Positions 1 through 64,000 of a DNA stretch of 64,000 bases are shown here, piece by piece. The notes below the pieces were generated by a model, which was given only the letters and a program-made list of their open reading frames with translations, was not told where the DNA came from and ran no database searches. The translations under genes and the position numbers were made by a program. This DNA comes from Alphaproteobacteria bacterium (GTDB lineage: Bacteria; Planctomycetota; Phycisphaerae; UBA1845), in contig JANQQE010000001.1 in assembly GCA_028285105.1 (NCBI GenBank), forward strand, positions 1 to 64,000, read 5' to 3'. Every line of letters starts with the position of its first letter. Within the stretch, counting starts at the first letter, position 1.

Positions 1-431
1 GCCGATCCCGCGTTGTCTAATCTGGGATTGTAACTATCGTCCCTGGAAATCTTGCGATCGATCAGTTTTCGGCAACCATTGCGGCCGCCACTCGGTACAA
101 TTCGCCTGCTTTCAAGGTACTTCGCGTGAGTCGGAATAAGGTAATTGTTGGAATCGATTCGCGTCAATCCGTAGTCGTCGGGGGCGGGCAATAGTGTTTC
201 GACCGCGATCATCGGATCGCTGCGCTGGCTGCATGTGCCAAGATACAACCGATCGAAAGCATGCAGATGTCCGCAAGTGCCTAATTGCGCGGTCGATAGT
301 TTGATGCGGATGTGTTATTGGTCGAATGACTCGGCACGACCGACCCGCTAAAGTTTTGCGTTCAAGCATTGCTCCTATCAACGCAAGATCAACCGCGAGA
401 TGAATCAATTCCAAATCGCCGAACGGTGTCC
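1..431. other. Non-coding or unassigned stretch downstream of lysA
   Basis: This stretch lies beyond the 3' end of lysA. A 112-codon open frame on the minus strand (112-450) overlaps the lysA end, and its translation shows no recognisable motif or domain. I see no tRNA-like fold, terminator hairpin with a T-run, or convincing small gene. It could be the upstream region of a gene outside the window. Confidence 0.4.
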
Positions 432-1715
432 CTAGACTTCGCGTTCGCAAGCCATCATGTCGTCGAAAGTTTCGCGGCGACGGATAAGGCGCGGGCCGTT
501 TTCATCGACGAGAACTTCCGCTGCCCGGTTCCGCGAATTGTATTGACTGCTCATCACCGCGCCGTACGCGCCGGCAGAAAACACCGCGATCAAATCGCCC
601 TGCTTGACGGGGGGGATGAATCGGTTGCGACCAAGGTAATCGCTGCTCTCGCAAACGGGTCCGACGATGTCCACCGGTGTTGCGCCTTCGATGCGAAATG
701 CGGGCGATCGATCGGTCGGTGTCATGCCATCTTTTGGGACGACCGGCCAGGCGAAATGGTAGGCGTCGTACAATGCCGGGCGGATCAAATCGGTCATCGC
801 CCCATCGATGATGACGAACTGCTTCGTTCGCGATTGTTTGAGGTAAACCACCCGCGATACCAGAATACCGGCATTGGCTGAGATCGATCTTCCCGGTTCC
901 AGCGACACCTTAAAGCCACTGTCTTGCAGCAGAGGAACGATGGCTTTGGCATAGTCGGCAGCACTAGCCGAAGCCTGGTGGCCGTACTCAATGCCAAATC
1001 CGCCGCCGATGTTAATCGAATCGATGGTTAAGCCGTCGGTCTTGAGTTGATCGACGAGTTCCAACGCCTTGGTCACCATCTCGACGTACGGCTCGACCGT
1101 ATTGACCGGTGAGCCGATGTGCAGATGAATTCCGACGAGTGACAGAAACGCATCGTCTTTGTGTTTTTGAAAGAGCGCCCGCGAACTGCCGATCTCAATA
1201 CCGAACTTGTTTTCGTCTTTGCCGGTTGTCGTGTGCGGGTGGGTTTTGGCATCGACGTCCGGATTGATGCGGAGGGCGGCACGAACATTCTTTCGCGCTT
1301 TGTTGGCGACGGAAGCGATCACGTCCAGTTCCATCGCCGATTCTGCGTTGAAGGTTCCGACGCCCAACTCGACCGCGGCTTTGATTTCGTCAGGGGTCTT
1401 GCCCACGCCCGCAAACACGATGTCGGCTGCGTTGGCACCGGCTTCCAGCGCTCGGCGCACTTCGCCAATGCTCACTGCGTCGAATGACGAACCGCATTCC
1501 AGAAGTGTCTGCAGAATGTGAACGTTGTGGCAGCTTTTGATCGAATAGCAAATTCTCGGATTGAGAGCAGCGAATGCATCGCGTAGCGCCCCATAGAATT
1601 CGCGAAACGCCCGCGCAGAATAAACGTACGTCGGCGTACCGAACTGGTTGGCGATATCGGTAATGCTGTGTCCATCGCAGCACAGCAATCCGTTGGTGTA
1701 TTTGAATGCATCCAT
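432..1715 (-). CDS. lysA: Diaminopimelate decarboxylase
   Basis: PLP-dependent fold-type III decarboxylase that converts meso-diaminopimelate to lysine in the cytoplasm, the last step of lysine synthesis. The 427-residue protein has the PLP-binding lysine in YSIK (Lys60), HLHIGS near 198-202, the glycine loop GGGFG near 237, EPGRS near 273, the substrate motif CESSDYLG near 355 and AGAYG near 381. These cover the whole alanine-racemase-like barrel and the C-terminal beta domain, and the length is usual for the family. The open frame extends to 1838, but the N-terminal 41 residues of that extension do not fit the family; the ATG at 1715 gives a normal N-terminus. The gene is divergent from the amidohydrolase at 1964. 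No other lysine gene is adjacent. Confidence 0.93.
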   Translation of the reverse strand: MDAFKYTNGLLCCDGHSITDIANQFGTPTYVYSARAFREFYGALRDAFAALNPRICYSIKSCHNVHILQTLLECGSSFDAVSIGEVRRALEAGANAADIVFAGVGKTPDEIKAAVELGVGTFNAESAMELDVIASVANKARKNVRAALRINPDVDAKTHPHTTTGKDENKFGIEIGSSRALFQKHKDDAFLSLVGIHLHIGSPVNTVEPYVEMVTKALELVDQLKTDGLTIDSINIGGGFGIEYGHQASASAADYAKAIVPLLQDSGFKVSLEPGRSISANAGILVSRVVYLKQSRTKQFVIIDGAMTDLIRPALYDAYHFAWPVVPKDGMTPTDRSPAFRIEGATPVDIVGPVCESSDYLGRNRFIPPVKQGDLIAVFSAGAYGAVMSSQYNSRNRAAEVLVDENGPRLIRRRETFDDMMACEREV

Positions 1716-1948
1716 CGTCTGACAATCCAAGCAGTTTTCAAGCGTTTGCGACCGCCTCGGGGCACAGGGTTCGAGCGTCGCATGATCCAAGGATAGGGCG
1801 ATGAATGCAAGGGCTCCGTAAAGCATTTGATTGCACAATCGTCGCGTTCAATAGTGAGGGATTGAGCGCTACCCAGGATGTGTTACGCTGCAACGTCGAG
1901 CGTGGCCGCGATCGAGCGCCATGGCACAGATTACTTTGCAATGATCTC

Positions 1949-1966
1949 AAGGAGGTTGATCCTTTG
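1949..1966 (+). promoter_or_regulatory. Shine-Dalgarno site deciding a TTG start
   Basis: A near-perfect Shine-Dalgarno AAGGAGGT at 1949-1956 lies seven bases before TTG at 1964. The open frame begins at 1805, but the lipoprotein signal peptide begins exactly at this TTG, so site and signal agree on the start. Confidence 0.8.
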
Positions 1967-3643
1967 AAACGCGCAACTTTGATGGTGATGGGTTTGTTGT
2001 TTGCTGGAGCCGTCGGCTGCGCGCCGTCGAAGGATTTCGATGTCGTGATTCGGGGCGCGACCATCATGGATGGTTCCGGCGACGATGGATATGTCGGTGA
2101 CGTCGCGATTCGTGGCGAAAGGATTGTATCCGTCGGGGCAGAGGTACCGGGCGAGGGTAAAATAGACATCGACGCGACGGGGATGGTCGTCGCGCCGGGT
2201 TTCATCAACATGCTCAGTTGGGCTGGCGAATCTTTATTCGAGGATGGTCGGGCGATGAGCGATGTGCTGCAAGGCGTGACGCTCGAAGTGATGGGCGAAG
2301 GACGCTCGATGGGGCCGCTCAACGACGCCATGAAAAAGGAGATGGTCGAAGAGCAGGGCGATATCAAATTCGACGTCGAATGGACGACGCTTGGCGAGTA
2401 CCTGTCGCATCTGGAAGATCGTGGCGTATCGGTCAACGTCGCTTCGTTCGTGGGTGCGACGACGGTTCGGATTCACGAAATCGGATACGACGATCGCGAA
2501 CCGACGCCCGAAGAACTTGAACGCATGAAGGCTCTCGTTGACCGGGCCATGAAGGAGGGGGCGGTCGGGTTGTCCACATCTTTGATTTATGCGCCGGCGT
2601 TTTATGCCAAGACGGACGAGATCGTTGCGCTTGCACAGGTGGCTGCGAAACATGGCGGCATCTACACATCGCACATGCGAAACGAAGCCGACAGCCTGCT
2701 CGAAGCTTTCGACGAGTTTCTGCACATCGCCCAAAGCGCCAACATTCCCGCCGAGGTGTATCATATTAAGGCGTCCGGTCGAGCGAACTGGAACAAACTC
2801 GAAGCCTTGCTGAATCGAATCGAAAAAGCCCGGGCCGATGGGTTAAAGATCACGGCTGACATGTATACGTACCGGGCAAGTTCGACGGGCCTTGATGCAG
2901 TGATGCCGCCATGGGTACAGGAGGGTGGCCGCGAGGCGTGGGAGAATCGCCTGAAAGACCCGGTGATCCGCGCGAAGGTCAAGAAGGAGATGAACACGCC
3001 CACCACCGAATGGGACAACGGATATCTATCAGCCGGTTCGCCAGAAAATATTCTGCTCGTCGGTTTCCGCAACGATGACCTCAAAGAGTATACCGGCAAA
3101 ACGCTCGCCGAAGTCGCCGCCCTTCGTGGCACGCCCCCTGAAGACACCGCGATGGATTTGGTCATCGAAGATCACAGTGACGTCGGGGCGATTTTCTTCA
3201 CGATGTCCGAAGACAACATCCGCACGAAAATTCAGCAACCGTACATCAGCATTTGCTCCGATGCCGGTTCGTACGCAACCGAAGGCGTCTTCCTGAAACG
3301 CAACCCGCACCCCCGCGCGTACGGATCATTTGCCCGATTCATCGGCAAATACGCCCGCGACGAAGGCCTCGTCCGCGTCGAAGATGCCGTACGCCGGATG
3401 ACTTCGCTTCCGGCAGAAAACCTGAGTCTCAAGAACCGCGGTCGCTTAGCCAAGGATTACTACGCCGATGTCGTCGTCTTCGATCCAAAAACCTTCGGCG
3501 ACAAAGCCACCTTCAGCAAGCCGCATCAATACGCCACCGGTATGCAGCACGTATTTGTCAATGGCGGCCATGTGATTAAAGAAGGAAAGCACACCGGAAA
3601 CACGCCCGGACAATTTGTTCGCGGACCCGGGTGGAAATACTAA
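1964..3643 (+). CDS. D-aminoacylase / N-acyl-D-amino-acid deacylase-like lipoprotein
   Basis: Amidohydrolase-superfamily protein of 559 residues, most like the N-acyl-D-amino-acid deacylase group. Using the TTG at 1964, it starts with a lipoprotein signal and lipobox AVGC, so it should be anchored in a membrane facing the periplasm. The early beta strand and 'DGSGDDGY' fit the composite beta domain of the family. The motif after 'VAPGF' reads INMLSWAGES, where metal-dependent members have an HxH pair, so the first metal-binding histidines are absent. Later family stretches are present: YTSHMRNEADS, VYHIKASG, CSDAGSYATEGVF and the C-terminal GRLAKDYYADVVVFDP. A subfamily with INMLSWA is known to me but its substrate is not. 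It may hydrolyse an N-acyl or peptide-like bond; the substrate cannot be read from sequence. Confidence 0.75.
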   Translation: MKRATLMVMGLLFAGAVGCAPSKDFDVVIRGATIMDGSGDDGYVGDVAIRGERIVSVGAEVPGEGKIDIDATGMVVAPGFINMLSWAGESLFEDGRAMSDVLQGVTLEVMGEGRSMGPLNDAMKKEMVEEQGDIKFDVEWTTLGEYLSHLEDRGVSVNVASFVGATTVRIHEIGYDDREPTPEELERMKALVDRAMKEGAVGLSTSLIYAPAFYAKTDEIVALAQVAAKHGGIYTSHMRNEADSLLEAFDEFLHIAQSANIPAEVYHIKASGRANWNKLEALLNRIEKARADGLKITADMYTYRASSTGLDAVMPPWVQEGGREAWENRLKDPVIRAKVKKEMNTPTTEWDNGYLSAGSPENILLVGFRNDDLKEYTGKTLAEVAALRGTPPEDTAMDLVIEDHSDVGAIFFTMSEDNIRTKIQQPYISICSDAGSYATEGVFLKRNPHPRAYGSFARFIGKYARDEGLVRVEDAVRRMTSLPAENLSLKNRGRLAKDYYADVVVFDPKTFGDKATFSKPHQYATGMQHVFVNGGHVIKEGKHTGNTPGQFVRGPGWKY

Positions 3644-3678
3644 GCAACTGTACTTTAATCCGGTAGGGTTATAGTCCG

Positions 3679-3697
3679 ACTGGGTCTTAATCCCAGT
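3679..3697. promoter_or_regulatory. Inverted repeat ACTGGG-N7-CCCAGT upstream of cydA
   Basis: A perfect 6-bp inverted repeat with a 7-base spacer lies 36 bp after the upstream gene and 41 bp before the cydA start. It has no T-run, so it is not a convincing intrinsic terminator. Its position suits an operator for the cyd operon, but no regulator can be named. Confidence 0.4.
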
Positions 3698-3738
3698 GAT
3701 CCGACGATGCGATTGATCAGCCGCATGGCGCGGGTGTC

Positions 3739-5214
3739 GTGAATGTTCCTTTCATGGATGTCCTAACTCTATCCCGTTTGCAGTTTGCTGGGACGATCAT
3801 GTTCCACTATCTGTTTCCGCCTTTGACCATTGGTCTTGGGTTGGTGATGGTGGTGCTTGAGGGGATCTGGCTTAAGACTGGCGATCAGACTTGGAAGGAT
3901 GCGGCTCGATTCTGGACGCGCATCTTTGCCGTCAACTTCGGGCTTGGCGTTGCCACCGGACTGGTGATGGAGTTCGAGTTCGGGACGAATTGGGCGGCGT
4001 ACAGCCGTTTCGTGGGCGACGTGTTTGGATCGGCGTTGGCGGCGGAGGGCATTTTTGCTTTCTTTCTTGAGTCGGGTTTCCTTGCGGTTTTGGTGTTCGG
4101 TTGGGATCGCGTTGGACCGAAAATGCATTTCTTCTCCAGCCTGATGGTGTGGCTGGGCAGCATGTTCAGTGCGGTTTGGATTGTCGTTGCGAATTCGTGG
4201 CAGCAGACGCCTGCCGGTTACCGCATTGTCGAGATGGTCGTCGGCGATCACACCCGACACCGAGCCGAGATCACTGACTTCTGGGCGATGGTGTTCAACC
4301 CTTCGAGTGTGGATCGGCTGACACATACGCTGATCGGCGCGCTGATACTTGGCGGATTCCTTGTTACATCGGTGAGTTCGTATTACTTGCTCAAGAAACG
4401 CCACGAGCTATTTGCGCGGCGCTGCTTTACGATTGGGTTGATTATCGCTGCGACGTTTAGCCTGTTGGCCGCCATCACCGGGCACGACCAGGCCAAGCAA
4501 GTCGCCCGCACACAGCCAGCAAAACTCGCCGCATTTGAAGGACACTTCAAGACCGGGCCAGCCAACCTGTACCTGTTAGGTTTGCCGGATTTGACAACGG
4601 GTGAAGTGCGTTTCGGTTTGGCAATTCCGGGTATGCTCAGTTATCTCATCACAGGCGACTCGAACAGTTCAATCATCGGGTTGAATGATATCCCCGCCGA
4701 AGATCGCCCGCCCGTTTGGTTGCCGTTTCAGATGTACCACCTGATGGTCGGGCTGGGTGTGAGTTTCATCGTGCTGACGATGGGGACGTTGCCACTGCTC
4801 CGACGGGGGCGCATCTTCACCATGCGTTGGTTGCTGTGGGTGTATGTGTTTGCCGTGTTTGGTCCGATGATCGCCAACCAAGCCGGTTGGATCGCGGCTG
4901 AGGTGGGGCGTCAGCCGTGGCTGGTTTATCCGGGTGAAGTCGACGGCGTGCCCATGCGCGGACTGCGCACATCCGACGGGCTCAGCGAAGCCGTGTCGGC
5001 AGAACAGGTACTCTGGTCGATTATCATGTTTGGTTTGATCTACCTGCTACTGTTTTTTGTCTGGATTTTTGTCCTCAACAACAAAATCCAGCACGGTCCC
5101 GACGAACCCGAACCGAGTTCCGAACCCGGCGAGCGGACGTTTTTCAAGACGGCTGCTGCCATGTCCAGCCACCAACGATCGCTGACCGAAACCAGTCCGA
5201 AAGAGAAACTGTAA
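3739..5214 (+). CDS. cydA: Cytochrome bd ubiquinol oxidase subunit I
   Basis: Inner-membrane quinol oxidase subunit that carries haems b558, b595 and d and the quinol site, reducing oxygen to water with high affinity. The protein of up to 491 residues starts with [18 protein letters not shown], containing the conserved N-terminal haem-ligand histidine, and has about nine membrane segments. The Q-loop motif [12 protein letters not shown] lies near residues 382-394. [10 protein letters not shown] in the middle corresponds to the region of the haem b558 methionine ligand. The short loop before GWIAAE suggests the short Q-loop type. Start may be GTG at 3739 or ATG at 3754; neither has a strong Shine-Dalgarno. 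The stop overlaps the cydB start by one base, so the two are translationally coupled. Confidence 0.95.
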
Positions 5215-6242
5215 TGTTCTCGCACGATACGCTGTCATTGATCTGGTTCGGGCTGCTCGGGTTTCTGCTGGTGGGTTACGCGATCCTCGACGGGTTCGAC
5301 TTCGGCGTGGGCATCTTGCATCCGATTGCCAAGAGCGATCGCGATCGCCGGATTATCCTCAATTCGATCGGTCCGCTTTGGGACGGCAACGAGGTATGGC
5401 TGGTGACGTTCGGCGGGGCGCTGTTTGCCGCGTTTCCCGAGGCGTATGCAACGGTGTTCAGTGGGTTCTATGTGGCGTTCATGATGCTGCTGTTTGCGTT
5501 GATTTTTCGGGCGGTAAGCATTGAGTTTCGCTCCAAGACTGAACATCCGGCGTGGCGAACGGCATGGGACTATGGTTTTTTTGGTTCGAGTCTGCTGGCT
5601 GCGTTTCTATTCGGGGTGGCAGCCGGCAACGTGATGCGGGGGATGCCGGTTGATGAGGACATGATCATTCGCCAAAGCGTGTTCGAACAATTGACACTCT
5701 ATCCACTGATGGTGGGTGTGCTGACCGTCGCATTGTTCAGCATGCACGGGGCGATCTTTTTATACCTAAAAACCGAGGGCGATCTGCAACAGTTGGTGGA
5801 GCGCTGGATCTGGCGGACGTTTGGGTTCTTTCTGGTCGCATATATTTTTACGACAATGTATACGTTGGTCGAGTACCCCCGCGCGATCAAAAATTTTCAC
5901 GATAACAAGTGGCTGTGGTCGGTCCCGATGCTCAACGTCCTTGCCGTCGCCAACATTCCGCGGGCCATGTATTTGAAGAAGCCAGCCTACGCCTTCGTCA
6001 GTTCGTGCGCAACCATCGCCGCGTTCGCAACATTGTTCGCCACGGCAATCTTTCCGAATCTCGTTCCGTCGTCGCTCAACGACGCATGGCACATGACTGT
6101 CTACAACGCCCGTTCGAGTGAGAGTACCCTGCGACTCATGCTGCTGATCGCCTGCATTGGTATCCCATTTGTGTTGACGTATTCCGGGGTGGTTTACTGG
6201 ACGTTTCGTGGCAAGGTTTACCTCGCCCGCGAAAGCTATTGA
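5214..6242 (+). CDS. cydB: Cytochrome bd ubiquinol oxidase subunit II
   Basis: Second membrane subunit of the bd oxidase, 342 residues and about eight membrane segments. Typical CydB sequence is seen at the N-terminus (GYAILDGFDFGVGILHP, then IGPLWDGNEVWLVTFGGALF) and in 'FPNLVPSS' near residue 280. Start and stop overlap with cydA in a TAATG arrangement. Only 15 bases separate its stop from the convergent gene at 6258, so no cydX-type small subunit gene follows. Also no cydCD assembly transporter is in the window. Confidence 0.95.
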   Translation: MFSHDTLSLIWFGLLGFLLVGYAILDGFDFGVGILHPIAKSDRDRRIILNSIGPLWDGNEVWLVTFGGALFAAFPEAYATVFSGFYVAFMMLLFALIFRAVSIEFRSKTEHPAWRTAWDYGFFGSSLLAAFLFGVAAGNVMRGMPVDEDMIIRQSVFEQLTLYPLMVGVLTVALFSMHGAIFLYLKTEGDLQQLVERWIWRTFGFFLVAYIFTTMYTLVEYPRAIKNFHDNKWLWSVPMLNVLAVANIPRAMYLKKPAYAFVSSCATIAAFATLFATAIFPNLVPSSLNDAWHMTVYNARSSESTLRLMLLIACIGIPFVLTYSGVVYWTFRGKVYLARESY

Positions 6243-6257
6243 CGAACCTCTGGCTGT

Positions 6258-7763
6258 CTAACCGATGTAGCAATTCTTCAAGCGGATGTCTCGATTGGCG
6301 AACGGGCCTGTTGCGTGGTCGTGCAGGTCAACAACAAACTGCTCTTTCGAAAACATCTTTGACACTTCGCGAAAATCCTGGTTGTGCTTCTGCAATGATT
6401 CAAAAATCACGTCGCGAAGTTCAATAACGTCCGGAACGGGTACATCCTGTTGGGTTCGCTCTAGACTGATTCGAAGTTGCTTTTCAAACTCCGGCGTTTC
6501 TTTGACCTGCATGTGGAACGAATGAATCAGCCGAACCATGTCCGCGTCTTGATGAATAATGTGATCGAGGTCGGACGTATAAATGTTGGCCCCATAGAAT
6601 GAGACGGTCAGGTCGCTTCTTCCGAACAGATAAAGCAACGGAAAGCATCGTTGTTGTTGAAGGGCGGTGACGTCGTGGCCAAGCTTGGTCACCGCATCGA
6701 GCGCGTCGGCATAGCCGACCGTTCCGCCGAAGTCCCGCAAATTGTATCGAATTTTGGGGGCAATGTTCGAGAGCCTTGCGATGGTGAAAATCAATTCACC
6801 GTCTTCGTTGGTGTCAATGACGTAGTCCAAGGGATTGTATTGAAAGATCATGGGTGCATCGCTGCGCCCAAACAAGGCTTGGCATAGTTTACTGTCCTTG
6901 AAACATAGCCGCCGCAACGCAACCGTGAAGTCGGTCTCAGCCGCAATGTTGATCTCCAGATCCGATGCGCCAAACGACGAGTAAACGCTCTTGAACGATT
7001 CCAGAAAATAGTCGCGCAGACCCTCCGTCATTCCTTCGCCGCCCACAATCAGATGAACTTCCATCTCAGCGAGGTTCAATTCGGTCGAGTTCAAAAAGTC
7101 CTTGACGAATGGCGGGTACCCGGAAATCAGATAGCGGTATCGGTCGCCAAACAGTTTGAGCGTGTTTTCCAGTTTTAATTTGTCCGGTCCGATGGATTTG
7201 AGGATTAAGGAATCGGCCATCGACATGGAGACGTTCATGCCTGTTGCCCAGGGACCCAGCGCGAAACAATTCAAAAGCATGAAGTCTTCTGAGCCGTACT
7301 TGAGTTGAAACGCGATTTCCATCAGCGCTTTGACGCAGCGGCGTTCGTCCAGACCGCGAACCCAGTTATTGGGTGTACCGCTGGAACCGGACGATTCGTC
7401 GATGACAACCCCTTTTCGTGGAATGGCACCGCCGTAGCAACGGTCTTCAATGGAGCAAGCGCGGACGTAATTGTCCTTGGTGGTTTCCGGTAGGTTGGAA
7501 ACGTCGGCCCAGCTAGGGGCGGGCCAATCGTTTTTGCTTAAGAACTCTCGGTACGCGGGGCATGACTTCTTTGCTTTGATAAACACTGCGTGCGCTTTGA
7601 TCCGGCAAATTGACTGGAGCAGTGGCTGAAATCGCAGCCCACCCAGCATGCCCGAGCGCGTTCGTATGGATGGGAAGAGTCGCGCGAAAAACCTGAACGT
7701 GCTGCTGCCAGTTTCGCAGGAGAACAGGAGCAAATGATCAGTCAATGATAATTTCTGAGACAT
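6258..7763 (-). CDS. PaaK / coenzyme F390 synthetase-like adenylate-forming enzyme
   Basis: Member of the ANL adenylating superfamily, closest in layout to phenylacetate-CoA ligase and coenzyme F390 synthetase. The 501-residue protein has the ATP-binding loop SSGSSGTP, an FGASDLE segment near the middle like the adenine-binding motif, and GRSDLTVSFYGANIY near residue 375, matching the hinge region of PaaK-like proteins. The open frame begins at 7847, but ATG at 7763 with GGAG 11 bases upstream is more likely and overlaps the end of the upstream nitroreductase-like gene by 26 bases. That overlap indicates one operon and translational coupling. It should activate a carboxylate as an acyl-AMP; the acid and the acceptor are unknown. 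Confidence 0.7.
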   Translation of the reverse strand: MSQKLSLTDHLLLFSCETGSSTFRFFARLFPSIRTRSGMLGGLRFQPLLQSICRIKAHAVFIKAKKSCPAYREFLSKNDWPAPSWADVSNLPETTKDNYVRACSIEDRCYGGAIPRKGVVIDESSGSSGTPNNWVRGLDERRCVKALMEIAFQLKYGSEDFMLLNCFALGPWATGMNVSMSMADSLILKSIGPDKLKLENTLKLFGDRYRYLISGYPPFVKDFLNSTELNLAEMEVHLIVGGEGMTEGLRDYFLESFKSVYSSFGASDLEINIAAETDFTVALRRLCFKDSKLCQALFGRSDAPMIFQYNPLDYVIDTNEDGELIFTIARLSNIAPKIRYNLRDFGGTVGYADALDAVTKLGHDVTALQQQRCFPLLYLFGRSDLTVSFYGANIYTSDLDHIIHQDADMVRLIHSFHMQVKETPEFEKQLRISLERTQQDVPVPDVIELRDVIFESLQKHNQDFREVSKMFSKEQFVVDLHDHATGPFANRDIRLKNCYIG

Positions 7764-8730
7764 CGAGTCGGTAGCTCCCCGGAGGTTCTTTTGTGTATCC
7801 CATTCTGAATACAAGCCAGATATTCTCGATCCCAAGCTTTTTCTCAAGGGCGTTTCTGGCTTCGCGGTTGGTGACGAGGTTGCCGAATGGATGAATGTGG
7901 ACGTCTTCGCGAGCCATCTCCATCCAGAGTTTCAACAGATATTTGCCCGCCGCCATTGCAGATTGGCTGTCCCAGAATGACCCTGATATGACGCCAAAGT
8001 GTTGAATGTGTCCCATGCGAAACCGATACCAATGTTTGATGAACGTTGAGATGACCGGTATTCGGTACATCCAGTAGAAATTCGCATTCATCCAAAATTC
8101 AATCGGCCTGAGGTTCATGCATCGGGCGTCGAGTCCGTCGCGCCGTTCGGCAGACTCACGCGGATTCGTTCGAACCCAGTTGTGAAACTCTTTGCGGTAT
8201 GGCCCGTTGTTCATGTCGATGAACGTTGTTTCGAGGTTCAAGTTCATCATCCAGTGAATCGTTTCCGCATCGGAGACGACCGAAAGCTGTTGACCCGTGG
8301 CGCACTTAATGGTCTTGAATCTATTGAGTAAATTGTCCGCCACGGATTTCTTGACGTTGGGCAGTCGCGAAGTCTTTCGTTTTGAATACAGCTCTCTTGG
8401 GAATGGAGCATTTGCTTCATTCGCTTTCGACAAGTTAAGTTTTGCGAAGAGATTCAGTTCGTTGTCGAAGCTCGGTTCAAAGTACTCCGCGGAAAGTTCG
8501 AGACCATACGTGGCGGCAATTCCGGCCAGCGCTTCGCAAAAAATGCCCATTGCACAGATCATGAAGCATCCTGTTGTATCTTCGTCGGGCAAAGCGCGTT
8601 TGCGATCGATGAATAGTTCCGACTGCGTTTCGTCAATGATGCGCACCTTCCAAGGTTGTGCGTTGTGAGGCGACGGCGAGGTGGCGGCTGCTTCGATGAG
8701 GGTTCGCCAGGGGTTTTTGAGATGATTCAT
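7738..8730 (-). CDS. Nitroreductase-family (Acg-like) flavoprotein
   Basis: 330-residue protein with an N-terminal AAATSPSPHNAQPWKV, the FMN-phosphate contact pattern of nitroreductase-like proteins, especially the Acg-like subgroup. Two poorly matched halves follow, with SQSAMAAGKYLLKLWMEMA near residue 250 and FGNLVTNREA near 280 where the family has its second flavin-contact helix. It likely binds FMN and acts as a reductase or oxidase, or stores flavin; the substrate is unknown. It is the first gene of a two-gene unit with the adenylating enzyme, its stop lying within the start region of the next gene. A nitroreductase-like oxidase beside an adenylating enzyme suggests modification of an acyl or peptidyl substrate, which is inference only. 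Confidence 0.65.
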   Translation of the reverse strand: MNHLKNPWRTLIEAAATSPSPHNAQPWKVRIIDETQSELFIDRKRALPDEDTTGCFMICAMGIFCEALAGIAATYGLELSAEYFEPSFDNELNLFAKLNLSKANEANAPFPRELYSKRKTSRLPNVKKSVADNLLNRFKTIKCATGQQLSVVSDAETIHWMMNLNLETTFIDMNNGPYRKEFHNWVRTNPRESAERRDGLDARCMNLRPIEFWMNANFYWMYRIPVISTFIKHWYRFRMGHIQHFGVISGSFWDSQSAMAAGKYLLKLWMEMAREDVHIHPFGNLVTNREARNALEKKLGIENIWLVFRMGYTKEPPGSYRLDVSEIIID

Positions 8731-8988
8731 ACGTCAGTTCCTTGAACGCAACCGTGTGGACCAAATCGATGGGAGTGCCCGATACGCACATCTTGGGCTT
8801 AATTGGCCGTCGAATCCAGCCATTTCCCTGACAAATAGTGTCACTCATCGCTCAGATATTTGTTGCGACTTAGATGCTGGACCGTAAACTACGCCGCAAC
8901 CCGACCGGGTCAGGGTTGTTGCAGCGGGTTTGGTTCTGAAAGCCCGTGCGATACAAATCGAAATGACAAGTCAGAAAGGATTGCGCGA

Positions 8989-10413
8989 ATGAAGTCCAGG
9001 TGTTCATTGATGTACATGTTTGGTTGTGCTTTGGCGGTTTTTGCAATGACTGTTTCAACCGGTTGTACGCCGGCTGCCCCTGGTGGCGGTGGCGGAGATA
9101 GCGGTGGCGACAACGGTGGAGATAACGGCGGAAACGACGGAGGCGACAACGGCGGTAACAATGGTGGCGGCGATAACGGTGGTGGAGATAACGGCGGCGG
9201 TGGTGACAATGGCGGTGGTGACAATGGTGCCGACCCCAGCGAATTCAACTTCGTATTCACTAGCCTTTTTCCCGATTCGCTGGGTGACATCGTCGTCGGC
9301 GAAGAGATCATTGCCGTCGGAACCGGTGCGGAGAACGGCGTGCAGTACGTCAACGCTTCGGCAGGCGAAACGAATCCAAGTAATGTATCGAACGCAAATT
9401 TCGATACGTTCGAGGAAGCTGGTTTTGCGGTGACAGGCAAGTGGATCGTCGTCCGCAACTTCAACGGAAACATAACCGTGTTCGATACCGAGACAGAAAC
9501 CGGTACGATCATCGACGAAGCCGAACTCAAAAAGCCCAGCGGAATTTCAGTTCCCGGATTGCAGGAATTCTGGGCTGAAGACGGTTTTGTCGTTACCGTT
9601 GCCGAAACGCAGCAGACATTCAAGATGATCAACCTCAATGAGACCCCAGCGGTAGTATCGACTTTTGCAGATCCCGGTGTCGAGCCGGTGCAATTCCGGG
9701 AAAATGAAATCACGCTGTTGGCCCTCGACGCTGCGAACGGTCAAATGGTCGCTCAGATTACGAACTTCTTCGTCGTGTACGACATTGACAATCCCGGTGC
9801 CCAACCGCAGGTGTTCGACATGTCGGACGACGGTGGCATTTCGAATGCGTTCGCGTTTCGTCTCGATGGCGGCCACGCACTCTATCAGACCTTTGAAAAA
9901 GCCGGCAACGGAGCAGAGATATATCGATTGGCTGACTTGAGCGATGGCTCGTCGGTTCAATTGGAGCGCAACCCCGGAAACAATGAAGAGTTCGACTTTG
10001 ACGGTGGTACGTTTGGCTACTTCGTCCTCGAGCAGGATTCCGATCTGGGTGTCAATGGGACTGCTCGCGCCGTGATCGGTGAAGTTGGACAGAATGGTCC
10101 GGAGTTCACTGTGGTTCCGCCTTCGCCAAACCCATTGGGTGATGACCCTGCCGAAGGAAACCGGGGCTATGGATGCAGCGTTGCGGTCACCCCGAATGGA
10201 GAATGGGCTTTCATCGCCGGTTGTGGCGTCACCCTGGCCAACGGCGAGTACTTCCAGTTCAGTCGCAACGGCAGCGACTTTGAGTTGGTTCCCGATGAGC
10301 TCGACGAAGACTTTTTTGAGTTTGGTCTGAAAGCGACGGAAGTGGACGCCAGCAACGAATTTGTAGGATTCCTGTCGGCATCTGGCTTGGCCTACTCAGC
10401 CGTCCCGCAGTAG
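8989..10413 (+). CDS. Lipoprotein with Gly/Asn/Asp-rich linker and beta-propeller-like domain
   Basis: 474-residue secreted lipoprotein: signal peptide with lipobox VSTGC near residues 22-26, then a linker of about 50 residues made almost only of Gly, Asn and Asp, then a domain of about 400 residues. The latter has repeated short beta-strand segments (for example ITVFDTETETGTIID and FVVYDIDNPGAQP) like a WD/YVTN-type propeller, though no exact repeat signature can be assigned. The open frame reaches 8860; ATG at 8989 is chosen because AGAAAGGA lies eight bases upstream and the signal peptide starts there. It stands alone between the divergent nitroreductase unit and a strong terminator. Function unknown; an outer-surface binding role would fit. 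Confidence 0.7.
   Translation: MKSRCSLMYMFGCALAVFAMTVSTGCTPAAPGGGGGDSGGDNGGDNGGNDGGDNGGNNGGGDNGGGDNGGGGDNGGGDNGADPSEFNFVFTSLFPDSLGDIVVGEEIIAVGTGAENGVQYVNASAGETNPSNVSNANFDTFEEAGFAVTGKWIVVRNFNGNITVFDTETETGTIIDEAELKKPSGISVPGLQEFWAEDGFVVTVAETQQTFKMINLNETPAVVSTFADPGVEPVQFRENEITLLALDAANGQMVAQITNFFVVYDIDNPGAQPQVFDMSDDGGISNAFAFRLDGGHALYQTFEKAGNGAEIYRLADLSDGSSVQLERNPGNNEEFDFDGGTFGYFVLEQDSDLGVNGTARAVIGEVGQNGPEFTVVPPSPNPLGDDPAEGNRGYGCSVAVTPNGEWAFIAGCGVTLANGEYFQFSRNGSDFELVPDELDEDFFEFGLKATEVDASNEFVGFLSASGLAYSAVPQ
9083..9232 (+). repeat. Low-complexity GGY/GAY/AAY codon repeat
   Basis: About 150 bases inside the lipoprotein gene alternate Gly, Asn and Asp codons in units of 9-15 bases such as GGTGGAGATAACGGC. 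It encodes the flexible linker after the lipid anchor. The imperfect tandem units make it likely to change length by replication slippage. Confidence 0.85.
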
Positions 10414-10443
10414 AAATTTGCATCCAAAACAACAGGCTTACCC

Positions 10444-10484
10444 AACCGCCGGATCGGCACATTGCGCTGGTCCGGCGGTTTTTT
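10444..10484 (+). terminator. Rho-independent terminator after the lipoprotein gene
   Basis: AACCGCCGGA at 10444-10453 pairs perfectly with TCCGGCGGTT at 10471-10480 and is followed by T residues to 10484. This is a ten-pair GC-rich stem with a T-run, ending transcription of the lipoprotein gene. Confidence 0.88.
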
Positions 10485-10572
10485 CATTCAATACCCCATC
10501 CGCAACCCTTTTGCTTCAGAATCGAGCTGGCGGGCCTCCAACGTCGTTTTTTTCACAAAATCAGCAATAGAC

Positions 10573-10601
10573 TTGACAAGTGTGGGTTTGTGCGGTAATT
10601 T
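10573..10601 (+). promoter_or_regulatory. Sigma70-like promoter of the GbsR-type regulator
   Basis: A consensus -35 TTGACA at 10573-10578 is followed by a 17-base spacer and a -10-like TAATTT at 10596-10601. The next gene begins at 10643. The palindrome at 10599-10616 overlaps the -10 end and the expected transcription start. Confidence 0.6.
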
Positions 10602-10616
10602 CTGTATAGACAGAAA
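10599..10616. promoter_or_regulatory. Palindromic operator, copy 1
   Basis: TTTCTGT-ATAG-ACAGAAA is a perfect palindrome with 7-bp arms and a 4-bp centre. It covers the likely transcription start of the GbsR-type gene, where bound dimer would block transcription. The same core with the same spacing recurs at 11306-11321. Confidence 0.7.
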
Positions 10617-10642
10617 CAAAGGAAATCTGCAGTAACGCGGGC

Positions 10643-11194
10643 ATGCAGGAGACGGCTGTGTTTGAGATGACACCAACGAGCGAAGGCTTCATCCTCCACT
10701 GGGGCGAAATGGGAACCAAGTGGGGCGTGAATCGAACTGTGGCTCAGATCCACGCGCTGCTGTTCTTGTCGCCCAAACCGCTCCATGCCGAGGAAATCGC
10801 CGAGACGCTGTCCGTTGCCCGTTCGAATGTCAGCAACAGTCTCCGCGAATTGCAGGGGTGGGGTATCGTTAAGATCGTGCATGTGATGGGTGATCGACGC
10901 GATCACTTTGAATCGTTGAAGGACGTTTGGGAGATGTTCCAGATCATTCTTGACGAACGCAAGAAACGCGAAACCGATCCAACGTTAATCGTCTTGCGAG
11001 AGTTGACCAGCGCATCCAACAAAAAGTCGAAGAACGATTATGCCTTGCAACGCCTCGTTGACATGCTTGAGTTCTTTGAATCGATGACGACCTGGTACGG
11101 GCAGATGCGTCGATTACCGAAGGGCGCCTTGGTCAAGTTTATGAAGATGGGGGACAAGGTCCTGAAACTGATTCCTGGCGGAGCTGCGAAATGA
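10643..11194 (+). CDS. GbsR/MarR-family transcriptional regulator
   Basis: 183-residue winged-helix regulator of the GbsR branch of MarR proteins. The N-terminal FILHWGEMGTKWGVNRTVAQ and LLFLSPKPLHAEEIAETL followed by SVARSNVSNSLRELQGWG (about residues 47-74) match the helix-turn-helix of that branch. The C-terminal half is helical and probably dimerises. Known GbsR proteins repress osmolyte genes, but no choline or betaine gene is nearby; the downstream genes concern membrane acylation and redox. Two copies of one palindrome, in its own promoter and over the next gene's start, suggest autoregulation and control of the cluster. Start may be ATG 10643 or ATG 10667; neither has a strong Shine-Dalgarno. 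Confidence 0.8.
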   Translation: MQETAVFEMTPTSEGFILHWGEMGTKWGVNRTVAQIHALLFLSPKPLHAEEIAETLSVARSNVSNSLRELQGWGIVKIVHVMGDRRDHFESLKDVWEMFQIILDERKKRETDPTLIVLRELTSASNKKSKNDYALQRLVDMLEFFESMTTWYGQMRRLPKGALVKFMKMGDKVLKLIPGGAAK

Positions 11195-11305
11195 TCGGAC
11201 GCCTTGCGTCAATGCGGGTAATCTTTGGACAGTGCACGAACAGCGAGCCAAGAGTAAACCAACAGCGCATCGAGTTTCTTGCCTCGCGTTTTTTTGGGAA
11301 CGAAT

Positions 11306-11321
11306 TTCTGTTATGACAGAA
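11306..11321. promoter_or_regulatory. Palindromic operator, copy 2, over the DCC-MBOAT start codon
   Basis: TTCTGT-TATG-ACAGAA: the four-base centre contains the ATG start (11313-11315) of the downstream gene. Core arms and spacing are identical to the site at 10600-10615. A repressor bound here could block transcription or the initiation region. Confidence 0.7.
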
Positions 11322-12587
11322 CTAACGAAACAAACAGGCCTGAATGACGGCATTGCGGAAATAAGCAACGCTACTGGCTGGGTGTTCATCGACGGCGAAT
11401 GTCCCATGTGTGTCGGGTTGGCGCGTCGGCTGGAGCGGGTGTTCGCAAGGATCGGATACAAGATCGCCCCGCAGCAGGCTACTTTGGTACAAAAGCGAAT
11501 CGGATTGAAGGAAGGTGAACCTCTGACCGAAGTTCGAATCCTCACGCCCAAAGGTCAAGTCATCGGCGGCGCTGATGCGGTCGTGTATGTCGCACGAAGT
11601 ATCTGGTGGGCATGGCCACTCTTCGCGATCTCAAGAGTTCCAGGCGCGATCCACGTCTTACGCGCCGCATACAAAAAAATCGCTGCGAAGCGATTCTGCA
11701 TCTCAGGCGTTTGTTGCGGTAGGCGCTCCGGAGCAACAGCCTGGATACCAATCTTGGTGCTGCCCCTCATCGTCTGTTTGTTGGGAAAAATCTTCGCCCC
11801 TTGGATGTTCATGTGGGGACTTGCGTTATCAATCTACTGCGGATGCAAATGGTTGACTTGGAGACACGCATCGTCATGTGGCAGATCGAACTGGACTCGG
11901 CACCTGCAATACATGTTCTGCTGGCCCGGAATGGATGCCAGCCGCTTCATCAACTCGAAAGAATCGCCCGAGACTCCAAAGCTTCGCGAATGGATGTGGG
12001 CTGCATTCAAGACTTCCGTTGGATTCGGATTGATTTGGACCTCCGCGAATGAATCAATTCTCGATCCCGTCATGGCAGGAGGCATCGTCATCGTCGGCTT
12101 GGCTCTGATGCTGCACTTCGGCATCTTTGAGTTGTTGGGTCTGCACTTCAGAAGCCGCGGAATTCAGGTGACACAAATCATGTGCCGGCCCCTTTACTCC
12201 ACGTCACTTGCAGAGTTTTGGGGGCGACGTTGGAACACAGCCTTTAGTCATCTGACTCGTGTCTACGTGTTTCGCCCACTGCGTGAACTCGCGAATGCAC
12301 GCTTTGCCATGTTAGCAGGATTCGTTGTTTCCGGTTTGGTTCACGATTTCGTGATTTCAGTACCCGCCGGCGCGGGATACGGAATGCCAACGGTGTATTT
12401 CCTTATTCAAGCAGCAGGTGTGCTTGTTCAACGGTCACGTCTCGCAAAGAGCGTGGGGATCAACTGTGGCCCACGCGGATGGGCGTTCACATTGGCTGTG
12501 GTACTCGCGCCGGTCACCCTTCTGTTCCCTCCGGCATTTGTTGTTCAGGTCATTATTCCATTCGCTGAGTCGATTGACTGGAGGTGA
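11313..12587 (+). CDS. DCC (DUF393) thioredoxin-like domain fused to MBOAT wax-synthase-like acyltransferase
   Basis: 424-residue two-part protein. Residues about 20-125 are a DCC/DUF393 domain: FIDGECPMCVGL carries the DxxCxxC signature, and the end FCISGVCC has further cysteines. From about residue 135 it is a polytopic membrane protein with MBOAT_2 (wax synthase) features: RPLYSTSLAEFWGRRWN near 290, then a helix with SGLVHDF near 345 in the place of the family's catalytic-type histidine. It would transfer an acyl group to a hydroxyl in or near the membrane, with a redox-active cysteine pair on the same chain. The start ATG lies inside a palindrome shared with the regulator promoter. The open frame extends to a GTG at 11232, but that extension looks non-family. 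Followed after five bases by a small membrane protein. Confidence 0.75.
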   Translation: MTELTKQTGLNDGIAEISNATGWVFIDGECPMCVGLARRLERVFARIGYKIAPQQATLVQKRIGLKEGEPLTEVRILTPKGQVIGGADAVVYVARSIWWAWPLFAISRVPGAIHVLRAAYKKIAAKRFCISGVCCGRRSGATAWIPILVLPLIVCLLGKIFAPWMFMWGLALSIYCGCKWLTWRHASSCGRSNWTRHLQYMFCWPGMDASRFINSKESPETPKLREWMWAAFKTSVGFGLIWTSANESILDPVMAGGIVIVGLALMLHFGIFELLGLHFRSRGIQVTQIMCRPLYSTSLAEFWGRRWNTAFSHLTRVYVFRPLRELANARFAMLAGFVVSGLVHDFVISVPAGAGYGMPTVYFLIQAAGVLVQRSRLAKSVGINCGPRGWAFTLAVVLAPVTLLFPPAFVVQVIIPFAESIDWR

Positions 12588-12592
12588 TTATC

Positions 12593-13009
12593 ATGATCGA
12601 TGGCAAAGACCTTATTTGGTTGGGCGGATTGATTCATTTCTCGATTCTCTCCGCAAGTTGCCTTGTTCCGTTCGTTCTCGATTGGAAGAAGGAATTGAAT
12701 CCGCTATCGCCATTTCTGCGCAAGTTGTTCTGGGTCTATGGCGTGTTCATCATTCTGATCATCGTGGGTTTCGGAACGCTATCGGTTCGCAACGCCGAAT
12801 ACCTGGCGAACAATGATGGTTTCGCAACGGCGTTCTGTACTTTCGTTGCTGCCTTCTGGACATTGCGATTGTTTGTCCAATGTTTCGTATTCGACACTCG
12901 CCAACTGCAACTCGCGCTTTGGGTTCGACTCGGATATCACTCATTGACGGTAGCGTTCGTCGCGATGGTCGCAATTTACGGCGGTACCGCGCTTGGTCTG
13001 TATCGCTGA
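12593..13009 (+). CDS. Small four-helix membrane protein
   Basis: 138 residues with four hydrophobic segments (near residues 8-25, 42-62, 72-95 and 105-130). No known family could be recognised. ATG at 12593 is chosen because GGAGGTGA at 12580-12587 lies five bases upstream, overlapping the stop of the DCC-MBOAT gene. Tight spacing places it in the same operon. It could be a partner subunit or accessory protein of the acyltransferase. Confidence 0.65.
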   Translation: MIDGKDLIWLGGLIHFSILSASCLVPFVLDWKKELNPLSPFLRKLFWVYGVFIILIIVGFGTLSVRNAEYLANNDGFATAFCTFVAAFWTLRLFVQCFVFDTRQLQLALWVRLGYHSLTVAFVAMVAIYGGTALGLYR

Positions 13010-13042
13010 CTTCAAAATGGATTCTTTTCGGGGAGGTGCATC

Positions 13043-13519
13043 ATGTATCCATCGGTAACGTACGGTGTCTATCTAGTCATCAGCGTGGCCATTACGGTTT
13101 GGGTTGCGCGCACCCTCTTTCGCAACGGGCGTGTTTTTCTTGTCGATGCGTTCGGGGGTAAATTAGAATTGGCCGATTCGGTCAACCATTTGTTGGTCGT
13201 CGGATTTTATCTGCTCAACATCGGCTATGTAACCACAGTCTTGCGGTACGGCACCAAGCCGAACAATCTCGTTGAAGCGATCGAGTACGCCAGCACAAAA
13301 ATCGGATTGGTATTGCTTGTGCTGGGCGCGATGCATTTCTTGAATTTGTTCGTTTTTTCAAAGGCTCGCGAGCGCGGATTGAGCGGCGAGAAGCGCAAGA
13401 AGAAGCGAGACGAGGTCTGGGAATATGCGATTCCCCCGCACCTCAGTCGAATAGAGACCAAGGTAAACGTTGATGAATCGAACAGCGACAACGATGGCAA
13501 TGAAGAATCGAAAGCATAG
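13043..13519 (+). CDS. Small membrane protein with charged C-terminal tail
   Basis: 158 residues: three or four membrane segments in the first 110 residues, then a cytosolic tail with basic (GEKRKKKRDE) and acidic (DESNSDNDGNEES) stretches. GGGGAGGTG lies just before ATG 13043, a strong Shine-Dalgarno. I do not recognise the family. It follows its neighbour by 33 bases and precedes the epimerase by five, so it is part of the cluster. Confidence 0.65.
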   Translation: MYPSVTYGVYLVISVAITVWVARTLFRNGRVFLVDAFGGKLELADSVNHLLVVGFYLLNIGYVTTVLRYGTKPNNLVEAIEYASTKIGLVLLVLGAMHFLNLFVFSKARERGLSGEKRKKKRDEVWEYAIPPHLSRIETKVNVDESNSDNDGNEESKA

Positions 13520-13524
13520 CTGGA

Positions 13525-14487
13525 ATGAAAATCGTGATTCCTGGAGGCACCGGGCAAGTAGGATCAGTATTGGCGAAGTCGTTTGTGGCGGATGGTCACG
13601 ACGTTGTAATTCTCTCTCGCGATCCAAATCGCTCGCACTATACCAAAGGTAGGCTTGTTGGTTGGGATGCGAATACGCTCGGACCGTGGGTTGACGAAAT
13701 CGAAGGTGCAGATGTCGTTATCAATCTTGCCGGCTACACGGTCAACTGTCGCTACAATCGTAAGAATCGAGAACGCATCATGGACTCGCGCGTGAATTCG
13801 ACGAGAGTCATCGGCGAAGCGATTGGAAATGTAGCACGTCCACCCGCCGTTTGGTTGCAGGCGAGTACGGCTACAATCTATACGCATACGTATGGCACTC
13901 CAAACGACGAATACTCAGGTGTGATCGGCGGAAACGAAGCCGCCGCAACCGATACCTGGAGATTCAGCATTGACGTCGCAACAGCTTGGGAACGGGCAGC
14001 CGACGATGCCGTTGTCCCCCATACTCGGAAAGTCAAACTGCGGTCGGCGATGGTGATGAGTCCCGACCGCGGGGGCATCTTTGACACGCTGCTGGGTCTC
14101 GTTCGGCGCGGACTTGGTGGGCGATCTGGAAACGGTCGCCAGTTTGTCTCGTGGATACATCACCAGGATTTTGTCCGCGCGATTTATTGGCTTATCGATC
14201 AACACGAAATTGATGGCGTTGTGAATATTGCGTCGCCCAATCCCCTGCCGAACGCGGAATTCATGCGAGCCATTCGCAAGTCATGGGGCACTCGAATTGG
14301 GCTACCTGCAACCGAGTGGATGTTGGAAATCGGTGCGATCTTTATGCGCACCGAAACTGAGTTGATTCTTAAGAGTCGGCGAGTTGTTCCAAGGGTGCTG
14401 GTCGACCACGGATTCGAGTTCGTGTATCCTCAGTGGTCCGAGGCAGTATTCGATCTCGTTCGCGAGTTTCGCAGGATTCACCAATGA
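13525..14487 (+). CDS. TIGR01777-type (SDR39U1-like) NAD(P)-dependent epimerase family protein
   Basis: 320-residue protein of the extended short-chain dehydrogenase class. The nucleotide-binding loop GGTGQVGSVLAKSF lies near residues 7-20, with WDANTLGPW and VVINLAGYTVNCRY that mark the TIGR01777 group (YfcH-like). VWLQASTATIY gives the central motif, and the C-terminal NPLPNAEFMRAI with RVVPRVLVDHGFEF is also typical. The reaction of this group is not established. It is the last gene of the cluster, five bases after the membrane protein gene. Confidence 0.85.
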   Translation: MKIVIPGGTGQVGSVLAKSFVADGHDVVILSRDPNRSHYTKGRLVGWDANTLGPWVDEIEGADVVINLAGYTVNCRYNRKNRERIMDSRVNSTRVIGEAIGNVARPPAVWLQASTATIYTHTYGTPNDEYSGVIGGNEAAATDTWRFSIDVATAWERAADDAVVPHTRKVKLRSAMVMSPDRGGIFDTLLGLVRRGLGGRSGNGRQFVSWIHHQDFVRAIYWLIDQHEIDGVVNIASPNPLPNAEFMRAIRKSWGTRIGLPATEWMLEIGAIFMRTETELILKSRRVVPRVLVDHGFEFVYPQWSEAVFDLVREFRRIHQ

Positions 14488-14527
14488 ATGCTTTTTGTGT
14501 ACATCGAAAGCATCGCAACGATTACAT

Positions 14528-15625
14528 TCAATGGCCACAAGCGACATGTACTGCCGATTCAACCGACGCATCGGAAACATCGTTTGTGATGGTGTACTTT
14601 CCAATCCCGTCGAGCAGAACCCATTGACGTTTGCCGGATTTGACCTTCTTGTCGCCGAGCGTCGTTTCGATGACTTCGGTCGGGTTGAGGTTGGTTGCGA
14701 CTATTGGCAAGTCGAATAATTCGAGAGCGTTTTTGATGCGTTCGAATTCGGTGCTGTCCAGCAGCCCTTTTTGCATTGACAAATGAGCGGCAGCGATCAT
14801 GCCGATTGCGACGGCTTCACCGTGGCGCAGTCGATAGTCGGAAAGTTTCTCCACCGCATGGCCGATCGTGTGACCGAAATTGAGGCATGCCCGAATGCCG
14901 GACTCCCGTTCGTCCTGCTCGACCACCTTGGCTTTGATGCGGAGGTTTCGCGTGACCAATTCGGCCATGATTTTTGGATCGATCGCAAGAATAGCCGCGC
15001 GGTTCGCAACGTGCCAATCGAGGAAGGGTGCTTCGGCGATAAGGGCGTGCTTGATCGACTCGGCTAACCCGGCAGATATATCTCGAGCAGGCAGCGTTTT
15101 GAGGCAGGCTGGGTCGACCGCGACGAACATAGGGTGGTGAAAAGCACCTACCATGTTCTTGCCAGCCGCATGGTTGATGCCGGTCTTTCCGCCCAGTGCG
15201 GCATCGACGTCGGCTTCCAACGTGGTGGGGCAGTTGATGTATTCGATGCCCCGCATCCATGTCGCCGCGGCAAATCCGGTCAAGTCGGTGACCACACCGC
15301 CTCCCAGTGCAATCAGCAAACCATCACGCTTAATTCCCAGAGTGCCCATTTTTGCGTAGATGTCATCAAGTGCTTCGAGGCACTTGGACCGGTCGCCCGG
15401 TGGTACCGCAATCAACCCAGGTTCTAATCCGCTATCAGCCAGCGACGACTGCACCCGATCGGCATACAACCCTGCGACGGTCGTGTCAGAGACAATGACT
15501 ACAACCGGTGGTATGCGTCGTTCAATGATCCACTTTCCAATGTGGTCCAGGGCGTTTTCAGCCACAAAAACAGGTGTATTTGCAGATTCTGACTGAAGTG
15601 TGAATTGGGATTCGATGTCGGTCAT
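14528..15625 (-). CDS. aroB: 3-dehydroquinate synthase
   Basis: NAD- and metal-dependent cytosolic enzyme that cyclises DAHP to 3-dehydroquinate in the shikimate pathway. 365 residues with the expected motifs: GGGVVTDLTGFAAATWMRG near 107-125, DVDAALGGKTGIN near 138, KNMVGAFHHP near 153, and the metal-binding LNFGHTIGHAVE near 247 plus HGEAVAIGM near 268. Start is the ATG at 15625. It is convergent with the epimerase (40 bases between stops) and divergent from folC. Confidence 0.95.
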   Translation of the reverse strand: MTDIESQFTLQSESANTPVFVAENALDHIGKWIIERRIPPVVVIVSDTTVAGLYADRVQSSLADSGLEPGLIAVPPGDRSKCLEALDDIYAKMGTLGIKRDGLLIALGGGVVTDLTGFAAATWMRGIEYINCPTTLEADVDAALGGKTGINHAAGKNMVGAFHHPMFVAVDPACLKTLPARDISAGLAESIKHALIAEAPFLDWHVANRAAILAIDPKIMAELVTRNLRIKAKVVEQDERESGIRACLNFGHTIGHAVEKLSDYRLRHGEAVAIGMIAAAHLSMQKGLLDSTEFERIKNALELFDLPIVATNLNPTEVIETTLGDKKVKSGKRQWVLLDGIGKYTITNDVSDASVESAVHVACGH

Positions 15626-15997
15626 AAATTGTTTGTCATCAAAAGTTTATGGAGATTTTGATTCGCTGTGGTTGCTTGTGAAATCTCTGAGTGAAAGCTC
15701 TGCAACGTCCGGTAAGCTTGAAAACTGCGTAATTTCATGTATCATAACCATTTGAGTTTTATTTTCACCTGTTCACGGATGGATCCGTGCGAACGCATTC
15801 TGGACCCGTGCGTATAAGTCATCGGGGCGTTGATGTTCTGCCGTTGGCGCGGCGGTACTAAAGACGTTCGGTTATCGCTCGACACTTTGCGGGGAACCGG
15901 ATTCCCGGGCAATGTCGATCGGACAGGTTACCCATCTGAGCGAGAGCCATTGTCACGCACTGCTCAGAGCATCATAAACTTGGGGCATTTCAATACG
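15626..15997. other. Divergent intergenic region between aroB and folC
   Basis: 372 bases between two divergent genes; AT-richer than its surroundings around 15640-15780. It should hold the promoters of both. The folC frame is open back to 15830, but the sequence there has no family similarity, so I treat it as untranslated leader. No confident -10/-35 pair or hairpin is called. Confidence 0.4.
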
Positions 15998-17740
15998 ATG
16001 GCACGCGCAACCGCGACTCGATCCAAACCAAAAACCAAGGCATCTTCGGCGACAAAATCCTCTTCGGCATCCTCTTCGGCGACCAAGGCAGCGGCAGCGT
16101 CTGCCACCAAAACCAAGCGGAAGTCCTCTCGGGCGGCAGCATCAAGGTCAACAGGTTCTTCAAAATCAACAGAAGCCAGGTCATCATCCAGCCGAACCGC
16201 AACCAAATCAAAGCGGACGTCAACTGGCAAGGGAGCCGGCAAGAATGGTGCTGGCAGCAGTGGATCAACCAGCAATGGAACGACGCGCAGCAGCCGGGCA
16301 AAAACCAACGGAAAGGTCAAGACCAATGGCCGAGTAAAGTCAGTTGGCCCAGTGACGTCAAATGGCCGTGCCAAGACAAGTCGCAAATCTACGTCGCTAA
16401 GAACCTATCGGTCGGTCCTGAACTATCTCAAGACAGTAAGCAATTATGAAAGTGCTCCGCCGGTCGCCTACAACAGGCGGACATTCAAGCTCGACCGAAT
16501 CAAGCGACTTCTCGCTGCTCTGGGGCACCCCGAAAAAGAATTCAAATCGATTCACATCGCGGGTACCAAGGGTAAAGGCTGCACGTCCACGATGGTGGCG
16601 TGCATGTTGCAGGGGTGCGGGTACAAAGTCGGGCTTTACACGTCACCCCACCTGACAACCGTCCGCGAACGGATGACAGTCGATGGTGAGATGCCGACCG
16701 AACAGGAATTCACGAAGCTGATCGCCCGAGTTGCCCAAGAGGCGAACAAGGCGTTGGCGAAGGATGAAGAAGCAACGTATTTTGAATTACTGACGGCAGC
16801 TGCTTTTGTTTGGTTTGCCGAATCCGAGGTCGAGTTTGCGGTCGTGGAGACGGGGCTGGGGGGACGTTTGGATTCGACCAACATCCTCAAACCCGAAGTC
16901 TGCGGTGTAACCAACATTAGTTACGACCACACCGCACTCCTGGGTAGCAAGCTTACGGAGATCGCAGAAGAGAAAGCCGGCATCTTCAAAAAGGGCGTAC
17001 CCGTCGTCAGTTCTCCGCAAGAGCCCGAGGTCATGGGCGTCCTCAAGAAGGCGGCAGAAGAAATGGGATCGACCTTTTGTGTCCCGGGTGACGACAACGA
17101 ATTCAGCTACAGGTTTGAAGCCACTCGGCTTCTCGGGCCGCACACACGGTTGTCACTTACGACATCGCGAAGTCGCTTTGAGCATCTGCCTGTACCGCTT
17201 CCCGGCGAACATCAGGCGATCAACTGTAGCGTCGCACTTTCCATGATGGACGCCCTCAAAACGCGTGGCGTTAAGATCGACGATCAAAAAGCAATCGACG
17301 GGCTAGGGAATGTCAAGATTCGCGGGCGAATGGAAATGGTTCGCGATGAACCGCGTACTTTGATCGACGGCGCGCACAATGCCGCGAGCGTCGAAGCGCT
17401 GATGCGGGCGATTGGACAGACCGTTCCTTACGATTCGATGATTGTTATCTTCGCTTGCCAGCGCGACAAAGACATCGCTGGGATGCTCGAACACGTTCAA
17501 CTCGGTGCCGACAAAATCATTTTCACGTCGGCTCGCACAAAGCGATCAGCCGATCCGCACGACTTGCTGCACACGTTTCAGGAATCTTGCACCAAGATGG
17601 CTCAAGTTGCTGAGAACCTCGACGATGCGTTAAGCATTGCCGAACGGGCTGCCTCGCGCGACGATCTGATTTGTATCACCGGTTCATTTTACATTGTCGG
17701 CGATGCCCGCAAGAAATTTGCGGAACAAGTCAAAGCCTAG
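15998..17740 (+). CDS. folC: Folylpolyglutamate / dihydrofolate synthase with histone-like N-terminal extension
   Basis: Mur-ligase-related enzyme that joins glutamate to folates (and often to dihydropteroate). From about residue 135 the protein has a full FolC body: HIAGTKGKGCTSTM as the P-loop, GLYTSPHLTTVRERM, VETGLGGRLDSTN, ISYDHTALLG with the metal/ATP-contact histidine, and LIDGAHNAASV. Ahead of it lie about 130 residues made mainly of Lys, Arg, Ser, Thr, Ala and Gly in short repeats such as TKSSSASSSATKAA, resembling the tails of bacterial histone-H1-like proteins. The ATG at 15998 starts this tail; internal starts cannot be excluded, but the frame stays open and coding-like throughout. 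The tail might bind nucleic acid or be a spacer. Confidence 0.88.
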   Translation: MARATATRSKPKTKASSATKSSSASSSATKAAAASATKTKRKSSRAAASRSTGSSKSTEARSSSSRTATKSKRTSTGKGAGKNGAGSSGSTSNGTTRSSRAKTNGKVKTNGRVKSVGPVTSNGRAKTSRKSTSLRTYRSVLNYLKTVSNYESAPPVAYNRRTFKLDRIKRLLAALGHPEKEFKSIHIAGTKGKGCTSTMVACMLQGCGYKVGLYTSPHLTTVRERMTVDGEMPTEQEFTKLIARVAQEANKALAKDEEATYFELLTAAAFVWFAESEVEFAVVETGLGGRLDSTNILKPEVCGVTNISYDHTALLGSKLTEIAEEKAGIFKKGVPVVSSPQEPEVMGVLKKAAEEMGSTFCVPGDDNEFSYRFEATRLLGPHTRLSLTTSRSRFEHLPVPLPGEHQAINCSVALSMMDALKTRGVKIDDQKAIDGLGNVKIRGRMEMVRDEPRTLIDGAHNAASVEALMRAIGQTVPYDSMIVIFACQRDKDIAGMLEHVQLGADKIIFTSARTKRSADPHDLLHTFQESCTKMAQVAENLDDALSIAERAASRDDLICITGSFYIVGDARKKFAEQVKA

Positions 17741-17813
17741 ATTCTGAACTCTAACATTCTTGAATCCTAAACTTCCTTTGTTCGTTGGGTTGGCAACGTC
17801 CCTTCAGAATGCC

Positions 17814-19571
17814 TTATTGCGAATCGTTCTGCGGTGTTGGCGCGGTCTTTTGTCGTTCGACGACGAGCGTGCCGGCAACGAGGTCGCCTAAACGCTGGTG
17901 GTTTCTCGTCAAAATGACGAGCATCGCCAGCGGCAGGAATGAACCTTTGTAGTACAACTCGAAGCGCAACAGATTTCGTACGATCACCGACAGTGACGAG
18001 CAGGGCTTGCCGGAAGTCGAACAGACCTGTAAGCCAAGTGCCAACTTCCCGATCGTTGCTCGAAAGGCGAGTTCCATCGCCATCGAATACGCCACGAACA
18101 GCAGCAGCACCTTGGCCCACGGCGCAAATGCCGCATTCGGATCGGTCTCCAGCAAGTAGGACAATTCGCGTTGAAAATCGTCTCCAGGTGTGAAGTTGGC
18201 GGTGATCCATGGCGTGACGAAAAGCGGTACCGCAACGAGCGCGACGACGAACAGATCAATTGAAAATGCCGACGCCCTTTTGCCGAATCCGGCGAGGGTG
18301 TAACCCGGTGGCGTTTCCATTTCGACGAAGAGGCTGGGCGTGCGTCGAACGAAGACGACAAAAAGTAAGGCGCTAAGCATTATCGCGATCGCAATCGATA
18401 CGTTTTGCGAGGCGGCAGACCCCGCCGACTTCTGACGAAGTGGTGTCACCTCAGCCGATTCAATCGAAGGGGCACCACCGGAGGGTGGCCAGACACCGGA
18501 CCATACGGACGTTGAACCTTCGGACGTTGCTTCAAACGCAAGGGCGATGTCTTCGCCGTAACGGGTTGCTGCGATTTCGGTTCCGACAGTCTGCGATTCT
18601 TGAAGATCGAATTGAAACGGCTCGCCGGCTTTCCATACACCGTCGAGCCATTGATGGGCTTTGACGATCGGTGGTATGGTGTCGTCCGTGCGCTCGATGC
18701 TGACGACGGTGTATACCTTTCGGTTGTTAAGAAATCCGATCACGTTGGAAGGCGAAATGTTTGGGCCACGCGCGGGCGGTTGCCACCCGTTGAGTGTTCC
18801 GAACGAAAGTTTCAGGTTGCTGTCGTCTTCGCTCGACGCAAAGAGGATCGCGAAGCTGTCGCGTCCAGCCGCCAACCGATGAAATGACGCTGACTCAAGT
18901 TCGACAGGGCAAAGCGTTACGAATTGCCAGGCGCCGCGGTGGTATCGCACGAGCGAATGGAGGGGGGGTGGCTGATCCATGTCGATGACTGACGCTGCTG
19001 TCGCAATGGGCTTTTGAACCTGCTGACCATTGGTCGTAACATCCGTCGATGCTTCGTTTGCAGGTTGAATGTGCAGGGGGAGGTCCAATACCGAGCGGGT
19101 CGCGACAATGGCGTAAACTGCGTCCGATTCCGTGTCGCCATAGACAGCCAGTGGGACGACATCCCCGGGCGCGGTCAACTCTGGAAAATCGTCGTCGCGC
19201 GGCAGTTCGGATGCCACTCGTTGAACGAACCGCAGTCGGTAATGCGATCCGTCGCGATAAAAGACGTGCAGATTGTCCCCTCGAATCGCAGATGCCGCGA
19301 TATATCCGCCAAACTCGCCACCACGAAAGCCGCGAAACCGCAGGCCGCTATCGAGAGACTGCCCATAAGCGAAAGTCACACCGGGATGCTTGGAATTGGC
19401 ATCTGGTACGGTTCGATAAATCCAGAGGTGGTCAGCGTTTCCGACCGACTTGATCGGAGTGATGCGGTCGTCACCGTAAGTGATTGCGGAAGGCGACCAC
19501 AACCCGATAGATGCCCACGCAATCAATGCAAAATGAAATCCTCTGCAAACGAGGTGTGAACTATTCATCAT
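17814..19571 (-). CDS. Secreted-domain RDD family membrane protein
   Basis: 585-residue protein. A cleavable-type signal (near 1-30) precedes about 360 periplasmic residues with beta-rich, propeller-like sequence. Then comes a single membrane segment near 405-425 and a C-terminal RDD domain starting GFGKRASAFSIDLFVV with three membrane helices and a final HQRLGDLVAGTLVV. RDD proteins are poorly defined; some are proposed transporters or ion exchangers. The start ATG at 19571 overlaps the end of the upstream lipoprotein gene by 11 bases, indicating an operon. The open frame reaches 19670 but would overlap the neighbour heavily. It is convergent with folC. Confidence 0.7.
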   Translation of the reverse strand: MMNSSHLVCRGFHFALIAWASIGLWSPSAITYGDDRITPIKSVGNADHLWIYRTVPDANSKHPGVTFAYGQSLDSGLRFRGFRGGEFGGYIAASAIRGDNLHVFYRDGSHYRLRFVQRVASELPRDDDFPELTAPGDVVPLAVYGDTESDAVYAIVATRSVLDLPLHIQPANEASTDVTTNGQQVQKPIATAASVIDMDQPPPLHSLVRYHRGAWQFVTLCPVELESASFHRLAAGRDSFAILFASSEDDSNLKLSFGTLNGWQPPARGPNISPSNVIGFLNNRKVYTVVSIERTDDTIPPIVKAHQWLDGVWKAGEPFQFDLQESQTVGTEIAATRYGEDIALAFEATSEGSTSVWSGVWPPSGGAPSIESAEVTPLRQKSAGSAASQNVSIAIAIMLSALLFVVFVRRTPSLFVEMETPPGYTLAGFGKRASAFSIDLFVVALVAVPLFVTPWITANFTPGDDFQRELSYLLETDPNAAFAPWAKVLLLFVAYSMAMELAFRATIGKLALGLQVCSTSGKPCSSLSVIVRNLLRFELYYKGSFLPLAMLVILTRNHQRLGDLVAGTLVVERQKTAPTPQNDSQ

Positions 19572-20643
19572 CAGAATCGATTGGGGAATCGATCGGTATT
19601 TCGGATTCGGAGTTCTCATCGGGTGCGTCGATCGTATCGGAATCGTCGGTGAATGGCGCTTCATCTTCAAAGTATGCGCCGTCTTCGCGGAGTCGTTGTT
19701 CTTCTTCCAATTGAGCCCGAATCAGATCGCTGGCCTTGAGAGGATTGTACAGGTGATCAAGCTCGACATCGAGGTCAACGATGTGATCGAATTGGGCACC
19801 GCGATCGAGCGGGAACTGAAATGCCGGGTGATCCCCGGAAACGTTCGGCAACATTTTCCAGCCACCAACGGTCAAGAGCATGTACCCTTCGGTAGCGGGC
19901 CATTGGACCTCAAAGCGATGCGGAATCATCGGACCGCCCGTTACGATGTTTTTGTATTTATCGAGCTTTGCGTCCATGACAATCTGTCCCATCGGGTCGC
20001 GAAATATAACACGGTCGATGAGTTGCGGTTCGAATCTTGACAGCCAGAATTCTTTGGCGATTCGCCCGCTTTCATCGAAGAAGATGATCTGCTGATGCGT
20101 GTCGGTTAACCGCTGCGTAGGAGTCGCGTCGGCGCTGGAGATGAGCGAGATTCCCAGCGCTTCGACGATCAATTCGGGGCGGATGATGAGGTCGCGGGCG
20201 TTGGGTTCGATGTCGCGATTGTGTCGGCCCCAGGTTAGGGCGTGGGCGTCAGGCTGTTCAACCCAATAGCGCGATTCGTTGGATCCAAATACAAAGTAAG
20301 ATTTTCCCAGAACGCTCATGTTTAACCGCATGTTGCGCGGGCACAGTACGATCAGATTCGCGTCCACATCGAAGCGCCGTTCGGATCCGTCCTGATCGGT
20401 GAATCGACAACGTGCAAATCCTCCCTTGGATTTGATGGTCTTTTGGAGGCCGCGGTTGTTTTGATTCACGATCTCAATGGCATCGCGCATCGGGATAGGC
20501 TCGAACGGTTCGATTTCGATCGTATCCGGTCCGCGTGGCGGGCAGCCCGTCGTCAATCCCAGCAGTCCAAGGCAAAGCGGCGCCAGAATCAACCGGTTGG
20601 CGACTGCATACTTCCGGAATATCGATGGTTGGGAAATGGTCAT
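19561..20643 (-). CDS. LolA/LolB-like lipoprotein with acidic tail
   Basis: 360 residues. The signal ends in a lipobox-like LGLTTGC near residue 34. The body has a run of antiparallel beta segments (ADANLIVLCPRNMRLNMSV-type pattern, then SYFVFGSNESRYWVEQP) reminiscent of lipoprotein-carrier folds of the LolA/LolB or DUF4292 type, which is a fold guess only. The last 45 residues are rich in Asp and Glu. Its ATG overlaps the upstream stop (ATGA at 20640-20643), so it is translationally coupled. Role unknown; a cell-envelope factor is likely. Confidence 0.6.
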   Translation of the reverse strand: MTISQPSIFRKYAVANRLILAPLCLGLLGLTTGCPPRGPDTIEIEPFEPIPMRDAIEIVNQNNRGLQKTIKSKGGFARCRFTDQDGSERRFDVDANLIVLCPRNMRLNMSVLGKSYFVFGSNESRYWVEQPDAHALTWGRHNRDIEPNARDLIIRPELIVEALGISLISSADATPTQRLTDTHQQIIFFDESGRIAKEFWLSRFEPQLIDRVIFRDPMGQIVMDAKLDKYKNIVTGGPMIPHRFEVQWPATEGYMLLTVGGWKMLPNVSGDHPAFQFPLDRGAQFDHIVDLDVELDHLYNPLKASDLIRAQLEEEQRLREDGAYFEDEAPFTDDSDTIDAPDENSESEIPIDSPIDSDDE

Positions 20644-21341
20644 TTTGAATCCTGTAGCTCTTCGGTCGGTGTTGATTCTAGTTCCGATACTGGATCGGTC
20701 TCGGATTGCACTTCATTCTGAGCGACAGCGGAGTCTTGAACTTCGGTGGAGTCCGATTCCTCCGTCGCATCGAGTTCGTCGAAGTCGCCCATGTCGCCGT
20801 GGAGGATCGCACCGAGTTGGCGGCTTACACTGTCGATCTGGCTGTCGTCGAGGTGTGGGTTGACAACTTTGTGAATCGACTGTTCGCGAACAAGGCGCAT
20901 GTGCCAGACTTCGTTGCACTCCTCTTCGGTGGTTTGTTCGTATTTGAGGATGCGTTTTCGCATGAGGATCAGCGCCAGAACGAATCTGAACCGGATGCGT
21001 TCGTCGAGCGTTTCGTCGGCAAGACGTGTAAAAAAACTTATGAGTACCTCGTCGTCGAGCAACAGACGTTTTTTCTTTTCGCGAGCCGGTACGGACGTTT
21101 TGAAAAAGCAGTAACAGTCGGCAGGCGGACCGGGCCAATCTTCAATGGAGTAATCTTCGCGGCGAAAGGTGTCGCCTTCGTCGTACAGCACCGCGTAAAT
21201 GGGTTCGTTTTCTACAAGTTCGCGCCCCGACGCACTGCAAACGCTGGTGCAGCGGGCGACTTCCCATTGTTCCATATCTGCCAACCAATCCTGTATGAAT
21301 CCGTTTCGACCGGCGACTGCTTGCGAAACGTAAGTGTTCAA
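20640..21341 (-). CDS. Conserved-looking protein of unknown function
   Basis: Up to 233 residues. The N-terminal part has a cysteine-containing region (VARCTSVCSASGREL) and an acidic aromatic segment (YSIEDWPGPPADCYCFFK). A charged helical middle (TLDERIRFRFVLALILMRKR) and an acidic Ser/Thr/Glu-rich tail follow. I do not recognise a family. The start is unresolved: the in-frame TTG at 21341 and ATG at 21275 both lack a Shine-Dalgarno. AGGA at good spacing precedes an ATG at 21354 in another frame, and the coding pattern seems to continue upstream of the TTG (WAW). A frameshift or sequencing error near the start is possible. First gene of a coupled unit with the lipoprotein and the RDD protein. 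Confidence 0.6.
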   Translation of the reverse strand: MNTYVSQAVAGRNGFIQDWLADMEQWEVARCTSVCSASGRELVENEPIYAVLYDEGDTFRREDYSIEDWPGPPADCYCFFKTSVPAREKKKRLLLDDEVLISFFTRLADETLDERIRFRFVLALILMRKRILKYEQTTEEECNEVWHMRLVREQSIHKVVNPHLDDSQIDSVSRQLGAILHGDMGDFDELDATEESDSTEVQDSAVAQNEVQSETDPVSELESTPTEELQDSK

Positions 21342-21406
21342 TGTCCAAGCCCATCTGTTGATCCTAACGGGCCGGTTCAGTAAACATCCTTGAACGGGTG
21401 TGTTGT

Positions 21407-21445
21407 GTCAACCATCTGTGTTAACCGTTTGTATCAACCGTCTGC
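21407..21445. repeat. Three tandem 13-bp imperfect repeats
   Basis: Three adjacent 13-mers: GTCAACCATCTGT, GTTAACCGTTTGT and ATCAACCGTCTGC. The last one covers the stop codon of the thioredoxin-like gene. The repeat sits between that gene and the downstream unit. No function is evident; duplication by slippage is likely. Confidence 0.6.
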
Positions 21446-23350
21446 GTCGAGCAGATTCGCCAGGACCGTTTTGACAGCGGACGTTGAGCCGTCAGACAGG
21501 GCGATCTTGCCTTTCGCATCGATGACAAACATCGAGGGAATCGCCACCACGCCATATGCGTCGGCTGCCTTGTTGGCATTACCGGTCTCGCCGAATACGT
21601 GATGCCAGTTCATCTTTCGCTCCTTGACGAAGGATCGCAGCTTGGATTTATCGGCATCGAGACTGATGCTTATGATGATGACGTCGTCGCGGTCGCCATA
21701 GGATTTGAAGATTTCGATCATGGCGGGGATTTCGGCGATGCACGGTCCGCACCATGTTGCCCAGAAATCCAGCACCACGACTTTCCCACTCAACTCGCTT
21801 AAATTTAGCTCGTTTCCGTCGAGTGTTGTCACTGACAATGCCGGGGCGTCTTCGCCAATTTTGATCGAGGAGGCCATCTCCGGTCCGGTGGTTCGTGGAT
21901 CGATGTTCAACGTGAACTCGTATGCGGTTTTGTCGGATGAGATCACTTGATCGACAAGCGGTTTGAATCCGTCGGCATAGACCGAAACCTTAAATTCATC
22001 GTGCGGGGCGTCGAGCATTTGGAACGCACCATTCACATCGGTTATTGCCGCCAGCCCGAGCGACGAGTGACCGCGCCAATCGGTGGCCATGATGTACGCA
22101 CCTGGACGGGCGTTGCCTTCGGTGTCTCGTACAATGCCGGTAATCGAGCGACTTGGTTTGAGTTCGAAATCGAGCTTGGACGTCTTGTTGGGCTGGACTT
22201 CTACGACTTTCAATTCCGGAGCATGTCCCGCAAGGTGGACCGTGACCACAACCTGCCCACTCGGGACGCCTGGAATTTCGTACATGCCTTCAAAATCGGA
22301 CCACGCTTTGGGGGAGGCCTCTTGAGCGGTCGTTCCGATCGAAATGCGCGCGCCGTTTCTGGGGACCACATTCGATGACAAATGGTCGCCGGATTTCGAA
22401 ATGATTTTGCCCGCTAGGATGCCAGCCGATGCCATGACCAGCTCGTGATCGGATTCGGTTGCACCCATGGGCAATTCGACCGTGCGCTCGAAATCGATAT
22501 CGGAGACTTTCGATTGGTGCGTTAACCGCACTTTGAGCGATTCGCAATCGAAGGCGAGTCCTTCAAGCCTTGCCCGACCCTCAGAGTTGGTTATGGACTG
22601 TCGATATTTTTGATGCGGCATATCGACGGTTTCAATCACGACGTTCAAGATCGGTTGATTCTTGTCGTCAACGACAGTCAGGTTAACAATTCGTTCGTGC
22701 GAGAGTCGAACCGATTGCAGACCGGCATTTTCGGCTTCGCGAATGCGCACGTCATGGTCGGCATACCCTTTCGACTTGACACTAATCGAAAGGCCACCGG
22801 GTAAAATGCCTTCCAACTTGAATGCACCTTTGGCATCGGTTTTCGTTTCGTAATCTTTATAACCGGACTTGGCCAGTACCTCGGCGCCTTCAATGGGATT
22901 TTGTGTGGCTCTGTCGGTGACCGTTCCTTCGAGGACGATCGAGCCCTCCATTTGATGATCGACAAAAGGAAGATCGCCATCGACGGTCAACATGACATCG
23001 ATGGTTGCAGCGACATGGTGCGCTTTGACGATGGTCACGGCCGCTTCACCGGCGATGCGTTTCTCGGCCTCCAATTTTATGTCGCCATATTCAGAAGTTT
23101 TGGACTCGGCGATGACCGACTGGTCTTTCTTCAAAGTAAGCGTGACCGTCGCGCCTTCGATACCGCCTCCGCTGTGGTTGAATACCTGCCCTTCAACCAG
23201 AAGGACCCTTGGGGCTGGTGTGGGTGATGGTGAGGGCGAACTCGTTGGTTTGGGTTCTGGAGTCGGGTCAGCCAATGAAGGACCGACGAAAATGGTCAGC
23301 ACCGAACCGAACATGCATCGAAGAAACGTTGAATCTGTTGGTCTAAACAT
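21434..23350 (-). CDS. TlpA-type thioredoxin with carboxypeptidase-regulatory-like repeats
   Basis: 638-residue exported protein. A signal peptide (about 1-28) is followed by a Pro/Ser/Thr linker with repeated Pro-containing units, then several carboxypeptidase-regulatory-like beta domains. Typical patterns are GQVFNHSGGGIEGATVTL, GTVTDRATQNPIEGAEVL and GIVRDTEGNARPGAYIMA. The C-terminal 140 residues are a redoxin domain with WATWCGPCIAEIP near 527, so the active site CxxC is intact. It would act as a periplasmic thiol-disulfide enzyme, with the beta domains for attachment or substrate contact. ATG at 23350 fits the signal; the frame is open to 23407. It may be co-transcribed with the unit at 21341, 92 bases on. 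Confidence 0.8.
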   Translation of the reverse strand: MFRPTDSTFLRCMFGSVLTIFVGPSLADPTPEPKPTSSPSPSPTPAPRVLLVEGQVFNHSGGGIEGATVTLTLKKDQSVIAESKTSEYGDIKLEAEKRIAGEAAVTIVKAHHVAATIDVMLTVDGDLPFVDHQMEGSIVLEGTVTDRATQNPIEGAEVLAKSGYKDYETKTDAKGAFKLEGILPGGLSISVKSKGYADHDVRIREAENAGLQSVRLSHERIVNLTVVDDKNQPILNVVIETVDMPHQKYRQSITNSEGRARLEGLAFDCESLKVRLTHQSKVSDIDFERTVELPMGATESDHELVMASAGILAGKIISKSGDHLSSNVVPRNGARISIGTTAQEASPKAWSDFEGMYEIPGVPSGQVVVTVHLAGHAPELKVVEVQPNKTSKLDFELKPSRSITGIVRDTEGNARPGAYIMATDWRGHSSLGLAAITDVNGAFQMLDAPHDEFKVSVYADGFKPLVDQVISSDKTAYEFTLNIDPRTTGPEMASSIKIGEDAPALSVTTLDGNELNLSELSGKVVVLDFWATWCGPCIAEIPAMIEIFKSYGDRDDVIIISISLDADKSKLRSFVKERKMNWHHVFGETGNANKAADAYGVVAIPSMFVIDAKGKIALSDGSTSAVKTVLANLLDADG

Positions 23351-23406
23351 GATACCACGGATTGTAGCCGGAATCCCGTTCTTGCGAAGGCGCAAAATGC
23401 GCTTCA

Positions 23407-24150
23407 TCAGAGTGGGTTTCCGGTGGTCGGATCGCGATACGGTATTGCGTGAACCAATCGCGTGAGCGTCTCGCCGTCAATCAGTGTGATGACCGTTCCG
23501 CAGGCAAAGCGCCGGGCTCCTGGAGCAAACGTTGCCGTCGTCACGAAGAATCCTGCGTCGGCTTTCATTTTCGTGAGGACGCCGAGGAATTCTCTGACTG
23601 GTCGCTGAACGACCGGATTGCGGTATCGCTTGCATTGAATCAGTGCAATCCAACCCTTGCGTTTGACAATACCGTCTATTCCGTCATCGTGATTTTGTGG
23701 TGTGCATTGGGTTGAAAAACCTTGTAACTCGAAGTACCGCAGGACGAATTGCTCGAATGCTCTAGGCGTCATGGCCAGCATCGCGATCCTGCATGCCTGT
23801 CGCTTGAATTGAGCGAGGTTGCGGTTGTAGAGCGAATTCATCGCCCAATTTTGGCGGAAAAGCGAACTTTGACGGGTGGGCCGATAACGCCCCAATCGCG
23901 GCACCACGAGTTGACCACACAGAAATACACAAAATGCTGCTGCGATGGACAGCGTGATTCGGCGTAGTCTGATGTAAATGCCAAGAAATAGAATGGCGGA
24001 TGCGACAAGCAGAATGATTGTCTGGAAAACCCAATGTTCGGGGTTCCTGGTATTGACTCGATGTGAGGAAGTTGCGCGGTGGGTCGAACTGAGATGGGTA
24101 TCCAAGGGGCGCAACACGGATACAACTCCCAAGATCTGGCGACAGTGCAT
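23407..24150 (-). CDS. Membrane-anchored Mrr-like restriction-endonuclease-fold protein
   Basis: About 247 residues. Two membrane helices lie near residues 40-85 (VFQTIILLVASAILFLGIYI and the next). The C-terminal domain of about 120 residues matches Mrr_cat: AFEQFVLRYFELQGF, then DDGIDGIVKRKGWIALIQCKR, giving the D-x(n)-QxK form of the PD-(D/E)xK site, and ADAGFFVTTATFAPGA. A nuclease tethered to the membrane is a known but poorly understood layout, possibly acting on foreign or damaged DNA. No methylase or specificity gene is adjacent. The frame is open to a TTG at 24261; ATG at 24150 is the likeliest start, but uncertain. Confidence 0.7.
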   Translation of the reverse strand: MHCRQILGVVSVLRPLDTHLSSTHRATSSHRVNTRNPEHWVFQTIILLVASAILFLGIYIRLRRITLSIAAAFCVFLCGQLVVPRLGRYRPTRQSSLFRQNWAMNSLYNRNLAQFKRQACRIAMLAMTPRAFEQFVLRYFELQGFSTQCTPQNHDDGIDGIVKRKGWIALIQCKRYRNPVVQRPVREFLGVLTKMKADAGFFVTTATFAPGARRFACGTVITLIDGETLTRLVHAIPYRDPTTGNPL

Positions 24151-24488
24151 CCGTGCAGTTTGAATGTATGTCGAACGAGAGTATCCCCGACCAAAGGGAT
24201 GACTGGTGGTGCTGCGAGCGAGACGTGCAAGTTGATCGACCGAATGGGTTCGATAGCGCAATGACGAAAAGTTCGCGCGTTAACGTTGCCTTGAAGCTTC
24301 AACACCAGTTTTCACGATGCTGGCAGTATATCGGTTGCCCGGTGTGATTCGGGAGCGTAGAATTCAATTTGGGTAATTGTACCTAAGTAGCGAAAGTTTT
24401 CGCGCCGGTGCCTGGTTTGACTTGAAATGCATCGTTCACGTTAGAGATCGCAATCATCAGATGATTGAGTCCGAATGGAGAATCGAAC
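24151..24488. other. Divergent intergenic region
   Basis: 338 bases between the divergent nuclease-like gene and the coiled-coil gene (less if the nuclease starts at 24261). The part near 24350-24480 is AT-rich and should carry promoters. No clear operator, terminator or small RNA is seen. Confidence 0.35.
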
Positions 24489-26354
24489 ATGAGTAACATT
24501 CAGAAGCAAGTTGCCCGTGCACGAACCCGTTTGTGGACAAATCTTTGGTTGAAAACGAGTACTCAGGTGCTGACTTGGGTGTCAGCCAGTTTCGCTTTGT
24601 TTGTGTTGATCGCGCGATTGTCGGGCTGGGACATGCCATGGTTGGTGATTGCGGGATGTGCTTTGGGTTTGGCGGTTGTGGCCGGAACTGTTTGGAGCTT
24701 TGTTTCGGCGCCGTCAGAAGCGCAGGCCGCTGCCGCCCTGGATGACGCCGCTGGTTTTTCGGAACGCGTCAGCAGTAGCTTATACCTTACTGAATCCGAC
24801 GATCCTTTTGCGCAGGCCGTTTGCACCGATGCGTCTAGTGTTGCCTCGTCTGTCACTGTTCGCAAGCATCTCAGACTTCGTTGGCCGAGTTCGGGAACTT
24901 CGGCGATTGCTGCTTCGGTGGTGGCGCTGGCGATGTTTTTGGTTCCCGATGGTTTGTTTCAGTCGGACGATGCCAAGTCACGATTAAAGGATTCGGTCCA
25001 GGTCGAAGCCACCAAGGTTGAAGTTAAAAAACGTCTCGACAAAATCAAGAAGATGGCCAAAGGCAATCCGGCGATGTCGGACATGAAGGACGAGATCGAG
25101 AAGCTCGAGGCGATGTCAGAAACGAAGTTGGCCAAACCGCAGGATCTTCGTCACCAGGGCATCAAAAAAATCGACCATCTGGCAGACGCCCTCCGCAAGA
25201 AGCAAGGCGACGAGAAATACGACAAGGTCAAAGAAACCAAGCGTATGCTTCGTGCGCTAAAGGAACCGACGGGCGAGAGAACACCGGTGCAGAAGCTGAC
25301 GCGCGAGTTGGCGGCGGGCGATTTCAAGACGGCCAAGCAGACGCTCGAAAAAATGCGTGAACAACTCGCGACCCTCAAACAGGAGAGCGACAAGGAATTC
25401 ACCAAGAAAATGCAGAAGCAGTTGGCCGACCTGGCCAAGCAGTTGGATGACATCGGAAAACAGGAGCAACTTCAAAAGAAACTCGAACAAGCCGGAATCA
25501 AGAAAGAAGACGTCGAGCGGATGCTTCAAAAGCTTACCAAGGAAGACCTCGAGCAGATGAAGAAGAAGCTTCAAGAAAACGGCTTGTCGCAAAATCAAAT
25601 CGATAAACTCGCCCAGCAAGTCAAAAAGCAGCAGGGTGCAAAGCAGGCCATCAATCAGATGAGCCAGCAAATGCAGAAAGCGGCGCAGGCGGCGGCCTCC
25701 GGTCAAATGGATTCTGCCAGCAGCGAGATGCAAGCCGCAGGAGAGCAACTCAGCGAGATGGAATCGCTCGAGCAGGAAATGAGCCAACTCGAATCGACGC
25801 TGTCCGATTTGGAGTCGGCAAAGAACGACATGAACGATTCGTGCAAGCAGTGTTCGGGCACGGGTCAGAAGAATGGCCAGAGTTGTTCAAGTTGCAACGG
25901 CAGCGGGATGGGGCAGGGCTCGGGCAGCGGAGGCGGTTCAGGCAAAGGGAAAGGCGGAAACGGTGGTGGACAAGGCTCGCAGGGGCGCGGGCGCGGCGGT
26001 CTGGCGCAAAAACAGCAAACCGATATCGCATTCAAAATCGAACGTGGCAAAGTTGAAACGACCAAGGGGCGCATCATCGGGCAGTTTCTCGTCGATGGCG
26101 AGCAGGTCAAGGGTGAAGCCAGCGAGAAATTCGTCGAGTTGATTGCAGCCGCTGAGCGCGACGCGATCGATACCGTGGACAACGATCGGATTCCCCGCCA
26201 ATATCAAAAAGCCGTCCGCGAATACTTCAAACGTTTACCAAAAGGATTTGGTTCGCAGATGCCCGCTAGCAATGAAGGCGATTCGGAAGGTGGAGAGGCT
26301 GACGGCGATGCAGATGCGGACTCCGAATCCGAGACGTCGGATTCAGACGACTAA
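24489..26354 (+). CDS. DUF4175-like membrane-anchored coiled-coil protein with DnaJ-type zinc motif
   Basis: 621 residues. Two N-terminal membrane helices (near 25-70) are followed by ALDDAAGFSERVSSSLYL, a sequence I associate with DUF4175-like proteins, and a third helix near 145. Residues about 165-440 are a long Lys/Glu/Gln-rich coiled coil. Then come two CxxCxGxG units (CKQCSGTG and CSSCNGSG), the DnaJ zinc motif, and a Gly/Ser/Lys-rich linker. The C-terminal part ends IPRQYQKAVREYFKRLPKG. DUF4175-like genes are usually found with MoxR, DUF58 and VWA genes; here the VWA gene is a few genes downstream. Start ATG 24489 follows a GGAG; the frame is open to 24465. Likely an envelope-associated scaffold. 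Confidence 0.65.
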   Translation: MSNIQKQVARARTRLWTNLWLKTSTQVLTWVSASFALFVLIARLSGWDMPWLVIAGCALGLAVVAGTVWSFVSAPSEAQAAAALDDAAGFSERVSSSLYLTESDDPFAQAVCTDASSVASSVTVRKHLRLRWPSSGTSAIAASVVALAMFLVPDGLFQSDDAKSRLKDSVQVEATKVEVKKRLDKIKKMAKGNPAMSDMKDEIEKLEAMSETKLAKPQDLRHQGIKKIDHLADALRKKQGDEKYDKVKETKRMLRALKEPTGERTPVQKLTRELAAGDFKTAKQTLEKMREQLATLKQESDKEFTKKMQKQLADLAKQLDDIGKQEQLQKKLEQAGIKKEDVERMLQKLTKEDLEQMKKKLQENGLSQNQIDKLAQQVKKQQGAKQAINQMSQQMQKAAQAAASGQMDSASSEMQAAGEQLSEMESLEQEMSQLESTLSDLESAKNDMNDSCKQCSGTGQKNGQSCSSCNGSGMGQGSGSGGGSGKGKGGNGGGQGSQGRGRGGLAQKQQTDIAFKIERGKVETTKGRIIGQFLVDGEQVKGEASEKFVELIAAAERDAIDTVDNDRIPRQYQKAVREYFKRLPKGFGSQMPASNEGDSEGGEADGDADADSESETSDSDD

Positions 26355-26440
26355 CATCTGAATATTACGAATCGTTAGTTCTACGTCCCGTTTGATCCAG
26401 TAGTTGCGTTCAAATTCTTCCTCGGCATCAATCAAAGCAC

Positions 26441-27499
26441 ATGAAGAACTTAACCGGACCGGTACGCCGAACGCTCGCTTGCACAATCATTGCGACGATT
26501 GGATGGGCGATAACCGTTTCAAGCATCGCCTGCAAACCATCAAGCGGGTCCGCCGACGCCCAAGCGCATGCGTCTGTGATACTTTACTCCAGCGTCGATG
26601 AGCGGTTTTTGCGTGAAGTCATCGCGCAATACGAAAAGGAATCTGGCGAAAGCGTCGAACTCGTTACGGATTCGGAGGCAGGCAAGACGACCGGTCTGGT
26701 CAATCGGATTCGCGCTGAAAGGGATCGTCCGCGGGCAAACGTTTTCTGGTCGAGCGAACAGTCGCAGACCGTGCTGCTTGCCCGCGAGGGATTGCTCGCC
26801 CCATACGATTCACACAGCGCTGCCGACATCGATCCGGCATATCGCGACAAGAATAGACTTTGGACCGGGTTTGCGTTGCGGGCCCGCGTGTTGGCATACG
26901 ATCCGAAAATCACCAAGCCTGACGACTTACCCAAGACTTGGGGTGGGTTGGCCAATCCCCGGTTTGCATCAAAGCTGGCTGTCGCCAATCCGCTCTTTGG
27001 AACGACGCGAGGCCATGTCGCGGCGCTGGCGGCCAATTGGGGCCGCGAAAAACTCGAAGCGTATCTTAAATCGTTGGTCGAGCATGGTGTTTTGATCGCA
27101 GACGGCAACAGTACGGCAGTCCGGCGATTGATCGATGGTACGGTACAGTACGCGATGACCGATTCGGACGATGTCATGGTTGCGCAGCGCAAGGGGCACA
27201 GTGTTGCGATGGTGTTTCCGGAGTTGGAGGGGGCTGGTATCCTTACCATCCCGAATACCGTCGCGTTGCTGAAGGGTTCGGAAAACAACCATGCAGCCCA
27301 TCGGTTGATCGACTACGTCCTTGCGCCGGAAGTGGAACGAATGCTGGCTAAGAGCGACTCGGGAAATTATCCGGTTCGTCCGGCACTTTGCGATGAATTG
27401 AAAATGCAGACATTCAAAGCCAACCTCGTTTCACCCGACGCGATCGCCGACGCCATGCCAACAGCCATCCAGATTTGCCGCGAGACGCTGTTGAAGTGA
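26441..27499 (+). CDS. Iron-type ABC transporter solute-binding lipoprotein
   Basis: 352 residues, family of Fe(III) and related periplasmic binding proteins (class D/FbpA-like). The signal peptide ends in a lipobox-like SSIAC near residue 30. The body starts VILYSSVDERFLREVIAQYE, followed by VFWSSEQSQTVLLAREGLL and LANPRFASKLAVANPLFGTT, all typical of the family. Its stop overlaps the GTG of the permease gene (GTGA at 27496-27499). Ligand is likely ferric iron or a small oxyanion, but the contact residues cannot be judged from one sequence. Confidence 0.85.
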   Translation: MKNLTGPVRRTLACTIIATIGWAITVSSIACKPSSGSADAQAHASVILYSSVDERFLREVIAQYEKESGESVELVTDSEAGKTTGLVNRIRAERDRPRANVFWSSEQSQTVLLAREGLLAPYDSHSAADIDPAYRDKNRLWTGFALRARVLAYDPKITKPDDLPKTWGGLANPRFASKLAVANPLFGTTRGHVAALAANWGREKLEAYLKSLVEHGVLIADGNSTAVRRLIDGTVQYAMTDSDDVMVAQRKGHSVAMVFPELEGAGILTIPNTVALLKGSENNHAAHRLIDYVLAPEVERMLAKSDSGNYPVRPALCDELKMQTFKANLVSPDAIADAMPTAIQICRETLLK

Positions 27500-28995
27500 C
27501 CCAGAAAGCATTCGCCATCTTCATGCTGGTTGGCGTCATGTTGCTCTTGGCGACCGTTGCGTATCCGGTTGTCATGTTGGTCGTCAAGTGCTTTGGGGCG
27601 GTACCGTCTGGCACGGTTGCGGCAATGGGACCGACCGACGCTTCCTCAGGTGGATTCGCTTGGGGATTGTTCATTCAGTCGGCGGGGTTAGCCGCACTTG
27701 GCGCGACCGCGACATTCATTCTGGCGCTTCCCGGTATTGTGCTGATTGGCAAGTCGATGAACGCGAGTCAATTCGGGCTCGTAGCGAGTCTGGTCATCGC
27801 ACCCCTGATCCTCCCGCCGATGGTGATCGCCTTGGGTGTGCGATCGTGGATCGGTGCGATCGGTGAAGTACGATGCGTCCTCGTCTGGTCGCTTTGGTGT
27901 TGGCCGATCGCTGCGTTACTGGTTGGCGGGGCGTGGGCCCGGCGAGGTCATGCGTACTATGAAGTCGCGTTGATGCATGGCGGTCGGTTTGCCGCGCTTC
28001 GTCATGTGCTGATGTCGGTACTGGTTCGCCCGATCATTGGCGGTTGGATGTTGCTGTTTGCATTGTTTCTTGGCGACTATGCAGTACCGCATGCGTGCGA
28101 CATGATCGTATATGCGACGGCATTGTTGAGCGAGGCGACATCGTCACCGTATCCCGGTCCGACGGTTGTTGCCAGTTTGCCGCTTCTTGCCCCGATGGTG
28201 CTCGCCGTCACAATTGCATTCGCACTGGGAACCCGCGGTGCGGCAAGCGACAACGAAGAATCTGCGAAAGTGCATTCCGGGATTTCCAGGGGTGCGTTGG
28301 CATTCGTCGTGGCGATCGTTGCAATGTCCACGTTGGTTCCGATCTATGGCCTCGCAAAAGACATCGAACTTGGTAAGGCCATCGCCACGACATGGAATAT
28401 CTATCGGGCGGATATCGGATATTCGATTGCGACGTCATTGATCGCGGGCGCGATGACGATCTGGATGGGAACCTGCATCGCGGCGTCGTCAACGCTTCGT
28501 CGCATCGCGCCGCTACTTGTTCTAATCTGGGCAGTCACTCCCGGCGCATTGATCGGCGAAGCCGTTGTGGCAGCCTATCTCCCGATTGAGGCTGTGTACA
28601 GTCATTGGTTGCTGACGGTCGTCGGATATGTCGCCCGGTTCGGTTGGATGGGTGTGCTGTTCGCGTACGTGGCTGTCCGCCAATCCGACGATTCGACGAT
28701 GGGTGCGGCGATGGCAGACGGTGCTTCGCCGGCGCTTGCGACCTGGCGCGTGACAATTGCGAACCATTGGCCGACGATGTGCGCGGGTGTGTTGATCGCG
28801 ACGGCGATGAATCTTGCAGAGGTGGCGACGACATCGCTGACCCGCGTGCCGATGTTCTCGCCGGTGTCACTGGTCATGATCGAAAAATTCCACCGATTTG
28901 AGGACGACATATTGGCCGCCCTTTGCGTACTACTATTGATCGCGGCATGTCCGGGAATCGCGGTATTTGCCTGGGCAGGGCGATGGAGACGATAG
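27496..28995 (+). CDS. ABC transporter permease, FbpB-type two-domain
   Basis: 499 residues with about 12 membrane helices, two fused permease halves as in FbpB/ThiP proteins. Each half has an EAA-like cytosolic loop: ALMHGGRFAALRHVLM near residue 165 and AAMADGASPALATWRVTI near 405. It is coupled to the solute-binding lipoprotein by a 4-base overlap and the GTG start at 27496. No ATPase gene follows: the next gene encodes an NHL-repeat lipoprotein. The pump must use an ATPase encoded elsewhere or be incomplete here. Confidence 0.85.
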   Translation: MTQKAFAIFMLVGVMLLLATVAYPVVMLVVKCFGAVPSGTVAAMGPTDASSGGFAWGLFIQSAGLAALGATATFILALPGIVLIGKSMNASQFGLVASLVIAPLILPPMVIALGVRSWIGAIGEVRCVLVWSLWCWPIAALLVGGAWARRGHAYYEVALMHGGRFAALRHVLMSVLVRPIIGGWMLLFALFLGDYAVPHACDMIVYATALLSEATSSPYPGPTVVASLPLLAPMVLAVTIAFALGTRGAASDNEESAKVHSGISRGALAFVVAIVAMSTLVPIYGLAKDIELGKAIATTWNIYRADIGYSIATSLIAGAMTIWMGTCIAASSTLRRIAPLLVLIWAVTPGALIGEAVVAAYLPIEAVYSHWLLTVVGYVARFGWMGVLFAYVAVRQSDDSTMGAAMADGASPALATWRVTIANHWPTMCAGVLIATAMNLAEVATTSLTRVPMFSPVSLVMIEKFHRFEDDILAALCVLLLIAACPGIAVFAWAGRWRR

Positions 28996-29972
28996 CAGAT
29001 ACGATGACGAGGAAACCAGGCAATCCAGTCGCGAGCATTGTTCGCCGCCGATGGAACCGCGCTGCAACCCTGGTACGGTTCTTAATGGTGGTTGTTTGTG
29101 CGATGACCGGTTGCAAGCAGAATACCGAACCACACGACGAGGTGGCAGTGATGTTCGGTGGACTTGGACTCGGGCAGGGAGAGTTCAGCTATCCGAGAGC
29201 GCTCACCGTCGATCGTCAGAATCGAATCTATGTTGTTGACAAGAGCGCACGCATTCAACGTTTCGGATCCGATGGTGCTTTCCAACTGGGTTGGTCGATG
29301 CCGGAGCGATTGGCAGGCAAGCCGGTCGGAATATACGCACACTCCGACGACCGGGTGTACGTTCCCGACACGCATTACCATCGCGTCATGGTTTTCGATG
29401 CCGACGGAAACGAACTTGCCCGCTTCGGTCGCGAAGGCAACGGCGACGGAGAATTCCAGTTGCCTACCGATGTCGCGGTTGACGACGACGGGTTCATCTA
29501 TGTCAGCGAATACAACGGCAACGATCGCGTTACCAAGTGGTCGCCAGAGTTTGAATTCGTCAGCGCGGTTTGCGCTGGCGAAGTCGACGGGAAGATCATG
29601 CGCAGACCGGCAGCTCTGGACATTGACCGTGAGGGCACGCTGTGGGTGGCAGACGCTTGCAACCACCGCATCTTGCGATTCGATCTCAACGGTCAATTCT
29701 TGTCGTCGTGGGGAGAAATGGGAGGCGAACCGGGCCAGTTGCGGTATCCTTATGACATCGATTGCCTCGACGATGGCACGATCCTCGTGTGCGAATTCGG
29801 GAACCATCGATTACAGTGGTTTGATAACGAAGGAAAACTCCTGCGCAGTTGGGGAAAGCAAGGGCGCCGCAAAGGCGAACTCTGGGCGCCGTGGGGTGCG
29901 GCGGTTGGCAATGATGGGCGCGTGTGTATTGTCGATTCGCTGAATGCACGGGTGCAGATTCTGGAGAAGTAA
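28983..29972 (+). CDS. NHL-repeat beta-propeller lipoprotein
   Basis: 329 residues. A basic N-terminus and hydrophobic stretch end in a lipobox-like AMTGC near residue 40. Then five or six NHL repeats follow, each with the pattern 'P.dvavd..g.iyV.D..n.Ri..f', for example FQLPTDVAVDDDGFIYVSEY and RRPAALDIDREGTLWVADAC. Such propellers bind proteins or sugars. The ATG at 28983 overlaps the end of the permease gene; ATG 29004 is an alternative. It shares the unit with the permease and the large VWA protein. Confidence 0.8.
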   Translation: METIADTMTRKPGNPVASIVRRRWNRAATLVRFLMVVVCAMTGCKQNTEPHDEVAVMFGGLGLGQGEFSYPRALTVDRQNRIYVVDKSARIQRFGSDGAFQLGWSMPERLAGKPVGIYAHSDDRVYVPDTHYHRVMVFDADGNELARFGREGNGDGEFQLPTDVAVDDDGFIYVSEYNGNDRVTKWSPEFEFVSAVCAGEVDGKIMRRPAALDIDREGTLWVADACNHRILRFDLNGQFLSSWGEMGGEPGQLRYPYDIDCLDDGTILVCEFGNHRLQWFDNEGKLLRSWGKQGRRKGELWAPWGAAVGNDGRVCIVDSLNARVQILEK

Positions 29973-29989
29973 TCAAAGTGATCGGTGCG

Positions 29990-32900
29990 ATGATTAGCAA
30001 CTTTGAGCCTTACCCGTTCGGTCTGGGTTTGCTCCTGCCATTGTCGGTGGATAAGCCGATGTGGTTGTGGTTGCTTCTCGTGATACCGGTGTTGGCGGTG
30101 GTTTCGTGGCGGGTGCTGGTTGCGGTTCGACCCTTTCGGCGCGTGATGGCGATCCTCGTGCGCAGTCTGGTGATCGTTGTACTCGCACTTTGTCTTGCAG
30201 ATGTGACCTATGTTCGCACGACCGACAAGCTCACCGTTTTCTTTTTGATGGACCGATCCGACAGCGTCAAAGACTTGCAGCAGGTTCAGGAAGAGTACCT
30301 CACGACGGTCAGCGCCCAGATCAAAAACAAACCGCGCGACCGTGTCGGCATGATCGACTTTGCGTCCAATGCGTACTTGCAGCAATTACCGATGCAGGGC
30401 GGATACCATGTACCGGTGGGGCGACTTCCGGAGATGGATCATCGCGATCGCACGGATGTGGCGGCTGCGATTCGATTGGCCCTTGCGATGTTTCCGCATG
30501 ACAGCGCCAAGCGCATCGTATTGATGTCGGATGGCAACGACAACATGGGCAACATTCTGACCGAGGCTGAAAACGCCCAAGCAGCTGGCGTTCAGATAGA
30601 CGTGGTTCCGCTGTGGTACGAACACCGCAATGAAGTGTACTTCGACAAGCTGGTCGCGCCGACGCGGGTGGCTGAGGGGGATGTGGTTCCGCTTCGGATG
30701 TTGCTGCATGCCGAACGAGCGACAACCGGACACGTCGAGATTTACCACAACGGGCGTTTGGTTGAGATTCCAAAAGACGCATCACGCATTTCTCTTCGAC
30801 CGGGCAACAATCCGTTTAATGTGAAGTTGCCGATTGAAGGCGGTGGGCCGCAGCGCTTCGAGGCGCGGTTTGTACCCGACGATCCGGAACGCGGCGACAG
30901 CATTGAAGAGAACAACACCGCCACCTCGTTTTCGTTCGTTGCCGGCAAGAGCAAGGCCCTGCTGTTGACCATGAATGACGAAGACGATCTGGCGTTGGTT
31001 GAGGCGCTCGGCAAGGAAAACATCACCGTCGAAGTACGCGACGTTTCGGCTGGCAATCTGGACTTGCTCGATTTGATGAGTTACTCGGTGGTGATTCTCG
31101 CCAACGTGCCAGCCAACACGTTTACGTCCGAACAGCAGATGGACATCGTCAATTACGTTTCCAACCTCGGCGGTGGGTTGATCATGACCGGTGGCGACGA
31201 TTCCTTCGGCGCGGGTGGTTGGATCGGAACGCCTTTGGCTGAAGTCATGCCGGTGCATTTCGAGATCAAGCACAAGCGGGTGATTCCACGCGGGGCGCTG
31301 GCGGTGATTTGCCACAGTTGTGAGATCGCACGCGGTAATTACTGGGGGACGGAGGTGGCGAAGACATCGCTCGATACGATCAGTTCGCGCGATTACTTCG
31401 GTGTGCTGACGTATTCGTGGTCTCCGGGCGGGGTGAACTGGGATGTACCGTTGCAACTCGCCACGGACAAAGCGTCGATCAAGAAACGCATCGACCAGAT
31501 GACGATCGGTGACATGCCCGACTTCGACCCCACAATGAAGATGGCCACCAAGGGGTTGGCGGCCACCGATGCGGCGCAGAAGCACATCATCATCATCAGC
31601 GACGGCGATCCGTCACCGCCAGCCGCCAGCGTAATTGCAGATATGAAGAAAAATAAAATCACGTGCAGCACCATCGGCATCGGTTTCGGATCGCATGTGA
31701 TGGAAGCACCGCTCAAGGATATCGCCAAGAAAACCGGCGGGCGATACTACCCGTGTCGCAATCCCAAGAAGCTGCCGAAGATTTTCGTCAAGGAATCGAA
31801 GGTCGTTAGGCGCTCGCTCATCAGTGAAGAACGTTTTTCGCCGCAGGTTCAATACGCAGCAAGCGAAATGCTGGCTGGCATCAGTTCGGGCGAGCCGTTG
31901 CCCCCGCTTGGCGGAATGGTCCTGACATCGCCAAAGGATGAAGCGCAGATCGCGCTTGTGCGACTCGGTAAGGATGGCGTTGCCGATCCCGTGTTGGCCC
32001 ACTGGCAAGCCGGTCTGGGGCGAACCGTTGCATTCACCAGCGGGTTCTGGCCGCGATGGGGCGGGGCATGGGTGAGTTGGCCAAAGTACTCCAAACTCTG
32101 GTCGCAGATCGTTCGCTGGTCGATGCGGCAGGAAGCGCCAGCCAACCTCGATGTGTTCACCCGCATCACCGGAAACGAAGGCACGGTCGTGGTCGATGCG
32201 GTGGACAAAGATGCCAGCGCACTCAACATGCTTTCGCTGCCTGGGGTCATCATCAAACCCGATCAAAAAACCGAGCAGCTTGTCTTCACGCAAACCGGTC
32301 CGGGACATTACGAAGCCAAATTCAAAGTCGATCAAACCGGTCAGTACATCGCCAACGTCGCCGTCAATGAAGATGGCGTCGCGCAAGGCTCGATTCAAAC
32401 GGGCGTCTCGGTCCCGTTTTCGCCGGAGTTTCGCGAGTTGACGACCAACGTTGCTTTGCTGGAAAAGGTCAAGGACGTGACCGGTGGGCGATGGCACGAA
32501 GACATGAGCCAAGCCGCCAGCCATCCGATTTTCGATCACGACCTGCCGCCGAACCGCGCGAAGGAACCGATCTGGGAATGGATGCTTGCGTGGATTTTGC
32601 TGCCGTTATTTCTGCTGGACGTCGCGATTCGGCGGTTGGCGAGTTGGCTGGCGTTTTCGGTGGTGTTTGAATTGGTGTTGATGGTTGTGTTGCTGTTTGG
32701 GGTGGGCGTTATTTACGGTCCGTGGTGGGGTATCCTTGGCGTGATTCTGTTGGTCGAGTTGATTGGATGGTCGATGCGCTTCAAGTCGATTGGCCCGTTG
32801 ATCGAATCGCTGACGTCCAATGTAGCTGTACTCGGGCAAGCTGGCGAACGCAGCACGGCATCGATCGGTCAACTCAAAGATGTGCGCGATCGCGTTCAGG

Positions 32901-33175
32901 ATGAAGCTTCAGGAAAAACCAAAGCCAAGCCGACGCACCAGCCCGATGTCGATCGCGGGGCGCGTTTTGACGTCGGGGACGATGCGGCTAAGATCGACGC
33001 TGGTGATTTGCGAGAATCCATCGAAACCGGTCCGTCAACCAGGAAGGATAAATCGCAAGCACCCAAGCAGTCTCCGGGCGCTGCTGCCGACGGTGACGAT
33101 GAAGATGCCACATCTCGATTGCTGCGTGCCAAGCGACGGGCCCGGCGCGACATGGATGAAGACAAAGATAACTAG
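29990..33175 (+). CDS. Large membrane protein with VWA and glutamine-amidotransferase-like domains
   Basis: 1061 residues. Two N-terminal membrane helices lie near 15-65. A VWA domain follows with MIDAS-like MDRSDS near 87-92, then VVILANVPANTF and GGGLIMTGGDDSFGAGGW (about 365-415), which match the putative amidotransferase-like domain of planctomycete and cyanobacterial proteins. A second VWA-like half carries IIIISDGDPSPP near 530. Two or three helices lie near 865-920, and an acidic/basic tail ends the protein. Known relatives are thought to act in envelope or aerotolerance-type systems. It starts 17 bases after the NHL gene; GTG 29978 is an alternative. Metal binding at the first MIDAS is plausible. 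Confidence 0.8.
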   Translation: MISNFEPYPFGLGLLLPLSVDKPMWLWLLLVIPVLAVVSWRVLVAVRPFRRVMAILVRSLVIVVLALCLADVTYVRTTDKLTVFFLMDRSDSVKDLQQVQEEYLTTVSAQIKNKPRDRVGMIDFASNAYLQQLPMQGGYHVPVGRLPEMDHRDRTDVAAAIRLALAMFPHDSAKRIVLMSDGNDNMGNILTEAENAQAAGVQIDVVPLWYEHRNEVYFDKLVAPTRVAEGDVVPLRMLLHAERATTGHVEIYHNGRLVEIPKDASRISLRPGNNPFNVKLPIEGGGPQRFEARFVPDDPERGDSIEENNTATSFSFVAGKSKALLLTMNDEDDLALVEALGKENITVEVRDVSAGNLDLLDLMSYSVVILANVPANTFTSEQQMDIVNYVSNLGGGLIMTGGDDSFGAGGWIGTPLAEVMPVHFEIKHKRVIPRGALAVICHSCEIARGNYWGTEVAKTSLDTISSRDYFGVLTYSWSPGGVNWDVPLQLATDKASIKKRIDQMTIGDMPDFDPTMKMATKGLAATDAAQKHIIIISDGDPSPPAASVIADMKKNKITCSTIGIGFGSHVMEAPLKDIAKKTGGRYYPCRNPKKLPKIFVKESKVVRRSLISEERFSPQVQYAASEMLAGISSGEPLPPLGGMVLTSPKDEAQIALVRLGKDGVADPVLAHWQAGLGRTVAFTSGFWPRWGGAWVSWPKYSKLWSQIVRWSMRQEAPANLDVFTRITGNEGTVVVDAVDKDASALNMLSLPGVIIKPDQKTEQLVFTQTGPGHYEAKFKVDQTGQYIANVAVNEDGVAQGSIQTGVSVPFSPEFRELTTNVALLEKVKDVTGGRWHEDMSQAASHPIFDHDLPPNRAKEPIWEWMLAWILLPLFLLDVAIRRLASWLAFSVVFELVLMVVLLFGVGVIYGPWWGILGVILLVELIGWSMRFKSIGPLIESLTSNVAVLGQAGERSTASIGQLKDVRDRVQDEASGKTKAKPTHQPDVDRGARFDVGDDAAKIDAGDLRESIETGPSTRKDKSQAPKQSPGAAADGDDEDATSRLLRAKRRARRDMDEDKDN

Positions 33176-33208
33176 CGGCTGTTGTTATCCTCTGAACAAG
33201 GAAGAAGC

Positions 33209-34519
33209 ATGAAGCGTTTTTGGATACCGGTCTTGGCGTGGATCATGTGCATCGTGCCTTCTGCGATGGCACAGGAATCGGCGACCGCATTTGTCGGTGC
33301 GAGGATCATCCCCATCGTTGGCGAAGAAATCGAAAGCGGTGTGCTGATCGTCAAGGATGGCAAGATCGCGGAAGTGCGGGCGACGGATGACCGCAATTTT
33401 GCCGACGGGACGGTGGTCGTTGATGTTGCCGGCAAGGTTCTGATGCCCGGTCTGATTTGCACGCACAGTCACATCGGCGGAGTGGGGGGTGGTGACGGTT
33501 CCGGTCCATTGCATCCCGAAGTGCGCGTCTACGATGCCATCAACATTCGCTCCAGTGGATTTCGGCGGGCGGTGGCTGGCGGATTGACGACGCTGAACAT
33601 CATGCCCGGTTCGGGTCACTTGTTGAGCGGTCAGACCGTGTACGTGAAACTTCGCGAAGCCAACACCATTGAGGATCGGTTCATTCATTTCAAGGACGGT
33701 CGCATCGCCGGTGGCATGAAGATGGCCAACGGTACCAACTCGCAGCGGAACAAACCGTTTCCCGGCACGCGTGGTAAGTCGGCATCGCTGGTGCGCGAGA
33801 TGTTCGTCGATGCGATGGAATACCGCGACAAGATGGCCAAGTTCAAAGACGACGACAAGAAGCGACCCGCCCGCGATCTCGGCAAGGAATTCTTGATCGA
33901 AGTCTTGGAAGGACGGCGGGTGGTTCATCATCACACGCATCGCAACGACGATATCATGACGGTGCTGCGACTGTCGAAGGAGTTCGGGTTTCGCGTGGTG
34001 TTGCATCATGTCAGCGAGGGTTGGATGGTCGCGGACGAGATCGCAGAGTCGGGCGCGCCGTGTTCGATTCTAATCATCGACAGTCCGGGCGGGAAGATTG
34101 AAGCACGTAACCTTATCTTTGAAACCGGAGCGTTCCTGGAAGAAGCGGGAGTTCTTACGGCATTTCACACCGACGATTGGATTACGGATTCGCGCGTGTT
34201 CCTCCGAATGGCTGCGTTGGGCGTTCGGGCTGGCATGTCGCGTCAAAAAGCGTTGGAAGCGCTGACCATTGCGGGGGCAAAGATTCTGGAGTTGGATGAC
34301 CGCATCGGTTCGCTTGAACCCAACAAAGATGCCGACTTCGTTGTCCTCGATGGCGATCCCTTCAGCGTATACACCAAGGTTCTTGAAACCTACGTCGAAG
34401 GCAAAAAAGTCTTTGATCGCAGCGACCCCGAAGACTTTCTGCACGCGGTCGGTGGGTTTGGCGCGGGTCACGATCAAGAACCGTATCTTTGTTGTAGAAG
34501 TCATGAGTCTGACGGATAA
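33209..34519 (+). CDS. Secreted metal-dependent amidohydrolase
   Basis: 436 residues with a signal peptide (cleavage near AMAQ). Amidohydrolase-superfamily barrel with most metal ligands visible: LMPGLICTHSHIGG has the HxH, VVHHHTHRNDD and VLHHVSEG supply the later histidines, and TAFHTDDWITDSR has the catalytic aspartate region. The end LEPNKDADFVVLDGDPF is the usual closing beta domain. Substrate is unknown; imidazolonepropionase-like and dipeptidase-like proteins are the nearest types. AAGGAAGA precedes ATG 33209. The paralogue at 34568 follows after 48 bases and has lost these residues. Confidence 0.82.
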   Translation: MKRFWIPVLAWIMCIVPSAMAQESATAFVGARIIPIVGEEIESGVLIVKDGKIAEVRATDDRNFADGTVVVDVAGKVLMPGLICTHSHIGGVGGGDGSGPLHPEVRVYDAINIRSSGFRRAVAGGLTTLNIMPGSGHLLSGQTVYVKLREANTIEDRFIHFKDGRIAGGMKMANGTNSQRNKPFPGTRGKSASLVREMFVDAMEYRDKMAKFKDDDKKRPARDLGKEFLIEVLEGRRVVHHHTHRNDDIMTVLRLSKEFGFRVVLHHVSEGWMVADEIAESGAPCSILIIDSPGGKIEARNLIFETGAFLEEAGVLTAFHTDDWITDSRVFLRMAALGVRAGMSRQKALEALTIAGAKILELDDRIGSLEPNKDADFVVLDGDPFSVYTKVLETYVEGKKVFDRSDPEDFLHAVGGFGAGHDQEPYLCCRSHESDG

Positions 34520-34567
34520 GTCCAAATTCAAGAATGCATCCCATCGTTCGATGGAAGGTCGAATAAT

Positions 34568-35812
34568 ATGAAGCCAGCGTCTGTTCGAATTCTTGTTGGT
34601 GTTTTTGCTGTCCACGCATTTGCTTGTACAGCCGTCGCGCAAGTGGTTATCCGCGCGAAGACCATCCATACGATGGAAAGCGATTCAATCACTGACGGCA
34701 TCGTCGTGATTCGCGATGGCAAGATCGCAGCCGTCGGAACGGCAGGTTCGGTTTCGATTCCGGATGGCGCAAAGGTTTACGAAGCCGAGGTCGTCACGCC
34801 CGGTTTGATTGATACGCATGCGACGGTCGGGCTGACGGGTATCCTCAATCAAAAGCAGGATCAGGATCAACTCGAACATTCGTCACCCATTCAGCCGGAA
34901 CTTCGTGCGATCGACGCATACAACGCCCACGATCCGTTGGTGGCATGGGTGCGACAGTTCGGTGTGACGACGGTGCATACAGGACACGCTCCGGGCGAGT
35001 TGATCTCCGGACAAACGATGATCGTCAAGACGCGGGGGAATACGGTTGAAGACGCCCTTGTTCGAGAGAAGGCGGCGATCGTTGCGACATTGTCGAGTTC
35101 CGCACGCAAGAAAGGCGACAAATCGCCCGGCACGCGCGGCAAAATGATGTCGATGTTGCGCGAAGCTTTCGTCGATGCGCAGAATTATCTAAAAAAACGA
35201 AACCTCGACGACGACGAAAAGAAAGCCAGCATCGACCTCAAGAAGGAAGCGTTGGCGAGCATTCTCAACAAGGAAGTACCGCTCATCATCACAGCCCACC
35301 GTGCCAACGACATCGCTAATGCCATGCGTCTGGCGAAGGAATTCGACTTTCGATTGATTCTTGATGGGGCGGCAGAGTGCCATTTATTAATCGATGAAAT
35401 CAAATCCGCGGGCATCCCGGTCATCATCCACCCCACGACGGCACGATTCAGCCGCGATCTGGAAAACGCCAGTTTTGAAACCGCAGCCAAACTTCGCGAA
35501 GTCGGAATCTTGGTCGGTATGCAAAGCAGTTACGAAAGTTATGTCCCGAAGACGCGGGTTGTTCTGTTTGAAGCCGCATGGGCCGCAGCAAATGGACTTG
35601 GTTTCGATGGCGCATTGCGCACGGTTACGATTGATGCTGCAAAGATTCTTGGCATCGAAGATCGCGTCGGTTCAATCGCAGTTGGTAAAGATGCCGATCT
35701 TGCGATGTACGATGGCGATCCGTTTGAATACACGACGCACTGCGTTGGCGTTTTCATTGATGGCGAATTCGAGTCAGGCGAAACTTACAAGTCGCCCAAA
35801 GAAAAAAAATAA
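34568..35812 (+). CDS. Amidohydrolase paralogue with degenerate metal site
   Basis: 414 residues with a signal peptide (cleavage near AVAQ). It aligns with the upstream gene along its length: TPGLIDTHATVGLTG, then a GTRGKMMSMLREAFVDA block, ITAHRANDIANAMRLAKEF, and the closing IAVGKDADLAMYDGDPF. But the motif HxH is reduced to HAT, the histidine of LHHVSEG is replaced (LDGAAE), and HTDD is replaced by MQSSYES. It therefore probably cannot bind the usual metals and may be a non-catalytic partner of the first protein. The two genes are adjacent, in the same direction, probably one operon. Confidence 0.82.
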   Translation: MKPASVRILVGVFAVHAFACTAVAQVVIRAKTIHTMESDSITDGIVVIRDGKIAAVGTAGSVSIPDGAKVYEAEVVTPGLIDTHATVGLTGILNQKQDQDQLEHSSPIQPELRAIDAYNAHDPLVAWVRQFGVTTVHTGHAPGELISGQTMIVKTRGNTVEDALVREKAAIVATLSSSARKKGDKSPGTRGKMMSMLREAFVDAQNYLKKRNLDDDEKKASIDLKKEALASILNKEVPLIITAHRANDIANAMRLAKEFDFRLILDGAAECHLLIDEIKSAGIPVIIHPTTARFSRDLENASFETAAKLREVGILVGMQSSYESYVPKTRVVLFEAAWAAANGLGFDGALRTVTIDAAKILGIEDRVGSIAVGKDADLAMYDGDPFEYTTHCVGVFIDGEFESGETYKSPKEKK

Positions 35813-36133
35813 CGCCGACCAACTCGGTGACCAATCGTCATCGGTGACAATCTGGAAACATCTCGATTCCGATTGTCGTTAGAATAGTCAAGTGGCGTCG
35901 TAGTCTAAAGTATTTTTTAGCCCTTCGATGCGATTCACAGTCAATTCACGCGGTTATTTGAATAGCCGTCTGGTCGATCCTATACTTATGGCGTCATCTC
36001 GAACAAGGGGGCACCAATTTCGGGGGCAACCTGTTTCAGGGGCCAGCGGGGTAAACGGGGTTTCAATTCAAAACGTGTTACCAAAGACAGTAGGCCATGC
36101 CGACCCTTGGCGATGACATTGGGAGGCAATCAG
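35813..36133. other. Intergenic region before the response regulator
   Basis: 321 bases with no convincing gene or terminator. GGGAGG at 36121-36126 is the Shine-Dalgarno of the next gene. A G-rich stretch at about 36007-36060 has several GGGG runs (GGGGGCA, GGGGGCAACC, GGGGCC). No clear promoter pair could be assigned. Confidence 0.35.
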
Positions 36134-36517
36134 ATGTCTGAACACTTTCAGGGAAAGACCATACTCGTCGTCGATGACGATCCGGATATTCTTTCGGCGA
36201 TTCAAACGGCGCTTCAGGATACCGGTGCAAATGTCTGCACGGCTTCCGATGGCGATGCGGCCGTCGCGATTGCAGAAACCGATGCGCCCGATCTCGTCGT
36301 GCTGGATGCGATGCTTCCAAAGCGCAGCGGTTTTCTCGTGATGGATAAACTCAAACGCGGCGACGGAACCAAACCGTCGGTCATCATGATCACCGGAAAT
36401 GCTGGTAACCGTCACAAAGCCTGGGCTGAAAGTCGCGGCGTCGATGGCTACCTCAGCAAACCATTTCGCATGGAGCGGCTTCTCGAATACGCGGAAAAAC
36501 TGCTCACCGCCAAGTAA
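36134..36517 (+). CDS. Single-domain response regulator (CheY-like)
   Basis: 127 residues, only a receiver domain. It has the acidic pocket (VVDDDPD near 15-18), the phospho-acceptor aspartate in LVVLDAMLPKRSG (about 58), the switch threonine in IMITGNAG near 87, and the lysine in GYLSKPF near 112. It lacks an output domain, so it would act by binding a partner. GGGAGG lies seven bases before ATG 36134; an earlier ATG at 36107 has none. No histidine kinase gene is adjacent. The next gene encodes a pseudopilin. Confidence 0.9.
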   Translation: MSEHFQGKTILVVDDDPDILSAIQTALQDTGANVCTASDGDAAVAIAETDAPDLVVLDAMLPKRSGFLVMDKLKRGDGTKPSVIMITGNAGNRHKAWAESRGVDGYLSKPFRMERLLEYAEKLLTAK

Positions 36518-36637
36518 CTGCGCTAGGATGGCAGCCGCCAGGAAGTGCGATTTGCGCCTCAACAGTTGGATTCTGCTTGGATGTACACCGAACGGTCCGA
36601 TATATTCGATATACCGAATTTTTGATGTACCGGGCGA

Positions 36638-37570
36638 GTGATCGGGGTTGATCGAATCGGCAGGCAAATCAAACAATTACGGATTCTGCGCGACAAGTGC
36701 GTAGCGGGTTTTACACTCGTCGAGTTGCTGATTGTAATTTCAATCATTGCGACGTTGGTGTCGATTCTCTTGCCATCCGTAAAGAAAGCGCGCGAACAGA
36801 CCCGTCGTGTGGTGTGTCTTGCCCACCTGCGCGGATTATCCACTACGTGGGAACTGTACGGAATCACGTTCGATTCGCCACCGCAACTAGCGCGACGCGG
36901 AGTCGACATAAACGGAAGCTGCGAATTTCCGGGACCCGAATGTGATTGGAAACCTGTTCATTTCGGAGGATTTGGACCGGAATATTTCGACGCGCTGCTA
37001 GGTATGAATAAGGACAATCAGGTCTGGTTGTCGGCGATGCATCATCGTCATCAAATCTTTCAAGTCTCCAATCCGCCGCCACCGGGGCCGGAACCGGGGC
37101 ATTGGTGGAACTTCGGTTTGATGTGGAAGTCGGGCGAAGTGAAGAACCCGCGCGTGTTCTTCTGTCCGTCGGTAAAGAATCCCGACTTTGCTTGGGACAC
37201 GCCGATCAACCCCTGGCCGCCCAGCGTCGAAACGATGTGGCGACCCGACAATCCCAATTGGGTCAATCACACGCAGGCGAGTTTTGAACGACGTATCGGG
37301 CTGACCGGTGTGCAATGGGATCGCATTAAACCGCAGACCGCGATTGCCCACGACATTGCAGCGCCCAACATCGACAAGATCGCTCACGGAAATGGCAGCA
37401 ATGTTTCTTACCGGGACGGCCATGCTGAATTCGTCAGGGGCGATGCGTTTACCGACTGGTGGGAACCAGGCGATGCATGGTTCAAAGAGCAAACACGTCG
37501 GAAACTACTGGCTTTCAGCCATTGGATGGATCGTGGCGGAGGCGATTGGCCGATTGACCTTAATGAATAG
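36638..37570 (+). CDS. Type II secretion-like pseudopilin with H-X9-DG motif
   Basis: 310 residues. The prepilin leader and the FTLVELLIVISIIATLVSI helix are near residues 26-44, with the glutamate at position 5 after the cleavage site. The C-terminal part has H-G-N-G-S-N-V-S-Y-R-D-G, exactly a His, nine residues, then Asp-Gly, the H-X9-DG processing-associated motif that is very common in planctomycete pseudopilins. Aromatic and glycine-rich residues fill the globular domain. Start is a GTG at 36638. No secretion-system genes are next to it, as usual for these scattered proteins. Confidence 0.85.
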   Translation: MIGVDRIGRQIKQLRILRDKCVAGFTLVELLIVISIIATLVSILLPSVKKAREQTRRVVCLAHLRGLSTTWELYGITFDSPPQLARRGVDINGSCEFPGPECDWKPVHFGGFGPEYFDALLGMNKDNQVWLSAMHHRHQIFQVSNPPPPGPEPGHWWNFGLMWKSGEVKNPRVFFCPSVKNPDFAWDTPINPWPPSVETMWRPDNPNWVNHTQASFERRIGLTGVQWDRIKPQTAIAHDIAAPNIDKIAHGNGSNVSYRDGHAEFVRGDAFTDWWEPGDAWFKEQTRRKLLAFSHWMDRGGGDWPIDLNE

Positions 37571-37590
37571 CGGGAAACCAAAAAAATGCG

Positions 37591-39183
37591 CTACGGGGTT
37601 TCGGTATCGCTTGATGCCACAACAGGCTTGCTCGCGACGGTGACGCTCTTTTGGGCAAGGTCCTTTGCAACAACGGTCAAAGCCGCCAACTTCGCATCGC
37701 GACTCAAGAGGGCTGGTTTGATGAACAAGACCAGCATCAATCCGCTGCAAGCGATGATCGCCAACCGAAGGGCCGGACCACCGACGATGGTGGTTTCGCT
37801 CTTGGATTCACGGTTGTAGCAAGCTGCAATGATGCGAAGGTAATACGCCGCACCGATCGCGGAGTTGATCACGCCGATAACGGCCAGCACCACCAAAGGC
37901 CCACCGAACGGGTGATCGGCACCAACTGAAAATGCGCTTGAGAAAATATAAACCTTACCAAGCAGGCCAGCCGTTGGTGGGAAACCCATCAGGCTAAACA
38001 CGCAAAGCGCCATCGCCAGCGCAAGACCGGGATGTCGCTGGTGCAGCCCTTCGATGTCGGCGATGTCTTCAACGCTCTCGCCCGATTTTTCAAGCGCCCC
38101 CAACACGGCAAACGCACCCAGATTCATCGCGCCGTACAGCACCATGTAAAAGAGCATCGCAGAGACGCCGTCGCGCATCGGTCCCGCGCCGGCGATCAGG
38201 GTTGGTCCGACGATTAATCCGATCAGCATGTAACCGCTGTGGGCAACACTCGAGTATGCGAGAATACGTTTCACGTTTCGTTGCAGCAGGGCGATGGTGT
38301 TACCCACGGTCATCGTGGCGGCTGCTACGATCCAAAGTGTCCACAGCACTTGCGGTGGCACGTCCCACGCGAACACGCTGAGTAACTTTACACCGGCGAC
38401 GAGTCCGGCGAACTTTGGCAGAAAACCCAGCAGCCCGCTAACCGTTGACGACGCACCTTCGTAGACGTCTGCAACGTACGAATGGAATGGGACGGCGGCC
38501 AACTTGAAGAACACGCCCGCGAACGAAAGCAGCAAACCTGCGATCACGATCGCATGGTTCGTATCCGTTGCGCCTGCGACGCTGGCCATCGAATCGCCGG
38601 CACCGGAAAGTACAGTCGTTCCGCCCAGCGCGCCGTAAAGAAAGCTGAAGCCATAAACCATGATGGCAGCCGCCATTGCGCCAAGGAAGAAATACTTCAC
38701 GCTTGCTTCGGACGCGCGCTTGTCTTCACGCGTAAGGGCGACAAGGATGTACGTCGGAACGCTGACCAGTTCGATTGCAAAAAACAGCACCAGCAAATCG
38801 TTGGCCGCGGCAGTGAGCAGCAACCCGGTTAGCGAAAACAGAATCATCGAAAAGAATTCGGCCCGCTCGGTGGCGACGGGAAGGTGCAAATTCGCAAGCA
38901 GAATGAATACGCCCACAGCAAGCCCACCGATTCGAACGTAGTACAACAGGTCTGACGCGATCAATCCCGGCGGGTTTGCGTTTTCGGTGGCTGGGTGCCC
39001 GAGCCAGAGCGAGATGATCAGTGCGGTAAACGCGACAACAATCGCAAGGATGCCCGGGGCTTGATTGGACATGTCGCCAGGAAAAGTCGCCCTTGAAGGT
39101 GCGCCCATGAGCAGCACCGCGCACGCGCCGATCACCATGACCAGTTCTGGGAGGAACCCGGGGAAATATGCGCTAATATCCAT
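37591..39183 (-). CDS. nuoN: NADH-quinone oxidoreductase subunit N
   Basis: 530-residue proton-pumping antiporter-like membrane subunit of complex I with about 14 helices. LALTREDKRASEASVKYFFLGAM-type sequence and 'FFKLAAVPFHSYVADVYEG' carry the conserved lysine and glutamate/aspartate of the channel. Last gene of the nuo operon. ATG at 39183 overlaps the nuoM end by 11 bases. Confidence 0.95.
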   Translation of the reverse strand: MDISAYFPGFLPELVMVIGACAVLLMGAPSRATFPGDMSNQAPGILAIVVAFTALIISLWLGHPATENANPPGLIASDLLYYVRIGGLAVGVFILLANLHLPVATERAEFFSMILFSLTGLLLTAAANDLLVLFFAIELVSVPTYILVALTREDKRASEASVKYFFLGAMAAAIMVYGFSFLYGALGGTTVLSGAGDSMASVAGATDTNHAIVIAGLLLSFAGVFFKLAAVPFHSYVADVYEGASSTVSGLLGFLPKFAGLVAGVKLLSVFAWDVPPQVLWTLWIVAAATMTVGNTIALLQRNVKRILAYSSVAHSGYMLIGLIVGPTLIAGAGPMRDGVSAMLFYMVLYGAMNLGAFAVLGALEKSGESVEDIADIEGLHQRHPGLALAMALCVFSLMGFPPTAGLLGKVYIFSSAFSVGADHPFGGPLVVLAVIGVINSAIGAAYYLRIIAACYNRESKSETTIVGGPALRLAIIACSGLMLVLFIKPALLSRDAKLAALTVVAKDLAQKSVTVASKPVVASSDTETP

Positions 39184-40900
39184 GTCGCTCCCCCGAGTCG
39201 GCAAGTTTGTCGTTTTCGGATTCGATCACGGCTGCTTTCAAATTCTTGTTACCAACGGCGTGTTGCGATTCTCTGATGATGTTGTCCGCCTCGGCAGCGT
39301 TGTTGTCACCTTCGATAATGCGCGATGCCAGTACGTGCTGCTCAATTGCCGGTTGTATGGAGTCGATCATTGGTTTCGGCCAAACGCCGATGATTAGGCA
39401 CAATATTGCAATCGGCGTAAGGATTCCGATTTCGCGGCCATTCAGATCGGGCGACAGGCCAGCCGACGTATCTGGCGTACCCGGCGGTTCGTTGACCGGG
39501 CCGAACAAGACGCGGCGACACATCCACAGCATGTAGATCGCGCCGAGGACGATGCCCGTGGCGGCGGGTACTGCGTAGGCCATGCCGAGCGGGCCGGCGA
39601 TCATGCCGTCATGCGTTTCGGTTGAAGATGCGGTGCCGATGAGTACGAGCATTTCGCCGATGAACCCATTGAGACCCGGAAGCCCGATGCTGCTGAGGGT
39701 AAAGATGATGAGAAAGACGGCCATCACGGGCATTTGTTTTGCAAGTCCGCCGAGTTGGTTCATGTCTCGGGTGTGGTAACGTTCGTAGATCATTCCGACC
39801 ACAAGGAAAAGGGCAGCCGTCGAGAGTCCGTGATTGACCATATACATAACGGACCCGGTCATGCCGGCCATCTTCAGACTGAACATGCCTAGCACGCAGA
39901 AACCCATGTGTGACACGGACGAATAGGCAACGAGTTTCTTAACGTCTTCCTGAACCCACGCAGCCAGCGCTCCGTAAATCACCCCGGCAATGGCCATCAC
40001 GGCCATGAAATGCGCGAAGGCTTCTGCGCCTTCCGGAAGGATCGGCAGGGCGAGTCGAATGAAACCGTATGTACCCAGTTTGAGCAGCACGCCCGCCAGC
40101 AGCACACTGCCAGCCGTCGGTGCTTCGGTGTGGGCGAGGGGCAGCCAAGTGTGTACTGGAAACAGTGGAACCTTGACTGCAAACCCGGCGACCAATCCGA
40201 GGAAGATCCACCATTGCACTCCGGCAGGGATCAACCCGCTTTGGCCATATCGAACCAACGTCGGAATGTCCAATGTGAATACGCCGGAGTCGCCGTAGTT
40301 ATACTGGTGATATGCAAGGTACAGAACGCCCGCGAACGTTAGCACGCTGCCCGCAACGGTGAACAAAAAGAACTTTGTCGCAGCCCGGGCGCGTTCCTGT
40401 CCGCCCCATGTTCCGATCAAGAAGAACAGCGGGATCAGCGTGAATTCAAAGAACACGTAAAACAAGAGCAGATCGAGCGAGCAAAACACGCCAAGCATGC
40501 CCGACTCCAGCAAGAGCAGCAGGCAGTAGTATTCCTTGGCGCGGTTGGTGATTGAAGAAAAACTCGCCCAGATCGCGAGCGGACAAAGCAAGCCCGTCAG
40601 CAGCAGCAACCAGACACTGACACCATCGATGCCCAATGTATAGTTGATGTCGATGCGGTTGTCGCCGTCGGCCATCCATCCGGAGGTGTGGTACAAGCCG
40701 TACCCGTCAACGGTTTGCCCCTGTCCCTGGCTGAGCAGGCCTGCGGCACAGATGACGAGCAGCAACGTTAGCATCGATCCGATCATCGCATTGCTGCGAA
40801 TTTGGGAGACGCGACTGCTGCTGCCAAACCACACATATGCCGCACCGACGATGGGCATGAAGATGACTGCGGTTAGAATCCAGTTTGAAACGAAGTCCAC
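39173..40900 (-). CDS. nuoM: NADH-quinone oxidoreductase subunit M
   Basis: 575-residue antiporter-like membrane subunit. The conserved VFFEFTLIPLFFLIGTWG stretch (with the channel glutamate), FAVKVPLFPVHTWLPLAHT and VAYSSVSHMGFCVLG are present. It overlaps nuoN and follows nuoL after 34 bases. Confidence 0.95.
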   Translation of the reverse strand: MDFVSNWILTAVIFMPIVGAAYVWFGSSSRVSQIRSNAMIGSMLTLLLVICAAGLLSQGQGQTVDGYGLYHTSGWMADGDNRIDINYTLGIDGVSVWLLLLTGLLCPLAIWASFSSITNRAKEYYCLLLLLESGMLGVFCSLDLLLFYVFFEFTLIPLFFLIGTWGGQERARAATKFFLFTVAGSVLTFAGVLYLAYHQYNYGDSGVFTLDIPTLVRYGQSGLIPAGVQWWIFLGLVAGFAVKVPLFPVHTWLPLAHTEAPTAGSVLLAGVLLKLGTYGFIRLALPILPEGAEAFAHFMAVMAIAGVIYGALAAWVQEDVKKLVAYSSVSHMGFCVLGMFSLKMAGMTGSVMYMVNHGLSTAALFLVVGMIYERYHTRDMNQLGGLAKQMPVMAVFLIIFTLSSIGLPGLNGFIGEMLVLIGTASSTETHDGMIAGPLGMAYAVPAATGIVLGAIYMLWMCRRVLFGPVNEPPGTPDTSAGLSPDLNGREIGILTPIAILCLIIGVWPKPMIDSIQPAIEQHVLASRIIEGDNNAAEADNIIRESQHAVGNKNLKAAVIESENDKLADSGERHGY

Positions 40901-40934
40901 GTTTATGGTTGCCTCTAGCTATACAGTCGAATGC

Positions 40935-42980
40935 TTACGTTGTCATCATGACCAAAACAATAATCAGCGCGAGCCCTGCGGCCATCCCCAGTCCATATCC
41001 CTGAAGCGTGCCGGTTTGCAGCGTCCGCCACGATTGTCCGAACATTCTTGGAATAACGGTGATCGTCCAGACGATCCCGTCGATCAGGAATACGTCGGCT
41101 TGGTAGCAGAAGCGCCCCAGTTTGCGAAGCGGTGAGACGATCGCCGCGTGATAAAACTCATCGACAAAGTATTTGTTGAGCAGCACATGGTGCGCTTGCG
41201 GGAACGTTGCCCGAAGCACCTGCGGTAGCCACGGCCGGCGCACGTAACAAACGTACGCGACCGCTATCCCGAGTATCGACAAAAGCGCCGAAAGGTACAT
41301 CAACCAGTGGTGCGCAATCGCCGCGAAGAAACCGTGCCCGACTTCGGCCGCGTGAGCGTCGTGCGCATGTGCAGCGAAGGGAGCGGTGACCGGTTCGAGG
41401 AAATGGTGCAATGAACCGTGCGGTTCGAGAAACCCAAGGAACCCGCCGCCTTGAACGTGAACGCCGACGTAGCCGGAGAAGATCGCACCGATCGACAGGG
41501 TCCCCAATGGAATCAAAATCCACTTGCCCGACTCGTGGGCGGAGACACCTTCCGGTACGCGCTCTTCTCCCCAAAATGCGAGGAACATCATCCTGAAAGT
41601 GTAGAACGCGGTGAGTAAAGCCGTGACCAACCCGACGACGCCCAACAGGACATGGCGATTGAACGCGGCGTGTACGATTTCGTCCTTGCTCCAGAATCCG
41701 GCGAGCAGTGGGAATCCGGCAAGGGCGGCGGAACCGATCAGCATGGTCAGGTACGTGACAGGCAAGATACGTTTCAAACCGCCGAACCGACGTACGTCGA
41801 TAACTCCACCCATTGCGTGCATGACGCTTCCCGCACCGAGGAATAGCAACGCTTTGAAAAACGCATGCGTCATCAGGTGAAAGACAGCCGACCCAGCGGC
41901 CAGGCAACCCACGCCGAGAAACATGTAACCCAATTGACTGATTGTCGAATACGCGAGGATGCGCTTCATGTCGGTTTGCACAAGGGCGATCGTTGCCGCG
42001 AAGATGGCAGTGGCTGCACCGAGGATTGCGATGAACATCATCACGGAATCCGACGCAGTGAAAATGACGCCACACCGCACCATCATGTATATGCCGGCCG
42101 TCACCATCGTCGCCGCGTGGATCAGGGCTGAGACGGGCGACGGGCCTTCCATTGCATCCGGCAGCCAAACGTATAGCGGCAGTTGGGCACTCTTACCGAC
42201 CGCTCCACAAAGCAGCAGCAGGGCGATGATCGGTAAGCGCGATGAGATCGTCAACGCGAGTTCCGATGCTTGAATGACGTCAATGCTTATCAGACTCGCC
42301 AGCGCTTCGACATCATGATCAAGCCCCAACTTCGCGGCTTCGAAAACGGTGGCATAGTCCAGATGCCCGAATGTGTTGTAGATCAGCAGGATGCCAAGCC
42401 CGAATCCGAAGTCGCCGATCCGGTTCACAAGAAAGGCTTTCTTTGCGGCGGCTGCGGCAGACGGTTTCTGATAATAGAAACCGATGAGAAGATAGCTGCA
42501 CAGTCCAACCGCTTCCCATCCGAGGTACAGCAGCAGGAAGTTACCGCCCAAAACGAGAATGCACATCGAAAACACGAACAAACCGAGAAACGCGAAGAAT
42601 CGTTCGTACCCGCGTTCGGGATGATCGTGGTGTCGCATGTATTCTTTGGAATAGATGACGACAAGCGTGGCGATACCGGTAACCACCGGGAGCATGACGG
42701 CTGTCAGTGGATCGATCAGCAGTTCGACGTTGAACCAAGAATTGCCACCAGCGCCAAACCATTGGTAGAGCACGATGAGCAACGAGGAATCTTCGCCAGC
42801 ACCCACCACCTGAAACAATAGCGTGATCGCCGCGAGCGCAGCTCCACCGACTCCGAAAATCACCGGCCAATGACTGTTGCCCTTGAGGTGACGCGGACCC
42901 AATGCACCCGCGCAAATCGCCCCAGCTGCCGGCAGCAGCAGGATCAATACACTTAAGTTGGTGATCAGCGATTCGTTCAT
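40935..42980 (-). CDS. nuoL: NADH-quinone oxidoreductase subunit L
   Basis: 681-residue antiporter-like subunit with the long lateral helix expected at the C-terminus. Motifs seen: GWEAVGLCSYLLIGFY, GKSAQLPLYVWLPDAMEGP, HAATMVTAGIYMMVR and LAYSTISQLGYMFLG. A His/Ala-rich loop (HAHDAHAAE) lies near 535. ATG 42980 gives the standard N-terminus; the frame is open to 43013. Confidence 0.95.
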   Translation of the reverse strand: MNESLITNLSVLILLLPAAGAICAGALGPRHLKGNSHWPVIFGVGGAALAAITLLFQVVGAGEDSSLLIVLYQWFGAGGNSWFNVELLIDPLTAVMLPVVTGIATLVVIYSKEYMRHHDHPERGYERFFAFLGLFVFSMCILVLGGNFLLLYLGWEAVGLCSYLLIGFYYQKPSAAAAAKKAFLVNRIGDFGFGLGILLIYNTFGHLDYATVFEAAKLGLDHDVEALASLISIDVIQASELALTISSRLPIIALLLLCGAVGKSAQLPLYVWLPDAMEGPSPVSALIHAATMVTAGIYMMVRCGVIFTASDSVMMFIAILGAATAIFAATIALVQTDMKRILAYSTISQLGYMFLGVGCLAAGSAVFHLMTHAFFKALLFLGAGSVMHAMGGVIDVRRFGGLKRILPVTYLTMLIGSAALAGFPLLAGFWSKDEIVHAAFNRHVLLGVVGLVTALLTAFYTFRMMFLAFWGEERVPEGVSAHESGKWILIPLGTLSIGAIFSGYVGVHVQGGGFLGFLEPHGSLHHFLEPVTAPFAAHAHDAHAAEVGHGFFAAIAHHWLMYLSALLSILGIAVAYVCYVRRPWLPQVLRATFPQAHHVLLNKYFVDEFYHAAIVSPLRKLGRFCYQADVFLIDGIVWTITVIPRMFGQSWRTLQTGTLQGYGLGMAAGLALIIVLVMMTT

Positions 42981-43022
42981 TGATTCCTTAGACCGAGTGC
43001 AACCTTTGGTCACTCGATCGTC

Positions 43023-43325
43023 TTATCCGCTCATCGCCGACCAGCTTTCGGCGTCGAGCGTGTTTTTTCTGCGATACAGGAGTACGACCAGCCCCAACGC
43101 CAAACCGGCTTCGACGGCTGCGATGACGAGCATGAATAAGCCATAAACATTTCCCGACAGCTGGCCGTGCATGCGGCCAAATGCGACAACGTTCAGCACC
43201 ACGCCTTGAAACATGATCTCGGTGGACAGGAACATCACGATCAGGTTGCGGCGGGCAAGAAACCCGACCATACCGATCGCGAAAAGAACCGCACCCAGCA
43301 AAATGTACGAACTCGGTTCAGGCAT
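43023..43325 (-). CDS. nuoK: NADH-quinone oxidoreductase subunit K
   Basis: 100-residue three-helix subunit. It has the glutamates of STEIMFQGV and AAVEAGLALGLVVLLYR that belong to the E-channel, and the usual length. Between nuoJ (36 bases) and nuoL (42 bases). Confidence 0.95.
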   Translation of the reverse strand: MPEPSSYILLGAVLFAIGMVGFLARRNLIVMFLSTEIMFQGVVLNVVAFGRMHGQLSGNVYGLFMLVIAAVEAGLALGLVVLLYRRKNTLDAESWSAMSG

Positions 43326-43361
43326 TGGTTTTGGCTTTCAACGTCAAGTTGGTCATACACA

Positions 43362-44144
43362 CTAGAACGGCGGCGCTTCACGTCCGATTTGGCCGACTGG
43401 CAGCCTTGGTTCGCCCGTATCTTCAATGGGAACCTGCTTTCGCGAGATCGCAATCGCGCCAACCATTGCGATGAGCAGCAGGATTCCCGACAGTTCAACC
43501 ACAATTAAATAGGGCCCGAACATCAGCGAACCGATCGCCCGCGTGTGTCCGGAACGTGAATCATTTTCATCGAGCGTCGCGACAGTATCGGCTACGTCGG
43601 TCGCCTGTGTAACGGCTTGGCCTTGTAATCGCACCGGGACAGCGTCGAGTTGTTCGATCTTTCCAGCGATGGCCCCCGCGATGACGAACGACACGAGAAT
43701 GGCCATCATCGGTTCGCGAGCCTGAGTATTCGTCGCGACGGCACCCGATTGCTGTGCGAGCATGATGACAAATGCGTAAGTCACCAGAATCGCACCGGCA
43801 TAAATAATGATGAGCGCGACGGCGAGGAACTCCGCGCGTTGAATCACGAGAAGAACGGCGACGCTGAGAATGACCAGTGCAAAATACACGGCACTATAAG
43901 TCGGTTCCGGATGGGTCACGACGCGGCCTGCAGCCAGCACCGCGACCCCTGCGAACAGGTAGAAAAAAAGGTTGTTCGAGTTGGGGGCGACGAAATGCAT
44001 GCTCATCAAGCCCATTAACCCGGCAATGACCGAAACGCCCAGGATTAACGCAGCCTGGCGCTGCGAACCGGATGGCTTGGGCATGGCGAGGTAGATCGCA
44101 GCCCCGCCCGATGCGAATAAGACATACAGAATGTAGGGGACCAT
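43362..44144 (-). CDS. nuoJ: NADH-quinone oxidoreductase subunit J
   Basis: 260-residue membrane subunit with five helices and a longer-than-usual loop near 155-200. The conserved 'IIYAGAILVTYAFVIML' helix with the pi-bulge tyrosine region is present. Start may be ATG 44144 or GTG 44153, the latter overlapping the nuoI stop. Confidence 0.92.
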   Translation of the reverse strand: MVPYILYVLFASGGAAIYLAMPKPSGSQRQAALILGVSVIAGLMGLMSMHFVAPNSNNLFFYLFAGVAVLAAGRVVTHPEPTYSAVYFALVILSVAVLLVIQRAEFLAVALIIIYAGAILVTYAFVIMLAQQSGAVATNTQAREPMMAILVSFVIAGAIAGKIEQLDAVPVRLQGQAVTQATDVADTVATLDENDSRSGHTRAIGSLMFGPYLIVVELSGILLLIAMVGAIAISRKQVPIEDTGEPRLPVGQIGREAPPF

Positions 44145-44149
44145 CGAAC

Positions 44150-44791
44150 TCACAATTTGTTGCCCTCGGAGGTGCCGCCATTTGCTTCGTCAGGGCTGCT
44201 CTTTTCGACGATCTCCTCCAAACGCTGGCGAAGTTGATCGTACTTCGCTCGATCGCCGGTGCCTTCGTAACCGCTGATTTTCGGATTCTTACGCGGCTTC
44301 ACGTCTTTGGTCTGGTCGTAGACGCTGAGCAGTTTTTCCTTATCGAAGATCATCTCGTCGCGCGAGTGGCCGACCATGTCATACTCGGTCGTGAGTTCGA
44401 TCGCATCGACCGGGCAGGCTTCCTCGCACATGCCGCAATAAATGCAGCGAAGTTCGTCGATGTCGAACTGCTCCGGATATTTTTCACGGTCGTCCCAAGG
44501 CGATTCGTCGGCGACGATGTGGATGCAATGGGCTGGGCATGCCGTTTCGCACATGAAGCACGCCACGCACGCGACACGATCGTCGGGGTCGCGGTTGAGT
44601 CGATGCACGCCACGGTAGTTATCGACGCGAAGTTGACGCTTTTCTTCCGGATACTCAACCGTGATCTTCGGTTTGAAAAACAAGTGGTTGAGCGTCACCT
44701 TCACGCCTTCCGCAATCTGCGTGAGGTAAAGCTTGTCGGCAGCCGACAGCTTGGGTTCTTTGATGAGGATGATGTCCGCGTCACTAATCAT
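44150..44791 (-). CDS. nuoI: NADH-quinone oxidoreductase subunit I
   Basis: 213-residue peripheral subunit that carries clusters N6a and N6b. Two CxxCxxCxxxCP motifs are intact: CVACFMCETACP and CIYCGMCEEACP. A charged C-terminal tail of about 70 residues follows, with DRAKYDQLRQRLEEIVEK. Confidence 0.96.
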   Translation of the reverse strand: MISDADIILIKEPKLSAADKLYLTQIAEGVKVTLNHLFFKPKITVEYPEEKRQLRVDNYRGVHRLNRDPDDRVACVACFMCETACPAHCIHIVADESPWDDREKYPEQFDIDELRCIYCGMCEEACPVDAIELTTEYDMVGHSRDEMIFDKEKLLSVYDQTKDVKPRKNPKISGYEGTGDRAKYDQLRQRLEEIVEKSSPDEANGGTSEGNKL

Positions 44792-44852
44792 AAAAAGTAC
44801 CGAGAAAGTGTCTTATCGCTAACCGCCCAATCTCTCTAGCCGCTCGAACTCT

Positions 44853-46079
44853 CTAACCGCCTAGCGGTTGACCCAATGCAGGCATGTTTTCCTGCCGACC
44901 GCTTACCGGCTTGTTGGCCAAAACGACCACGCCGAGCGTCGCCGCAACAATGGCAATCTCGCCACCAAGGTTGTAAATCACGCTTCGCTGCCATCCCATG
45001 TACACGCCAAGGACGGTTAGGATCAAGAGCCCCAAGCTGATCGGGATCAAACCTTTCCACGCCAATCGCATCAACTGATCGAAACGAAAGCGGGGCAGGG
45101 TCCAACGCACCAGCATGAACAGGAAGATAAAGAACGCCACCTTCACACTCAACACGCCGATCTTGATCAGCACTGAAATCAATCCCGTGTCTTCGATTCC
45201 GGTACCCGGAAATGCGGGGCCAATCCCGAAAAACGAAAGCTCCCAGCCACCCAGGAACAGCACGCAGATAAACGCACTGCCCGTAATCATGTGAACGTAT
45301 TCGCCAAGGAAGAACATCGCGAACTTCATGGCGCTGTACTCAGTGTGGAATCCGCCGACAAGTTCCTGCTCGGCTTCTGCAAGGTCGAATGGGGCGCGGT
45401 TGGTTTCGGCGAACAACGTGATGAGCAGGATCAGAAACGCAACCGGATGCAGTACAATGTTCCAGAGACCGTTGCCGCCAACTTGACCGGCGACGATTTC
45501 TTCCAGACGCAACTCGCCGCACGCAAGGACAACAATGAGAATCGCGATGCCCATAGGGATTTCGTAACTCAGCATCTGCGCCGTGGCTCGAACCGCTCCG
45601 TACATCGAATACTTATTATTGCTCGCCCAGCCACCCAGCACCACGCCATACACGCCCATCGAACCAACGCCGAGGACATAGAGCAACCCGACGTCCGGGT
45701 TGGCGACTTGGACGCTGAGCAACGTGTCGCCCAGCATGTAAAACCCTCCCCACGGAATCACCACGAAACCAATCAAGGCAATAACCATGCTGATCGCCGG
45801 AGCGAGGATGAACAGCGGCTTGTCGACACGCGATGGGATGATGTCTTCCTTGAGCAGGAACTTCGCGCCGTCGGCTAACGGTTGACCGAGTCCCCAGAAA
45901 TGGAAGTTGCCGAAGAGGCCCAGAAAACCCACGCGGTTGGGGCCTTGGCGATCCTGAATCCAAGCAGATATCTTGCGCTCGAAGTAAATGCAATAGGCCA
46001 CGCTGGTCATGATCCCGCCGATGAGAAGGAGGGATAGGACCGCGCTGAATACTGCCTGATTTTCAAGCCAACTGAGCAT
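44853..46079 (-). CDS. nuoH: NADH-quinone oxidoreductase subunit H
   Basis: 408-residue membrane subunit that joins the peripheral arm and forms the quinone cavity. ERKISAWIQDRQGPNRVG near 30, FAETNRAPFDLAEAEQELV near 222, EYSAMKFAMFFLGEY and RWTLPRFRFDQLMRLAWK are all conserved. A 77-base gap with a strong hairpin separates it from nuoG. Confidence 0.96.
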   Translation of the reverse strand: MLSWLENQAVFSAVLSLLLIGGIMTSVAYCIYFERKISAWIQDRQGPNRVGFLGLFGNFHFWGLGQPLADGAKFLLKEDIIPSRVDKPLFILAPAISMVIALIGFVVIPWGGFYMLGDTLLSVQVANPDVGLLYVLGVGSMGVYGVVLGGWASNNKYSMYGAVRATAQMLSYEIPMGIAILIVVLACGELRLEEIVAGQVGGNGLWNIVLHPVAFLILLITLFAETNRAPFDLAEAEQELVGGFHTEYSAMKFAMFFLGEYVHMITGSAFICVLFLGGWELSFFGIGPAFPGTGIEDTGLISVLIKIGVLSVKVAFFIFLFMLVRWTLPRFRFDQLMRLAWKGLIPISLGLLILTVLGVYMGWQRSVIYNLGGEIAIVAATLGVVVLANKPVSGRQENMPALGQPLGG

Positions 46080-46111
46080 GTTACCTGCTGCTTGGGTGAT
46101 TCACTTCAGAC

Positions 46112-46136
46112 GTAGGGTCCGCACAGCGGCCCCTAC
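46112..46136. repeat. Intercistronic hairpin between nuoG and nuoH
   Basis: GTAGGG-T-CCGC-ACA-GCGG-C-CCCTAC on the plus strand: two paired arms (6 and 4 bp) separated by one T/C mismatch, with a 3-base loop. It lies in the 77-base gap between nuoG and nuoH, in a minus-strand operon, and has no T-run. Could be an mRNA processing or stability element or one copy of a palindromic repeat family; no second copy was noticed in this window. Confidence 0.7.
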
Positions 46137-46156
46137 CTGACTGTTCAAGTTCGATC

Positions 46157-47779
46157 TTAATGCTGATGTTCCGGTAGCTGCGGCGGAACGTATACGTTTT
46201 CAAATTCTTTGATCTCGGCGGCCATCATCTCCCGGACGTTGGCGGCTTGGAATAGTCCTTCTAGTTCAGCAAGTTCAAACAGGAACTGTCCGTCGCGCTT
46301 ACAACCTTGCGGTGGTTTGATGGCACGGGCGAACGGCTGAACGATATCGGTTGCGTTGATGAAACTGCCGTCGCGTTCGGCGAAGGAACATGCTGGAGCG
46401 ATCAGCGTGGCATCTTCGGTCAGTGCGCTCGGGAACAAATCGTGGACGACCTTCAGCGGAATCTTGCCGGATGCCTTGGCGAAATCTTTACTGACCCATT
46501 CGGTTGGGTATCCGCCGCTGATCCAAGCCGCTACGAATTCGCCTTTGCCGGCTTGCTCGACAAAGGCTTCAAACGATTCTGAGTTTCCACCGAAGTGTTT
46601 GATGATGAGTTCGATGCCTTTGCGATTCGGGCATTTCTCTTTGCGGATGATGAACTTGGTGTCGCCATTGGTTGCACCAGCCGGAAAACGTTGATCCTGT
46701 TCGACGGTTGGCACCGGACCGAGTATGAGCGTTGCCTCTGGAGCAACCTCGCGAATCGACTTCACGAGCAGCCACGCTTCTTCGCAGGCCATAAACGGTG
46801 ACATCACCACCGCAATCTTTTTATCTGTTTGTTTCTTGGCGACGTTCTCGAATCGATATTGCACCGTCTCAGCCAGCGATTCCCAGCGAAGCGATTCGAG
46901 CGACTCGCCACGACGCAGCTTCAACTGCGTCAGGCGGGTCTTGTCGTGTATGTACTTAAAGCCGAAACGTCCCTCGTCGCAGATCCACCATTGATTCACT
47001 CGCGGGTTAAATCGCGGTTTGAGTCTATGGACGTGGTCTTCATTCTGATCGATGCGAATCGAACAGCCCGTGCTGCAACCGGTGCAGATTGAATCGGCGC
47101 TTTTTAAGAACCAAACGCGCTGTTCAAATAAGAAGTCCTTATCTAGCAAGCAACCGACTGGGCAGATGTCCACGACGTTGCCTTGCATCGGGTTGTCGAG
47201 CGGTTTGCCGGGGAACACATCGATCTCGGCGCGACTTCCACGATTGGTGATGCACAATTCGCTTGTACCTGCCACCTCGTCGCAAAACCGCACGCAGCGC
47301 GAACACATCACGCAGCGATCGGAATAAAGCAGCGTCTTTGGGCCGATGTCTTTCTTCGGTGTAACGTGCTTCTGATCGACCATCCGCGATTCGCTCTTAC
47401 CGAAGTTGTAAGAGTAATCCTGCAAGTGGCATTCGCCGGCTTGATCGCAGATGGGGCAGTCGAGCGGGTGGTTGAGCAAGAAAAACTCCATGCACCGCTC
47501 TTGGTTTTCATTGACCTTGTCGGAGTCGAAGCGAACTTCCATCCCGTCGCGCACCGGCGTCTGACAAGACGGCATCAATTTGGGTGCCCAACCGAGTTCA
47601 CCCGTTTTGGGATGGGGCATTTTCATTTCCATCAGGCACAATCGACACGACGCCACCACCGACAGCCCCGGATGGTAGCAGTAGTGGGGCACATTCAAGC
47701 CGGATTCCAACGCAGCTTGCAGCACCGGAATGCCCTCACGCGTTTCGACTTCCTGATTGTTGAGAATGATCTTGGCCAT
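46157..47779 (-). CDS. nuoG: NADH-quinone oxidoreductase subunit G (short form)
   Basis: 540-residue peripheral subunit. Near the N-terminus are the [2Fe-2S] cysteines (HYCYHP, SCRLC), then CPICDQAGECHLQDY with the histidine-ligated cluster, RCVMCSRCVRFC, and a CTGCSTGC motif near 235 with a further cysteine in WWICDEGRFG. The last matches the N7-type cluster site. The molybdopterin-like domain is shortened: typical long NuoG proteins run to 800-900 residues. Start ATG 47779 (second of two adjacent Met codons). Confidence 0.94.
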   Translation of the reverse strand: MAKIILNNQEVETREGIPVLQAALESGLNVPHYCYHPGLSVVASCRLCLMEMKMPHPKTGELGWAPKLMPSCQTPVRDGMEVRFDSDKVNENQERCMEFFLLNHPLDCPICDQAGECHLQDYSYNFGKSESRMVDQKHVTPKKDIGPKTLLYSDRCVMCSRCVRFCDEVAGTSELCITNRGSRAEIDVFPGKPLDNPMQGNVVDICPVGCLLDKDFLFEQRVWFLKSADSICTGCSTGCSIRIDQNEDHVHRLKPRFNPRVNQWWICDEGRFGFKYIHDKTRLTQLKLRRGESLESLRWESLAETVQYRFENVAKKQTDKKIAVVMSPFMACEEAWLLVKSIREVAPEATLILGPVPTVEQDQRFPAGATNGDTKFIIRKEKCPNRKGIELIIKHFGGNSESFEAFVEQAGKGEFVAAWISGGYPTEWVSKDFAKASGKIPLKVVHDLFPSALTEDATLIAPACSFAERDGSFINATDIVQPFARAIKPPQGCKRDGQFLFELAELEGLFQAANVREMMAAEIKEFENVYVPPQLPEHQH

Positions 47780-47877
47780 CAACCGCTTCTATTTACGGGC
47801 AAATGATTAACTTCAACGTCTTGCAAGTGACCCGCCATCGCCGACCGCGCCAACAGCCCGGGCGAGAAACTGACGGA

Positions 47878-49185
47878 TCAGTTTGCAATTTCCAAAGCGA
47901 TACGAACCGCATCGTCATTTTCACTCCGAACGTAGCCTTCCAACTCGCTGCGGAATTTCTCGACGATGGTTCGAATCGCAAACGCTGCGCCATCCGACAA
48001 ACCACATATACTTAAACCGGGCATCATTCCCATTTTTGCAGGGATCTCGCCCAAGAGTTCAATGTCTTCCATGCGACCCAAACCGCGCTCGACGCGGTTG
48101 GACATTTTGTACATCCACGACGTGCCCTCACGACACTGCGTGCATTGCCCGCACGATTCATGCGAGAAAAACCTTGCGACGTTACGCAGAACTTTGCGGA
48201 TGTCGGTTTGGTCGTCCACCACGATCGCCGATGCCGTTCCCAAACCCAGCAAGCCGTACTTCGCCGGGTCCGCGAAGTCCATTTTCATGTCGAGTTCGTC
48301 GGCGGTGAGGATTCCCATGGAGATTCCACCGGGCATGACGGCCTTTACTTTCAGACCGTCGCGCATTCCGCCGCCAAAACGATCGGACTCGATCAACTCG
48401 CGGACTGAAAAATCCATCGCCCCTTCGTAGCATCCCGGTTTGTTGACGGCGCCGCTGATGCAGAACAATTTCGGACCGCTGCTGCCTTCCGGACCAATGC
48501 CCAAAAACCAGTCTGCCCCGCGATTGACAATGTGCGGCAGGTTGGCGAGCGTCTCGACATTGTTGACGACGGTCGGTTTACCGAACGCGCCCTGTATCGC
48601 CGGGAAGGGCGGTTTGATGCGTGGCCAACCGCGCTTGCCTTCCAGCGATTCGATCAAACCCGTTTCTTCACCGCAAACATACGCGCCGGCGCCGCGGTGA
48701 ATGTAGCACTCGAGGTTGTATCCACTGCCCAGAATATTCTTGCCGAAGTAACCGGCTTCGTAGGCTTCGTCGAGGGCGACCTGCATGATGTGATACTGCT
48801 CGGCGAATTCCGCACGCATGTATAAATACGCCACCGTCGCCTGCGTCGCATAACCCGCAATCAAGATGCCTTCCAACAGTTGATGCGGGTCTTCTTCCAT
48901 CAACACGCGATTGCTGAATGTCGGCGGTTCGGACTCGTCGGCATTGACGCACAGGTACGTGACTTCGCGATCCTTCGGCAGGAAACTCCACTTCACCCCA
49001 GCCGGAAAGCCAGCACCGCCGCGTCCGCGCAAATTGGCGCGCTTGACCACGTCGATCACATCGTCGGGTGTGTGTTCGAGCGCGCGTTTCGCGCCCGAAT
49101 ATCCGCCGCCTTCGACGTACGTCGCAAGCCGTTGCGAGTTTGGCTTGCCGACGTTTTTTAGCAGTACTGTTTCGTAATCGCTCAT
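47878..49185 (-). CDS. nuoF: NADH-quinone oxidoreductase subunit F
   Basis: 435-residue NADH- and FMN-binding subunit. GRGGAGFPAGVKWSF near 60 (NADH/FMN), CVNADESEPPTF near 90, GAGAYVCGEETGLIESLEG near 180 and the cluster N3 motif ESCGQCTQCREGTSW near 345 are present. ATG 49185 agrees with the usual N-terminus; the frame is open to 49278. Confidence 0.96.
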   Translation of the reverse strand: MSDYETVLLKNVGKPNSQRLATYVEGGGYSGAKRALEHTPDDVIDVVKRANLRGRGGAGFPAGVKWSFLPKDREVTYLCVNADESEPPTFSNRVLMEEDPHQLLEGILIAGYATQATVAYLYMRAEFAEQYHIMQVALDEAYEAGYFGKNILGSGYNLECYIHRGAGAYVCGEETGLIESLEGKRGWPRIKPPFPAIQGAFGKPTVVNNVETLANLPHIVNRGADWFLGIGPEGSSGPKLFCISGAVNKPGCYEGAMDFSVRELIESDRFGGGMRDGLKVKAVMPGGISMGILTADELDMKMDFADPAKYGLLGLGTASAIVVDDQTDIRKVLRNVARFFSHESCGQCTQCREGTSWMYKMSNRVERGLGRMEDIELLGEIPAKMGMMPGLSICGLSDGAAFAIRTIVEKFRSELEGYVRSENDDAVRIALEIAN

Positions 49186-49207
49186 GAATTCAACTGTATC
49201 GATCCGT

Positions 49208-49783
49208 CTATGCAGACGTGCGGTTCGCTCCGTCGTATAAACTGCTGCGCGGCATATCCAGCTTGTCGTTCGCATCATCTTTAATAATCTTGCGAACGTC
49301 TGCCGGGTTCACGCACTTGTGCATCTTTTCGTTTACCATCAAACAGGGGCCATGATCGCAGGCGGCCAGGCATTCTTCCGTCATGAGACTGTACTTGCCG
49401 TCGGGCGTCGTCTCGTGATCGCCAATGCCCAAGACCTTCTTACATTCGTCAAGGACGCGATCCGCTCCCAGCAAATCGCACGACACACTGCGACAGGCCA
49501 TCACAACCTTTTCGCCTTTGGGGTGCGTCCAAAAATGACTGTAAAACGATACTGTGTCGAACACGTCCGACGCAGTGATTTCCAATAGCTCAGCCACTTC
49601 CTCCATCGCCTTCCAGCCAACGTAGCCATGATCGTCTTGAATCATGTGCAGTGCCGGAATCAGCACGGCTCGCTTTGTCGGATATCGATCGAAGAACCCG
49701 CGGATTTTTTCCTTCAGCGGTTCGCTCAGGCTCGGACTTTCCTCAGCCGGGGCGTTGACTCGATCGATTGCTTTCCATGCCAT
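49208..49783 (-). CDS. nuoE: NADH-quinone oxidoreductase subunit E
   Basis: 191-residue thioredoxin-fold subunit that holds cluster N1a. Four cysteines are seen in ACRSVSC and EECLAACDHGP, with spacing typical of the [2Fe-2S] site. The C-terminal tail beyond the fold is rich in charged residues. Confidence 0.95.
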   Translation of the reverse strand: MAWKAIDRVNAPAEESPSLSEPLKEKIRGFFDRYPTKRAVLIPALHMIQDDHGYVGWKAMEEVAELLEITASDVFDTVSFYSHFWTHPKGEKVVMACRSVSCDLLGADRVLDECKKVLGIGDHETTPDGKYSLMTEECLAACDHGPCLMVNEKMHKCVNPADVRKIIKDDANDKLDMPRSSLYDGANRTSA

Positions 49784-49798
49784 GACTGCAAAAGCTCC

Positions 49799-51061
49799 CT
49801 AACGATCCAGTTCTGCCGCGATGATGTTCATTGACCCCAGCGCCGCAATCACGTCGCTAATCTGATGCCCGACGACCAGTTGCGGAAAGCATTGATAGTT
49901 GATGAAACTTGGCGGCCTGCATCGCGCGCGATACGCACAGTTGTCGCCATCACTGACCAGATAAAACCCAAGTTCACCATTGGCGGCTTCGTTTGCGCCG
50001 TATGATTCGCCGACGGGCGGTTCGTGCCCGCGGTTGGTCATCACCTGTTCAAAGTGGTGAATCAAACCTTCGATGCTGAAATAAATCTCGCGTTTGTCAG
50101 GCAGCGTTTTCTTATCGTCGGCTAAGACGTTGATCGGCCCTTCGGGAATGTTGTCGATGAGCTGATCGACGATCGCCAGCGACTGACGCATTTCTTCAAG
50201 ACGCACGAGGTAGCGGGCGTAGCAATCGCCCATCTCGCTGACCGGAACCTTGAACTGCACGCCGGAACTGTTCTTGCCATCCCAGTTATCGGCATAGCAG
50301 AGGTACGGTTCGTCCTTGCGCAAGTCGCGCCGCACACCGGACGATCGCGCCAATGGACCGGTCAGTCCCCAGTCGATCGCGTTCTCTTTGCTGATATATC
50401 CGACACCTCGCGATCGCTCGATGAAGATGCGATTTTTCGTCAGGAGTCTTTCAACGTCATCAAGGGCGCTGGGCAGTTTCTTGCAGAAGTCGCGAACCAT
50501 CGTCGGCCAACGATCGGAAATGTCGGACATCAATCCGCCGACACGCGTGTAGCTCGTCGTAAATCGAGCGCCGCACAGTTCCTCGAAAATGTCGTAGAGG
50601 TATTCGCGCTCATTAAATCCATAGAGAAACGCGGTGAATCCGCCAAGGTCGAGGGCGGCTGCCCCCACGCACAGCAAGTGATCCTGCATGCGGGCGAGTT
50701 CCGAGATAATCGTGCGGATGACTTTGCAGCGAGGCGTGATTTCGATGCCGAACAGTTTCTCGCATGCATGATGCCAGACGACATTGTTCGCGATCGGCGA
50801 GACGTAGTTCATGCGATCGGTCACGACGACGTATTGATTGTAATTCAGATGCTCGCCGAGTTTTTCGAAACCGCTGTGCAGATAGCCAATGTGAATCGTA
50901 CAGCCAACCACCCGCTCGCCGTCGAGTTCCAGCACATGACGCAACGTCCCATGACACGCGGGGTGTTGTGGACCCAGATTGAGTGTCCACAGATCGCCGC
51001 CGGGTTCCACCGGTGCGTAAGTCGTCGGAGCGAATTCGGTTGTCGATGCTGTCTGAGTCAT
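49799..51061 (-). CDS. nuoD: NADH-quinone oxidoreductase subunit D
   Basis: 420-residue quinone-module subunit related to hydrogenase large subunits. LNLGPQHPACHGTLRHVLELDGE near 28 includes the quinone-site histidine, followed by GYLHSGFEK, and the C-terminal RCRPPSFINYQCFPQLVVG. It is separate from nuoC, unlike the fused form in enterobacteria. Start ATG 51061. Confidence 0.96.
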   Translation of the reverse strand: MTQTASTTEFAPTTYAPVEPGGDLWTLNLGPQHPACHGTLRHVLELDGERVVGCTIHIGYLHSGFEKLGEHLNYNQYVVVTDRMNYVSPIANNVVWHHACEKLFGIEITPRCKVIRTIISELARMQDHLLCVGAAALDLGGFTAFLYGFNEREYLYDIFEELCGARFTTSYTRVGGLMSDISDRWPTMVRDFCKKLPSALDDVERLLTKNRIFIERSRGVGYISKENAIDWGLTGPLARSSGVRRDLRKDEPYLCYADNWDGKNSSGVQFKVPVSEMGDCYARYLVRLEEMRQSLAIVDQLIDNIPEGPINVLADDKKTLPDKREIYFSIEGLIHHFEQVMTNRGHEPPVGESYGANEAANGELGFYLVSDGDNCAYRARCRPPSFINYQCFPQLVVGHQISDVIAALGSMNIIAAELDR

Positions 51062-51081
51062 CAAAAGATCATTGATTCGGT

Positions 51082-51621
51082 CTACGCGCTGTCGCGTGTC
51101 AGTTTCGTGTAATCTTCTCGCTCGCCAATGCCGCGAAGAGGATAGTCCTTGCGCAGCGGGTGAGCCCCAAATCCTTCCCATGTCACGATCCGTCGCAAGT
51201 CGGGATGCCCGGTGAACTTCACGCCAAACAAGTCCCACACTTCACGTTCCAGCCAATTCGCCCCACGCCACACCGACGTGACCGAAGGCACTTCCGGATT
51301 CGGATCGTTCACAAAACATTTCGCCCAGATGCGGTGCCCCAGATCAATCGAAAGCAATGAATACGTGATGCCATATCGATCGGTCGCATCGGGAAAATCG
51401 AGGTAATCGACGCAGGTCAAATCGCAAAGCTGATTAAACTTGCAGCGTTCGTCGGTCTTAAGGAATGTCATCACATCGATCAACTTGTCAGGCGCGATCC
51501 TGATGCACGTCTGCTCGTCTTCTGCATTCGCCTTTTTGATGAGCGGGCGCGGGGCAAAATCGATTGACGCGAACGCATCCATTAATGCCGCCAATACATT
51601 GCCTACATCGTGAGGTTTCAT
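51082..51621 (-). CDS. nuoC: NADH-quinone oxidoreductase subunit C
   Basis: 179-residue peripheral subunit (30 kDa type). The family signature WLEREVWDLFGVKFTGHPDL and FGAHPLRKDYPL is near the C-terminus. ATG 51621 sits three bases from the nuoB stop; the open frame to 51882 is mostly antisense to nuoB. Confidence 0.95.
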   Translation of the reverse strand: MKPHDVGNVLAALMDAFASIDFAPRPLIKKANAEDEQTCIRIAPDKLIDVMTFLKTDERCKFNQLCDLTCVDYLDFPDATDRYGITYSLLSIDLGHRIWAKCFVNDPNPEVPSVTSVWRGANWLEREVWDLFGVKFTGHPDLRRIVTWEGFGAHPLRKDYPLRGIGEREDYTKLTRDSA

Positions 51622-51623
51622 CG

Positions 51624-52199
51624 CTAGTTCCTCTCCGATGGAAGCGTCACCTGAACAAGGTCGGCTGGCGCCGATGCCATCATCTGCATGCCTTTGCCCC
51701 CGCCACGTTCGGCGCTGGGTTTCACACCGTCTTTCTCGACGATTTTCTGGATGGCCATCACGCCTTCGAGCAGGGTCTCCGGTCGCGGAGGACAGCCAGG
51801 TACGTAGACATCCACGGGCATAAACTGATCGATCCCTTGAATCACCGCATAGGTATCGAACACACCGCCGGTGCTTGCACAAGCGCCCATACTAATGACC
51901 CATTTCGGCTCGGTCATTTGCATGTAGATGCGTTGCAAAACAGGCATCATTTTGATCGCGACTCGTCCGGCACAAATCATCAGATCGCATTGCCTGGGGG
52001 TGAATCGCATGGCTTCTGCGCCGAATCTGGCGATGTCGTATCGACTCGCGCCGGTGGCCATCAATTCGATTCCACAACACGCGGTTGCGAACGGCATCGG
52101 CCACAGCGAGTTCTTGCGCGACCAGTTGACCGTACGCTCGCGAAGCAGATCGACCAGATGGTCAAGGCGCGTGGTGAGGACATCTTCCTTGGAGGCCAT
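51624..52199 (-). CDS. nuoB: NADH-quinone oxidoreductase subunit B
   Basis: 191-residue subunit that binds cluster N2 next to quinone. The four cysteines are in [21 protein letters not shown] and [14 protein letters not shown] 52199 leaves 20 bases after nuoA; ATG 52253 would overlap nuoA by 34 bases and is less likely. Confidence 0.95.
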
Positions 52200-52219
52200 A
52201 TGGGGAGCGGTTTCGGCTT

Positions 52220-52660
52220 TTATTGATCCCACTGAAACACCCCTTTCCGCCATTCGTAAACGTATCCCACCAGCAATAGTGCGAAGAAGAATCCCGCACC
52301 CAACAACAGATAACCGGCGCCGAGTCCGCCGCTTGTCGCCGTCCCCGCATTCGCAGCCATCGACGCGTCGTAAAATACCAGCGCCCACGGCCAGAGGATA
52401 ATGACCTCGACATCAAAAAGCAGAAACAGCAGGGCTACGATGTAGAAGCGCACGTTAAGACGTCGCCGCGCGTCGGCGATCGGTGGCATGCCCGATTCGT
52501 ATGTTTCGTCTTTGCGCTCGCCCTTGCGTTTGGGGCCGATGACGTGAGTTAGAATGAGGATGACTGTGGCCATCGCAACAGCAACACCAACGACAAACAG
52601 GATAGATGCGTACGGCTGCATCTCGTTTGTGTTGGCTAAGATTGGCATCATTCTTCCCAT
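52220..52660 (-). CDS. nuoA: NADH-quinone oxidoreductase subunit A
   Basis: About 146 residues, three helices. [20 protein letters not shown] and [17 protein letters not shown] hold the conserved acidic residues. First gene of the 14-gene operon (nuoA-N, no inserted genes). Start could be ATG 52660, 52651 or 52648; the reading differs by four residues at most. Confidence 0.94.
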
Positions 52661-52924
52661 GTGTGTCCGTGCTTAAGGAATAATCCTTGCAAACAGCCCG
52701 CTGCCTGGACGGTTGCGGTCATCCAGCAAATCCGCACCGCGTAGAGTCATTAATTCATTCGCAATTCCGTCGACCTGCGATTCCAATTGCACCCTGATTG
52801 CACTTTAATTTCGGCATGACGCATTGCAAGGGACTACGAGAATTTTTTCACAAAGTCATGTGTTGGGCAAGATGGAAAGCATGGTTTTTGTTGAATGACT
52901 CAGCATTAACTGTAGTTTAGACAG

Positions 52925-54379
52925 TCACTTAGGTTGATTTGGGGGGGATGGCTTCAATTTGGTTGTATTCAGCGGAAACTGTTCATTTTCACCTTGATTG
53001 GCGCGAAACAAGGATCTTTGCGCTTGTTCGGCGTATTCTGCAGCCTTTTCTTTTTCGCCCAGGCGAGAATACAGATTCGCCAGTTCCTGGCAAACCACGC
53101 TGAGACGCCGGTCGAGGATACGTTCTCGGGCTCGGACCACGCGTTGCGTGACTTGAGTCGCGCGCCCATAAGCCTCTTCGGCGAACTGCTGTGTCGCTCG
53201 ACTGACAAACACCGCAAAGAGCAGAATCAACGCGACCGAGATCGCACCGCCGATGTATGCGAGATTCCGTGAACTGAATTTTCGAAATCGATAGAACCAT
53301 GAGTCGGACATAGCTGCAATAGGTTTGCCGCGCTTGAGGGCTTGGATGTCCTGAAGCATCGCTTCGACAGATTGATACCGTTCATGATGATTCAGTGCCG
53401 TTGCCTTCGTCACGATCGCGGCCAATTCAACGCCGATTTTTCGCGCGACTTGTCGTATTGGCGTAGGGGCGGTGAGGGCAATGTCGAGGTCGCTCCGATC
53501 GGACCGCGTTTCTTGCGCCGGTCGGGCGCGTTGGTGCGAGAGAACTTCGTACATCAAAATGCCAAGCATGAACACGTCTGTTCGCGTATCGACCGAACCG
53601 CGATCGGTGACTTGCTCGGGGGCCATGTAGGCAGGTGTGCCTGCAACGCCCACCATCGAAGCGGTCGTATCCGACGGACTCCCTTCAATCAAACGCGCCA
53701 GCCCGAAATCGAGAACGACCGGTTCGCCTGTCGAGTCCATGAGCACGTTACTCGGCTTGAGGTCAAGGTGCATGACCCCACGCTTGTGCGCATGACCGAC
53801 GGCGCTGCACACGCTTTCCAGAATTTTTAGTCTCGCGCTGACCGTAAGTTTGCGTTGCTTGACGTGCTCGTGAAGCGGTAGCCCGTCGATCCAGGGCGTG
53901 ACAAAGTAGGCATGCCCGAACACCTCACCTTCAGAACGGATCGGAATCACGTGCGGGTGGCGTAACCGGGCGAGGGACCGAATTTCTCGTGAAAATCGAA
54001 CGCTTCCCCCTTCATTTAGAGGTGAATTGTAAAATACTTTGATGGCGACTTCTTCACCGCTGGCTTCGTGAACAGCGCGGTAGACGCGCGATTGTCCGCT
54101 CTCGATAAAGTCGCCGCGCAGTTTGAATCCAGGAATGAAGAGATTTTCGGGAAGCTTGATCGCTTCGCTGAGTCCGGGCGATTCATTGGCGCCCTCGATG
54201 TCTCCCGCGACGGCGAACCGAATGCTTGATGCCACTTTTTCATCGACGGAATAACGCCGCCATTGGTCGTAGCACAATTCGCAGGAGAGTACATGACGTA
54301 ACGCTTTCCGAGCTCTGGCATCGTCTTGCTCGTCACGATAAATCTGAAAGATTTCAAGTTCGGTCAGGCAGCCGTCCAT
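52925..54379 (-). CDS. Membrane-anchored Ser/Thr protein kinase with N-terminal zinc-finger segment
   Basis: 484 residues. Near residues 28-37 HVLSCELC gives the HxxxCxxC of an anti-sigma-type zinc finger (zf-HC2-like). The kinase domain runs from about 85 to 345: VAIKVF holds the ATP lysine, LDLKPSNV the catalytic loop, DFGLARL the metal aspartate and GTPAYMAPEQ the activation-segment end. The glycine loop is weak (FIESGQSRVYRA), and the catalytic motif is HLD instead of HRD. A membrane helix near 375-395 is followed by a helical (TPR-like) tail. It lies directly downstream of the ECF sigma factor gene, and probably regulates or is controlled by that factor. Confidence 0.85.
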   Translation of the reverse strand: MDGCLTELEIFQIYRDEQDDARARKALRHVLSCELCYDQWRRYSVDEKVASSIRFAVAGDIEGANESPGLSEAIKLPENLFIPGFKLRGDFIESGQSRVYRAVHEASGEEVAIKVFYNSPLNEGGSVRFSREIRSLARLRHPHVIPIRSEGEVFGHAYFVTPWIDGLPLHEHVKQRKLTVSARLKILESVCSAVGHAHKRGVMHLDLKPSNVLMDSTGEPVVLDFGLARLIEGSPSDTTASMVGVAGTPAYMAPEQVTDRGSVDTRTDVFMLGILMYEVLSHQRARPAQETRSDRSDLDIALTAPTPIRQVARKIGVELAAIVTKATALNHHERYQSVEAMLQDIQALKRGKPIAAMSDSWFYRFRKFSSRNLAYIGGAISVALILLFAVFVSRATQQFAEEAYGRATQVTQRVVRARERILDRRLSVVCQELANLYSRLGEKEKAAEYAEQAQRSLFRANQGENEQFPLNTTKLKPSPPNQPK

Positions 54380-54444
54380 CTAATGTTGACCTTCAGTCAC
54401 AATACAATGCCCGCATTATGGATACGATCGGATGTCATCCTTAA

Positions 54445-55047
54445 TTACTTTTCCCATTGCGAGATGAATCGCGGTCCCATCGCCAGCAACCAGTTGGCAA
54501 CGCGCCGTCTCTTTTGAAACACGGACGTCTCGCTGATACCAATTCGGTCGGCGACCGACTTGATCGGCAGACCGCGCACTTCGACCAGGAAGTAACACCG
54601 TAGATCCTTCGTGCTGAAATTACTCGCCGCAACGCGCAAAAGCGATGACAAACGATGGCGTACCCAAAGTGCATCGAACTGTTCGTCGGCGCGGTCAACT
54701 TCGTGTTCAGCTTCCGGGTCTTCCTGATCCGACCAGAACCCTGTCTGCGTTTGAGCATTGTTTCGGTGAGCCGCTCGACGGTAGTGGTTGCGGATGACAT
54801 TGCGTGCGATGCCACCGATCCAATCGCGAAGGCGCCCCGACGATTTTTCGAAACGGCCTTCCTTCAATCCTGTAGCTGCTCGCTGAATCGTGTCCTGAGC
54901 CAAGTCACGGGCTGTGTCTGAATTGCAGCCGGATTTAATGAAGTACTGCTGCAACATCGGACTATATCGGACTTCAAATGCTTCCCACGCCCGGCGGTTG
55001 TTGAGCTCGGGAAGGCGGGTGACCAGGAATGAAACCGTTGTAAACAT
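54445..55047 (-). CDS. ECF-type RNA polymerase sigma factor
   Basis: 200-residue sigma70-family factor. RRAWEAFEVRYSPMLQQYF, ARDLAQDTIQRAATGL and RLRDWIGGIARNVIRNHYRR match the sigma2 region with its -10 recognition helix. The C-terminal helix-turn-helix (VADRIGISETSVFQKRRRV) is the sigma4 region. The gene is followed after 65 bases by the zinc-finger kinase, a pairing often seen in planctomycetes. A TATACT-like box (minus strand, 55051-55056) is only three bases before the ATG at 55047. Confidence 0.85.
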   Translation of the reverse strand: MFTTVSFLVTRLPELNNRRAWEAFEVRYSPMLQQYFIKSGCNSDTARDLAQDTIQRAATGLKEGRFEKSSGRLRDWIGGIARNVIRNHYRRAAHRNNAQTQTGFWSDQEDPEAEHEVDRADEQFDALWVRHRLSSLLRVAASNFSTKDLRCYFLVEVRGLPIKSVADRIGISETSVFQKRRRVANWLLAMGPRFISQWEK

Positions 55048-55614
55048 TTTAGTATAAAGGAATTGTGAAAAATATGCGGAAATTGGTTTAGTTATGGGCT
55101 ACTGGGCACAATTTAAGGGTGTCGGCAACGGCGTTTGCAGGTTGCCGGCAAGCGTCAATCGGCTGGGCCAGTTGGAATTATAGCCGGACGACTGATCGCG
55201 ATCCAAACAACTTTGCGAATCTGAAGGGCGTAGTGGCTCGAAGGCTTAATTAGGCGAGCAGGGTTGGATCCGCCAAAAAGTTTGGGTCCGCAAGAATTTA
55301 TTTGAATTGGAAGTAGCAAGAATCTGTGGTTTGGGTTGATAGTCTGTGCTGGATGGGTGTCTCACATTCCAGTGTACCAGTCCGGTTGCGGGCGACAAAC
55401 CGATCCACTCTTGAATTGAAGCATGTTTCAATTTGCGTCAACTGAACTTTGAGTTATCGAATTCAAAGGAGGTGTGCCTCACAGAAAAACAGATTGAATC
55501 GAATGGACTACACAGACTGGGAACGCGATCCGTTGTAGAGTGGATGGCGTTCCCAGTTCTTTTTACAATTCTTCTTTTGGCAAACGCCTCACCCACGAAA
55601 TCGAATAATCGGCA
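55048..55614. other. Intergenic region upstream of the ECF sigma gene
   Basis: 567 bases with no recognisable gene. Short open frames at 55246-55431 (minus) and 55433-55633 (plus) have no family features. The stretch near 55050-55090 is AT-rich and should hold the sigma gene promoter. No hairpin terminator was recognised. Confidence 0.35.
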
Positions 55615-56511
55615 TCAGGAAATCGCAATGTGAACATCGGTGATCAAGTCTTCAGGCGCGGTGTCTTGTGGGCTGTTCACGTACACCTCAAACGGTGGGG
55701 CATCGCGCGGTTCGTGGCCACTTGACGGTAACCACTGGCCGCAAAGGGACGTGTACGTATCCGCGAGTTTCTCATACGGTCCCTTGTGTCGAGCGATGGC
55801 GTAGTTGCCGCCGGCGATTTCCTGCACGCCAATCTCGCCTTCGCCTTGGAAATTGTCGCCGACAGAAATACACGCATCGTAGCGAATCTTTTCCGCCGGC
55901 GTGACGTCAGGATCATCGTGACATAGCCCGAGACAACTTACACCAGGGTAGAACAAGCCGCGCGGTCCCGCCCAGGCCATCAGTTTCTCCCAGGTTTTTC
56001 CGGCTTCCTGGTAGGGGCCAATGTTTCTGACAAACGCGACGCGCCTGGGTTCGAGCTTTTCGATGCGGACATCCATGGAATCAACTCCTTTCGTTTGAGG
56101 TGTAAATTTTTCGATGGGCGTATCCGGGGAAAAGTGAATCCCTGAATCGCAGAGCGGCAGAATCGTCTGCCGTTTTTCGACGCGATACTCAGAAGGCGAC
56201 ACGCCAAACATGGTTCGAAACGCTCGGCTGAATGCTTCCAATGCTTCGTAACCTGCGTCGAATGCGACATGGGTGATCGCTTGATTGGTGTGTACCAGCC
56301 GCAGCGCTGCCCGTTCCATGCGCAATCGCCGGATGTGCTGCATGACCGATTCGCCGACCATACCGGTAAATACGCGATGAAAGTGATACGGCGAGAAACA
56401 AGAAATCGACGCCAGATCCTCCAGCGATAATGCCTCATCCAACGAATTCTGGATGTGTACGAGAACGCGGAGGATTCGGGCTTGGTAGTCCTGTTTGGTG
56501 GTGCGTTTCAT
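55615..56511 (-). CDS. AraC-family regulator with GyrI-like effector domain
   Basis: 298 residues. The N-terminal part is a double helix-turn-helix AraC domain: LEDLASISCFSPYHFHRVF, MERAALRLVHTNQAITHVAF and FSRAFRTMFGVSPSEYR. The C-terminal 150 residues are GyrI-like/AraC effector-binding (ARRVAFVRNIGPYQEAGKTW-type, then GLCHDDPDVTPAEKIRYDACI). Such proteins sense small hydrophobic molecules or act as regulators of efflux; the target is unknown. No obvious target gene is next to it. Confidence 0.9.
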   Translation of the reverse strand: MKRTTKQDYQARILRVLVHIQNSLDEALSLEDLASISCFSPYHFHRVFTGMVGESVMQHIRRLRMERAALRLVHTNQAITHVAFDAGYEALEAFSRAFRTMFGVSPSEYRVEKRQTILPLCDSGIHFSPDTPIEKFTPQTKGVDSMDVRIEKLEPRRVAFVRNIGPYQEAGKTWEKLMAWAGPRGLFYPGVSCLGLCHDDPDVTPAEKIRYDACISVGDNFQGEGEIGVQEIAGGNYAIARHKGPYEKLADTYTSLCGQWLPSSGHEPRDAPPFEVYVNSPQDTAPEDLITDVHIAIS

Positions 56512-56701
56512 CCAGGCGATATCCGTACCGACAATTCGACGCAGGCAAAACTTCTAACAACCAAAATCAGCTTACTAGCCGATCCGGAAGCATGCCTGAT
56601 GTTTCTTGCGGTTTATGGAATTGAGCGAATTTCGCCAATAAAAAAAGGGCAGCCAAGGATGGCGACCCATGTATGCGTTTCGAATGGCTGGTGTAGCTCG
56701 C

Positions 56702-57337
56702 TTATGATCGCAGGAATGTCTTTCGCATCACGACAAATCCGCCAACTGCGAACATAACCAACGTGGTCGGTTCCGGAATGGTTTGAATTTCCAGTCGTGA
56801 GAAGTCGGCAGCGATACCATTTCCGTCGTTGCTCGGGCCCGGCTGTTGCGCCGCAAAATGGACGATCAGTTCGCCATCCATGATGAGCTCAGTCGCAACC
56901 GGAACAGTCACAACACTGGCAGATGATGGCCACCCGGAAATGCCTTTGAATAGCGAGTCCGGTTGCTTCACGCCGTCAAAGAAAAAGTTGATCGTGTCAT
57001 ACGGAAACTGGGTGGGGAACGAATCGTGATCGATCAGCCCGATCGTCAGTTCGGCATCGGTCGGTGTTTCACCACCGAGGTCAAACGTGTGGGTGTAGGT
57101 AAACGAACCTAGACTGTCGTCGAGGTTGTCACTGCCGAAGAGCGTACCGTCGAAAGGAAACGGCTCGTCAGCACCTGCCACGTTCATTTCCGATGCGAAG
57201 ACCGGTGTGTGCCCATCGCTGAAGTCCTGCAATCCGAGCAGACTGATGGTTGTGCCGAGCGCCGCTTGCGGGCTTGTCGCGATGACGATGGCGTTGACGA
57301 TGGTGGCGCCTACCAGGGCGCGCAGTTTCTTGTTCAT
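56702..57337 (-). CDS. PEP-CTERM sorted exported protein
   Basis: 211 residues. Signal peptide to about residue 29, then a beta-rich domain with a 'DLGGETPTDAELTIGLIDHD' pattern, ending with the sorting signal IPEPTTLVMFAVGGFVVMRK: PEP motif, membrane helix and a basic end. It would be processed and exported to the cell surface by an exosortase, not encoded here. The domain itself is unrecognised. Divergent from the SDR gene. Confidence 0.85.
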   Translation of the reverse strand: MNKKLRALVGATIVNAIVIATSPQAALGTTISLLGLQDFSDGHTPVFASEMNVAGADEPFPFDGTLFGSDNLDDSLGSFTYTHTFDLGGETPTDAELTIGLIDHDSFPTQFPYDTINFFFDGVKQPDSLFKGISGWPSSASVVTVPVATELIMDGELIVHFAAQQPGPSNDGNGIAADFSRLEIQTIPEPTTLVMFAVGGFVVMRKTFLRS

Positions 57338-57620
57338 CTGTAGTCTCTCCCTCGTTCAAGACTCTTGAATGGTGGACAAGTGGCATGGAACCGCCAATGG
57401 TCTTATCGGAAAGCCAACCGGTTTGATTGGGCGAAGTGCGAGCGTGTTCAATTGCATGGAAACGCACTGCGAGCGGAATTCGTGAGATGTTCTTGCTGGC
57501 GTCGGCTCGGGCCAGCGTGAGGGGTTTGGAGGATTTGCATGTGGCGTTGACATCTCTTATAGCTGGGCGCTCTATGGTTTGTTGTCGTATTAGAATTGAC
57601 TGCGGTTTGGAGTGATTGCC

Positions 57621-58406
57621 ATGATCGATTTGACCGGTAAGCGGGCGTTGGTTTGCGGAAGCACACAAGGGATGGGCAAGGCCAGCGCACTTGAATTGGC
57701 CAGTCTTGGTGCAAACGTCACGCTCGTCGCCAGAAACGCAGACGCCCTCAAAACCGCTTGCAAGGAATTGGACAACGCGCGCGGTCAGAAGCACGCAACG
57801 ATCTGCCAGGATTTTTCAGAACCGCAGGCGCTGGGCGAAAAGGTGTGCGCTGACGTTAAAGACAATGGCCCGGTTCACATCTTGCTGAACAACACGGGCG
57901 GACCGGCTGGCGGACCGATTCTGGGGGCGAGTCCCGAAGAATTTGCGAAGGCGTTTTCTAAGCATTTGATTTGCAACCAGCTGCTAACCCAAGCCGTCGT
58001 ACCCGGCATGAAGTCGGAATCGTATGGCCGCATCATCAATATCATCTCGACATCGGTGAAAGTTCCGATTCCCGGGTTGGGCGTCTCGAATACGACAAGA
58101 GGGGCGGTCGCGAGTTGGGCAAAAACGATGGCCGGTGAGCTTGGTCCGTTTGGCATTACGGTCAACAATCTGCTTCCGGGCTTCATCGACACAGCGAGAA
58201 TCTACGACGTGATCAACGCCCGAGCCAAGCAAATCGGCAAGGACCCCAAGGACATTCAGACGATGTTCATCGGCCAAATACCAGCCGGTCGGTTCGGAAG
58301 CCCACAGGAAGTCGCCAACGTCGTGTGTTTCCTGGCGTCACCAGCGGCATCCTACGTCAACGGAATCAACTTCCCGGTAGACGGCGGCAGGACACCGACA
58401 CTGTAG
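57621..58406 (+). CDS. SDR-family oxidoreductase lacking the usual YxxxK
   Basis: 261 residues of the short-chain dehydrogenase fold. LTGKRALVCGSTQGMGKAS holds the nucleotide loop; NNTGG is the NNAG equivalent; INIISTSVKVPIPG contains the catalytic-type serine. But the expected YxxxK reads SNTTRG, so the usual Tyr and Lys are replaced. The C-terminal FLASPAASYVNGINFPVDGG is normal. I recall an SDR subgroup with this GVSNT-RGAV pattern, and its reaction is not established. ATG 57621 is chosen over the upstream frame edge at 57612. Confidence 0.82.
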   Translation: MIDLTGKRALVCGSTQGMGKASALELASLGANVTLVARNADALKTACKELDNARGQKHATICQDFSEPQALGEKVCADVKDNGPVHILLNNTGGPAGGPILGASPEEFAKAFSKHLICNQLLTQAVVPGMKSESYGRIINIISTSVKVPIPGLGVSNTTRGAVASWAKTMAGELGPFGITVNNLLPGFIDTARIYDVINARAKQIGKDPKDIQTMFIGQIPAGRFGSPQEVANVVCFLASPAASYVNGINFPVDGGRTPTL

Positions 58407-58511
58407 GGCGGACCTGACCTTAGATCGTGAAAAAAAGCGGACGGGTTGACCGTCATCCATCAAATCAGATAATGCATCCTTGCAGATTTCGGCGTAATCA
58501 ATGCGTCAAGA

Positions 58512-58585
58512 GGGCGATTAGCTCAGCTGGCTAGAGCGCACGGATCACACCCGTGAGGTCGGGGGTTCAAGTCCCTCATCGCCCA
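58512..58585 (+). tRNA. tRNA-Val (anticodon CAC)
   Basis: 74 bases fold as a full cloverleaf: acceptor GGGCGAT paired with ATCGCCC, D arm with AGCTGG, anticodon stem CACGG/CCGTG with loop ATCACAC (anticodon CAC), variable loop of five bases, and T arm GGGGGTTCAAGTCCCTC. No CCA is encoded. A decayed IS3 element begins about 35 bases downstream. Confidence 0.95.
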
Positions 58586-58619
58586 GTCGATCCAAGTCTC
58601 GCTGAATTCGTCCATTACG

Positions 58620-59240
58620 GACACCCACCAAAACATGCGATGCAGTCTTTGGATGTGAAAGTGCGCGGTCGTTGACCGCGCTTCCGCGAACAAGGAGCAT
58701 CGCCTTGCAAACAGCACCGCACGGATATCGCAAACGCAGAGACCTTGCGCTCGTCATGCTGACCGATCGTGTCACCGAACGCGGTTCATCGCTGCCAATC
58801 TTCGGGCGGTGAAGCTTCGTCGATCTTGCCTGATTCAAAACCCGACACGCTCGACGTTGCGAGATGTATGGAAACACCTGTTGAACATGCTCGATCGTCT
58901 TGCATTTGCGCGCCGGGCTCAGAAGTTTGGGTTCGCCTTCATGCCCCTTCCTCAGTCGCGTTCAGCCTTCAAAATCGCATTGTCCAGCGAGAGGTCAGCC
59001 ACCAACTTCTTGAGTCGAGCGTTCTCACGTACGAGTTACTTGAATTGCCTGGCTTGATCCAGTTTGAGTCCGCCGTACTACTTCCGCCAAGGATGGAACA
59101 CCTGCTCGACAACAGCAATCTGCTTGCACGCCTCAGGAACCAACTTGCCCTTGGAAATCTCAACCTCCACCTGTCGAAGCTTGTGCTTCAACGCTTCCGC
59201 GTTTCAGTCTGCTCCGTCGTAAACCGCTTTCATGCGCATC
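58620..59240 (-). pseudogene. Decayed IS3-family transposase (orfA and orfB remnants)
   Basis: On the minus strand 58952-59233 reads as an OrfA-like protein with at least two in-frame stops: ALKHKLRQVEVEI, ACKQIAVVEQVFHPWRK, stop, YGGLKLDQARQFK, stop, LVRENARLKKLVADLSLDNA. This is the typical IS3/IS407-group OrfA C-terminus. It ends at 58952-58954. From about 58927 downward it continues as the OrfB beginning, KLLSPARKCKTIEHVQQV and SQRRACRVLNQARSTKLHR, then becomes unreadable past 58750 with frame changes. Terminal inverted repeats were not found. No functional transposase remains. Confidence 0.85.
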
Positions 59241-59466
59241 AAATGACCTCCTCTAAATCCATGACCCGACCAGAATACTCACTCCTGGCTTGGATCGATA
59301 TCAGGGGGGCAGGTCAACTTGAGGCCCTGCGGAAGCAAATGGAAGCCGCCGTGGATTCGCCGATCCTTTTCGCTGGCAGACACAAAGTGTCAATTCCTGG
59401 TGTATCGCTGGGAAGGGCTAGGCACATAGAACGCGGATTGGCCATTCCGAATGTAGGAGTATGCCC

Positions 59467-59769
59467 ATGAAAACAGCCATCGCACTGCCACCGTTTCACA
59501 TCAACGAGATAACGAGCTTCACCGTCGAAACCGACCACGCGTTGACCGAAGCGTTACGCCGGTACCAAACATATTACCGCGAAACTATGGTGAAGGCGTC
59601 ACCGAAGGGGAGCCTTCCGCGGGAGATGGGCGGGAGTTTCATGGCACAGGACAAAGGGTTTCAGGGTTTTGGAAAGAAGAAGCGGCGCACCGTGAAGAAA
59701 AAATCAGCCGTAACGATTTCTAAGTCTAGTATGGATGGGAAACTTGGCTTCGATTCACCGGCCACTTAA
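59467..59769 (+). CDS. Small basic protein of unknown function
   Basis: 100 residues. AGGAG lies seven bases before ATG 59467. N-terminal part has FTVETDHALTEALRRYQTYY, then a basic cluster KKKRRTVKKK near 70. No family recognised. It follows the IS3 remnant and lies in a low-coding region, so it may be a real gene or a relic; the Shine-Dalgarno and uneven composition support a gene weakly. Confidence 0.4.
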   Translation: MKTAIALPPFHINEITSFTVETDHALTEALRRYQTYYRETMVKASPKGSLPREMGGSFMAQDKGFQGFGKKKRRTVKKKSAVTISKSSMDGKLGFDSPAT

Positions 59770-60086
59770 GCGATCGCAATGAAGAATTCAAAGACAACGA
59801 GACACACATCGCTTGGTGTGCATTTTTCGATTGCGAACTGCGAGTGGTCCACATCGGACGACTTGTTCGCAGAACTCGATGAGATTTTTCATTATGCCGT
59901 GGATGCGTGTGCGCTCCCATCCAATGCCAAGTGCAAACGGTACTTCACCCCTCAGCAAAACGCGCTTCGGCAAAGGTGGTGTGGGACTGTCTGCATGAAT
60001 CCCCTCGTTTGGCACGACTTCCAGGCCGCACTGCCCGACACGGGCAGGTATCCGTAATCCACGGATTCGGCGAGACTTAGCGTGAT

Positions 60087-60132
60087 CTCCCCGGGTAGGA
60101 CTCGAACCTACAACCTGGCGGTTAGCAGGCGA
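60087..60132 (-). tRNA. 3' half of a tRNA-Asn-like gene (attachment-site remnant)
   Basis: On the minus strand the sequence from about 60132 to 60087 reads as an anticodon-loop-like CTGCTAA, stem CCGCC, a five-base variable loop, T arm GTAGGTTCGAGTCCTAC and acceptor end CCGGGGA plus discriminator G. This resembles the 3' half of a tRNA-Asn, in which the loop would be CTGTTAA. The upstream 5' half does not fold: its anticodon stem partner should be GGCGG but reads CTCGC. The break at the anticodon loop is the classic limit of integrase attachment sites. Not a functional tRNA. Confidence 0.6.
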
Positions 60133-60677
60133 GATTCCGAGTCAGCCGAAAAGCCCGGAAGTCCTATGCTTTCAGCATCTTGGCAAATCGACTCGAATTC
60201 GCAATCTTGCACATCGTGCAGCAATTCATCGCATCCATCCGCGGTATTCGCAGCTCAAAACGGAAGACAGGACGGTAGTGTGTCATGGGGTTTTTAGTGA
60301 GCTTTGCCATTTGGTGTTGTCAGTACGTTTTGACTGTCGATTTTCGGGTTCAATGATGCCGTAGGCGCGCGTATTTACCTGGCGCTCAATTAGACAGTCT
60401 GATCATTCGCAACTAGCCTTGCGCCAATCGCGAGCGGCCGAATGCGAAGTCCATGAGCGCAGTGAATTGCGCGAAACGTTCGCAACCATATAGCAGTCCG
60501 GACTCGCTATCGCAGTGAATGAGATACGTGCATTCTTCGGTAAGATTCAGATTGGATTCATAGCATTGGATAGAACCGCTTAACACAAAGTCGAGTACGC
60601 GTGCGACACGCGTTTGGCAGTGATTTCAATTGCAAGACCTCCTATCAGGAATCAAGCAAGATCGCCGCGGAACTGTG
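60133..60677. other. Gene-poor region before the GH13 gene
   Basis: About 545 bases without a convincing gene. Short frames here lack family features. The sequence is AT-richer than in the genes on the left. A decayed accessory segment is the simplest description. Confidence 0.4.
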
Positions 60678-62849
60678 CTAGTCCTTCGACAGAACAATGA
60701 CGGTGTATGGTCCCACGCCCACACTCGCGTTGTAATTCATGCCATCCTTTGATCCCCAGTTGGCAGTGACATCATTTGAGTTCCAATTGCTAAATGAGGA
60801 ATCGTAAATGCTCGCGTCGCTGTTGAATCGGACCCGCCATGTTCCACTGCTCGGGAAGCCGACATTGTAGGCGGTGTATCCCGTCCCAGAGAAGTTTGCG
60901 ACGACAATCACATCGTCTCCGCTGCCACCTTGATCCCAGCGATGGTATGCGATCACTTTATTGGTATTGTTGATGTGATGTACGTTGACATTGTTGGCCG
61001 AGAGGCCGGCAGCGTTGCCAGACAGATCGCGGCGGAGCGAAATTAAGTCTGTGTATAGATCCACAAGGCCGCTATACGTTGTCGCCCGAGTCCAATCGAG
61101 TGGATCGGTATCTTGAAAATAGCCATCCTCCAAGAATTCCTGGCCTTGAAAAATCATCGGAATACCAGGGCTTGTGAATGTGATTGCGGCCCCGAGTGTG
61201 GATCGTTTCTTTGACGCCCAACTGGTTGCGTTGCCTGGCCAAATTTCTTCCGGGACTCTTGATTTCCCGTTTGCAACCTCGTCGTGACTCTCAGTGTAGA
61301 TGACACGCTGGACGTGGTCATTGTTGTACTTGTTGGTGATCGCGTCACGGACTGCGAACATGTCGCGGGTACTGTCGCTCGCAGGAATGATCGCGTCCCG
61401 AATCGGATGTACAAAATCTGCATCCCATTGTGAATCAAACCCCGCGCCACCTGCACCAGTCGTTTTGCTCATCCACTCGTTGTTTTGAAGATCCTCGGCA
61501 ATTGAGATTTTACCCGGTGAGGCTGAATCGATCTCGTTGTTGATCCACTGCATCAGCGACCACCCGTCCGAGATGTCTCCGCCACCACCGTTGTTCTGTG
61601 TGCGGATATTGACGGTGGAGTCCCAACGCAGGCCGTCCGCGTTGTAGTCGGTCAACCAACTGATCGCGTTGTCACGCAAGTAGGTGCGAACTTCGCCACG
61701 TCCATAATCTGGTCGCGTATCACCCCACGGGGTTGAAGCTCTCCAATCCTGGAAGAAGTAGATTCCACCCATACCGTTTTGTGACCAACCGTCGAATTGC
61801 CACAAGTCAAGATCGCTCGGGCCAAAGTGGTTGTAGACGACATCGATCAAGACCGCGATATCCCGCGAGTGGCATTCCTCAATAAAATCACGCATGTCCG
61901 TCGGCGAACCGTAAATACTCTCCGGCGCGAAAGGATGTGCGGGGTTGTATCCCCACGAGAAGTCGCCCGCGAATTCGGCAATGGGTAGTACTTCAACCAC
62001 ATTCACGCCCATGTCTTCTAGATGATCCAAACGTGTGATCGCAGACTGCCAGTTTCCAGGCGTTCCACCCGGCGCGTCGTCAAATGTGCCCACATGCATT
62101 TCGTAGATGACCATCTCATTCCAAGCCGGTCCCGTGAATGAAGAAAAGCTATATGCATCGTCCGTAATGATCCCGTTCCCCACTGAGTTCGTCACTTGAC
62201 GTGCCCATGGATCAATTCGCCAAAGCGTTCCATCGATCACGAATTGATACTCATCACCGACTGCCGCCGAGCCTACATCAACCGACCAATTTCCACCCGA
62301 TTCCGAGGCGAGGGGATTGGCAGATGCGCTCCAACTGTTGAATGAACCTGCAACCGAAACGCTCGTGGCATTGGGCGCCCACACTCGAAACGCCACCCCG
62401 CCGCTGTACGGGAGTGCGCCCAGACCGGATCGCGATGATGGAACCAGCGTTGCCGTAAATGAATAATCGGATCCGCCGTTATTGTCATAAATGTGCCCGC
62501 TCCAATCGTCGTAACCATGAAAATAGTACTCAACGGTGCTGCCTGGAGCGTAGTTCTGCGAAGGTGAGTAGACCCACTTGGAGTCGCTTCCAACGTTTCC
62601 ATCATACGACATCTGGTGAACTTGCCAGCCGCCACCATCAACGTTGACTCCTACCTCAGCGTGAAGGCCTACATAGCTCTGATTCATTAAAACAGTGAAC
62701 GTTCCCGGGTTCTGGCTATCGGTGTGCCTTTCAATGGAACCATATACACCAATCCAAGATGGAAACGCCCAACACGCTGCCGCGGGTAGTGACAAGAAGA
62801 TAATCGCCGTCGTGATGCCGGCACTTGGTCGAGAGTACTTGAGAAACAT
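60678..62849 (-). CDS. Secreted GH13 alpha-amylase / branching-enzyme-like protein with CBM48
   Basis: 723-residue exported glycoside hydrolase that would act on alpha-glucans. A signal peptide (about 1-28) is followed by a beta domain of about 120 residues that resembles a starch-binding module. CBM48-type VAFRVWAPNATSVSVAGSFN follows near 150-170. In the barrel all four GH13 regions are seen: DVVYNHFG (I), GLRWDSTVN with the nucleophile Asp (II), ISIAEDL with the acid/base Glu (III) and YTESHDEV (IV). The order CBM48 then barrel matches branching and debranching enzymes and glycosyltrehalose trehalohydrolases. ATG 62849 has GGAG eight bases upstream and starts the signal; the frame is open to 62921. 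Confidence 0.85.
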   Translation of the reverse strand: MFLKYSRPSAGITTAIIFLSLPAAACWAFPSWIGVYGSIERHTDSQNPGTFTVLMNQSYVGLHAEVGVNVDGGGWQVHQMSYDGNVGSDSKWVYSPSQNYAPGSTVEYYFHGYDDWSGHIYDNNGGSDYSFTATLVPSSRSGLGALPYSGGVAFRVWAPNATSVSVAGSFNSWSASANPLASESGGNWSVDVGSAAVGDEYQFVIDGTLWRIDPWARQVTNSVGNGIITDDAYSFSSFTGPAWNEMVIYEMHVGTFDDAPGGTPGNWQSAITRLDHLEDMGVNVVEVLPIAEFAGDFSWGYNPAHPFAPESIYGSPTDMRDFIEECHSRDIAVLIDVVYNHFGPSDLDLWQFDGWSQNGMGGIYFFQDWRASTPWGDTRPDYGRGEVRTYLRDNAISWLTDYNADGLRWDSTVNIRTQNNGGGGDISDGWSLMQWINNEIDSASPGKISIAEDLQNNEWMSKTTGAGGAGFDSQWDADFVHPIRDAIIPASDSTRDMFAVRDAITNKYNNDHVQRVIYTESHDEVANGKSRVPEEIWPGNATSWASKKRSTLGAAITFTSPGIPMIFQGQEFLEDGYFQDTDPLDWTRATTYSGLVDLYTDLISLRRDLSGNAAGLSANNVNVHHINNTNKVIAYHRWDQGGSGDDVIVVANFSGTGYTAYNVGFPSSGTWRVRFNSDASIYDSSFSNWNSNDVTANWGSKDGMNYNASVGVGPYTVIVLSKD

Positions 62850-63535
62850 GGTGAGATCTCCAAGTGAAAATGTGGTTATTGGTGTTGCCCACTCATTTCC
62901 AGGTGGTCTGGATGTCGACACAAAAACACGCGTGGGCTGCTGTTGAAATGCTTAGGCTCGCCTCTTCGTAGTTCATTGTTTGAACAGCGTGTCGGCACTT
63001 CACGAATAAATAAGTTCTGCTCCTTCTGAATGCCAGCAAAAAATGACAAAGTGCTTCGATGTTCTCACGCAACGATAAAACCAAGCGAAGCGCAAATTCC
63101 CCATTTGCATTTCTGAAACTGTTTGTCCTTCCTTTGTCGACTTCAGAGTTGCTTTTCCTGGGACATGAAACAGTTGCGTCTATTTCGTGCGACTCTGAAT
63201 TAAATCGCCCCGCGCTTATTCAAATAAAACAACTGAATCGAAGAAACGACTCCTGCCATGTCGGTAGTCATTTATTTGTGGCACCAGTTGCTGGATTAAA
63301 CGAAATGAGTGAATTGAGAGAGGCATGGCCAAAAGTCCACCGCCATTCGTGAAAGCACAATAGGCAGTTCGCTGCCTGTGGACAACTAGATTTGCGCATC
63401 CACAAGTGAGGGGTTGGTAGGGTAACCGGGTTGTGGCGTGCAAGAATAACACTTGGCGGGTAGCATTCGCGCATCCGTTGCATCGGCGATTGCGCAATCG
63501 TTGATGGTGGTGAACACTGACGCGAAAGGTAGGAC
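62850..63535. other. Gene-poor divergent region
   Basis: About 686 bases between the GH13 gene (minus) and the ABC ATPase gene (plus). Open frames on both strands (for example 63059-63352 plus and 63216-63683 minus) overlap each other and show no family features. Promoters for both neighbours are expected here but not assignable. Confidence 0.4.
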
Positions 63536-64000
63536 GTGTCCGAGGCAATCGTATGCAACCAACTTCACAAGCGCTACGAAAGCGGTACGAAGGCCGTGCA
63601 TGCGGTGCGTGGATTGAATCTATCGGTGAGTGCTGGCGAATGTTTCGGACTGCTCGGTCCGAATGGAGCCGGGAAGACCACAACAGTGGAGATCCTGGAG
63701 GGATTGCTAGAACCCACTTCGGGCAGTGTTACCGTATTGGGAACGCAATGGGGCGACGGGCGCGATCATCAGTTGCGGCAACGCATTGGCATCACGCTTC
63801 AAGAAACACGCCTTGAGGATAAGCTTAAGGTGATCGAGACGCTGCAGATGTTCCGTAGTTTTTACGACGATGGCATCGAACCGGAGGAGGCGATGCGGCT
63901 TGTGTCGTTGGAGGAAAAACGCGACAGTTGGGTGGGTAAGCTCTCGGGCGGGCAGAAGCAGCGCTTGACCGTGGCATGCGCTTTGGTCGGAAAGCCGGAG
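63536..64000 (+). CDS. ABC transporter ATP-binding protein, N-terminal part
   Basis: 155 codons in an unbroken frame, cut by the window edge. It has Walker A in GLLGPNGAGKTTT near 42, the Q-loop in GITLQETRL near 88 and the signature LSGGQKQRL near 138; Walker B would follow outside the window. Resembles the ATPases of ABC-2-type exporters (CcmA-like, drug or polysaccharide efflux). Starts with GTG at 63536, preceded by AAAGGTAGGA. Confidence 0.88.
   Translation, partial: MSEAIVCNQLHKRYESGTKAVHAVRGLNLSVSAGECFGLLGPNGAGKTTTVEILEGLLEPTSGSVTVLGTQWGDGRDHQLRQRIGITLQETRLEDKLKVIETLQMFRSFYDDGIEPEEAMRLVSLEEKRDSWVGKLSGGQKQRLTVACALVGKPE

Follow-up and report, generated by a model that had tools for sequence, protein, structure and literature searches.

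A conserved GbsR-headed operon of Planctomycetota and Verrucomicrobiota, with a DCC-MBOAT fusion and a probable part in membrane lipid acylation

Membrane-bound O-acyltransferases (MBOATs) of the DGAT1/wax type are, to our knowledge, little studied in bacteria, and Dlt-type surface acylation typically pairs MBOATs with small membrane partners. DCC domains, for their part, occur joined to multi-pass membrane domains, as in HTTM-DCC proteins and the DCC-lipase maturation factor. Regulators of the GbsR type were surveyed in 2018, when osmoprotectant genes and cytochrome bd emerged as their main functional contexts and the choline-binding aromatic cage was reported absent outside the osmostress subgroup (PMC6207618). 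We have analysed a window of 64,000 nucleotides from a planctomycete contig (JANQQE010000001.1, assembly GCA_028285105.1), in which representatives of these families stand together in five genes. On balance we favour reading the five as one autoregulated unit, in which GbsR would repress both itself and a membrane lipid-acylation unit. No description of such a unit was found in the literature searched, which took in few subscription papers and covered DCC/DUF2071/TIGR01777/YndJ, MBOAT with thiol-disulfide oxidoreductase, and planctomycete wax-ester acyltransferases.

Layout and conservation of the five-gene cluster

The earlier note had proposed, from the letters of the window, five open reading frames at 10643-14487 with gaps of 5, 33 and 5 bases, and all of this was borne out, the gaps lying at 12588-12592, 13010-13042 and 13520-13524. 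DCC and MBOAT do share one chain, with DGECPMC near its N-terminus (Pfam DCC1-like and MBOAT_2). For the fusion gene the ATG at 11313 is the preferred start, a GTG further upstream at 11232 being less likely, and the true start of gbsR is probably the GTG at 10658, which is preceded by a ribosome-site-like AGGAG and is where the homologues begin.

Table 1. Features of the cluster and its borders in the window
Feature	Position	Strand	Evidence
Intrinsic terminator of the preceding lipoprotein gene, 5' border of the unit	10444..10480	+	15-pair GC-rich stem, then T run
gbsR promoter, predicted (TTGACA, 17 nt, TAATTT); -10 overlaps operator 1	10573..10601	+	sequence
Operator 1, predicted, TTTCTGTATAGACAGAAA, palindrome with perfect 7-base arms	10599..10616	.	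conserved before gbsR in other loci
gbsR, GbsR/MarR-type regulator	10643..11194	+	MarR_2 E 1.6e-8; identity to relatives' regulators
Operator 2, predicted, TTTCTGTTATGACAGAAC, contains ATG of fusion gene	11305..11322	.	palindrome search
DCC-MBOAT fusion, 424 aa	11313..12587	+	Pfam, alignments, AlphaFold, DGAT1 fold match
mem1, four-TM protein	12593..13009	+	adjoins MBOAT in 38/39 loci; AlphaFold
mem2, three-TM protein, core about 110 aa	13043..13519	+	relatives' identity; DCC nearby in 30/42 mem2 places
TIGR01777-family SDR oxidoreductase	13525..14487	+	E 7e-68, 229 bits

Two genomes of the same genus repeat the gene order with 56-88% identity, and the gene set recurs, rearranged, in another phylum, which argues that the cluster is not a product of chance. 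It is a conserved, modular operon of Planctomycetota, the phylum of the window, and Verrucomicrobiota. In the neighbourhood comparison, for which the genes of relatives were called by tblastn and HMM, order was kept across the two phyla with variations that preserve two pairs, MBOAT with mem1 (38 of 39 MBOAT loci, one locus lacking mem1) and, less strictly, DCC with mem2 (30 of 42 mem2 places, about a quarter of places being without DCC). Most Verrucomicrobial clusters hold MBOAT-mem1 and neither DCC nor mem2. The fusion itself is the minority form, found in 12 of the 39 MBOAT loci, the MBOAT standing alone in the others, and its occurrences are scattered over five separate positions of the MBOAT tree.

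Around these pairs the content varies, with desaturase, DUF2071, YndJ, DoxX_3 and radical SAM genes beside the clusters. The first structural slot is taken by a fatty-acid desaturase at locus L075 (one is also present in L001 and L002) and by a B12 radical-SAM protein at L078, which suggests lipid work. The TIGR01777 gene lies near only 11 of the 39 MBOATs and is thus accessory; its product scores 229 bits against a family cut-off of 207 for TIGR01777 (YfcH; NCBIfam) and 158 bits against the equivalog cut-off of 400 for ThyD. Such strongly varying content, together with the occurrence of the pairs apart from one another, could be taken to mean that a common operator merely gathers genes of separate pathways into a stress island with no single system. 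We think this very unlikely, since the pairs are close to constant, most loci have an operator ahead of the first structural gene, and the fusion has recurred in five changes on the tree, all of which argues for a functional linkage.

The predicted operator and the GbsR-type regulator

An 18-bp palindrome, TTTCWGT-N4-ACWGAAA, marks the gbsR promoter in 30 of the 31 loci with usable upstream sequence; counted over all 32 loci, a match of at least 12/14 lies before gbsR in 30, compared with 0.08% of background windows. Of these 30 loci, 20 have a second copy after gbsR, close to the first structural gene (background 0.57%). In 17 of the 30 the operator is preceded, at 25-28 nt, by TTGAC, a motif that turns up at any position in 2.4% of 40-nt background windows. 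The gbsR promoter of the window is not listed by a generic promoter scan. With up to one mismatch allowed, the 4.8-Mb genome of the window holds two palindrome sites only, both in this operon. Furthermore, this palindrome lies within TATTTCAGAAATTTCTGAAAGTTCA, the footprint published for CydE, a GbsR-type regulator that represses its own operon. On this comparison of sequences the evidence for the predicted operator, dedicated to the unit and kept in both phyla, is strong, and GbsR may bind the palindromes at its own operon.

The gbsR product matches MarR_2 at 35 bits against a cut-off of 27 (Pfam), and the GbsR-type model CudC at E 2e-10, below the equivalog cut-off (NCBIfam). It is 49-88% identical to its counterparts in clusters of this kind in relatives, bar one. 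Near 17 of the 39 MBOATs gbsR was not found, so the core enzyme does not depend on this regulator. As the annotated genes around it, in the window and the relatives alike, include neither glycine betaine synthesis nor Opu transport genes, we do not place the regulator in the osmostress GbsR subgroup, and osmotic stress as the signal is a lead taken from the name GbsR. Control of cytochrome bd, as in the CydE/CioR subgroup, was likewise rejected; the cydB gene (5214-6242) is not adjacent, lying 4.4 kb upstream past two opposite-strand genes and the lipoprotein gene, and the window search found no operator near it.

The acyltransferase and its membrane partners

The MBOAT half spans residues of about 141-422 of the fusion (MBOAT_2 E 2e-10, Pfam), with N308 and H344 as the catalytic Asn and His, which are kept in all 38 aligned MBOAT rows. 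In a fold comparison of the AlphaFold model of the fusion (pLDDT 90.7) the best 26 VIA rows are all MBOATs, with human DGAT1 matching at Z 18.8 and rmsd 3.9 over 261 residues, and a PDB profile search with the MBOAT gave DGAT1 as its sole match (E 1.4e-5), the catalytic Asn/His being aligned. To judge by the modelled fold and these invariant residues, the fusion carries in its MBOAT half an enzyme that is intact and DGAT1/wax-synthase-like. The earlier note had seen in the cluster a regulated membrane acylation system acting on a lipid or cell-surface group; the order kept in two phyla, the catalytic residues and the predicted operator uphold a regulated unit with a membrane acyltransferase at its core, which may act on such a target, but the fusion is not the norm. 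Of the two halves of one of its grounds for refutation, a fusion split in most genomes holds and an MBOAT half without catalytic residues does not.

The probable task of the unit is to acylate a membrane lipid with fatty acids, and the modelled fold favours a hydrophobic lipid alcohol, of the DGAT1/ACAT class, over a surface polymer as the acyl acceptor. It is quite unlikely that the MBOAT instead passes acyl groups across the membrane to an outside polymer or protein, as DltB and AlgI do, with mem1 and mem2 as hand-over subunits. Small membrane partners are indeed typical of the Dlt systems, and DltB also turns up in the fold comparison (Z 15.2); however, DGAT1 (Z 16.9-18.8) and ACAT (about 16) outrank it, by a modest gap, the sequence profile matches DGAT1 only, and no carrier protein, SGNH-type second transferase or glycan gene was recognised in the cluster or among the annotated neighbours.

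The partner mem1 is modelled with four TM helices (pLDDT 93.8), has no family in Pfam or NCBIfam, and in fold searches met generic four-helix bundles only (Foldseek best E 1.4). Neither database holds a family for mem2, which is mostly 53-74% identical across the phylum of the window. The two are not supported as relatives of one another (hhalign probability 3.6%), and a weak match of mem2 to a solved rhodopsin structure (E 9e-4) was taken as an artefact of membrane composition. A plasmid search gave one match for mem2, on a Streptomyces plasmid, and none for the MBOAT half.

The DCC (DUF393) domain covers residues of about 20-135 with C30xxC33 (DCC1-like E 1e-9, Pfam). Counted from the sequences, 36 of 38 DCC domains carry DxxCxxC, one partner lacking both cysteines and another its first, and all 12 fused domains keep CxxC. 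The DCC part of the fusion may have a thiol-disulfide role. Some of the evidence would suit a unit against redox or respiratory-poison stress, in which the signal for GbsR is an oxidant, sulfide or sulfate, as has been reported for CydE, a DCC-mem2 core repairs or reduces a membrane component, and MBOAT-mem1 is an add-on. DCC-mem2 is widespread without MBOAT, also in Streptomyces, and two close GbsR relatives in the family of the window control DCC and TIGR01777 genes where MBOAT is lacking and, in one case, mem2 is present. Furthermore, CydE responds to sulfate (PMC6096048), and ThyD, a TIGR01777 relative, acts in high-light acclimation (PMC12288457). We nevertheless consider such a stress unit unlikely, as the cytochrome bd gene of the window is without the operator and the majority of Verrucomicrobial clusters keep MBOAT-mem1 without DCC or mem2.

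Proposed model and comparison with known systems

We propose the following model for a lipid-acylation unit under GbsR control. As a repressor, GbsR would bind two palindromes, one at its own promoter and one at the start of the DCC-MBOAT gene, until repression is relieved by an inducer. Together with mem1, its partner subunit, the MBOAT half would then acylate a hydrophobic membrane lipid, such as a fatty or isoprenoid alcohol, at its hydroxyl, with acyl-CoA as the donor. The DCC domain, which is joined to the first MBOAT helix and would be tied functionally to mem2, would perform or sense a thiol-disulfide step at the membrane, and the TIGR01777 dehydrogenase may reduce or epimerise the substrate or a precursor. 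A more speculative form of the model, which we regard as doubtful, has MBOAT-mem1 and DCC-mem2 joined in a single membrane complex that acts as a redox-gated lipid acyltransferase, in which DCC switches or protects the acyltransferase, the GbsR operator provides a membrane or redox response, and the acylated lipid is made in Planctomycetota and Verrucomicrobiota.

If true, the model would extend the range of GbsR regulons beyond osmoprotection and cytochrome bd, under an operator kept across phyla. Two membrane protein families without a name would each gain a partner, constant in one case (an acyltransferase) and usual in the other (a thioredoxin-like domain). As the operon is dedicated and its switch can be read, the product and inducer of a bacterial DGAT1/wax-type MBOAT would also be open to direct tests.

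Compared with the GbsR-type MarR repressors GbsR, OpuAR, CydE and CioR, the regulator belongs to the same MarR_2 family and its gene heads its own operon, but it is tied to neither osmoprotectant genes nor cytochrome bd, and has only its two predicted operator sites genome-wide; the half-sites of this predicted operator are those of the footprinted CydE palindrome. The MBOAT has the fold, the FWxxxWN and SGxxHD/E motifs and the catalytic Asn/His of DGAT1, ACAT (SOAT) and plant-type wax synthases, whereas its core is shorter, sometimes DCC-fused, and encoded in a bacterial operon nearly always beside mem1. Operons of the DltB/DltX or AlgI type likewise unite an MBOAT with small membrane partners, although here no carrier or second transferase is seen and the fold is nearer DGAT1. 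The uncharacterised DUF2071/YndJ/DoxX_3/TIGR01777 neighbourhoods supply the same accessory families, to which MBOAT-mem1 and the GbsR operator are added here as defining features. Finally, HTTM-DCC and the DCC-lipase maturation factor also place a thioredoxin-like DCC domain and a membrane protein on one chain, while in the present fusion the partner is an MBOAT acyltransferase.

Gene set, conserved pairs and spread

The five genes match open reading frames at the positions and with the gaps that the earlier note had claimed, and its placing of DCC and MBOAT on one chain holds, with Pfam matches to DCC1-like (E 1e-9) and MBOAT_2 (E 2e-10) in the same protein. The regulator belongs to MarR_2 and resembles GbsR-type proteins, and the TIGR01777 gene product scores above the family cut-off. 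Pfam and NCBIfam searches placed the small membrane proteins mem1 and mem2 in no family, whether the query was the single protein or a set of its relatives (31 and 18, respectively), the sole exceptions being isolated weak single-member matches.

Four other genomes of the genus were searched and two have the identical order, with identities to the window of 56% for the fusion and 88% for gbsR; other family members carry GbsR, DCC, mem2 and TIGR01777 plus an SDR without MBOAT, or a rearranged unit. In the window's phylum mem2 was found in 33 of 294 genomes and MBOAT relatives, some of them weak matches, in 57 of 392; in Verrucomicrobiota the fusion query matched in 21 of 289, about a dozen of which match its MBOAT half strongly. 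Expansion of SBP_bac_10 (DUF1559) genes is a planctomycete hallmark; three complete genomes of the same phylum hold 78-137, 14 control genomes 0, and the window's genome one. The window's phylum is on this basis probably Planctomycetota.

Two pairs recur, mem1 with MBOAT in 38 of 39 MBOAT loci and DCC with mem2 in 30 of 42 mem2 places (HMM-based table), and on a Streptomyces plasmid mem2 is directly followed by a DCC gene. As mem1 is also present in 30 of 31 loci retrieved by searching with the fusion or with MBOAT (tblastn table), the MBOAT pairing is not due to mem1-based locus choice. The genes form one operon-like unit with conserved pairs, a dedicated predicted operator pair and an enzyme of acyltransferase fold and residues, and a loose island is highly improbable. 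Fusion is the minority state (12/39 MBOAT loci) and needs five changes on the MBOAT tree, whose poorly resolved backbone makes it uncertain how often fusion occurred. The order DCC-[MBOAT-mem1]-mem2, standing beside relatives with DCC-mem2, suggests, we infer, insertion of an MBOAT-mem1 cassette into a DCC-mem2 operon; that the whole is a redox-stress unit with MBOAT as an add-on is unlikely.

The window's own genome has a second DCC gene, which has DUF2071 as its partner and lacks mem2, MBOAT and operator. In a set of loci (L080, L088-L093) a TetR gene after mem2, with or without DCC, takes the place of GbsR before it, suggesting a regulator swap. One of these, L092, has a tandem row of three EutN/CcmL-like genes, of which Pfam confirms the first, adjoining a probable class II aldolase gene near its mem2-TetR-TIGR01777 cluster, and looks like a microcompartment locus.

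The predicted operator pair

Coordinates of the operators and of neighbouring or compared features
Feature	Position	Detail
Operator 1	10599-10616	TTTCTGTATAGACAGAAA
Operator 2	11305-11322	TTTCTGTTATGACAGAAC
cydB (cytochrome bd subunit II)	5214-6242	E 3e-102; 4.4 kb upstream of gbsR
Two overlapping genes	6258-8730 (-)	unexplained pair
Lipoprotein-like gene	8962-10413	GGDNGGG repeat
B12-binding radical-SAM gene	L078 6227-7780	compared locus
Second DCC gene	L034 5590-6719	window's genome, contig C35 near 175616-175969
EutN/CcmL-like genes	L092 3713-4684	compared locus

Within the window, with up to two mismatches allowed, the pattern matches at operators 1 and 2 alone (none of 100 shuffles yields two matches); with up to one allowed, they are also its sole sites in the 4.8-Mb genome, against seven per strand for a backwards control. 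A predicted operator of at least 12/14 lies shortly before gbsR in 30 of 32 loci, or in 30 of the 31 whose upstream sequence could be used (background 0.08% of windows elsewhere, 0.2% in shuffles). A TTGAC element 25-28 nt before it in 17/30 loci fits a putative promoter with its -10 overlapping the operator. In 20/30 loci another site lies after gbsR (background 0.57%), mostly where the first structural gene begins, whether DCC-MBOAT, MBOAT, desaturase, mem2 or B12 radical-SAM; the palindrome encloses the ATG in the window, L027 and L028. Two further loci, L130 and L131, have a CCGAAA half-site in both sites, as expected if sites change together with the regulator. The radical-SAM gene of L078 fills the first structural slot under a predicted GbsR operator and is followed by mem2, DCC and DUF2071.

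GbsR-type regulators elsewhere control cydAB; no operator lies near the window's cydB. One of the overlapping genes resembles Acg/Rv3131-like FMN oxidoreductases, below cut-off, the other being a distant adenylate-ligase-like protein. The lipoprotein-like gene is syntenic beside gbsR in one other genus genome (85% identity).

The acyltransferase and its partners

N308 (FWGRRWN) and H344 (SGLVHD) are invariant in all 38 aligned rows, the window sequence being included twice, and align with the WN and H of DGAT1, the sole match of the fusion profile among solved structures. The 26 best structural matches of the AlphaFold model (pLDDT 90.7) are all MBOATs, with Z of 16.9-18.8 for DGAT1, mostly about 16 for ACAT and about 15 for DltB; MBOAT7, HHAT, PORCN and LPCAT3 lie below DltB. 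This order speaks for an acyltransferase of the neutral-lipid rather than the surface-polymer type, although fold does not fix substrate. A lipid target is also supported by the lipid enzymes that occupy the operator-controlled slot, and surface acylation by the unit appears quite improbable. The mem1 model (pLDDT 93.8) has four TM helices and found no specific relative in structural searches. CxxC is present in 12/12 fused DCC domains and 36/38 overall (37 if one shifted motif is counted).

Proposed model and known GbsR systems

We propose that GbsR acts as a repressor, relieved by an effector. MBOAT with mem1 would perform acyl-CoA-dependent acylation of a hydrophobic alcohol, DCC with mem2 may contribute a thiol-disulfide step, and TIGR01777, elsewhere also desaturase, SDR, DUF2071, YndJ or DoxX_3, could supply or trim substrate. 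The module is genuine, well-conserved and regulated, built mostly from known families, to which two membrane protein families without a name and a clear predicted operator are added; our literature search found no description of it. For CydE, a repressor of the GbsR type, a published footprint, TATTTCAGAAATTTCTGAAAGTTCA, contains the same palindrome as the unit's operator (PMC6096048). A published survey of GbsR contexts names osmoprotection and cytochrome bd, besides a few transporters and a large number of unassigned cases (PMC6207618), so the GbsR-MBOAT unit looks like a further class of GbsR context.
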